A stretch of 29,369 bases of DNA from a virus, in IMG/VR virus record IMGVR_UViG_3300031718_000136, positions 1 through 29,369 of that record. One strand, 5' to 3'. Every line of letters starts with the position of its first letter. The first letter of the stretch is position 1. The position numbers and the translations under genes were made by a program. The notes under the pieces were generated by a model, which ran no database searches, was not told the DNA's origin, and saw only the letters and a list, made by a program, of their open reading frames with translations. Of this stretch, positions 1-29,369 are shown one piece after another.

Positions 1-296
1 TAGACGCTTCCTCTTCTCAGGTTGCATCCATGACAAACGGGTGTTACTTCAAGAGGTAAGTCGTAACATCTATGGTCATAATCCGTTGCTCTACTTGCAC
101 AATCAGTACACTTTACAAATTCAGCCCTCAAGTCCGGTAACTCTCCACGCCTTACCGCCCTTCCCACGGCACTTACCGCTCTCTTGCCGTCTGGTCGATT
201 GGCGGGGGCGATCATTCTCGCATCTTCATCAAATACGTCTGCGTCCCATGCATCGGGCCACGCCAGCCAAGAGTTAAACAGCGAAACGCCCCTCAT
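1..296 (-). CDS. HNH-like Cys/His zinc protein, 3' end cut by window edge
   Basis: Reading leftward from ATG at 296, the frame stays open to the window edge (about 98 codons). The ATG overlaps the TGA of the upstream gene as ATGA, so translation is probably coupled. The C-terminal visible part has a CTDC pair, a YDHR segment and a PVCHGCN segment. This is the layout of HNH or zinc-ribbon phage proteins, in which a DH motif sits between two cysteine pairs. The N-terminal half is rich in Trp, Asp and Ala (e.g. SWLAWPDAWDADVFDED) and is not recognised. Nuclease activity is inferred from the motif alone, and the C-terminus is outside the window. Confidence 0.6.
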   Translation of the reverse strand, partial: MRGVSLFNSWLAWPDAWDADVFDEDARMIAPANRPDGKRAVSAVGRAVRRGELPDLRAEFVKCTDCASRATDYDHRCYDLPLEVTPVCHGCNLRRGSV

Positions 297-844
297 TTTG
301 CCGATAACCTCTTAAATTTTTCCACCGATGCGTCGATACCATCCGTCCCGCCCGTTGGGATTGTCGCTATTGCCGGGGGCGGAATGAATTTCTCTGGAGA
401 CATTGAAGCGTTCTCACCGTACACCATGTTTAACACAACGCGCATCGTCGCGATCACATCTTTTACGTCTGCAATCTCTAAGTCTCTACAGCAAATGATG
501 ACCGCGAGCTTACGGATTCCCAACATGCACGTCAGGTCCAGCAACTCTTTCCTGTCCGTAAACTTTGAAAAGAACTCGTCAGTGAGTCCTTCGCCAGCGC
601 ATTTGAGCAAAAGCTTCTCGCGAGTGTCGTAGGTGAGCGACGGAGCCGGAGCGTATTCCTTTGCATCCGGCTCGTCCAAAGACATTGGGGCTTTGCGACC
701 AGGACTGTGGAATGCGGCGGTCGTAGCGGCCAACGCAGGGCCAGGAAGTCGAACGTCGGTCACTCCCGCAGCCGCGTCGAGCGCCTTCGCGTTCTCTGCC
801 TCTTCGAGTGGGCCGATTCTATTTGTTTTGGCTTTGCGTGGCAC
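293..844 (-). CDS. Hypothetical phage protein, 183 aa
   Basis: A GTG start at 844 is preceded by a strong GAGGAG Shine-Dalgarno with 7-base spacing, which fixes the start. The N-terminal 70 residues are Ala/Pro-rich and look disordered. Residues from about 70 to 145 look folded and helical, with a Cys-Cys pair (IICC). The tail is Pro/Gly-rich. No family is recognised. It sits in a leftward operon, overlapping the upstream gene by 26 bases and the downstream HNH-like gene by 4. Confidence 0.75.
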   Translation of the reverse strand: MPRKAKTNRIGPLEEAENAKALDAAAGVTDVRLPGPALAATTAAFHSPGRKAPMSLDEPDAKEYAPAPSLTYDTREKLLLKCAGEGLTDEFFSKFTDRKELLDLTCMLGIRKLAVIICCRDLEIADVKDVIATMRVVLNMVYGENASMSPEKFIPPPAIATIPTGGTDGIDASVEKFKRLSAK

Positions 845-1025
845 TCGATTGCTCCTCGAAGTAGCGCGGCAGATACTTTACCAAACACGCCGCGAGCCAC
901 GCGGTCGCGTCCTCATGCTCCCAGTCCGTGCGCCCGTACCATTCAATCGGAAATGAATTGTCCGAAACGATGTCGGCAGACATTTTGTCCGCAAGCTCTT
1001 GCCATTGTATCGGTGTGCGAACCAT
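819..1025 (-). CDS. Small acidic hypothetical protein, 68 aa
   Basis: ATG at 1025 begins 6 bases after the stop of the 24-residue gene upstream. No good Shine-Dalgarno is visible, so translation may depend on reinitiation. The product starts MVRTPIQWQELADKM and contains a Trp/Tyr-rich centre (EWYGRTDWEHEDATAW), followed by LAACLVKYLPRYFEEQ. It has no transmembrane segment or signal peptide. Function is unknown. Its gene overlaps the downstream GTG-started gene, typical of tightly packed phage accessory genes. Confidence 0.65.
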   Translation of the reverse strand: MVRTPIQWQELADKMSADIVSDNSFPIEWYGRTDWEHEDATAWLAACLVKYLPRYFEEQSSATQSQNK

Positions 1026-1031
1026 TGCGTG

Positions 1032-1106
1032 TCAGTCCCAGAACGGTACGTCTTCATCCCCAAACAAATAGTAGAGACAGTCCCAGACCATCGGCTTGCG
1101 CTTCAT
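1032..1106 (-). CDS. Micro-ORF, 24 aa
   Basis: ATG at 1106 overlaps the TGA of the secreted coiled-coil gene as ATGA, and the stop lies 6 bases before the next start. The peptide runs MKRKPMVWDCLYYLF then GDEDVPFWD: a basic head, an aromatic middle and an acidic tail. Without it, 77 bases of an otherwise gap-free operon would be empty. It may be a real micropeptide or only a coupling ORF that carries ribosomes to the next gene. The call rests on operon spacing, not homology. Confidence 0.5.
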   Translation of the reverse strand: MKRKPMVWDCLYYLFGDEDVPFWD

Positions 1107-1549
1107 GGCTTCTTTGCGCTCGCTGGAGCGGGAGTACATGCTTTCTTTTCGCGATCACTCTTTGGCTCTCGACAGTTTGGCAAAGCGCGGCACGGGTCGG
1201 CATCTGTTCCTGAACCGAATTGTCCATGACACGCATCCTCATCCGGCCTTTGCTTCTCGATCTTCACGAACTTGAGCGTATCAGGTTGAAGCGAGTACTC
1301 CTCCGGCTTTACATTGCTCTCTTTGTACGCTTCGTCCATCGCTTTAGTTACTTGAACACCAAGAGAATTATACTGCCCTTCCAATTTTGAGAGCTGTGCT
1401 TGGAGTTGTAGATACTGACTCTTCACACTCTCTTGTTGTAACTGGAGGTCTCGTATCTTTGCGTGTGTAGCGTCAGAGAGTACCGGGTCTTTCGCTGTCT
1501 GCGCACTCGCGAGAGACACACAAATCAGAAATGCCAAAATTAGCCTCAT
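1103..1549 (-). CDS. Secreted coiled-coil protein, 148 aa
   Basis: The start is ATG 1549, because GAGG lies 6 bases upstream and the product then begins with a clean signal peptide (MRLILAFLICVSLASAQ, probable cleavage after Ala-Ser-Ala). An upstream in-frame ATG at 1588 would spoil the signal. The mature protein begins with a heptad-rich helix of about 60 residues (KIRDLQLQQESVKSQYLQL and onward), a Glu/Lys-rich middle, and a Cys-containing Lys/Pro/Ala-rich tail. A periplasmic coiled coil could suit an envelope or lysis role such as a spanin component, but no transmembrane anchor or lipobox is visible and no family is recognised. Confidence 0.75.
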   Translation of the reverse strand: MRLILAFLICVSLASAQTAKDPVLSDATHAKIRDLQLQQESVKSQYLQLQAQLSKLEGQYNSLGVQVTKAMDEAYKESNVKPEEYSLQPDTLKFVKIEKQRPDEDACHGQFGSGTDADPCRALPNCREPKSDREKKACTPAPASAKKP

Positions 1550-1750
1550 TGGTTTCCTCGCTGGGTAATATACATTGCCTGCCTCCAAGTTGCAGCGTCC
1601 TTGTGGAGAATCGGCTGTACAGGGTGCCGATTGCCGCCATCTCTGACAGCACTACAAATACGAACGGTTTGGAGCAACTTTAGTCTTTTCCCTCTTCGCT
1701 TTGAGCTAAATAACTTTGCACTCTGAACTTGTTAGCTTCTTCAACGTAGC

Positions 1751-1788
1751 TCCGGGTTTGAACCGGAACGCCTTTAAAGGGCGTTTTT
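1751..1788 (+). terminator. Two adjacent hairpins, the second terminator-like on the + strand
   Basis: Hairpin one is TCCGG/CCGGA (1751-1755 with 1763-1767). Hairpin two is AACGCC/GGCGTT (1767-1772 with 1780-1785, loop TTTAAAG), running into five T residues at 1784-1788 on the + strand. This is the form of an intrinsic terminator for rightward transcription, although no rightward gene precedes it here. It lies just downstream of the leftward tRNA, so on the minus strand the same hairpins could affect tRNA 3' processing. The two stems share a base and may compete. Confidence 0.4.
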
Positions 1789-1793
1789 CCGTT

Positions 1794-1872
1794 TGGTGTC
1801 GGGTCTTGGATTCGAACCAAGGACCTGATGGCTGTATGGTCCATCTGCTCTACCAGACTGAGCTAATCCGAC
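1794..1872 (-). tRNA. tRNA with encoded CCA and a 9-base anticodon loop
   Basis: The minus strand folds into a cloverleaf. The acceptor stem pairs 1866-1872 with 1798-1804 with one A-C mismatch, followed by discriminator A (1797) and encoded CCA (1796-1794). The D stem is GCTC/GAGC with a 9-base loop containing GG. The anticodon stem is GATGG/CCATC (1841-1845 with 1827-1831). The variable loop has 5 bases. The T stem is CTTGG/CCAAG with loop TTCGAAT. The anticodon loop (1832-1840) reads ACCATACAG, 9 bases rather than 7, so the anticodon is not determined. CAT and ATA are both possible, and a six-pair stem with a mismatch is another reading. The cloverleaf is sound; whether it decodes is uncertain. 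Confidence 0.85.
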
Positions 1873-1923
1873 AGTTTGTTCCCGTGCATTTTCTCTCTTC
1901 GCTACCGAAGGCAAGGCAACAAC

Positions 1924-2478
1924 TTAAACGTCAATTACGGTCGTGGCGTTCAACAGCGACAGCTTGCCGTCAAGATCGCCAAGAGTTTTTTCCAGCATCT
2001 CCTGTTCTTCGAGCAGTTCGCGCTCGTTGAGATAAATGATGACTTCGTATGCTTTCTTCTCGGACTCAACAATGGCCGTTGCGCTGACGCCTGCAACACT
2101 GACTCGACCTCCGTCCTTCTGGACTTTCTCGCGTACGCCGCGCACCGCCTGATTAATGGACGCGAGGAATGCCTGACGACCTTGCGCAACCTCGCGCCGG
2201 AACGTCAACCACTCAGCGACGCTCATCGCCATCTCGCCAACCTTCGTCTGCGTGGCAAGGTTAGACTTCTGAATCGCCGTACGGATAGTCACGATTCGCT
2301 GTTCAAGGTCCGTGATCGCCTGACGCTCACGCTTGATATATTCTGTCGAACCGCCCTCCAGCGGGTCCAGCAAACGAGAGTCGCGTCCAAGATTCGCCAG
2401 CACAAATTGCTTTTTCTTTTCCAACCGCTTGCCGATTGTTTTGATCTCAGCAAGTGCTTCGGTAATTGTCATGCTCAT
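1924..2478 (-). CDS. Helical hypothetical phage protein, 184 aa
   Basis: The start is ATG 2478, with AAGG six bases upstream; a second in-frame ATG lies at 2472. The N-terminal half is highly helical and charged (TEALAEIKTIGKRLEKKKQF, later a heptad-like stretch around RERQAITDLEQRIVTIRTAI). The C-terminal half has a short beta-like segment (VSVAGVSATAIVESEKKAY) and another Glu/Leu-rich helix. It has no signal peptide or transmembrane segment. It faces the ribbon-helix-helix gene divergently across a 63-base region of repeats, so both may be controlled from there. No family is assigned with confidence. Confidence 0.75.
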   Translation of the reverse strand: MSMTITEALAEIKTIGKRLEKKKQFVLANLGRDSRLLDPLEGGSTEYIKRERQAITDLEQRIVTIRTAIQKSNLATQTKVGEMAMSVAEWLTFRREVAQGRQAFLASINQAVRGVREKVQKDGGRVSVAGVSATAIVESEKKAYEVIIYLNERELLEEQEMLEKTLGDLDGKLSLLNATTVIDV

Positions 2479-2502
2479 GCTTCACCTTTAAATGCATCGC
2501 TT

Positions 2503-2544
2503 GTGTGCGACGTGTGCCACATGATACAGAAGGTGTGCCACATG
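2503..2544. repeat. Direct repeats overlapping the RHH start, candidate operator
   Basis: The 12-base unit GTGTGCCACATG occurs at 2512-2523 and again at 2533-2544, exactly 21 bases apart (two helical turns). A near copy, GTGTGCGAC, starts at 2503. The second copy contains the ATG of the downstream regulator gene. The repeats fill the short divergent space between a leftward and a rightward gene. Ribbon-helix-helix proteins typically bind such short tandem sites cooperatively, so autoregulation is a reasonable inference. Confidence 0.45.
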
Positions 2545-2754
2545 CGCAAGCAATTTCAAACGCGCGCCCGCCTCGTCGTTTACATGGAGCAGGGTGAGGT
2601 AGACGCGATAACTGAGATGGCCGCGAGCGAAGGCCGCACGTTCTCCGACTGGATGCGTGGGGCTTTGCGTCGTGCCGTGACCGAGACGAATCGCAAATTC
2701 AAACAGAAAAAGCGGAGAGGCAAGCGGCCCGCAGAGCCATCCGCAACGAAATAA
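2542..2754 (+). CDS. Ribbon-helix-helix (CopG/Arc-type) DNA-binding protein, 70 aa
   Basis: The start is ATG 2542, because AGAAGG lies 8 bases upstream; another in-frame ATG at 2521 lacks such a site. Residues about 8-40 fit a ribbon-helix-helix fold: a beta strand (RARLVVYM), helix A (GEVDAITEMAASEG), a turn, and helix B (FSDWMRGALRRAV). The tail is Lys/Arg/Pro-rich and probably adds nonspecific DNA contacts. Such proteins bind as dimers to short tandem repeats and repress, or sometimes mark, promoters. The repeats overlapping its own start support autorepression. It leads the rightward early block. Confidence 0.75.
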   Translation: MRKQFQTRARLVVYMEQGEVDAITEMAASEGRTFSDWMRGALRRAVTETNRKFKQKKRRGKRPAEPSATK

Positions 2755-2769
2755 ACAGGAGAAAGAAAC

Positions 2770-3318
2770 ATGCAAGAGTTGGACTTCAAGTCAGCGATTG
2801 AGACGAACATTATCAACCTGGGGGAGATGACGCTCGAAGCCTCTGAGGACCGTATCATTGTAATCGAGGATGAGTTTGTAAGTGGCTATGAATGCAGGAC
2901 TTGCGACGGCTTAGGCTGGTTGGAATGTGACAACTGTAAAGGTACCGGAAAGAGCACCATTTCAAAGGATGCTAGGTGCTCACAGTGTCAAGGAAACAAG
3001 CATGTCATCTGCCCCTCGTGCAAAGGAAAGACAGTCGAAGAGGGCGGGCTCGTCGTTCCCGATGCGAGCGTGCGGCGCCCAACGACCGGAACTATCGCGT
3101 CCATCGGCCCAGAAGTTACCGCGTATAAGCGTGGACAAGCAGTAATCTATACCAGCTTTAGCGGGCACGTTTTTGAATTGAATGCGTACGACTCGAAGGC
3201 GCGGCAAGTTCAGATCGTCATCCGCATCATCCAATCGAGCGACATACTTGCAAAGGTTACAGGGCATCTAGAATTGCGCCGGTTAAAGAAGAGTCAAGCG
3301 GTCGGCACAGCAGCCTAG
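2770..3318 (+). CDS. GroES-like co-chaperonin with DnaJ-type zinc domain in the mobile loop, 182 aa
   Basis: The start is ATG 2770, with AGGAG upstream. Residues 22-38 (EASEDRIIVIEDEF) match the first GroES strands. Residues 42-84 hold four CxxC modules (Cys 42/45, 53/56, 70/73, 81/84), most followed by Lys/Gln-Gly as in the DnaJ CXXCXGXG repeats. The GroES fold then resumes with GGLVVPDAS (92-100), equivalent to the mobile-loop GGIVL tripeptide region that contacts GroEL, then GTIASIGPEV, a basic GQAVIYTSFSGHVFEL segment and the closing SSDILAKV (157-163). Phage co-chaperonins such as T4 gp31 redirect host GroEL to fold capsid protein. No GroEL is encoded here, so a host partner is inferred. 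A zinc domain at this site is unusual. Confidence 0.8.
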   Translation: MQELDFKSAIETNIINLGEMTLEASEDRIIVIEDEFVSGYECRTCDGLGWLECDNCKGTGKSTISKDARCSQCQGNKHVICPSCKGKTVEEGGLVVPDASVRRPTTGTIASIGPEVTAYKRGQAVIYTSFSGHVFELNAYDSKARQVQIVIRIIQSSDILAKVTGHLELRRLKKSQAVGTAA

Positions 3319-3369
3319 TACCTTTCACAGCGCACTACACATTTTGCTGTAGCGGACCCTAGAGACGTG

Positions 3370-3408
3370 TGCTATCGTCCGCGTCGCTGATTCGGGGGCG
3401 GTCCCGAA
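3370..3408 (+). promoter_or_regulatory. Possible extended -10 and leader hairpin before the DUF1376 gene
   Basis: In the 152-base gap before the gene at 3471 there is a TGC-TATCGT extended -10-like element (3370-3378) without a convincing -35. It is followed by a perfect six-pair hairpin TTCGGG/CCCGAA (3391-3396 with 3403-3408). Together these could start a new transcript with a structured leader. The evidence is motif only. Confidence 0.25.
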
Positions 3409-3470
3409 AGATGTAAGAACCGACCTCTTCTCTTTCCCCGCCTCCGTAAATCAGCATTCTGAGGCACCGC

Positions 3471-4199
3471 GTGACGGCGATAGGGAAAAGCCCCGCCTTC
3501 CAATTTTATGCAGGTGAATACCTGGCTGACGAAAACGTTCAGCTAATGACCCTCGAAGAAGAGGGATGCTACATCCGCATGCTCGCGTACTGCTGGCGCG
3601 AGGGCAGTATCCCAGCCGATCACACCCTCCTTTCCCGCCTCTGCAAGAACGCCTCCGATGAGATTCTAACGGTGGTTGAACGCCGGTTCGAAAAAAGGGG
3701 AACAAGACTCATTCATCTGCGCTTAGAGTTGGAACGAAAAAAACAAAAAAACTTCAACAAGAAACAACGCATGGCTGGCATAGCATCAGGTAAAGCAAGG
3801 AGACAAAAGAGGTTATCTAACGAACCACCGTTCAACCAGCGTTCAGATTCCGTTGGAACCAAAACGAACTCTGCATTTGCATTTGCTTCTTCTACTGCGG
3901 TATTAACTACAACCCCCCCTATAGTCCCCCCAAAGGGGGGACAAAAGCCCCTGCCACCTGCGAACGGAAACGGACACAAACCAACCCACGATGAACTGCT
4001 CAAGAACGAGCGGGAATACTCCGCCATGGCATGGGGCCGGGGATTCATCGTGATTCGAACTGGCAGGCACAAGCGGCCATTCACAAAAGGACAAATCGAC
4101 TCAATGGTCGGCTGCACGATTGAGAGAGTTGTGGAGCATCTTCATGCGAAAGGTTTTTGGGCTGAGATTTACAAGCTGTCAGAGGGGGCGGATACATGA
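3471..4199 (+). CDS. DUF1376 (YdaU-like) phage replication-region protein, 242 aa
   Basis: The GTG start at 3471 has GAGG 6 bases upstream. Residues about 5-80 match the DUF1376 pattern: SPAFQFYAGEYLAD, then LEEEGCYIRMLAYCWREG, IPADHTLLSRLCKN, and a Lys-rich basic helix. This domain is common in phage and prophage proteins near replication genes and is often fused to DnaT/DnaD-like primosomal parts, though its biochemical role is unsettled. A Pro-rich linker (about 140-165) leads to a C-terminal region of about 70 residues that may be a small helical DNA-binding domain. The stop overlaps the next ATG, starting a chain of coupled small genes. Confidence 0.75.
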   Translation: MTAIGKSPAFQFYAGEYLADENVQLMTLEEEGCYIRMLAYCWREGSIPADHTLLSRLCKNASDEILTVVERRFEKRGTRLIHLRLELERKKQKNFNKKQRMAGIASGKARRQKRLSNEPPFNQRSDSVGTKTNSAFAFASSTAVLTTTPPIVPPKGGQKPLPPANGNGHKPTHDELLKNEREYSAMAWGRGFIVIRTGRHKRPFTKGQIDSMVGCTIERVVEHLHAKGFWAEIYKLSEGADT

Positions 4200-4432
4200 A
4201 CGTAAAAATGTGGGAAGGTCCGATTTTTAGCGAGCACATCACGTCGCTGAAGAAAGCGGTCGTGAACGGATGTCACTGTGACCGATGTGTGACACACTTG
4301 ATCGCGGAGATTGTCGAGAAATGCTCCAACGTCCCGCTCGAACACCTGCCAGAGCACCCCGACGAAAACGGTAGCGCAGCGCATTTGAGAACCGCACTGC
4401 AATTTATAGCACGCGCTCTGAGGCCGCTATGA
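4196..4432 (+). CDS. Small hypothetical protein with CHCDRC cluster, 78 aa
   Basis: The ATG overlaps the preceding TGA as ATGA. The product is mostly helical with a CHCDRC cluster near residue 27 and another Cys about 14 residues later, which might bind a metal. It has no signal peptide or transmembrane segment. Its own stop overlaps the next ATG as ATGA. Function is unknown; the spacing shows it is a genuine member of the coupled small-gene chain leading to the terminase. Confidence 0.7.
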   Translation: MNVKMWEGPIFSEHITSLKKAVVNGCHCDRCVTHLIAEIVEKCSNVPLEHLPEHPDENGSAAHLRTALQFIARALRPL

Positions 4433-4677
4433 ACGAGTGTATGGACGGTCGCGCACTTTTAGCCGAAGCAATCCGCGAAGAGAAACTGTTGCAAGTATGT
4501 TTCAAACACGCGCGTCCCGTCTGCTTCGATGAGGTTGGATGTCCTTGCTGTAAAATTCTCAACGAACTCAAAACGCACCGATGGAATGCACGCCGAACCG
4601 AAGAACTTGCGTTGGATGAAAAACGCCGCGCGGCTGACCGGGAACTCCGTCGTCTGAGCAGTAGGTACACGCCATGA
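4429..4677 (+). CDS. Small Cys-rich, charged hypothetical protein, 82 aa
   Basis: It starts and ends in ATGA overlaps. The N-terminal half has several cysteines (CFKHARPVCFDEVGCPCC), possibly one zinc site. The C-terminal half is a strongly charged helix (RRTEELALDEKRRAADREL). No family is recognised. Coupling to both neighbours supports it being translated. Confidence 0.7.
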   Translation: MNECMDGRALLAEAIREEKLLQVCFKHARPVCFDEVGCPCCKILNELKTHRWNARRTEELALDEKRRAADRELRRLSSRYTP

Positions 4678-4811
4678 ATCACAAGTGGGTGAAGTTCAAG
4701 ACTTGTATCGGTGACGTGTGGGAATGCAGTGTGTGCCGAACATGGACCACGAAGTTTCGGAAGAAAAGTTATCAATCCAAGTCGCAGTGTTTCGGGAAAG
4801 CAATTCGATGA
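4674..4811 (+). CDS. Small basic CxxC protein, 45 aa
   Basis: ATG 4674 overlaps the previous TGA and the stop TGA overlaps the ATG of the next gene. The product (starts MNHKWVKFKTCIGDVW) has one CSVC pair and is Lys/Ser-rich, so it could be a half zinc ribbon. Its strongest support is the ATGA junction at each end, which continues the pattern of the neighbouring genes. Confidence 0.6.
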   Translation: MNHKWVKFKTCIGDVWECSVCRTWTTKFRKKSYQSKSQCFGKAIR

Positions 4812-5053
4812 TGGATATTTTTGGAGTTCCGCAGATGCGGACTTTGTTGTTGCCGATTTGTCGCGACATTGCGCCGGGTCTCATCGGGCGTGAGTTCGCA
4901 GACTTAGACCCAGTGCGCGACGCAGGGCAGTTGCACGATGTCTGTCGCATGGCGAACATCGTGAGGTATGTGCGCATGGGAATTGACCCGCACTGGATTT
5001 CTAGCGAAGAGTTGGAGCAGGCGCGGAAGTTCGCACTGAGCAAAGGATTCTAA
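4808..5053 (+). CDS. Hypothetical protein, 81 aa
   Basis: The same frame is open upstream, but ATG 4808, which overlaps the preceding TGA as ATGA, is the best start. The product begins MMDIFGVPQMRTLLLPICRD and is helical with a C-terminal SSEELEQARKFALSKGF. No motif is recognised. It ends two bases before the ATG of the helix-turn-helix gene that precedes the terminase. Confidence 0.65.
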   Translation: MMDIFGVPQMRTLLLPICRDIAPGLIGREFADLDPVRDAGQLHDVCRMANIVRYVRMGIDPHWISSEELEQARKFALSKGF

Positions 5054-5055
5054 AA

Positions 5056-5208
5056 ATGCGGCTGGATCACAAGCGTTGCAACGAAGAACTGCGACAGCGA
5101 GCGGTGAAACTAAAATCCTACGGCGTTCAACACAAGATGATTGCTGAACGCCTCGGCGTTGCGCCGGCAACGGTACGAAAACTTCTCACCATGAAGGCCA
5201 AGCCGTGA
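5056..5208 (+). CDS. Minimal helix-turn-helix protein, 50 aa, possible small-terminase-like protein
   Basis: ATG 5056 opens a 50-codon frame that ends in a GTGA overlap with the large terminase start. Residues about 20-45 read as a helix-turn-helix: SYGVQHKMIAERLGVAPATV then RKLL. Small terminase subunits carry a DNA-recognition helix-turn-helix and usually lie directly before the large subunit, so position and motif suggest this role. At 50 residues it lacks the oligomerisation domain of known small terminases, so a general DNA-binding or regulatory role is equally possible. Confidence 0.6.
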   Translation: MRLDHKRCNEELRQRAVKLKSYGVQHKMIAERLGVAPATVRKLLTMKAKP

Positions 5209-6908
5209 AGTGGGAACTACTGCCGATTCCAAATGACGACGCGCAAGGTTGGAAAGATGCCGTGCGTTTGAATTCTTTGGCGAGTCTGTTTTTCTTTGCG
5301 AATTTCGTTTTGAAAAAAGCTCGACTCGCCGCGCTTCACTGGTACATTTGTAGTAGGCTTGAGAGTGACGATTTACATCTAGTACTCGAGATGCCAATGA
5401 GCAGTTTTAAATCGACGTGTGGAGCGGAAGCGTTGTCGATATGGTGGGCATTGCCATTCACGAATCGCGACGAGGACTTGATGGGCGCTCTCGGCTACGG
5501 CGACGACAATCTTGCGTTGATGCATCGGCTGCACCAGCAAAATGCCCGGACACTTGTGACGCATGAGACAAGTGCGCGCGTCGTGTCGATGGGGAAAGCG
5601 ATTGATGACCACTACCTCCACAACGACATTTTCCGGTTCGTATTTTCCGATGTGATTCCGTCGAACGATACGCAGTGGAACAACCACTCGAAGATGCACA
5701 AACGCGACCGCAGCAAGCGGATGGACCTGACGACGGCAACGTACGAATTCCGTTCTGTGGGCCAAGCATTACAGGGAATTCACGTTGACGGGATAATAAA
5801 CGATGACTCGGTAGGACGCGCCGCGCAAGAGAACATGCTCCAAGGTGACGGGTCGATCATGGACGACACGTATCGCTGGTGGAAGCAAACCACTACACGC
5901 TTCGATCCGATTGCCTTCACGCGCTCCGGTATTGGCAAACAACTCGTCATCGGAAACCGATGGGGGCACGCGGACTTGAACAGCCGCATACGCGCGAACC
6001 ATCCAGAGTTTGAGTTTGAAACACACGACGCCGAGGGTGGCTGTTGTGCGGAGCATCCCGTCCACGGCATTCCCATTTTTCCCGAAGAATGGACGATGGA
6101 GAGATTGAAAAAGCAAAAAGAAACTTTAGAGCACGACGGAAAGGGTTACGACTACATCGCGTTCTACAGAAACAAAACGTCGCTTCCCGAGGACGCGTTG
6201 TTTAAACCAGAGTGGCAGAGGAAATATATTTGCGCGGAGGCGCGGCCCGATCTCCCAGCGAGCGATTTTAGGAATTTTCTTTTGCTGCGACACCTCACGA
6301 AGCAAGACGACGAGTGGATTCCTGATTCACAAATTCCAGATTTGAACGCGGGAGTACTGCATCACAGGCTCATTGTCGTGCTTGCTGACACGAAGCGCCG
6401 CCGACCCGATCACGTCGTACTCGTTGCGGGGTACGAACCGGAGCAAGATTGGATTTATCTGCTCAAGCTCGAAGTCGGGAAGTTCATGTTCGGGGAATTG
6501 CTTGATGTGATTTACAAGCTCGCGCAGCAGCGAGGGCTTTCGGAGTTCTACGCGTCGAAGGAAGCGAAAGACGCTTTGAGGTTTTACGTGGACGAGAGGA
6601 ATCGCCGCGACAAAAAAAACGCGCTGGATGTCTTTGAGCTTGAAGCGGACGATTCGGAATCAGCGCAGAGTTTACGAATCGAAAGCCTGCAATCGCTGTT
6701 CAAGGGAAAACAATTTTGGTGCCACCCAAGTTTCAAAGAGTTCTTTGCTGAATACGAGGCTTACCCAGGCGGGCCAGTGGAAGTGCTGAACGCTGTGGGC
6801 ATGATTCCATCGACGCTCGAAGGGATTCGCAGAAAAGATTTATCAGAATGGGTTCTCGCGCAGCAGCAAGCGTTCGCTTCACGCGGTGCTGGACACGGCG
6901 GGTATTAG
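5205..6908 (+). CDS. terL: Terminase large subunit, 567 aa
   Basis: This is the DNA-packaging motor. The N-terminal ATPase has a Walker A-like segment near residues 62-71 (EMPMSSFKST) and a Walker B-like HVDGIINDDS near residue 195, the usual spacing in TerL proteins. The common PRGHGKS or PRDHFKS form is altered to PMSSFKS, losing the Arg after Pro but keeping Lys-Ser-Thr. The C-terminal half fits an RNase H-like nuclease, with Asp in LIVVLADTKR as a candidate catalytic acid. Length is normal. GTG start 5205 overlaps the upstream TGA. It is followed by an inserted HNH gene and then the portal. Confidence 0.88.
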   Translation: MKWELLPIPNDDAQGWKDAVRLNSLASLFFFANFVLKKARLAALHWYICSRLESDDLHLVLEMPMSSFKSTCGAEALSIWWALPFTNRDEDLMGALGYGDDNLALMHRLHQQNARTLVTHETSARVVSMGKAIDDHYLHNDIFRFVFSDVIPSNDTQWNNHSKMHKRDRSKRMDLTTATYEFRSVGQALQGIHVDGIINDDSVGRAAQENMLQGDGSIMDDTYRWWKQTTTRFDPIAFTRSGIGKQLVIGNRWGHADLNSRIRANHPEFEFETHDAEGGCCAEHPVHGIPIFPEEWTMERLKKQKETLEHDGKGYDYIAFYRNKTSLPEDALFKPEWQRKYICAEARPDLPASDFRNFLLLRHLTKQDDEWIPDSQIPDLNAGVLHHRLIVVLADTKRRRPDHVVLVAGYEPEQDWIYLLKLEVGKFMFGELLDVIYKLAQQRGLSEFYASKEAKDALRFYVDERNRRDKKNALDVFELEADDSESAQSLRIESLQSLFKGKQFWCHPSFKEFFAEYEAYPGGPVEVLNAVGMIPSTLEGIRRKDLSEWVLAQQQAFASRGAGHGGY

Positions 6909-6918
6909 CATTTACACT
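6890..6918 (+). promoter_or_regulatory. Sigma70-like promoter for the first HNH gene
   Basis: TGGACA (6890-6895, one mismatch to TTGACA) and TACACT (6913-6918, two mismatches to TATAAT) are separated by 17 bases. The -10 ends 8 bases before the ATG at 6927, so transcription would start at or next to the start codon. There is no Shine-Dalgarno in the gap. The -35 lies inside the 3' end of the terminase gene. Confidence 0.5.
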
Positions 6919-6926
6919 CTCGCGTC

Positions 6927-7367
6927 ATGGAGCAGGGATTCAAAGTCGCGGTGCGCAATTTGTTCGCGCGAGTCTCCACGGATTCCGTGACGGGATGCTG
7001 GACCGTTGGTGCGAAGCGATACGCGGAGATCGCGAGCGAGCATATCCCGAACTACCGGATGTACGCGCATCGAGCGGCTTACCTGTACGCTAAGGGTCCT
7101 ATTCCCGATGGGTTTGTCGTAGATCATCTCTGCAAAAACACCCGCTGCGTAAATCCCGCGCACCTGGAGGCGGTTACGCGACGTACGAACACCCTTCGCG
7201 GCGAAGGTAAGACAGCAGTCAACGCTCAAAGATTGTTCTGCGTTAAAGGGCACCCGCTGTTCGGAGAGAATCTCCGAACGTACGAAGGCATCTCTGGACC
7301 TGCCCGTGGTTGCAAAGCTTGCGGTCGGTTGTCGGCTTTGGCCTCTAAGCGGCGTCGGCGAAGGTGA
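6927..7367 (+). CDS. HNH homing-type endonuclease, 146 aa
   Basis: The HNH_3-type core is at about residues 48-92: HRAAYLYAKGPIP, then VDHLCKNTRCVNPAHLEAV. The catalytic His of DH, the Asn-Pro and the final His are all present. A C-terminal zinc element (CVKGHPLFGENL ... CKAC) is followed by a run of Arg. Such free-standing nucleases nick DNA near their own insertion site and spread into related phages. It sits between terminase and portal and overlaps the portal start as GTGA. It has its own promoter-like sequence and no Shine-Dalgarno. Confidence 0.88.
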   Translation: MEQGFKVAVRNLFARVSTDSVTGCWTVGAKRYAEIASEHIPNYRMYAHRAAYLYAKGPIPDGFVVDHLCKNTRCVNPAHLEAVTRRTNTLRGEGKTAVNAQRLFCVKGHPLFGENLRTYEGISGPARGCKACGRLSALASKRRRRR

Positions 7368-9448
7368 GCATGGCCACTGTCCCGCAATTACCGCAAGCTG
7401 TCCCTCCCGCTCCCGTTCAAAGCGAACCGGAGAAAGAATCTCCGCGCCTAACCTACCGCTCGACTCGCGCTTTCGAAATGCGCTCGGTAGCGTTCGGCGG
7501 CGACGTAGAGAAGCAAATCAACAAGTGGATTTACGAACAGATCGACGTTCGCCAGAAACAACTCCGCAATCGACACACGAGCAAAGTTCCTGAGTGGCGA
7601 CGACTGGCATCAGGCCGACCGCGCGACGAGAACAAGAGTTGGCCGTTTGAGAACTGTGCAAATCTGGTACACCCAATCATCGGAGAATCCACCGACGAAC
7701 TATCCTCTCGCGTTCTGCAACTCATCTGGTCCATCGCCCCGATTATTTACTATCGCTACCTCGCAGCCACAAAGAGCCAAGCCGAATTAATCCACAACAC
7801 AAAAAAAGCTCGACTGCTTGAGCAGTTCATGGATTTTGTTTCGAACGATTCGCGTGAGTTGGATTTATACCGCGTGGAAAATTTGTGGTTCCACGACTCG
7901 ACTGTGATCGGAACTGCATGGGTCTGCGTCGCTCCTGAGAAGCGACTCGAAATGGTTCACATCGGGTACAGCGAGGGCGATGGAGATTTAAGCAAGCGCG
8001 GAAACAGATTTGCCGAATCTGAACTGTACGAAGGCCCAAAGGTTTTGAATCTGCGCGACGAGGATATGCTCTACGACCCCGACGCAGACACGCCGGAAGA
8101 TTCCGACCTGATGGCGAGACGTTGCTCAGTCAACCGCCGCAAACTCCAAGAGCGAGTGTTCAAAGGCTGGTACAAGAAAGCCGAAGTCGAAAAGATTCTC
8201 AACAAGCCTGACCGCTACGGGCCGACTGACATTCGCAAGCGAGAGAACTCTCGCAAGGGCATCGTTGCGGACGAAGACCCCATTCTTGCAGAGTGGGATA
8301 TTTTCGAATGTTATTTCTACTGGTACGTTGGCAAGAAGAAATACAGGCTCATCGCGTGGTACCACAAAGAAACCAAGACGCTGCTCAACTGCGTTTTTAA
8401 TTTCATCCCCGAGAATCAGATTCCGCTGATTCGAACCCGGCTCTCGCTCGGTGAATCGGGAATGAACGGGCGAGGCTTCGCGGAAATTGGCCAGTATTTC
8501 CAAGATGAAATCTCCACGACGAAAAACCAACGCATCGACGCAACGACGTGGGGAATGCTCGGACTGAATCGCTTGTCGCCGCAAAATCGAAACATCGACA
8601 AGAACATGAAAGTTTATCCGGGCGCGACTCTTCCGTTCGGTGCAAATGAGTTTGAGCACTACAACGTGGGTTCAGTAGATTGGGGCCAGCTCTCGATGTC
8701 GAACGAGAGCAGCATGATTCAGCAAGCGCGAGAAAGATTCGGCGTCGGCGCGCCAGTGATGGGCATGGGCGCAGGCACAGCAAACAAGAAAGGCCAGTTT
8801 GGAAGCATGGGCACAATGGCCGTGCTTCAAGATGGGAACTCAAGAAACAATCACCGCACGTCGGACTTCCGGCACTCGCACGTAAAACTTCTCTCGCTTT
8901 TGACGGACATGTACGGAGCGATGGGGCTCGGCGGAAAGGGTTCGCTGTTCGGACTCGATGACAAGTTGCTCGATGAAGCTCTGTCGGATTTTCTCGAACG
9001 CCGCATGAGAATTCCTGTGCGTGCTGCGACAGCAAGCGCAAACCGCGAAGTGACAAAGCAGAACTTAATGCTCTTGAATCCCGCGTACGACGGCTACGTA
9101 AAAGCGATGTCAACGGCGATTCAAGCAACGCAGAATTCGCAGCTTCCCGATTTCTACAAAAAGTGGCTGAAGGAAACGGCCATCGGGAAAATGCATTTAT
9201 TCCAGCAGATGATTCGCGAATTCCAACTGGCGGACAATCCAGAAGAGTTTGTTCCCAACATCGACTTCCCCGCAGAAGGACAGCAACCGAATGCCCCGCA
9301 AGCGCAACGACCCCAACAACCCAATCCCAACGGACTCGCAGCGGTGGCCCAACTTCTTCGCAAACCTGGCGGCGGCGCGGTCCCTGGTGGAGCACCCGCA
9401 CTTCCAGGCATTCCTGGCGGACCTGAGACTCCTCCGGCTGGCGCTTGA
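7364..9448 (+). CDS. Portal protein, P22-like, 694 aa
   Basis: The portal forms the ring at one capsid vertex through which DNA enters and to which the tail attaches. Position directly after the terminase, size near 700 residues and sequence style (NCANLVHPIIGESTDELSS; later SGMNGRGFAEIGQYFQDEIS and the long helical DATTWGMLGLN region) fit the podovirus portal group. The last 60 residues are Gln/Pro/Gly-rich and probably disordered; this stretch overlaps another gene in a different frame. Start could be GTG 7364 (coupled to the HNH stop) or ATG 7370. Confidence 0.85.
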   Translation: MSMATVPQLPQAVPPAPVQSEPEKESPRLTYRSTRAFEMRSVAFGGDVEKQINKWIYEQIDVRQKQLRNRHTSKVPEWRRLASGRPRDENKSWPFENCANLVHPIIGESTDELSSRVLQLIWSIAPIIYYRYLAATKSQAELIHNTKKARLLEQFMDFVSNDSRELDLYRVENLWFHDSTVIGTAWVCVAPEKRLEMVHIGYSEGDGDLSKRGNRFAESELYEGPKVLNLRDEDMLYDPDADTPEDSDLMARRCSVNRRKLQERVFKGWYKKAEVEKILNKPDRYGPTDIRKRENSRKGIVADEDPILAEWDIFECYFYWYVGKKKYRLIAWYHKETKTLLNCVFNFIPENQIPLIRTRLSLGESGMNGRGFAEIGQYFQDEISTTKNQRIDATTWGMLGLNRLSPQNRNIDKNMKVYPGATLPFGANEFEHYNVGSVDWGQLSMSNESSMIQQARERFGVGAPVMGMGAGTANKKGQFGSMGTMAVLQDGNSRNNHRTSDFRHSHVKLLSLLTDMYGAMGLGGKGSLFGLDDKLLDEALSDFLERRMRIPVRAATASANREVTKQNLMLLNPAYDGYVKAMSTAIQATQNSQLPDFYKKWLKETAIGKMHLFQQMIREFQLADNPEEFVPNIDFPAEGQQPNAPQAQRPQQPNPNGLAAVAQLLRKPGGGAVPGGAPALPGIPGGPETPPAGA

Positions 9449-9575
9449 GTACGACGTGATACACAACACGCCAACTATGGAACTGACAAACTTTTGCCGT
9501 GGGCAGATTGCCGTGTGTGAGCGCGTGGAAACTGTCGCAAGCGAATTGGACGAGTGGGAGAAGGAGCACCGATGA
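9291..9575 (+). CDS. Small post-portal protein overlapping the portal 3' end, 94 aa
   Basis: The start is ATG 9291 with AAGGA about 10 bases upstream, 158 bases before the portal stop and in a different frame. The product has a Pro/Asn-rich head, then a helical core (SLVEHPHFQAFLADLRLLRL, then ALEYDVIHN, TPTMELTNFCRGQI). The HP-x-F/W-xxF...TP...RGQI layout resembles small helical proteins found after portals in many podoviruses. Its function in those phages is not established. It ends in an ATGA overlap with the next gene. Confidence 0.7.
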   Translation: MPRKRNDPNNPIPTDSQRWPNFFANLAAARSLVEHPHFQAFLADLRLLRLALEYDVIHNTPTMELTNFCRGQIAVCERVETVASELDEWEKEHR

Positions 9576-9751
9576 GAATGGTTAAACATCCCGAGCGCGT
9601 GACTTTGAACCTCGTACTGAACGGCGAACCGTTTGACTGCTTCATGGTCACGAAATCTAGTTGGGAGCACTTTCTTCAGAGGCTATCGGAAAAAGACTTG
9701 CCTACAACTCCCGCACCTCGTCCCTCCGAAGCGCACCGATGCACTGCCTAA
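9572..9751 (+). CDS. Small hypothetical protein, 59 aa
   Basis: ATG 9572 overlaps the previous TGA as ATGA; the frame is open further upstream but the coupled ATG is preferred. The product (MRMVKHPERVTLNLVLNGEP and onward, about 45 residues folded) has a beta-like start, a short helix and a Pro-rich tail. The 3' end overlaps the start of the second HNH gene by 13 bases, so the tail may have been altered by that insertion. Unrecognised. Confidence 0.6.
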   Translation: MRMVKHPERVTLNLVLNGEPFDCFMVTKSSWEHFLQRLSEKDLPTTPAPRPSEAHRCTA

Positions 9752-10116
9752 AAAATAATTTCTGGGAGTACGTTACGAAAACAGAAGCGTGCTGGCTCTG
9801 GACGGGCGCGCTGACGCGTCGCGGCTACGGGCACTTCCAATTTTTCGACTTAAAGTTACACAGACGCCGACAGATTGGCGCTCACCGATTCAGTTATCTG
9901 CTCGTTCACGGCGATCTTCCCGACGATGTTCTCATCCACCACAAGTGCGAAATAAAAGTCTGCGTGAACCCTGAGCACTTGGAGGCGCTGTCCGCTCTTG
10001 AGCACCGCAGAACTCACCCCGGAGCGTATGTGCACGTGGACCAGGGGGACAGAGCGTTGGCGGATTGGGCATCGGGGAAATTCTGGGCAAAGCAAAATCT
10101 TTCACTTGAGGCTTGA
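9739..10116 (+). CDS. HNH homing-type endonuclease, 125 aa
   Basis: The start is taken as ATG 9739 because the conserved N-terminal pattern (FWEYVTKTEACWLWTGAL) begins there; upstream codons belong to the neighbouring gene's other frame. The HNH core is AHRFSYLLVHGDLP, then HHKCEIKVCVNPEHLEAL with intact His, Asn and His. The C-terminus is short and lacks a clear helix-turn-helix. It lies between the post-portal genes and the scaffold candidate. Unlike three other HNH genes here, no promoter is seen just before it. Confidence 0.85.
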   Translation: MHCLKNNFWEYVTKTEACWLWTGALTRRGYGHFQFFDLKLHRRRQIGAHRFSYLLVHGDLPDDVLIHHKCEIKVCVNPEHLEALSALEHRRTHPGAYVHVDQGDRALADWASGKFWAKQNLSLEA

Positions 10117-10142
10117 CAAGTCCGTAGTACCTTGGTTACGGT
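10113..10142 (+). promoter_or_regulatory. Sigma70-like promoter before the scaffold gene
   Basis: A perfect TTGACA (10113-10118) and TACGGT (10137-10142, matching T, A and final T of TATAAT) are separated by 18 bases. This lies over the HNH stop codon and 22 bases before the scaffold ATG, leaving a leader with GAGG at 10152. It could restore or boost expression of the capsid genes downstream of the HNH insertion. Confidence 0.45.
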
Positions 10143-10164
10143 ACGTCCCACGAGGCGAGTACGC

Positions 10165-10839
10165 ATGGGACTGTTCGACAGACACAAGCCCGCTGACGGC
10201 AAAACCGACGAGCAGAGTAAGGCCGAGATGGATGCGATGTTTGAACGGTTCGGCCAAATCGTTGACGAGCGGTTGAAGCCAGTGAGCGAAAGTGTGTCGG
10301 GTCTCAAGACCGAGTGGGAAACAATCAAAGCTGAAGCGACCAAGCAACCCGAAGTAGACCGCACTCCCCGCAATGCAGACGGCACTCCACGCGAACTTAC
10401 CGCTGAAGAAAAGCGCGCCGCACTCGACAACGCATTCGCAACGCAGAACGTTCAGAACGCTGCTCGATTCATCGAGCGCGATGTGCTCGATGCTATGCCC
10501 GCCGATTACGCGGACTTGAAGCCGACGATCCGCGAGATGTTCAAGAACACTCCCGTGCAGCGCAAGATGCAAGCCGACTACGCAGAGTACTGCGAGAATT
10601 GCGTAGACCTCGCGATTGCGAAAGAGGCGCGCAAGAACGGTCTGCGGCGAAACTCGGAGACGAAAGAATTTTTCCTCGAAGACAAAGGCTCTGGAAGTTC
10701 GACGCCCGACTCGATTCTCAACAGTCCCGAACTCGCATGGAATAACAACGGGCGCACGATGTCGGCCCGCGAGCAGCTTTTGAAGCTGGGCATCGACCCG
10801 AAAAAATTTGAAGAGTCCGCAAAGAACGGAGTCGTCTGA
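10165..10839 (+). CDS. Probable scaffolding protein, 224 aa
   Basis: The start is ATG 10165, with GAGG 9 bases upstream. The product is highly charged and helical throughout (SKAEMDAMFERFGQIVDERL; later EEKRAALDNAFATQ), has a Gly/Ser linker (about 185-190) and a helical tail (SAREQLLKLGIDPKKFEES). Position between portal and capsid genes, charge and helicity are the usual signs of a phage scaffold, which guides capsid assembly and is then expelled. No homology is claimed. It overlaps the next gene by one base (TGATG). Confidence 0.6.
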   Translation: MGLFDRHKPADGKTDEQSKAEMDAMFERFGQIVDERLKPVSESVSGLKTEWETIKAEATKQPEVDRTPRNADGTPRELTAEEKRAALDNAFATQNVQNAARFIERDVLDAMPADYADLKPTIREMFKNTPVQRKMQADYAEYCENCVDLAIAKEARKNGLRRNSETKEFFLEDKGSGSSTPDSILNSPELAWNNNGRTMSAREQLLKLGIDPKKFEESAKNGVV

Positions 10840-11432
10840 TGTCGGAGCAGGACGGAGTAGCACTGAGCATCAAACAACTCATGGGGCCGGATGGCATTCC
10901 GCCGTCCGCGATGAACGACGAACTGCGCGACCTGATGAATGCTTCAATCTCCGCGCGCCCCCTGCATCTACCTGAGTCGGGACGTATCAAGACGATACAC
11001 AACACCGAGTTTGTTTATTTTCTAGCGTTCGACCGCTGCGGAAGCAATGCGCGACACGAGCGCGTCGAGCAGCTTCGCGCGGCTGGTTGGCAATACGCCA
11101 CGACCAGAGATGTGGAGATGTTTTCCAAAGACAACGTGAAGAACGAAAACGAAATTCGTTCAGGCGACCGGCGCTTGATGAAACTGCCTAAGCAGCGTTG
11201 GGCGGAGATTCGCAAGGCGCAAAACCTTGCGGCGTTGGAGCAAATCAATCCACGCCGACCGAACTCGGGAGCGATGGGTCTCGGCAATATGACGCCGGGG
11301 ATGCCGTATTCGTTCGCGGACGATGCCGCGATCCGTGCGGGCGCTCGCGTAAGTGACGCGACGCAGGATATTCAGGAGATTGCCGCTGGTGGGAAAGCAT
11401 CGGGCAATGCTTCCGTGGCTCACGTAAAGTAG
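10839..11432 (+). CDS. Hypothetical capsid-region protein, 197 aa
   Basis: ATG 10839 shares one base with the scaffold TGA. Residues about 55-110 form a compact alpha/beta-like segment (EFVYFLAFDRCGSNARHER, WQYATTRDVEMF). The C-terminal third is Gly/Ala/Met-rich. Head-neck, minor capsid or protease roles are possible by position, but no catalytic triad or known domain is visible. Followed by a well-spaced AAGGAG site for the next gene. Confidence 0.65.
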   Translation: MSEQDGVALSIKQLMGPDGIPPSAMNDELRDLMNASISARPLHLPESGRIKTIHNTEFVYFLAFDRCGSNARHERVEQLRAAGWQYATTRDVEMFSKDNVKNENEIRSGDRRLMKLPKQRWAEIRKAQNLAALEQINPRRPNSGAMGLGNMTPGMPYSFADDAAIRAGARVSDATQDIQEIAAGGKASGNASVAHVK

Positions 11433-11454
11433 CAGCGAAAAAGGAGCAAGCGAA

Positions 11455-12072
11455 ATGGCAAATTTTGCAGATGCAATTGAGCCGGTACTCGACCTTGGCG
11501 GGGCCATTTCGTTCCCGATGCAGTACGGCGCAGAAGAGGCGTCGCAAACCGCCGTCGAAGGTACGCCGGTTCAAATCAACGGGACTGACGGCGGCGTTCA
11601 GGCGTGGGATGGGACGACCGTAGCGGCGGGCATCGCTGGCTTTGCGGCTATGAATTTTTCGAACCTTGGCACGCTCGGTGCTGGTCAAGCTCAGCCGTTC
11701 TCTCCGGTCCTTGGTCCTGGTTCTGTGATTGGTAATTACGCGGCGAATGCGAACCAGCCGCTTGCGTTAATTACTCCGCCGATGGTTCCGTTTTCGGATG
11801 GCACGATTGGATTTTACACCGCCGCACCGACAACGATTTTCATTGGAAAACTTGGAAACTCTGGAACGGTTACTCCGGTTGCAACTGCATTGAACCAGCG
11901 CGGCACGAACTTGGGCCTCACGAAGGACACCGGTAATAATTACTGGTACGTCGATACGGCGAAGTCTAACGCTGTTCGAATTGTCGGCTTCAGCCCGCTC
12001 GAAGCAATTGGAACGGTGGGCGGACATGTGTACTTTGTGATTCTGAATGCGGTTGCACAAATCTTCCAGTAG
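11455..12072 (+). CDS. Probable capsid decoration/structural protein, 205 aa
   Basis: It starts at ATG 11455 after AAGGAG. The product is rich in Gly, Ala, Thr and Asn with short beta-like strands and few charges (e.g. AWDGTTVAAGIAGFAAMNF), typical of decoration or other virion surface proteins. It lies immediately before the major capsid gene, the usual place for head decoration proteins. The repeated Gly-rich segments hint at a beta-barrel or Ig-like fold. Function is inferred from place and composition only. Confidence 0.65.
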   Translation: MANFADAIEPVLDLGGAISFPMQYGAEEASQTAVEGTPVQINGTDGGVQAWDGTTVAAGIAGFAAMNFSNLGTLGAGQAQPFSPVLGPGSVIGNYAANANQPLALITPPMVPFSDGTIGFYTAAPTTIFIGKLGNSGTVTPVATALNQRGTNLGLTKDTGNNYWYVDTAKSNAVRIVGFSPLEAIGTVGGHVYFVILNAVAQIFQ

Positions 12073-12119
12073 TCGCAAGTAGAGTTACGATAGAGTAGTA
12101 GTTACTGAGGAGGCTTTAA

Positions 12120-13085
12120 ATGGCGCCGTTTGGTATCATGAATCGCCAGTCCTTCCCGCCGCTATTGGCGCCTGGGTTAAGACACATATTCGTTGAATTT
12201 TTCGATTTGAAAGAACACGCCCCGCAGTACCCGCACTACATGAACGAAATGACATCGGAAGATGCCTACGAGATTGACTACCAACTCTCGGGCACTGGGC
12301 CGATGCCGCTCATGCCCGAAGGTACCGCGCCGACTGTAGACTCCATGATTCAGGGCGGCACGAAAAAGTATCTGCACTTGCAGTACGGATTGATTTCCGA
12401 AGTTACGCGCCAGCTAATTGCTGACGACAAGTACGGCATCGTTCGACAGATGCCCAAGTCTCATGCTCGTTCTGGCCTCTTTGGTCGAGAGGCTGTGTGC
12501 TGCTCGTTGTTCAATCTTGGCGGAACGCTCATCACGACCAACGATGGGGTAACGCTGTTCAATACTGCTCATCCGTTGCTCGGTGGCACAGCGGCGACGG
12601 CGACAGCGCCGGGAATCACAAACATCATTGCGGCGGCGGGCACCTATCCCAACCGGCCAAACCCCGACACCGATCTTGGCGACACGGCGTTGCAGCAAGC
12701 AATTAATATTTTCGCGCGCATGCCGGACGGTCGCGGAATTCCAGTTCACGTTCACCCGCGCCACCTGATTCACCCGCCCGAACTTCGGCGCTTGACGCGC
12801 GAACTCCTCGGCTCGCCAGGTGTCCCGTTCAGCGCGGACAACGAGCTGAACTGGCTGCAAGCTGAAAATCTTCAGGGCCTCGAATTGAACTACCTGACCT
12901 CAACGTCAGGCTGGGGTCTCATCACTGAGAAGTCCGGCCACCAAATGAAATTCTATGAGCGCGAACCGCTCATGGCTGCCACCGATGACGATTTTAAGAC
13001 GGAAGTCTTGCTGTTCAAATCGACGCAGCGGTTCAGTGCGGGCGCGACTGTCTGGCAAGGAACATTTTTTTCTTACGGGCCTTAG
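12120..13085 (+). CDS. Major capsid protein, HK97-fold type, 321 aa
   Basis: A strong GAGGAGG Shine-Dalgarno precedes ATG 12120, as expected for the most abundant virion protein. The sequence has a LFNTAHPLLGG segment and a PNRPNPDTDLGDTALQQAI helix followed by a GIPVHVHPRHLIHPPELRRL region. These are seen in HK97-fold capsid proteins related to the Mu gpT group. Length is normal. There is no long N-terminal delta domain, consistent with a separate scaffold. An HNH gene with its own promoter follows. Confidence 0.8.
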   Translation: MAPFGIMNRQSFPPLLAPGLRHIFVEFFDLKEHAPQYPHYMNEMTSEDAYEIDYQLSGTGPMPLMPEGTAPTVDSMIQGGTKKYLHLQYGLISEVTRQLIADDKYGIVRQMPKSHARSGLFGREAVCCSLFNLGGTLITTNDGVTLFNTAHPLLGGTAATATAPGITNIIAAAGTYPNRPNPDTDLGDTALQQAINIFARMPDGRGIPVHVHPRHLIHPPELRRLTRELLGSPGVPFSADNELNWLQAENLQGLELNYLTSTSGWGLITEKSGHQMKFYEREPLMAATDDDFKTEVLLFKSTQRFSAGATVWQGTFFSYGP

Positions 13086-13102
13086 TCCTTTGTTTTCAGT
13101 AG

Positions 13103-13130
13103 TTTACGGTTTATTGGGTTGTGATATAAT
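13103..13130 (+). promoter_or_regulatory. Extended -10 promoter for the third HNH gene
   Basis: TATAAT (13125-13130) is perfect and preceded by TGA, giving an extended -10. TTTACG (13103-13108) stands 16 bases upstream as a partial -35. The -10 ends only 9 bases before the ATG at 13140 and the gap has no Shine-Dalgarno, so the message would be leaderless or nearly so. It is the best promoter in the window. Confidence 0.65.
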
Positions 13131-13139
13131 TTACGAATC

Positions 13140-13790
13140 ATGACCCAAGAAATCAAGACGTGGCTTTGCAGAAAGTGCGACCAAGAAAAGCCGGTTGGTA
13201 AGTTCAGAATTCGCTACGGGCGTCTTGGTCAACTTCGAATCGACAACACCTGCAAGCCGTGTCGCGGAAGGGCCGAATATTCGAGATTAAAGTTGGAGAT
13301 GCTCGAAGCGTTCGGTTGGAAATGCGCCTGCTGCGGGGAGGATCATCCGCAGTTTTTGAGTTTGGAGCATATCCAAGGGATTGCTCCTTATTACCTCGGG
13401 TCTAAGTATCGAAAGACGCGAGGCGATAAGAAGCAGACCAGTACCTATCAGCTTTATCGGATGGCGAAGAAAGATGGCTGGGACCGAACGAAGTACGAGT
13501 GCCTTTGCTTCAACTGTAATTTTGCGGACGGGCATTACGGAGCTTGCCCTCATCGCAGTGGAGTTACGAAGGAGCAAGTGATTGAGTCGCTGAAGCGAGC
13601 GACGCTCGGAATCGGAATCGGTTTTCGAAAAGGAATTGGTGGCGAGGCGACGCGATACAAGGCGGGAGTTCCTAGGCCAGACCTTGTGGGAAATAGATTT
13701 TACGTGAATACGCCTCGCGGGGCGCGAGGGCGATTTTCGAAGACCGAAGTTAGCGAAGAGTTGAAGAGGATAGAAAAGGCAAGTGGATAA
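13140..13790 (+). CDS. HNH-like zinc endonuclease, 216 aa
   Basis: This is a different subtype from the other inserted nucleases. It starts with a zinc knuckle pair (CRKC ... CKPC), then WKCACCGEDHPQFLSLEHI, where LEHI supplies the catalytic-type His, and a closing CLCFNCNFADGHYGACPH. The C-terminal 70 residues are Gly/Arg-rich with a basic helix and may bind DNA. Two CxxC pairs bracketing an 'LEHI' resemble HNH nucleases found after phage capsid genes. It sits between the capsid gene and the tail genes and overlaps the next GTG start. Confidence 0.7.
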   Translation: MTQEIKTWLCRKCDQEKPVGKFRIRYGRLGQLRIDNTCKPCRGRAEYSRLKLEMLEAFGWKCACCGEDHPQFLSLEHIQGIAPYYLGSKYRKTRGDKKQTSTYQLYRMAKKDGWDRTKYECLCFNCNFADGHYGACPHRSGVTKEQVIESLKRATLGIGIGFRKGIGGEATRYKAGVPRPDLVGNRFYVNTPRGARGRFSKTEVSEELKRIEKASG

Positions 13791-14004
13791 CGGCAACGCA
13801 CAGACGCCTAGCACGATGCTGGTCCTGACGATCACTCTAGACCAGACGACGGGCGCGGTGCAGGTCAATGGGCCAATTCACAATCCCATGATCTGTATGG
13901 GCATGATGGAGATGGCAAAGAATGCCATCCACGATTTCGCGAAAGAGCAGGCGAAGGGGCAGCGCATTGTGCCAGCCTCTTCTCTGCCGCTGATTCGACA
14001 CTAG
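13783..14004 (+). CDS. Small hypothetical protein, 73 aa
   Basis: GTG 13783 precedes and overlaps the HNH TAA. The product begins with two beta-like strands (MLVLTITLDQTTGAVQVNGP) and ends with a helix (MGMMEMAKNAIHDFAKEQ). The strand-strand-helix layout with an NGPIHN turn is seen in short phage proteins of unknown role near capsid genes. No further assignment is possible. The HNH insertion may have displaced its original upstream signals. Confidence 0.65.
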   Translation: MDNGNAQTPSTMLVLTITLDQTTGAVQVNGPIHNPMICMGMMEMAKNAIHDFAKEQAKGQRIVPASSLPLIRH

Positions 14005-14016
14005 GAGCGGAAGAGT

Positions 14017-14535
14017 ATGGCATTCAGTGGCAATCCCGACCAGCCTTACAATCCGCCGTATTCGCTGACGAATTACCCGTTCGGAGTCAACTCGAAAAAG
14101 CGTCCGATCATGGGTAGCGCGGTAGTCCTCACAAGTGCGCAACTTCTCGCATTGCAAACGACCGCTGTAGTTATCGAGCCTTCGCCCTCTACTCTCGCCG
14201 TGGGCGGAAAAGTTACCATCGGGCTTGTCCTTGAGCGTATGACGCTCGAATATGTTTTTAATTCCGTAGCGTATACCATCGCCGGAACTTCCAATTTCGT
14301 GATCGAATACGTCGGGAAGACAACTGCTCTGGCAACCGCGAGTGCGACCGGCCTTGTGGATCAATCTGCGAGCACGTTCGTTAGCGTGGCAGCTCTAAAC
14401 GCTGGCAATATCCCAGTGGCCAACGTCCTGAATCTCGGGTTTGAGATGAAGTTGACGGGCACTACGCCCGCTCTCACGCTCGGCAACGGCACGTTAAAAG
14501 TAGTTCTCGATTGGACGATGGTCATTCTCGACTAG
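14017..14535 (+). CDS. Probable structural protein, 172 aa
   Basis: ATG 14017 follows GGAAGAG. The product has low charge and is beta-rich, with Ser/Thr/Val/Ala repeats through much of its length (LVDQSASTFVSVAALN; LTLGNGTLKVVLDWTMVIL). This is usual for a minor tail or head-closure protein. No family is named. It is cotranscribed with close neighbours and has no signal peptide. Confidence 0.6.
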   Translation: MAFSGNPDQPYNPPYSLTNYPFGVNSKKRPIMGSAVVLTSAQLLALQTTAVVIEPSPSTLAVGGKVTIGLVLERMTLEYVFNSVAYTIAGTSNFVIEYVGKTTALATASATGLVDQSASTFVSVAALNAGNIPVANVLNLGFEMKLTGTTPALTLGNGTLKVVLDWTMVILD

Positions 14536-14545
14536 GAGCGTCACT

Positions 14546-14914
14546 ATGCATCACGTTGGAACTGTCACGCAATCTTCGCGGCTTCCCAATCTTCCGTTTC
14601 ATGCGCAGTGCTCTTGCGGAACTGCTGGCACGTTTCCCGAAAAAGAGCAGGCGCTTCAGTACATGCGAGGGCATGGGCAGAACGTTAAAGCGAACAGCTT
14701 GGTAAACACGTTCGAACTCGTGGACGACTCAGACAAACCCGAAGTGGTTCCAGGCAAGCCGAGCCCCCATGTCCCAGGTGTCGGCAATATGCCGACTTCT
14801 CACGCGGGTCTCGGAACAGAAGCGCCGCCAGTTTCCACTTCTCAACCGGCGACGGACGAAACCGATTGGTCTAAGCCCGAGAACTGGAAAAAGAACCGAA
14901 AGAAAAACAAGTAG
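14546..14914 (+). CDS. Hypothetical protein with Cys pair and disordered tail, 122 aa
   Basis: AGGAG lies 7 bases before ATG 14546. The first 60 residues hold a CSCG cluster and a helix (FPEKEQALQYMRGHGQNV). The remainder is Pro/Ser/Thr-rich and ends in a Lys/Asn-rich basic tail (NWKKNRKKNK), which could bind DNA or capsid interior. Unrecognised, but coding-like and in line with neighbours. Confidence 0.6.
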   Translation: MHHVGTVTQSSRLPNLPFHAQCSCGTAGTFPEKEQALQYMRGHGQNVKANSLVNTFELVDDSDKPEVVPGKPSPHVPGVGNMPTSHAGLGTEAPPVSTSQPATDETDWSKPENWKKNRKKNK

Positions 14915-14927
14915 CTGAGGCCGTGCT

Positions 14928-15200
14928 GTGATTTGGAGAGGCTACTGCGAATTTGTTTATTGGCCTTGCCAGAGATGCAATCGCAAGGTGCCGCTCTCGG
15001 ATTGTAGCTGGTGTGACGGCTTACTCGTTTGTCACATGTATTTATGCTACGACCGCGCGGTGAACGGTTCTTTCGAGTTGCGAGTTGCGCGAGAGGCAAG
15101 TCGGGATAGAAACGAACTTGTCCCAGACCCGAAAATAGTTAATCCGATTGACCCGATTGCGCAGCTTGAAAATGTTCCACTTGCGGCAGGGACCTGGTAA
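14928..15200 (+). CDS. Small zinc-binding-like protein, 90 aa
   Basis: GTG 14928 has GAGG 8 bases upstream. The N-terminal half carries at least six cysteines in pairs (CQRCNRKVPLSDCSWCDG, then CHMYLCY), suggesting a compact zinc ribbon. The C-terminal half includes a PDPKIVNPIDPI segment. The pairing resembles small phage zinc proteins near head-tail genes whose role is unknown. Weak start context of the next gene suggests coupling. Confidence 0.65.
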   Translation: MIWRGYCEFVYWPCQRCNRKVPLSDCSWCDGLLVCHMYLCYDRAVNGSFELRVAREASRDRNELVPDPKIVNPIDPIAQLENVPLAAGTW

Positions 15201-15204
15201 ATAA

Positions 15205-15714
15205 ATGTCAAATCGGCAGACCAACCCATGGACCTTCACGAACGCCGACCAAGCGAGTACGGTCGCGATTACCAGTATCGTTCGAAATGGCACCGGCTCC
15301 GCGCTCGTAACGACCGCCGCTCCGCATGGATTTGTGGACGGTGCGTTTAGCCCCATCAGTATTCAGGGAACGACTATCACGGGGTGGCGCGGCGGCTACA
15401 AGATTCAAGCTGTGCCGAGTACGACCACTTTCCTCATCACGATTCCCGATGGCAAGTCTACGCTCGCGAACAACGGAGCCAATGGGAACGTGCTGAGCGC
15501 GGAGTATCTTGACCTGATGCGCGCGGAGCAAATGCTGTGGGATACGGTCGGCCCCGGACCTCTGCTGATTACGAACATCGTCGGGAATATCATTTGGAAT
15601 CCGCAGGCGCTCGCGACGAACCAAGGCCCGTACACGTACGGCAAAACATTTTTTGTCGAGGGATTGGTTTTGAACACAATCCCTAGCGGCGTTTTGCAGA
15701 TTACGATTGTCTAG
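15205..15714 (+). CDS. Probable structural protein, 169 aa
   Basis: ATG 15205 follows the upstream TAA by 4 bases. The product is beta-rich with a pattern seen in tail-module proteins: ITSIVRNGTGSALVTTAAPH, GWRGGYKIQAVPSTTTFLIT. The segment NGTGSALVTTAAPHGFVDG matches a motif often present in phage tail proteins of unknown fold. It probably forms part of the tail or neck; no signal peptide. It is followed by GGGAG for the next GTG start. Confidence 0.6.
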   Translation: MSNRQTNPWTFTNADQASTVAITSIVRNGTGSALVTTAAPHGFVDGAFSPISIQGTTITGWRGGYKIQAVPSTTTFLITIPDGKSTLANNGANGNVLSAEYLDLMRAEQMLWDTVGPGPLLITNIVGNIIWNPQALATNQGPYTYGKTFFVEGLVLNTIPSGVLQITIV

Positions 15715-15726
15715 GGAGATGCGCGT

Positions 15727-17028
15727 GTGCCCGTCAAGATCGGACAAAATGGGCAATGGGTCCAAGAATATTTTGGGCCATACGCAGGTACCCACGTCGC
15801 TGCTCCAGAAACACTAATCCCCGACAACGCTTCGCCTTCCTTCAATAACTTCATGCTCCGCAACGCGGAGCTGCGCTCCAGGCCCAGCTTCCAGAATCTC
15901 TTTGGTGGTGTTGGCAGTGGTGCGGCTTCCTCGCAGTTGGGTATCACCCTCTTCGTTGACACCAACGGAACGTACCACTGCGTAATCTGGGCCGGGAATC
16001 TGATGTACCAGTACAATCCCGCGCTCTTGCCTGCTTCTCCGTTTCAGTCCATCGGTGCAGCGGCGCCGGGAGACATGCAAACCAACCCGGTAAATTATAG
16101 AGCCTTTGCGAATGCGATTTGGTACACGAACAAAGCTGCTCTTATCGGCGCAAATAATTCTCCGATCATCGCGCCGTTCGTCGGAACGTGGAACGGACTT
16201 ACCGCCAATCCGCAATTCACGCAGGTGCAATTCGATGCGTCAGTCACGCAGTCTGTCGCTGGAATTGCTCTGACAGATTCTCCGACCGTGGGAGGGTCTT
16301 TACCCGGTGCGCCGATTGTTACCGGACCTCTTGCCATCGGTGGTTTGTACATCGGTGAGCTGAACAACCAACTCATTCTCGCGAACGTTTCCGTGCTCGA
16401 CCAGGGAACCGGAGTTATTTATTCGTTTCCAAATTTGATTTGGTGGAGTGCAAACGGACTCCCGTTCGAGTGGGACCCGGTTCACAATACGAGTGCAGGA
16501 TTCAATCCCTTTCTCGATGTGCCGGATTTAATCACCGGACTTGTCACTCTCGGAATCGCCGGATACATCTTCCGCACCAACGGCATCACGCAATTTGCTA
16601 CTACAGGAAGCGCACAGACGCCATTCACTTTCGATCACATGTGGGCTTCGGACCACGGCATTGGAAACGTCTTGCCTTTTTCCATTGCGCAGTACGGGCC
16701 ATCAGCCTGCTTCATCGCCAGCGACAATATCTACAGTCTCTCGGTGTCAAGTGCCACGGCGATTGGCGGCACGGCGCGCGACGCGATATTTTCTGACATC
16801 TTAGCAGCTACCGGAACTCCTTTTGCAGCCATCGTGCCAACGTTTTTGCACGGAGTGGGTTCACCGAACGGGTATGTCTATATTTCGTATCTGCTCTTGA
16901 TTCCGATGGCGGGCTTCGTCCGTATGTGGGTCTACTCCTTCGAGGATAAGAACTGGTCGCCGTGGGACTTGAATATGTACGCGAATGCTCCAACTCCGAC
17001 GCTGACTTGCGCGCCGAACGCCGTGTGA
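15727..17028 (+). CDS. Tail nozzle/hub-like beta-propeller candidate, 433 aa
   Basis: GTG 15727 follows a GGGAG site. The N-terminus has a phrase common in podovirus tail and stabilisation proteins: LIPDNASPSFNNFMLRNAEL then RSRPSFQNLFGG. The rest alternates short beta strands with Gly/Asn turns and repeated Phe/Trp-containing blocks (e.g. WVYSFEDKNWSPWDLN), consistent with a beta-propeller such as P22 gp10 or T7 gp12. Position after the head genes fits a tail tube or plug. The assignment is by pattern, not a confirmed match. Confidence 0.6.
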   Translation: MPVKIGQNGQWVQEYFGPYAGTHVAAPETLIPDNASPSFNNFMLRNAELRSRPSFQNLFGGVGSGAASSQLGITLFVDTNGTYHCVIWAGNLMYQYNPALLPASPFQSIGAAAPGDMQTNPVNYRAFANAIWYTNKAALIGANNSPIIAPFVGTWNGLTANPQFTQVQFDASVTQSVAGIALTDSPTVGGSLPGAPIVTGPLAIGGLYIGELNNQLILANVSVLDQGTGVIYSFPNLIWWSANGLPFEWDPVHNTSAGFNPFLDVPDLITGLVTLGIAGYIFRTNGITQFATTGSAQTPFTFDHMWASDHGIGNVLPFSIAQYGPSACFIASDNIYSLSVSSATAIGGTARDAIFSDILAATGTPFAAIVPTFLHGVGSPNGYVYISYLLLIPMAGFVRMWVYSFEDKNWSPWDLNMYANAPTPTLTCAPNAV

Positions 17029-17029
17029 T

Positions 17030-18004
17030 ATGCCCGTAACCGCGAACATCACGAGTCTCAATCCTACTTCGGGAACGGTGGGTACGCACGTTCAAATCAA
17101 TGGGATGAACTTCGTGCAGGCGGGCGTCCACGCTGTGGTTCGCTTCGCACCGAATCAAATTGCTTCGACCGTGTTCTCCTACACGAACACGTCGATTGTC
17201 GTCGCTGTCCCAGCGGGCGCGACGACGGGCAATGTTTTCCTCGAATTCCCGAATGGAGACAGCAACGGAAAGCCGTTCAACGTCTCCGCACCAGCGACAC
17301 CAACGATTACTTCCCTCACTCCAAACCACGGCGGAATTGGAACTGCGGTAACGATTGCGGGAACTAATTTCGGAGCGTCGCAAGGTTCCAGCTTCGTAAC
17401 GTTCAATGGCGTTGTGGCGATGGTGACAAGCTGGGGGCCGACGAGCATTGTTGCTGTCGTTCCCTCGATGGCGATGACTGGCCCAGTGATTGTAACTGTC
17501 GCTGGAGTGGCAAGTAATTCCGTGACTTTCACGGTCACGGCTCCATCGAACGGTGGAATTGCTTCTCCGCTCGGGTTCACGCTATTCCCATTTACCCAGT
17601 TCGTAACCCCAGTGCTTTTTAATCTCGACATAACCAACTACAACGACTTGAGCAATGGAAGTTTCTACAACTACAAAGTGGAAGAGATTTCGGCGGGGAG
17701 AACCCCGTCCTGTACACGGCAAATCATTACGTATCGAGATTTGGGAGTGGCGACCATTGCTGGTTCGCTCACCGGAACTCTGTCTCCCGTAGGGGCGGAC
17801 AACGAACCAACGGTTATCAATGTGTTCGAAGGATTTCAGATCGGGACGCCCGGGGCTACCGGAAGATTGTTCACTATTATCCGTGGATTGAGCCTCACCG
17901 CACAGAACTTGCAGTACAACATCACGCGGCAGCCGGCTGCGGGTCCAGTTTCGATTGTTAAAGTTCGGCTCGAAGGTCGCGTAGAATTGACACCGTACTC
18001 CTGA
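17030..18004 (+). CDS. Virion protein with two IPT/TIG domains, 324 aa
   Basis: ATG 17030 lies just after the stop of the propeller gene. Residues about 5-88 and 91-170 are two IPT/TIG (Ig-like) domains: ITSLNPTSGTVGTHVQINGM and ITSLTPNHGGIGTAVTIAGT show the diagnostic start, followed by the SI-VAVP-A and VTVAGVASNSVTFTV endings. The C-terminal 150 residues are a separate beta-rich domain. Ig-like domains on phage virions often bind host polysaccharide or strengthen attachment, so a tail-associated adhesin is inferred. It overlaps the next gene by one base. Confidence 0.75.
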   Translation: MPVTANITSLNPTSGTVGTHVQINGMNFVQAGVHAVVRFAPNQIASTVFSYTNTSIVVAVPAGATTGNVFLEFPNGDSNGKPFNVSAPATPTITSLTPNHGGIGTAVTIAGTNFGASQGSSFVTFNGVVAMVTSWGPTSIVAVVPSMAMTGPVIVTVAGVASNSVTFTVTAPSNGGIASPLGFTLFPFTQFVTPVLFNLDITNYNDLSNGSFYNYKVEEISAGRTPSCTRQIITYRDLGVATIAGSLTGTLSPVGADNEPTVINVFEGFQIGTPGATGRLFTIIRGLSLTAQNLQYNITRQPAAGPVSIVKVRLEGRVELTPYS

Positions 18005-18357
18005 TGGCACGCGCACAACCAACGTGTCTCGGAAATATCAGTGACCCGAAGAACCTAACCAGGCATTCGGAGAGGCTTGCGAAAGTTTTAAATGGGAATG
18101 TGAACTACGGCTCCACGATGAGCAACAAAGACGCAGACATGAACATGAACTGCGCGAAATTCACAGGCACAAGTCCTGGTGCAGCAAATACGGATTTCAC
18201 TCTGCCGCACACTTTAGGAAGAATCCCGTTAACGATTAACGCGCAAGATACCGACAACGGGGGGCTGATTTATCGGGGAAGTGTTGCTTGGACAAGAACG
18301 ACCGTAACTTTTAGATGTACTACTGCGAGTGCTGCGTTTAATATCATCGTGATTTGA
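18004..18357 (+). CDS. Small tail-associated protein, 117 aa
   Basis: ATG 18004 shares a base with the preceding TGA. The last 65 residues are beta-rich (NTDFTLPHTLGRIPLTINAQ; later TVTFRCTTASAAFNIIVI) and resemble the fold-end modules of tail fibre proteins, where a 'LPHTLGR-P' phrase is common. The N-terminal 55 residues are Asn/Lys-rich. It may cap or trimerise a fibre. Assignment is by pattern only. Confidence 0.6.
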   Translation: MARAQPTCLGNISDPKNLTRHSERLAKVLNGNVNYGSTMSNKDADMNMNCAKFTGTSPGAANTDFTLPHTLGRIPLTINAQDTDNGGLIYRGSVAWTRTTVTFRCTTASAAFNIIVI

Positions 18358-18365
18358 GGTGCTGA

Positions 18366-18779
18366 GTGGCGTCGAACATAATCGCGATTTTCCAGGGCAT
18401 CCTCACCGCGACGGACAATACCCAGTCGCCTGCTCCGTACATCGTCAATCTAGATTTACAGAACCCAACACTTACCGGCTTAAAGATTTACTACGACGGA
18501 TTTTTCCAAGTACCCAACGGTACGCCTATCAACGTGCCCATCGGTGGGGGCGGGGGCGGAGTCGATGCATTTTTGTTGCTCATCATCAATCGCTCGACAA
18601 CAAACAATTTGCAAATCAACGTGACGCCCACGGGCGGAACTTCTCAGGAAGTCGGAACGTTCGGACCTGGCGGAGTTTGTGTTTTGATGGACCCGACAGA
18701 AACTGGAGTGGGTTGGTCTGCGCTCACTCTCACTGGTTTGGGAGCGATAGTGCCGGTTACGGTCGTTAGCGCACAATGA
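18366..18779 (+). CDS. Beta-rich hypothetical tail protein, 137 aa
   Basis: GTG 18366 has GAGG 6 bases upstream. Strands and Gly-rich turns dominate (VNLDLQNPTLTGLKIYYDGF; a run of six Gly near residue 60). It ends in an ATGA overlap with the next gene. No domain is recognised; few charges and proximity to the TIG protein suggest a virion surface or tail role. Confidence 0.6.
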   Translation: MASNIIAIFQGILTATDNTQSPAPYIVNLDLQNPTLTGLKIYYDGFFQVPNGTPINVPIGGGGGGVDAFLLLIINRSTTNNLQINVTPTGGTSQEVGTFGPGGVCVLMDPTETGVGWSALTLTGLGAIVPVTVVSAQ

Positions 18780-19579
18780 CACTTGCACAACCAGCAGCTT
18801 CGACGCTTACGGTCAACGACTTCGTTAACAGGGTGAAAGCTGCCCTGCAAAATCGCGACGACGTGAGCGAAACACAAACCAATCCAGAAATGCGTCCGTC
18901 CGCATGGATTCGCGACACACTGCGTGAACTCACAGCAAATTGGGAATTCGCGGAGTTGCAAGTTCAGGGACCGGTCGCAACGATTGGTCCGGGTCTTGGT
19001 GCACAGGGTTCAAATTACATGTACCCCTTGTCCATGTTTTTGAATCCCGGCGACGACGTGACGCTCACGCAAGACCCCGTGATTTTCCTGACGCCGCAGC
19101 AAGCGATGCAAGTCGGGAAGTTCGTCGGCACAATTAACGAAACCGTGGGTTACGGCATGGATCGGTTGAGCATGAAGGCGATCCAGCCCATGTTATTTGT
19201 GCCTGGTGGAATTCCGTTCAAGTATTGCCGTTACGGTAATATGATGCTGTTTGGAACTCAGCCGGGAACTAACTACCAAGTTTATTTGCCGTATCAGCGG
19301 CGGCACCCGTTCAACCCCGACTTACTCACGTCTCCCGTTCTGATGCCGCAGGAGTGGAATGACGTGATTCAGTTTGCGGCGGCAGAGCGCGGCGCGGTGA
19401 TGCTGCGCTGGAACGACCAAGCGAGCTACCTGCATCAGCTACTGTATGGAGACCCAAATAGCCAGCTTAAAGATGGAACTTTAGGACGCCCCGGTCTCAT
19501 CTCTGCGCGAGTGTTGCAGGACGAGCGGGACCGGATGCATAGTACGATTCAAATCTCTTGTGTCGCGCAGAGGTATTGA
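18776..19579 (+). CDS. Tail accessory/adaptor-like protein, 267 aa
   Basis: ATG 18776 overlaps the upstream TGA as ATGA. The protein starts with an alpha-helical region (VNDFVNRVKAALQNRDDVSE, then WIRDTLRELTANWEFAEL), then mixed beta, and ends with helical AAAERGAVMLRWNDQASYLH. Helical start, tail-gene position and size fit head-tail adaptors such as P22 gp4 or T7 gp11. The match is by gene order and shape, so the exact class is uncertain. An HNH gene is inserted one base after its stop. Confidence 0.6.
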   Translation: MTLAQPAASTLTVNDFVNRVKAALQNRDDVSETQTNPEMRPSAWIRDTLRELTANWEFAELQVQGPVATIGPGLGAQGSNYMYPLSMFLNPGDDVTLTQDPVIFLTPQQAMQVGKFVGTINETVGYGMDRLSMKAIQPMLFVPGGIPFKYCRYGNMMLFGTQPGTNYQVYLPYQRRHPFNPDLLTSPVLMPQEWNDVIQFAAAERGAVMLRWNDQASYLHQLLYGDPNSQLKDGTLGRPGLISARVLQDERDRMHSTIQISCVAQRY

Positions 19580-19580
19580 G

Positions 19581-20090
19581 ATGGTCGCCGTCAAAGGGAT
19601 GATTAAAAAGAGGGTGTCAAACTCGTCGCGGTTCTGGTGTGCGGTGGATGTTCGGTCGGCTCGCGAATGCTGGAACTGGAAGATGGCTGGCGACAAAGAT
19701 GGATACGGCTTGTTTTCGGAGCGATTGCCAAGCGGGAAGTACAAGAAGATGCACGCATCCCGCTACTCCTACACGTCCCATTTCGGTCAGGCTCTAACGA
19801 CAGAGCAATTCGTTCTGCATAAATGTGACAATCGGAGTTGCGTGAACCCGAGACATTTATTCCTCGGCACGCCCAAAGACAATGCTCACGACGCGATTAG
19901 GAAGGGTAGATTCACCGTCACAATCCGCCTCAGTCCGGGTAAGATACGACGGGCGAGAGAGCTTCGAGCAGAGGGGCACTCGTATCGAGTCATTGCGCGC
20001 GAGATTGGGGCGCACATCATGACGGTGTGGGATGCTCTGAATGCGAAGACGTGGAAGCACGTGGGAGGTGTGTCATCGGTTCAGTCGTAA
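19581..20090 (+). CDS. HNH endonuclease with C-terminal helix-turn-helix, 169 aa
   Basis: ATG 19581 has AGAGG 7 bases upstream, so unlike three other HNH genes it uses a standard ribosome site. Core: CWNWKMAGDKDGYGLF, HASRYSYTSHFG, then LHKCDNRSCVNPRHLFLGT with intact His, Asn and His, followed by NAHDAIRKGR. Residues about 120-155 form a helix-turn-helix (KIRRARELRAEGHSYRVIAR, EIGAHIMTVWDAL) that probably sets the target site. Its 3' end runs into the next gene and supplies that gene's apparent Shine-Dalgarno. Confidence 0.88.
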   Translation: MVAVKGMIKKRVSNSSRFWCAVDVRSARECWNWKMAGDKDGYGLFSERLPSGKYKKMHASRYSYTSHFGQALTTEQFVLHKCDNRSCVNPRHLFLGTPKDNAHDAIRKGRFTVTIRLSPGKIRRARELRAEGHSYRVIAREIGAHIMTVWDALNAKTWKHVGGVSSVQS

Positions 20091-20911
20091 ATCCCGCACT
20101 CGCGAGTTTGTTTCCTACCTCCGCTGGGTCTAGCGGATATGTCCCGACAAATGCGACTGGGAATCAAGTCAACATCCCCGGCTCGTCGCCCACTTCATCG
20201 GGAGCAAATCCGCTTCTGCCTTCGAGTGGTACATCGACCTCTGCGCCCGGTAGCACGAATCCGCTTACCGCTGGATTCACTTCAAGTTCTGTTCCCACGT
20301 TTGGCGCGAACGGGCCGGGGCCTGTAAGCCTCACAACTCCGGGAGCAGGACCAACAACGAACGTGGGACAAGCGGCTGCTTCACCTATCGGCGGAATGAG
20401 TACGATGTCTCCTACTGATTTGTCGCGGATGTTCGACACGCTGAAGAAAAGTTATGGCGACGGCACCGCCCATGCGCTCATGGACTTTCTGACGAGTGGT
20501 GCGGGATTCAATCAGGACGCCATCAACAACCTGTTTGCCTCGATGCAACCACAAATCGAGCGCGGCACAGAAAGTTTGATGAATCAATTCTCTGCAACTG
20601 GGAATCGTTTTGGTTCTGGAGCGCAAATCGGGCTCGGAGATTTTCTGTCTCAAGTGAATTTGAACGAGGGGCAGATCGAATCGAACATGTACGAGCAGGC
20701 GATTCAAAATTACCTCTCGGTGCTAATGCCCACCAGCGCGCAAGCGGCGCAAACGAAAGCGAATTCGCCAAGCACGGCGGACTCGATTCTCAGCGCATTG
20801 AATCTCGGCGGTTCGGCGGCGGGCGGTGCGTCTGCCATCACTTCCGCGATTAATCCAAACGCGGATACGAGTCTGCTCGACACGCTCGCAAGTGTTGGAG
20901 GGGCGTTCTAA
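20075..20911 (+). CDS. Internal virion/ejection protein candidate, 278 aa; probable ATC start
   Basis: The frame has no ATG near its conserved beginning. A perfect GGGAGG (20063-20068) is followed after 6 bases by ATC (20075), the best-placed initiation site; GTG codons at 20051 and 20027 lack such a site and fall inside the HNH gene. The first 110 residues are Ser/Pro/Gly/Asn-rich and probably disordered. The remainder is helical (SPTDLSRMFDTLKKSYGDGT; INNLFASMQPQIERGTESLM). Position before two large helical proteins matches podovirus internal virion or pilot proteins. The start is inferred and should be treated as open. Confidence 0.65.
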   Translation: MGSVVNPALASLFPTSAGSSGYVPTNATGNQVNIPGSSPTSSGANPLLPSSGTSTSAPGSTNPLTAGFTSSSVPTFGANGPGPVSLTTPGAGPTTNVGQAAASPIGGMSTMSPTDLSRMFDTLKKSYGDGTAHALMDFLTSGAGFNQDAINNLFASMQPQIERGTESLMNQFSATGNRFGSGAQIGLGDFLSQVNLNEGQIESNMYEQAIQNYLSVLMPTSAQAAQTKANSPSTADSILSALNLGGSAAGGASAITSAINPNADTSLLDTLASVGGAF

Positions 20912-20913
20912 AA

Positions 20914-22764
20914 ATGGGCGACGCAAACGCAAACGTCGTAGTTCCTGGTGGGCAGATTACCATTGCGACTCCGGGGTTTGATGGAAGTGCGCCCGTGCCT
21001 TCTTTTGGGCAGAGTGCTGCAACTCCCGACCCGTCGATGCAAGTCAACAACATGGCGAAGCAAATCATGGCTCGCCTCGCGCAAGCGTCTCAGAGAAAGC
21101 AATTCGCGGGCACTCCAGTTCCTTCCGCAGTTCCGGGGATGCAGGACCCGAATGCAGCACGCAAGATCGGAATGGATACTGCGAATCCGAATGCTTGGGG
21201 AAAACAAAGACTCATGGCGGGCATCGCGACGAATATTCAAAATGCCGTCGCAAAACAGAAGCAGCAAAAACTTTTGAAAGCCGAAGCGGACTGGACGTAC
21301 ATGGGCAGCGCCATCAACGAACTCGAAGCAGCCAAGGTCAGCAACGATCCGAAGGCGGTTGCGGCGGCACAGCAAAAAGTTGACATCGTAATGGGCGACC
21401 CAAAAAAACTGAAAGAGATGGCCAAAGCACTCAATCAGGACTGGCTCAATCCTGAGAAGACTACGGTGTACGGCGACGCGCTGAAGAAAGTTACGGCGAA
21501 AGCGGGACAGGATGCGCAACAGAAAGCAGACCAGCAGAAAGCGGCGACGGGGCTAAAAGGTCTGTTTCAAAAGCTGATGCAGAAAAATCAGCAGCCGCAA
21601 CTTACCCCCGAACAACAGAAAGCGATGAGCGCGGAGATTCTAGCGAAGGCTCCGACCGCAACCGCGGGTATGAGTCCAGACGACCAGCTAAAGTTTGCGA
21701 AAGGAATCCTCGACATCGAGCAGGCAAGCAAGGCAGCGAGAAATAAATACGATGTCAAAGTCGGTCCTGACGGTACGGCGTGGGCGTATAACACGACCGA
21801 CCCAACAGATGCGTTTAAGTTGACAGATCACAAAACCGGCGAAGAGTTAAAAGGGCCGGTGAAGGCTTCGACAGCACCGAAAGTTGTCAGCAATGGAACT
21901 GTGCCATACGCAATTCAACGCGACGGGAAACTCGTTACTCCAAGGAGCAAGGATTGGACAAAGGCAGATCAAGAGCAAATGGACGCGGCGATCAACGCAT
22001 CGGACGAAAAGCAGCAAAACAAAGTTCCGACCGTCGTTGTGGATGAAATCGGACCCGGCCCCAATCCAGAAAACTACAGAGGCGGTCGCAGCGACCCTGC
22101 ATTTATAACGGCCCGCAAAGCATGGGGAGAAATGGCCGAGGGTATTATCAACCGCATGGCTGGCGCACGCGCCCGAGCAGGGGCGGAGTCGCGATATGTC
22201 CAGGTTACAGACCCAGACCGCCCTGGCGAGTTTATCTACAAACCAGTCGGACAGGCAGCGAGGGATAAATCGAGTTCGGCGCAGTCCGCTAGCGGCACGG
22301 TGCCAAAGAAAGTTCTGGAGTGGGCTACGACGGGCAAGGGCGGCGAGGAAATCAACGCTTTCAACACCGCTTTGCAACATGCCGATTTGTTGAAAGAAGC
22401 GGCGATAAGGTTGCAAAACGGAGACACCCGCTGGCTTAACGAGAAAAAGAACGAATTCAAGAGCGCTTTTGGAGACCCGAATCTAACGAGCGCGCGCGCA
22501 ATTGCGAATGCCTATTCGCGCGAAGTTACAAAGATGCTCAGTTCCGGCCACATGACAGACTCGGAGATTGGCAGCGCCGAGGCGACTCTTCCGCTGGATG
22601 CAAATATCGAAACAATCGAGGGCGTGCTCGATGCTTATAAGGCCCTCGCTGGAAGTAAGATGCAACAGCGCTACAATCAGTATCAGCAAGGCTTGCAAGC
22701 CAAGCCTAATTTCCCCGCAGGCACTGGAAGCGCAAAAGAAAAAGACCCGCTCGGGATTTTCTAA
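20914..22764 (+). CDS. Large internal virion protein, helical, 616 aa
   Basis: ATG 20914 begins 2 bases after the previous stop. It is mostly alpha-helical with Ala, Lys and Gln-rich heptads at about 95-250 (AAAQQKVDIVMGDPKKLKEM; QKADQQKAATGLKGLFQKLM), a beta-like stretch near 280-330 (YDVKVGPDGTAWAYNTTDP), and a helical C-terminal third. Such large helical proteins next to tail genes in podoviruses are stored in the capsid and ejected to make a conduit through the envelope. No lytic domain is visible. Role inferred from place and composition. Confidence 0.65.
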   Translation: MGDANANVVVPGGQITIATPGFDGSAPVPSFGQSAATPDPSMQVNNMAKQIMARLAQASQRKQFAGTPVPSAVPGMQDPNAARKIGMDTANPNAWGKQRLMAGIATNIQNAVAKQKQQKLLKAEADWTYMGSAINELEAAKVSNDPKAVAAAQQKVDIVMGDPKKLKEMAKALNQDWLNPEKTTVYGDALKKVTAKAGQDAQQKADQQKAATGLKGLFQKLMQKNQQPQLTPEQQKAMSAEILAKAPTATAGMSPDDQLKFAKGILDIEQASKAARNKYDVKVGPDGTAWAYNTTDPTDAFKLTDHKTGEELKGPVKASTAPKVVSNGTVPYAIQRDGKLVTPRSKDWTKADQEQMDAAINASDEKQQNKVPTVVVDEIGPGPNPENYRGGRSDPAFITARKAWGEMAEGIINRMAGARARAGAESRYVQVTDPDRPGEFIYKPVGQAARDKSSSAQSASGTVPKKVLEWATTGKGGEEINAFNTALQHADLLKEAAIRLQNGDTRWLNEKKNEFKSAFGDPNLTSARAIANAYSREVTKMLSSGHMTDSEIGSAEATLPLDANIETIEGVLDAYKALAGSKMQQRYNQYQQGLQAKPNFPAGTGSAKEKDPLGIF

Positions 22765-23457
22765 ATGCCTCAAGAGCAAACAGCCGCGCCCGTTCAGGTA
22801 ACGCCGCAGGAGTTTGCGGCGAAGATTAAGACAAAGTACCCTGTCTATGCGAATGTCCCAGACGACCAACTTGTCGAAAAAATTACAGCGAAATATCCGC
22901 AATACAAGAGCCAGATTAAGCAGGCGACACCCGCAGTCGCGAAAGTTGGACCCGACCCGCAAAGAGGCGCAGCGCAAGCAACCGGATTGAGTCCTGATAC
23001 CCGCAGTCCGGCTGGTCGGGTGTGGGATGAAGTCAAGCGCGGACTCACGAGTGCGCAGGCGGGTCAAGGACTAAAGCCTCAGCCGACGATGGCGGCGAAT
23101 GTAGCGCAGTTTGCTGGAATGGCGGGCGACACGATGTCTCGACTGGGAGGTGTGGTTCCGGGTGCTGGTGCTGCCGGTGCGATTGAGAAAGCCGCATTCG
23201 AGCCAACTGTAAAAATGGTCCCCGTCGTTTCCAAGCTGCTAGACGCTCAGGGTAATCCGATCGTTCGAGAAGTGGAGGAGGTTGGAGCGAGTGCGGCTGG
23301 CCGAGCGGCAGGACTGACTAAAGAAGGCATCAAGAATATTCTCAAGTGGATGAACAATCACAAAGTCGAATCGTACATCATGTTTAAGACGGCAGAACAA
23401 TTAGGCTTGGCTCCTGCGAAGGCAGTGAAGATGCTCCACGCTGCTTCCGGGGAGTAG
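22765..23457 (+). CDS. Internal virion-associated protein, 230 aa
   Basis: ATG 22765 directly follows the stop TAA. Residues about 14-51 have the phrase FAAKIKTKYPVYANVPDDQL then VEKITAKYPQYKSQI, a repeated 'KYP' module that is common at the N-terminus of phage internal virion and ejection proteins. The central part is Gly/Ala-rich. The C-terminus is helical. It ends the rightward structural run and converges with, and overlaps by 74 bases, a leftward membrane-protein gene. Confidence 0.65.
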   Translation: MPQEQTAAPVQVTPQEFAAKIKTKYPVYANVPDDQLVEKITAKYPQYKSQIKQATPAVAKVGPDPQRGAAQATGLSPDTRSPAGRVWDEVKRGLTSAQAGQGLKPQPTMAANVAQFAGMAGDTMSRLGGVVPGAGAAGAIEKAAFEPTVKMVPVVSKLLDAQGNPIVREVEEVGASAAGRAAGLTKEGIKNILKWMNNHKVESYIMFKTAEQLGLAPAKAVKMLHAASGE

Positions 23458-23605
23458 GTTTAAAAAACCAATACACGACTGCTACGGCGAGAGCGTCAAG
23501 TAGAGTCGGTTCGTGATGGAAAAACTCGACGCACAAAAAGTCGATGCAAGTTCCAGCGATAGCGATGAAGATAAAACCAAACACCAGAGTCAAAATGGTT
23601 TTCAC
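23384..23605 (-). CDS. Small membrane protein, two predicted TM segments, 73 aa
   Basis: GTG 23605 has AGAGG about 6 bases upstream, so the start is preferred over an ATG 93 bases before it. TM1 is MKTILTLVFGFIFIAIAG (start rendered as Met); TM2 is LLDALAVAVVYWFF; the tail is basic with Pro. Two short helices and a basic tail suit a holin-like protein. It is third in a leftward cassette and its 3' end overlaps the rightward virion gene, a convergent arrangement. Lysis function is inferred only. Confidence 0.6.
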   Translation of the reverse strand: MKTILTLVFGFIFIAIAGTCIDFLCVEFFHHEPTLLDALAVAVVYWFFKPTPRKQRGASSLPSQEPSLIVLPS

Positions 23606-23657
23606 GGTACCCTCTCTTTTCAGGAGATGCGAATGCAAAAACGTCCAGCTAAAAAAA

Positions 23658-23951
23658 TCAGTTCGCTGACCCTTTCGGGAGTCTTGAAAGTACTTCATTC
23701 ACGTCGATTTCGTCAGCGGATTGCTCAAGATGAGAAGCGACTATATCGTAGCCTTGCGCGATACTGGCGTAGTCGGGGTGTGTTTTTACCCGCTCAAGCT
23801 CGGCTCGAAAATCCTTCGGGTACTTCTCGTTCCGCTCGCAAAAAGCCAGCAGCGCGATAGCGGCGCTGAGTTTACGCTGGAGTTCCGCAATAGTGCGCAG
23901 CAATACTGCTATCCCTCTTCGCTGCGCGGCGTCTAGCGGGACAGTGTTCAC
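23658..23951 (-). CDS. Helical protein in the leftward membrane cassette, 97 aa
   Basis: GTG 23951 has GAGGACAA 5' of it and overlaps the TGA of the upstream gene as GTGA. The first 45 residues form a helix (AAQRRGIAVLLRTIAELQRK, LSAAIALLAF), followed by charged helices (ELERVKTHPDYASIAQGYDI). The first helix might be weakly amphipathic or membrane-associated. Family unknown. Coupling to two membrane-protein genes suggests a shared envelope or lysis role. Confidence 0.65.
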   Translation of the reverse strand: MNTVPLDAAQRRGIAVLLRTIAELQRKLSAAIALLAFCERNEKYPKDFRAELERVKTHPDYASIAQGYDIVASHLEQSADEIDVNEVLSRLPKGSAN

Positions 23952-24064
23952 TGGTGTTGTCCTCGTTTCGGTTTCGGTGCACCAAAGCAATAAACAATAA
24001 AGTGAATACCCATACCAAGGGACAGGAGCAAGATGAGCAGCGCGGCGATGTGTTGTTTGTCCAT
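23948..24064 (-). CDS. Single-pass small membrane protein, 38 aa
   Basis: ATG 24064 opens a 38-codon frame: MDKQHIAALLILLLSLGMGI forms most of one transmembrane helix, followed by HFIVYCFGAPKPKRGQHQ with a basic tail. Its stop overlaps the next GTG as GTGA. Size and layout are those of a small phage membrane peptide. No clear Shine-Dalgarno precedes it. It opens a leftward cassette of three genes in the middle of rightward genes. Confidence 0.55.
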   Translation of the reverse strand: MDKQHIAALLILLLSLGMGIHFIVYCFGAPKPKRGQHQ

Positions 24065-24131
24065 GAATGAATTTTCGGCTTTGCGCCCGTTGGCGGGAAT
24101 GGTACTTTAGTCCTGATTTTTGGGAGGCATC

Positions 24132-24368
24132 ATGGCAAAGTGGCGGAAACCAGAAAACCCACCAGCGACGCTCACAGCGACCGATTCCAAGGATTTGACA
24201 GAGAACGTCACGCAAGGCGAGATGGGCCAGCGTACGCGGCCCCCGCTTCAAAATACGGGTACGTACGGCGACACCGTGTATCCTGGTTGCCACCACACGA
24301 GTGATCCAAAGGCTCCCAAAGTCGCGAAGACATATGGGAACATGGGGCGCTTGGCGGTCATAGACTGA
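24132..24368 (+). CDS. Small hypothetical protein, 78 aa
   Basis: GGGAGG lies 5 bases before ATG 24132, a strong site that outranks an upstream codon in the same frame. The product is polar, Pro/Thr/Lys-rich and probably extended (MAKWRKPENPPATLTATDSK; TYGDTVYPGCHHTSDPKAPK). It starts divergently from the leftward membrane cassette across about 67 bases. Unrecognised. Confidence 0.65.
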   Translation: MAKWRKPENPPATLTATDSKDLTENVTQGEMGQRTRPPLQNTGTYGDTVYPGCHHTSDPKAPKVAKTYGNMGRLAVID

Positions 24369-24439
24369 GCAAGGTATTGTAGTTGGTTCAAGTTCGGTGT
24401 AGATTCAAGCCGTTATTCGCTTGTGAAGGGAGAACTACC

Positions 24440-24682
24440 ATTAGCTACTTTGGATCGAAAGAGCAGGCCAAGAAAGACGCGATGGCTGGCGACATGCAGA
24501 TTGACGACCTCAGCACGACGAGTCCGGTGCGCGACGGCGGCGGAATGGAAGCTGGCGCAGCGCCGATGAGCGGGAAATCGGAATTCACGAACGAGCGCAC
24601 CCGCACAAAACAAGTGGGAAATACTGGTGGACCAAGACGCGAATGGCCCAGCGAAGGGGTAGGAAACAAGTCGGGCCTCTGA
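24440..24682 (+). CDS. Small hypothetical protein, 80 aa; probable ATT start
   Basis: AGGGAG (24426-24431) is followed after 8 bases by ATT (24440), after which the frame reads ISYFGSKEQAKKDAMAGDMQ. A TTG at 24383 has no ribosome site and would add a Cys/Arg-rich stretch unlike the rest. The next ATG (24482) would cut off the ordered start. The product is polar and Gly/Arg-rich towards its C-terminus. A weak TTGTAG-17-TAGATT promoter-like pair lies at 24377-24405. Family unknown; the start codon is an inference. Confidence 0.55.
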   Translation: MSYFGSKEQAKKDAMAGDMQIDDLSTTSPVRDGGGMEAGAAPMSGKSEFTNERTRTKQVGNTGGPRREWPSEGVGNKSGL

Positions 24683-24688
24683 TAGAAT
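24680..24688 (+). promoter_or_regulatory. Extended -10 element for the fifth HNH gene
   Basis: TGA-TAGAAT (24680-24688) is an extended -10 with one mismatch and no clear -35. It ends 7 bases before GTG 24696. The intervening bases begin CTCGCG, as in the promoter-start interval before the first HNH gene (6919-6924). No Shine-Dalgarno lies in the gap, so a leaderless message is likely if the promoter is active. Confidence 0.45.
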
Positions 24689-24695
24689 CTCGCGC

Positions 24696-25229
24696 GTGAA
24701 GCACTATCGCACGCGCAAGTGCAAGCTCTGCCCCAATCTATTCGAAGTGCGCGGCGGCGTGCAAATTTTCTGCTCGCTGCCGTGTTCTATTTGGGGCCGT
24801 GTAATTATCGGTAGAGTTGATGAGTGCTGGCCGTGGGCCGGATCGCTCGACAAACGTGGCTACGGTGTCGTCGCCAGAGGCCACAGTCTCACGCTCGGAA
24901 GAGTGGGGCGCGAGATTCTGGCGATGAAGATGAAGCGAAGATTATTGCCGACCGAAGAGGCGTGCCACTCCTGCGACAATCCTCCATGTTGCAATCCCCA
25001 CCATCTGTGGGCCGGAACCCGAAAAGAAAACGACAACGACGCAGTTAAGAAGCGCCGCAAATCGGTCGGAACTTTAAACGGGCGCGTTAAACTAACGGAG
25101 CAGCAAGTAAGAATTTTACGGTCGATGAGCTTCGTGCTCATTACGGGACGGCATGTGGCTGAGTTGTTGGAGTGCACTCCGACCGCTATTTCCTTCGCGG
25201 TTCGCGGTGTGAACTGGAGGCATTTGTGA
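24696..25229 (+). CDS. HNH homing-type endonuclease, 177 aa
   Basis: GTG 24696 is the start. An N-terminal zinc knuckle (CKLCPNLFEVRGGVQIFCSL) precedes the HNH part: CWPWAGSLDKRGYGVV, then CHSCDNPPCCNPHHLWAGT with Asn-Pro-x-His intact, where the first catalytic His is in CHSC. NDNDAVKKRRK follows. The C-terminus has a helix-turn-helix-like segment (LTEQQVRILRSMSF ... VAELLECTPTAISFAVRG). The gene ends in a GTGA overlap with the ATP-grasp gene and contains that gene's GGAGG site, so it is well fitted into the operon. Confidence 0.87.
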   Translation: MKHYRTRKCKLCPNLFEVRGGVQIFCSLPCSIWGRVIIGRVDECWPWAGSLDKRGYGVVARGHSLTLGRVGREILAMKMKRRLLPTEEACHSCDNPPCCNPHHLWAGTRKENDNDAVKKRRKSVGTLNGRVKLTEQQVRILRSMSFVLITGRHVAELLECTPTAISFAVRGVNWRHL

Positions 25230-26503
25230 GGGTTTGTGTCGCCAGTATTTTTGCGGAAGCCGCATGGTTCTCGCATCTTCTCTCGACGCAGGGGCACGAC
25301 GTTTCGCTCGCAGTCAGTGACGACCGTTACGAACAAGTGTTGGGCGGAATGGTAAAGGTCATGCCAAAAGAAGTCGCGTACAGTGCTGACCAATATGATT
25401 TGGTTGTTTTCGGAGAGACTGGCTCCGGTAAAGACGCAGACAGAGCGCGCGAACAAACTCCCACCGTTGGCGACTCCGTGTTAGCAGATACCCTCGAAGA
25501 AAATCGCGAAGCCTCGCTCGAATTTATGCAGCAATGCGGGATTCAAGTCTCGCCGTGGGAAGTTTTCAGTGACCCGTCCGACGCGATTCGACACATCAAA
25601 AAAACAAAAAAGCGGTACGTGTTCAAGCCGATAGGCGACCAAGACGACAAATCAACCACGTACGTCTCAAAGTCCGCCGAGGATTTGCTCCACTACTTCG
25701 ATGTGCTCTTTCGCTCTGCGAAAGTATCGAAGTTCGTTTTGCAAGAGTTTGTCGCTGGGACGGAAGTCTCGACACAATGCTACATGAACGAGTCTGGATA
25801 CTACGCGCTGAACCACACACTCGAAACAAAAAAGCTGATGAACGGCGACGTTGGACCGAACACAGGCTGTTCTGGCTCTCTTGTGTGGCTCGCGAATCGC
25901 GACAACGTTCTGTTTGAAAAAGGTTTGAAGAAAGCAATCGCCCCACTTCAAGAAATGGGATACGTCGGGCCGATTGATCTAAATACAATCGTTAACGAGC
26001 AGGGAGTGTTCGGCCTGGAATTTTGTCCGCGCTTTGGATATGACTCCGATGCGCTGCTCACGCGGCTCATCGGCGGGAACTTCGGAGATTTTCTTTTTGC
26101 AATCGCGACTGACCAGCGGCCAGCGGAAATTATTCCGCGCCACTCGTTCTGTGCGTCGGTGCGGTTGAGTGTGCCTCCATATCCGTGTGAGGCGTTGCCG
26201 GAAACATTCTACAAAGCAGGAATCCCAATCGAGGGGCTGACGGAGAAAAACTTCGACCGCTTCTACGTGTATGATGTTCGCAAACGAGCGGAAGATGCGG
26301 ACGATCTTGAGACAGCGGGCATCTGTGGTTGGGTGGGGTCGCCTTTGGCGGTGGGTGAGACTCCCGGCCACGCCTTTACTGAAGCATACGAAATGCTCAA
26401 GCACGTTCGCGTACCCAACGGCCAGTACAGAACAGACGTTCACAGCAATACAGCAAAAAGATACGCAGAACTCCGAGAAGGTGGATGGTTGAATCCGGCA
26501 TGA
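25226..26503 (+). CDS. PurD-like ATP-grasp ligase, 425 aa
   Basis: GTG 25226, five bases after GGAGG, overlaps the HNH stop. The order matches phosphoribosylamine-glycine ligase: a Rossmann-like start, the DLVVFGETGSG loop near 58-67, ATP-grasp from about 90 with RYVFKPIGD (130-138) and LQEFVAGTEVS (172-182), GDVGPNTGCSG (207-217) equivalent to the PurD GDTGPNTGGMG signature, EFCPRFG (265-271) in place of EFNxRFG, and a PurD-type C-terminus (NGQYRTDV). The usual metal-binding Asn is replaced by Cys266. PurD makes glycinamide ribonucleotide in purine synthesis. Here a modified substrate or an acidic peptide target (next gene) is possible. The family is secure, the substrate is not. Confidence 0.8.
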   Translation: MRVCVASIFAEAAWFSHLLSTQGHDVSLAVSDDRYEQVLGGMVKVMPKEVAYSADQYDLVVFGETGSGKDADRAREQTPTVGDSVLADTLEENREASLEFMQQCGIQVSPWEVFSDPSDAIRHIKKTKKRYVFKPIGDQDDKSTTYVSKSAEDLLHYFDVLFRSAKVSKFVLQEFVAGTEVSTQCYMNESGYYALNHTLETKKLMNGDVGPNTGCSGSLVWLANRDNVLFEKGLKKAIAPLQEMGYVGPIDLNTIVNEQGVFGLEFCPRFGYDSDALLTRLIGGNFGDFLFAIATDQRPAEIIPRHSFCASVRLSVPPYPCEALPETFYKAGIPIEGLTEKNFDRFYVYDVRKRAEDADDLETAGICGWVGSPLAVGETPGHAFTEAYEMLKHVRVPNGQYRTDVHSNTAKRYAELREGGWLNPA

Positions 26504-26610
26504 TGCCCGACTTCCCAATCGAGAGCGAATTCCGCGACGAAGACATTTTGCAAGTGGACGAAAGCGCAGAAGACGACGACATTCCCGAGATGGACGAAGA
26601 GGACGATTGA
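26500..26610 (+). CDS. Acidic micropeptide coupled to the ATP-grasp gene, 36 aa
   Basis: ATG 26500 overlaps the ATP-grasp TGA as ATGA. Half of the 36 residues are Asp or Glu (ten Asp, eight Glu, one Arg), ending EMDEEDD. The tight coupling supports translation. Small acidic proteins next to ATP-grasp enzymes may be acceptors for ligation (as LysW is for LysX), DNA mimics or regulators; no specific family is seen. Composition could also reflect a short, unstructured leader product. Confidence 0.5.
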   Translation: MMPDFPIESEFRDEDILQVDESAEDDDIPEMDEEDD

Positions 26611-26618
26611 GCCCCCTC

Positions 26619-26673
26619 GTCGTTCACTTGATACTCGAAAGGCCGCGTATCCTTCCTTTCGCAAGTGAACGGC
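26619..26673 (+). promoter_or_regulatory. Long imperfect hairpin between ATP-grasp block and secreted protein gene
   Basis: The outer stem pairs GTCGTTCACTTG (26619-26630) with CAAGTGAACGGC (26662-26673), 12 pairs with one G-T. After a 5-base bulge on the 5' side, CGAAAGG (26636-26642) pairs with CCTTTCG (26655-26661), leaving a 12-base loop. No U-run follows, so it is not an ordinary intrinsic terminator. It may be an attenuator, RNase III site or transcript stabiliser. The other 120 bases of this gap show nothing clear. Confidence 0.55.
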
Positions 26674-26785
26674 CAGAGCAGAGGGGAGCGCTTTATCTGG
26701 TATTGAGTTCACCGGGGTCTCCCGGCCCAACCTGACGGCAACGCTACCACGAAATCCATTGAACAACTGATGGAACCAAAGTACC

Positions 26786-28666
26786 ATGACGCGCATCATG
26801 CGTCGGCTATGGCTACTGGTAGTTTTGGTCCTACTGTGCGCACTTCCCGCACACGGTCAATCCACCGTTGTTAGCGGAACAATCACCGACAGTGGTGGAC
26901 AGTCGTGGTTTAGCGGGTCCATCCAATTCGCTTTTCGCCCCGCTGCTTCAAATCCCACAGCGCAGTACATGTGGAACGGTGCGCCGTTCAGTTCAAGTTC
27001 GACGTTTCCGCAGAATCCACTCTCGCTTGATAGCACCGGCTCGTTTTCCGGCCTCTCTATTCCCAGCAACACGGCTATCGCTCCCTCTGGGAGTCAATGG
27101 GCTGTGACTGTTTGCCCCGCTGCAACGATTCCGAATTGCTTCACACAATTGTTGACGATCACGGGCTCAACACAAAACATCAGTTCGCAAGTCGTTCCGC
27201 CCGCAGTTGTGGTGAATCTATCCGTTCCCTTGCTTGGCGCACGTGCGTACACAGACACCGAAATAGTTGGAGGGCAGCCGGGAATCCAGTACTTCAACGT
27301 GACGGACAACACCATTCACGTATGCATTCAAACGGGATTCCCTCCATGTACCTGGGATTCGCAATCGACAAACCCAACGCCTTTTTTCAACGGTCAGGTG
27401 TATGTCGGTGGCGCGCTTGCCCCGTTTTGGGGTGGCGGAGACATCGGCGCGCAAATCATGGCTGCCTACGCATCGCTTCCTGCGTGGGGCGGAACAATCA
27501 ACGTTCTCCCGCCGCTGAACGGTGCGTGCTACCCGTGGACGACGCAAATCGGGTTTACGGTACTCGGCAAGTACGTGAATCTTGTCGGCTTGTCGCCTCC
27601 CTCTTACGTCGGAAGCGGGACGAGCGAGCAGGGGATGTGCTTCAACTGGCCGTCTACCGCGAACCAAGTCGCGATGACGATTGACTGGACGAATACATTC
27701 GGAGCGGGCACAACCCCAGGCGGCGGAATCCAGAACATTACTTTCTGGAACAATATGTGCGCCACGAACGGTGGCTGCGGCTCAAGCGCTGCCGGATTGT
27801 CAATCGGCCCGGTCAACGGCGGAGCAATGGGAGCAACGTTCCGCAACGTGAAATGGCGCGGCTGGGGTTCTGGTCTGTTTTTCGCCGCGAATACGGCACA
27901 ACTGAATTTCCCACTCTACTTCGAAGCGTTCGCTTTCCAGCAGAACACAATCGGTGTCAACAGTTCGCAGGCGTCGGAGGGTTGGCGCTTCACGACTGGG
28001 ACGTTCATCCAAAACGAGAATGCATGGACTCAGATTGCCGGCCCTGGCGGGCTGCAAGTCGAATTCGATGACGTGCACTGGGACAGCAATCTCGTGACCG
28101 GAATCTCTGGCACGTGCAATGGAAACTGGACAATGGTCGGCAATCACTTCGAGAACTTAGGCGGAGCGACGACGCACTATGTAGCGTGCGGCACGACCGG
28201 CACATTTATGTTTCAAGGCGGCTTTGCCGGCGACGACAACAACACCGGAAACGCTGATTACTGGTTCACGGCGAATACTGTCATCGGAAATCTCAGCATC
28301 TTCAGCAGCGGCGAGACGGCTACGAGTGTCTTCGTCACAAACGGCATCAATTGCATGACCGTAACGAACGGGAGCATACCGGTTCTGACGGGCGTCCCGA
28401 ACGGTTTGTATTGCTCCAGCAGCGTGAACGTAGGACGAGTCAATCAGACCAACGCTCTATCGAGCGCGCAAGTCGTGGTCTGTAGCGGCGGAACCAAGAC
28501 GGTCACTTACTCGCCCCCCTTCAACTCGACTCCAGTTGTGATCCTCACCGACTACACAACTTCGGGTGGGGTTAGGCCGACTGCATCATCAAACACGGGA
28601 TTTACAGCGGCTTGCACGGGGGCGACAGACACATTTAGCTGGATGGCGATAGGCAACCCGAACTGA
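26786..28666 (+). CDS. Secreted beta-helix-like protein, 626 aa
   Basis: ATG 26786 (or in-frame ATG 26798) opens a protein with a signal peptide (RRLWLLVVLVLLCALPAHGQ, cut near AHG-Q). Residues about 26-180 form a domain starting STVVSGTITDSGGQSW, shared with the next gene. From about 210 to 540 the sequence reads like a right-handed beta-helix, with repeated short strands and Asn/Gly turns (e.g. GATFRNVKWRGWGSGLFFAA; VEFDDVHWDSNLVTG). The C-terminus is beta-rich (TVTYSPPFNSTPVVILTDY). The beta-helix suggests a polysaccharide-binding or degrading tailspike, but an export signal is unusual for a virion protein. Confidence 0.7.
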   Translation: MTRIMRRLWLLVVLVLLCALPAHGQSTVVSGTITDSGGQSWFSGSIQFAFRPAASNPTAQYMWNGAPFSSSSTFPQNPLSLDSTGSFSGLSIPSNTAIAPSGSQWAVTVCPAATIPNCFTQLLTITGSTQNISSQVVPPAVVVNLSVPLLGARAYTDTEIVGGQPGIQYFNVTDNTIHVCIQTGFPPCTWDSQSTNPTPFFNGQVYVGGALAPFWGGGDIGAQIMAAYASLPAWGGTINVLPPLNGACYPWTTQIGFTVLGKYVNLVGLSPPSYVGSGTSEQGMCFNWPSTANQVAMTIDWTNTFGAGTTPGGGIQNITFWNNMCATNGGCGSSAAGLSIGPVNGGAMGATFRNVKWRGWGSGLFFAANTAQLNFPLYFEAFAFQQNTIGVNSSQASEGWRFTTGTFIQNENAWTQIAGPGGLQVEFDDVHWDSNLVTGISGTCNGNWTMVGNHFENLGGATTHYVACGTTGTFMFQGGFAGDDNNTGNADYWFTANTVIGNLSIFSSGETATSVFVTNGINCMTVTNGSIPVLTGVPNGLYCSSSVNVGRVNQTNALSSAQVVVCSGGTKTVTYSPPFNSTPVVILTDYTTSGGVRPTASSNTGFTAACTGATDTFSWMAIGNPN

Positions 28667-28674
28667 GGTAAGCA

Positions 28675-29369
28675 ATGAAAAAACTTATTGTCACTTTTCT
28701 GCTCACGCTGTTCTGTGCGGTTGCTTCTTTCGCGCAGAGCACAACTGTTTCCGGCACGGTGACAGATGCAGGTTCACAGGCGTGGGCGAATGGCAAATAC
28801 ACGTTTACGTTCCAGCCTAACCCACAATTTCCAACTGGGCCGTACACATGGACGGGCGGAACACTGAACAATGTGATAACCGGCACGCTTGACGGAAGCG
28901 GACACTACTCCGTTTCGATTCCCTCGAACTCCGCGATTACCCCAGCCGGTTCGACGTGGATTCTACAAGTGACACCGGACGCAACTTCCCAAAGTTTCTC
29001 TACGCCGCGCACAACCATCACGGGCGGAACACAAACTCTCAACGTTACCCCTCCAGTGATTTTGATTTCATGGGCGATTCCTCCAGGTCCAGCAATCAGT
29101 GCATACACCGATTCAGAAATCGGTGGGCCACTCCCGAAAGGCGCGGAGTACTTCAACGTGACTTCGGGAATGACACGCGTCTGGAATGGAACAGCGTGGA
29201 ATAATCAAGGCGGCGGTGGAGGCGGCTCGGGCTGTCCAAATGGCGCGGCTAACGACATTCAATCCACGGACGGCACCAACTGCGTAGGAGACCCGAGTTT
29301 TACGTGGAACGGTTCTACGAAGTCACTGCTCGTATTTGGGAATGGGACAACATCCCAAACGTTGATATG
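28675..29369 (+). CDS. Secreted paralogue of the preceding protein, 3' end cut by window edge
   Basis: GAGG lies 6 bases before ATG 28675 and the frame stays open to the end (231 codons). The signal peptide (MKKLIVTFLLTLFCAVASFA, then QS) is followed by a domain paralogous to that of the preceding protein: STTVSGTVTDAGSQAW, SIPSNSAITPAGSTW, ISAYTDSEIGG and GAEYFNVTSG match its neighbour in order. A Gly-rich linker (residues about 181-188) then leads to a divergent region beginning CPNGAANDIQSTDG. The shared N-terminus indicates duplication with separate C-terminal modules. C-terminal function cannot be judged. Confidence 0.75.
   Translation, partial: MKKLIVTFLLTLFCAVASFAQSTTVSGTVTDAGSQAWANGKYTFTFQPNPQFPTGPYTWTGGTLNNVITGTLDGSGHYSVSIPSNSAITPAGSTWILQVTPDATSQSFSTPRTTITGGTQTLNVTPPVILISWAIPPGPAISAYTDSEIGGPLPKGAEYFNVTSGMTRVWNGTAWNNQGGGGGGSGCPNGAANDIQSTDGTNCVGDPSFTWNGSTKSLLVFGNGTTSQTLI

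Follow-up and report, generated by a model that had tools for sequence, protein, structure and literature searches.

The mobile loop of GroES, through which the co-chaperonin binds GroEL, is normally short and flexible. Helicobacter pylori HspA is a GroES with an added metal-binding, cysteine-containing part; the addition is a C-terminal tail rich in histidine and cysteine that binds nickel, which sets it apart from a folded zinc domain placed in the loop. Bacteriophage T4 encodes its own protein of the GroES fold, gp31, which is tied to virion morphogenesis, is without roof loops, and has a mobile loop of 22 residues compared with 16 in GroES (PMC6318259). Zinc domains of the DnaJ type are found free-standing or inside DnaJ, and the free-standing domain ZnJ2 binds zinc and has a holdase activity that is independent of its cysteines (PMC5818400).

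The window analysed here is an entire viral record of 29,369 bases. An open reading frame at 2770..3318 (+), with an ATG start and the ribosome-binding site AGGAG read from the sequence 8 bases upstream (2757..2761, +), encodes a protein of 182 residues, here called Zn-GroES. Judged by profile searches and a structural model, Zn-GroES is a GroES-fold co-chaperonin, and in sequence and model alike a four-CxxC domain of the DnaJ/BSD2 type interrupts its barrel at the first limb of the mobile loop. A GroES-fold co-chaperonin as such is known; a folded zinc domain in this key loop of GroES appears to be new, as judged from the databases and open-access papers searched.

Architecture of Zn-GroES

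The window protein matched the Pfam family Cpn10 (PF00166) with an E-value of 3.7e-6 and 27.3 bits (cut-off, 21.1), and PHROG 3188, ‘co-chaperonin GroES’, at 1.4e-6. All 45 family members scanned singly matched Cpn10. Of 24 viral records tested, 23 had this match above the gathering cut-off and each contained a single Cpn10 gene, the match in the record of the relative L017 (G008) being in two weak pieces. A family profile was built from 29 relatives and used against the sequences of the PDB, where it retrieved co-chaperonins at up to 1.7e-15 over profile positions 87-162; the best sequence match was the Cpn20 of 7ekq, and gp31 was not among the matches. The AlphaFold model, which was based on the family alignment, had a mean pLDDT of 78.7. 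Foldseek ranked GroES first for this model (E-value 5.1e-5), and VIA aligned it with Cpn10 (1p3h) at a Z-score of 10.3 over residues 18-165, a range from which it follows that the GroES fold spans both sides of the zinc insert. The model of the relative L069 (pLDDT 86.4) again had the GroES fold. The original prediction had proposed, from the sequence alone, that two GroES halves flank the zinc modules; this agrees with the Cpn10 match and with a BSD2 match over residues 38-92, and residues 90-163 adopt the GroES fold in the model.

The protein starts with an N-terminal extension (residues 1-21; 2770..2832, +) that is absent from GroES and is modelled as a short helix (residues 6-12) and a strand; most VIA matches to GroES begin at residues 18-22. 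The first GroES strand and the start of the mobile loop follow (residues 22-38; 2833..2883, +; model strand, 28-33), and in the alignment of relatives D34 is invariant and S38 nearly so. The zinc domain occupies residues 39-91 (2884..3042, +) and is followed directly by the segment GGLVVP (residues 92-97; 3043..3060, +), which is predicted to contact GroEL. As had been proposed, this segment is the counterpart of the GroEL-contacting tripeptide region, since the HMM alignment places it on the corresponding segments of co-chaperonins, GGIVL in GroES, and the tripeptide after the insert is hydrophobic in most family members. The loop has a pLDDT of 61 and is, besides the termini, the least certain part of the model, as expected for a mobile loop. 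The barrel core (residues 98-163; 3061..3258, +), supported by the Pfam and VIA matches to Cpn10, ends in SSDILAKV (156-163) and contains a shortened roof loop (residues 114-121; 3109..3132, +). A C-terminal extension with a conserved G-H-L-E-L-R pattern (residues 164-182; 3259..3315, +) completes the protein, and both extensions are conserved among relatives.

Zn-GroES thus shares with GroES and chloroplast Cpn20 the barrel, the hydrophobic tripeptide after two glycines and the closing DILA segment. It differs in that approximately 60 residues, compared with approximately 7 in E. coli GroES, separate the first strand from the second glycine of GGIVL, in that the roof beta-hairpin is missing (8 residues compared with 17 in E. 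coli GroES), and in the extension of both termini. As gp31 is without this hairpin too, a co-chaperonin does not strictly need it. In a length census the roof loop was 7-10 residues in ordinary members and 16 in one. The original prediction mentioned neither the two extensions nor the loss of the roof hairpin, nor a second zinc hairpin that some relatives carry.

Four CxxC motifs with GxG spacing are present in the insert: C42/C45 (2893..2904, +), C53/C56 (2926..2937, +), C70/C73 (2977..2988, +), and C81/C84 (3010..3021, +). Among 45 diverse relatives, motifs 1 and 3 have both cysteines aligned in all 45, motif 2 in 41 (it is CxC in L078-L080 and is aligned as lost in L037), and motif 4 in 44 (lost in L037). 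All eight cysteines are aligned in 41 of the 45, and 3 more have one cysteine shifted. The cysteine positions, the GGLVV segment from residue 92 onward and the SSDILAKV segment had all been placed correctly in the 182-residue frame by the original prediction.

The window protein scored below the Pfam cut-offs for the DnaJ central domain PF00684 (17.8; cut-off, 32.7) and for BSD2_CRD (24.8; cut-off, 27); L069 scored 33.0 for PF00684, and 31 of the 45 members scanned singly matched the DnaJ central domain. The family profile matched BSD2 at 2.9e-5 and the Cys-rich domain of E. coli DnaJ at 6.2e-4 over profile positions 42-90. Foldseek placed BSD2 (6ekc) third (E-value 1e-3, probability 1.00), and structures of BSD2 with RbcL were among its matches. 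The VIA superposition on BSD2 had a Z-score of 6.9 over model residues 38-92 (55 residues, rmsd 2.6); a value under 8 is modest by itself, so the assignment of a BSD2-like fold also leans on the sequence match. The likeness to BSD2, ZnJ2 and the DnaJ Cys-rich domain (PF00684, PF25436) therefore comprises the four CxxC(xGxG) motifs and the fold. In contrast to those proteins, the domain is here built into a co-chaperonin loop, and no J-domain was found by Pfam in the window protein or its relatives. From its cysteines, the insert would bind two zinc ions per domain.

Relatives, natural variants and searches elsewhere

A DNA pattern scan of IMG/VR yielded four diverged homologues, and a subsequent profile scan yielded 31 loci with the same architecture. 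A third scan was performed with the GroES core after the insert alone, so that zinc-free relatives could surface, and every match also carried the zinc domain. Approximately 66 distinct viral relatives were collected in all, 60 of them with four or more CxxC motifs; the remaining six comprise two cut by contig ends, L078-L080 with one pair as CxC, and L037, which is truly reduced. The insert lies at the identical place in every complete relative, directly before the hydrophobic tripeptide in the mobile loop, and no complete relative without it was present among the approximately 66 proteins. Homologues with the two domains separate or in another order, which would have contradicted the proposed architecture, were not found even when searching by the GroES core alone or by the terminase alone.

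Comparisons among the window, L002 and L010 gave dN/dS ratios of 0.029-0.040, and two further pairs gave 0.055; purifying selection acts on Zn-GroES. Chance clustering of CxxC motifs or a spurious reading frame was ruled out by these ratios together with the relatives, and the joining of two genes by an assembly error was ruled out by the occurrence of the approximately 66 relatives in many metagenomes.

The reduced member L037 (7172-7624) has two CxxC motifs forming one hairpin in an otherwise normal protein. Its spacing and the context GTGKS...KCxxC make it seem to have kept motifs 2 and 3, in which case motifs 1 and 4 were lost together; the automatic alignment instead places the first retained motif at motif 1. 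In DnaJ, motifs 1 and 4 are a pair that shares one zinc. Three members, L017 (3124-3768), L069 (4647-5345) and L072 (4698-5369), carry a second zinc hairpin of two CxxCxGxG-like motifs at the position of the roof loop, and each sits on a branch of its own in the tree, so that three changes are required. Structures of UvrA can be superposed locally on the model of L069 (approximately 33 columns, rmsd 0.6-1.1), most likely on this roof-position hairpin; the likeness to UvrA extends no further than a two-CxxCxGxG hairpin, which is absent from the window protein. Small separate reading frames in the records of L016 and L021 (G007:C1:4670-4759 and G011:C1:14835-14987) weakly matched the zinc part of the profile only.

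The architecture was not found in Pfam, PHROGs, NCBIfam, the PDB, BFVD, INPHARED or PLSDB, and the open-access papers searched contained no description of a zinc domain in GroES or of a phage zinc co-chaperonin, in keeping with the earlier remark that this architecture is not known as a described phage family. In BFVD there was no full-length match; ordinary viral GroES proteins were among the matches listed, with a query TM of at most 0.41. A tblastn search of cultivated phages and plasmids found no full-length relative. The matches examined were DnaJ, ordinary GroES or unrelated CxxC-rich megaphage proteins. The GroES of Bacteroides phage SJC03 is ordinary and zinc-free. A protein of a 642-kb uncultured phage (LR756502.1; 259-2223) has a very long CxxCxGxG array after a different N-terminal domain and is unrelated to GroES. 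Cellular relatives were sought with two pattern scans across 84,980 species genomes, and none was confirmed; exact short peptides were required, so distant ones can escape these scans.

Gene neighbourhood and inheritance

Downstream of Zn-GroES in the window are the large terminase TerL (5205..6908, +; phrog_38, 4.1e-26; synteny), the portal protein (7364..9448, +; phrog_332, 2.4e-10; phrog_1216, 3.2e-5; SU10_portal, 2.2e-6; synteny), and the major capsid protein of 321 residues (12120..13085, +; phrog_371, 2.1e-14; Phage_capsid_4, 3.2e-11). In 44 of the 48 loci Zn-GroES lies 5' of TerL and shares its strand, at a spacing from overlap to approximately 2 kb, and TerL is followed by the portal gene and then, where the sequence is long enough, by a common set of additional genes and the capsid gene. 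The closest terminase in a sequenced phage is 21% identical and the closest portal 19%. Relatives were also sought with TerL alone, using a profile built from genomes carrying Zn-GroES, and the best 80 of 193 were kept. Zn-GroES was present in 65 of these 80 loci, the other 15 being too short upstream; among these best 80 of 193, and thus for this lineage, no locus with at least 2.5 kb upstream of TerL was without it. Tree distances of TerL and Zn-GroES were correlated (Spearman 0.68, reached in 0 of 2000 permutations). Four diverged members, L038 and L078-L080, belong to other phage lineages, where the gene follows those for DNA polymerase and primase and is not next to TerL, so Zn-GroES occurs in more than one gene order.

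Several other genes of the window were also annotated. A primosomal-protein-like gene (3471-4199; phrog_9327, 6.3e-15) separates Zn-GroES and TerL, which abut in many relatives. An HNH endonuclease (6927-7367; phrog_826, 7.2e-35) lies between terminase and portal, and the product of 9661-10116 falls in the same cluster, so that homing-type genes are scattered through the head module. Beside Zn-GroES is a gene for a tail-fibre-like protein (1924-2478, -; phrog_1491, 1.8e-15), and the plus-strand frame that overlaps it (1876-2754) is probably at least partly spurious. An ATP-grasp protein of the phosphoribosylglycinamide synthetase type (25172-26503; GARS_A, 5.2e-15) had no informative PHROG match.

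Proposed function and its alternatives

T4 gp31 is among the closest described systems. Both proteins are phage-encoded GroES folds (VIA Z-score 9.4 to 2cgt, with approximately 10% identity in the structural alignment) with a lengthened mobile loop and no roof loop; the use of host GroEL by Zn-GroES would be a further likeness. In contrast to gp31, which has no zinc domain, the Zn-GroES loop bears a folded one of approximately 50 residues, and the Zn-GroES gene belongs to the syntenic core around TerL. No Cpn60 (GroEL) was found in 35 viral records searched with positive controls, several of them 46-50 kb in length and none certified complete. From this we infer that the partner is the host's own GroEL, although the records are mostly incomplete and a phage GroEL could be missed.

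We give a probability of about 0.62 to the reading that Zn-GroES is a gp31-like lid with which host GroEL folds virion proteins, and that zinc arms where lid and chamber meet hold the client or adjust binding. Like those of GroES and T4 gp31, the subunits would probably assemble as a heptameric ring, and this ring would cap host GroEL through the conserved hydrophobic tripeptide that follows the zinc domain and help to fold virion proteins encoded downstream (capsid, portal or terminase). With one zinc domain per mobile loop, a crown of up to seven arms would stand at the interface between lid and GroEL. These arms would most likely hold non-native viral protein and also make the loop stiffer or longer, so that holdase and lid may be combined in one polypeptide. 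As the capsid protein is small, chamber size, the usual argument for gp31, may not be the need. Because ZnJ2 keeps its holdase activity without its cysteines, the zinc could be purely structural. A zinc domain at this loop could also hinder docking to GroEL, and the four members whose gene is away from TerL (L038 and L078-L080) count against this reading too.

The holdase activity of ZnJ2 and the binding of RbcL by BSD2 make client holding the leading idea for the arms, and the tuning of loop length or stiffness its main rival. According to the latter, which we consider rather unlikely, the protein would be the same co-chaperonin, with the zinc domain acting as a rigid spacer or affinity tuner that is fitted to host GroEL, or outcompetes host GroES, and never touches substrate. 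Insertion exactly in the GroEL-contacting loop of every member would suit a spacer, as would the mobile loop of gp31, also longer than that of GroES (PMC6318259), and the otherwise normal L037 protein with its single zinc hairpin. However, zinc domains of the DnaJ/BSD2 type have known roles as holdases or in binding clients (PMC5818400; BSD2-RbcL structures were matched), and three lineages have a second zinc hairpin in place of the roof loop, which makes no GroEL contact. That a zinc hairpin recurs at the roof, a long way from the contact with GroEL, is indirect evidence that favours client contact over GroEL tuning.

Two further explanations would take Zn-GroES away from folding altogether. 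The GroES-fold ring might have been repurposed as a packaging factor, for example with the role and gene position of a small terminase: the site 5' of TerL is the usual one for that gene, and none of the small reading frames tested nearby could be recognised as a small terminase, although small terminases are often too diverged to be recognised. This is very improbable, as the hydrophobic tripeptide and the GroES closing segment are retained and the gene is near polymerase and primase genes instead in L038 and L078-L080. It appears just as improbable that Zn-GroES is an inhibitor or decoy with which the phage blocks GroEL, redox control or a defence pathway of the host, because conservation as a core gene and close linkage to the head genes across a highly diverged lineage fit morphogenesis better than an accessory function directed against the host.

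Returning to the gp31-like lid, the original prediction put forward a combined lid and substrate- or zinc-binding hub that acts on host GroEL. This idea is plausible; the terminase, portal and capsid genes beside Zn-GroES strengthen it, as does the failure to find a phage GroEL in the 35 records. More tentatively, the lid may carry a ring of DnaJ-like client-binding arms, joined in some lineages by the roof hairpin, in which Hsp40-like holding and Hsp10-like closing would be fused and host GroEL would be dedicated to virion proteins.

A conserved folded insert in the GroEL-binding loop shows that the lid tolerates additions far more freely than was known. Zn-GroES offers a testable route by which phages may re-target host GroEL, and the arms can be dissected with variants that nature has supplied, one with half of the zinc domain and three with an extra roof hairpin. 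The arrangement may also guide the design of lids that bring selected clients to GroEL.
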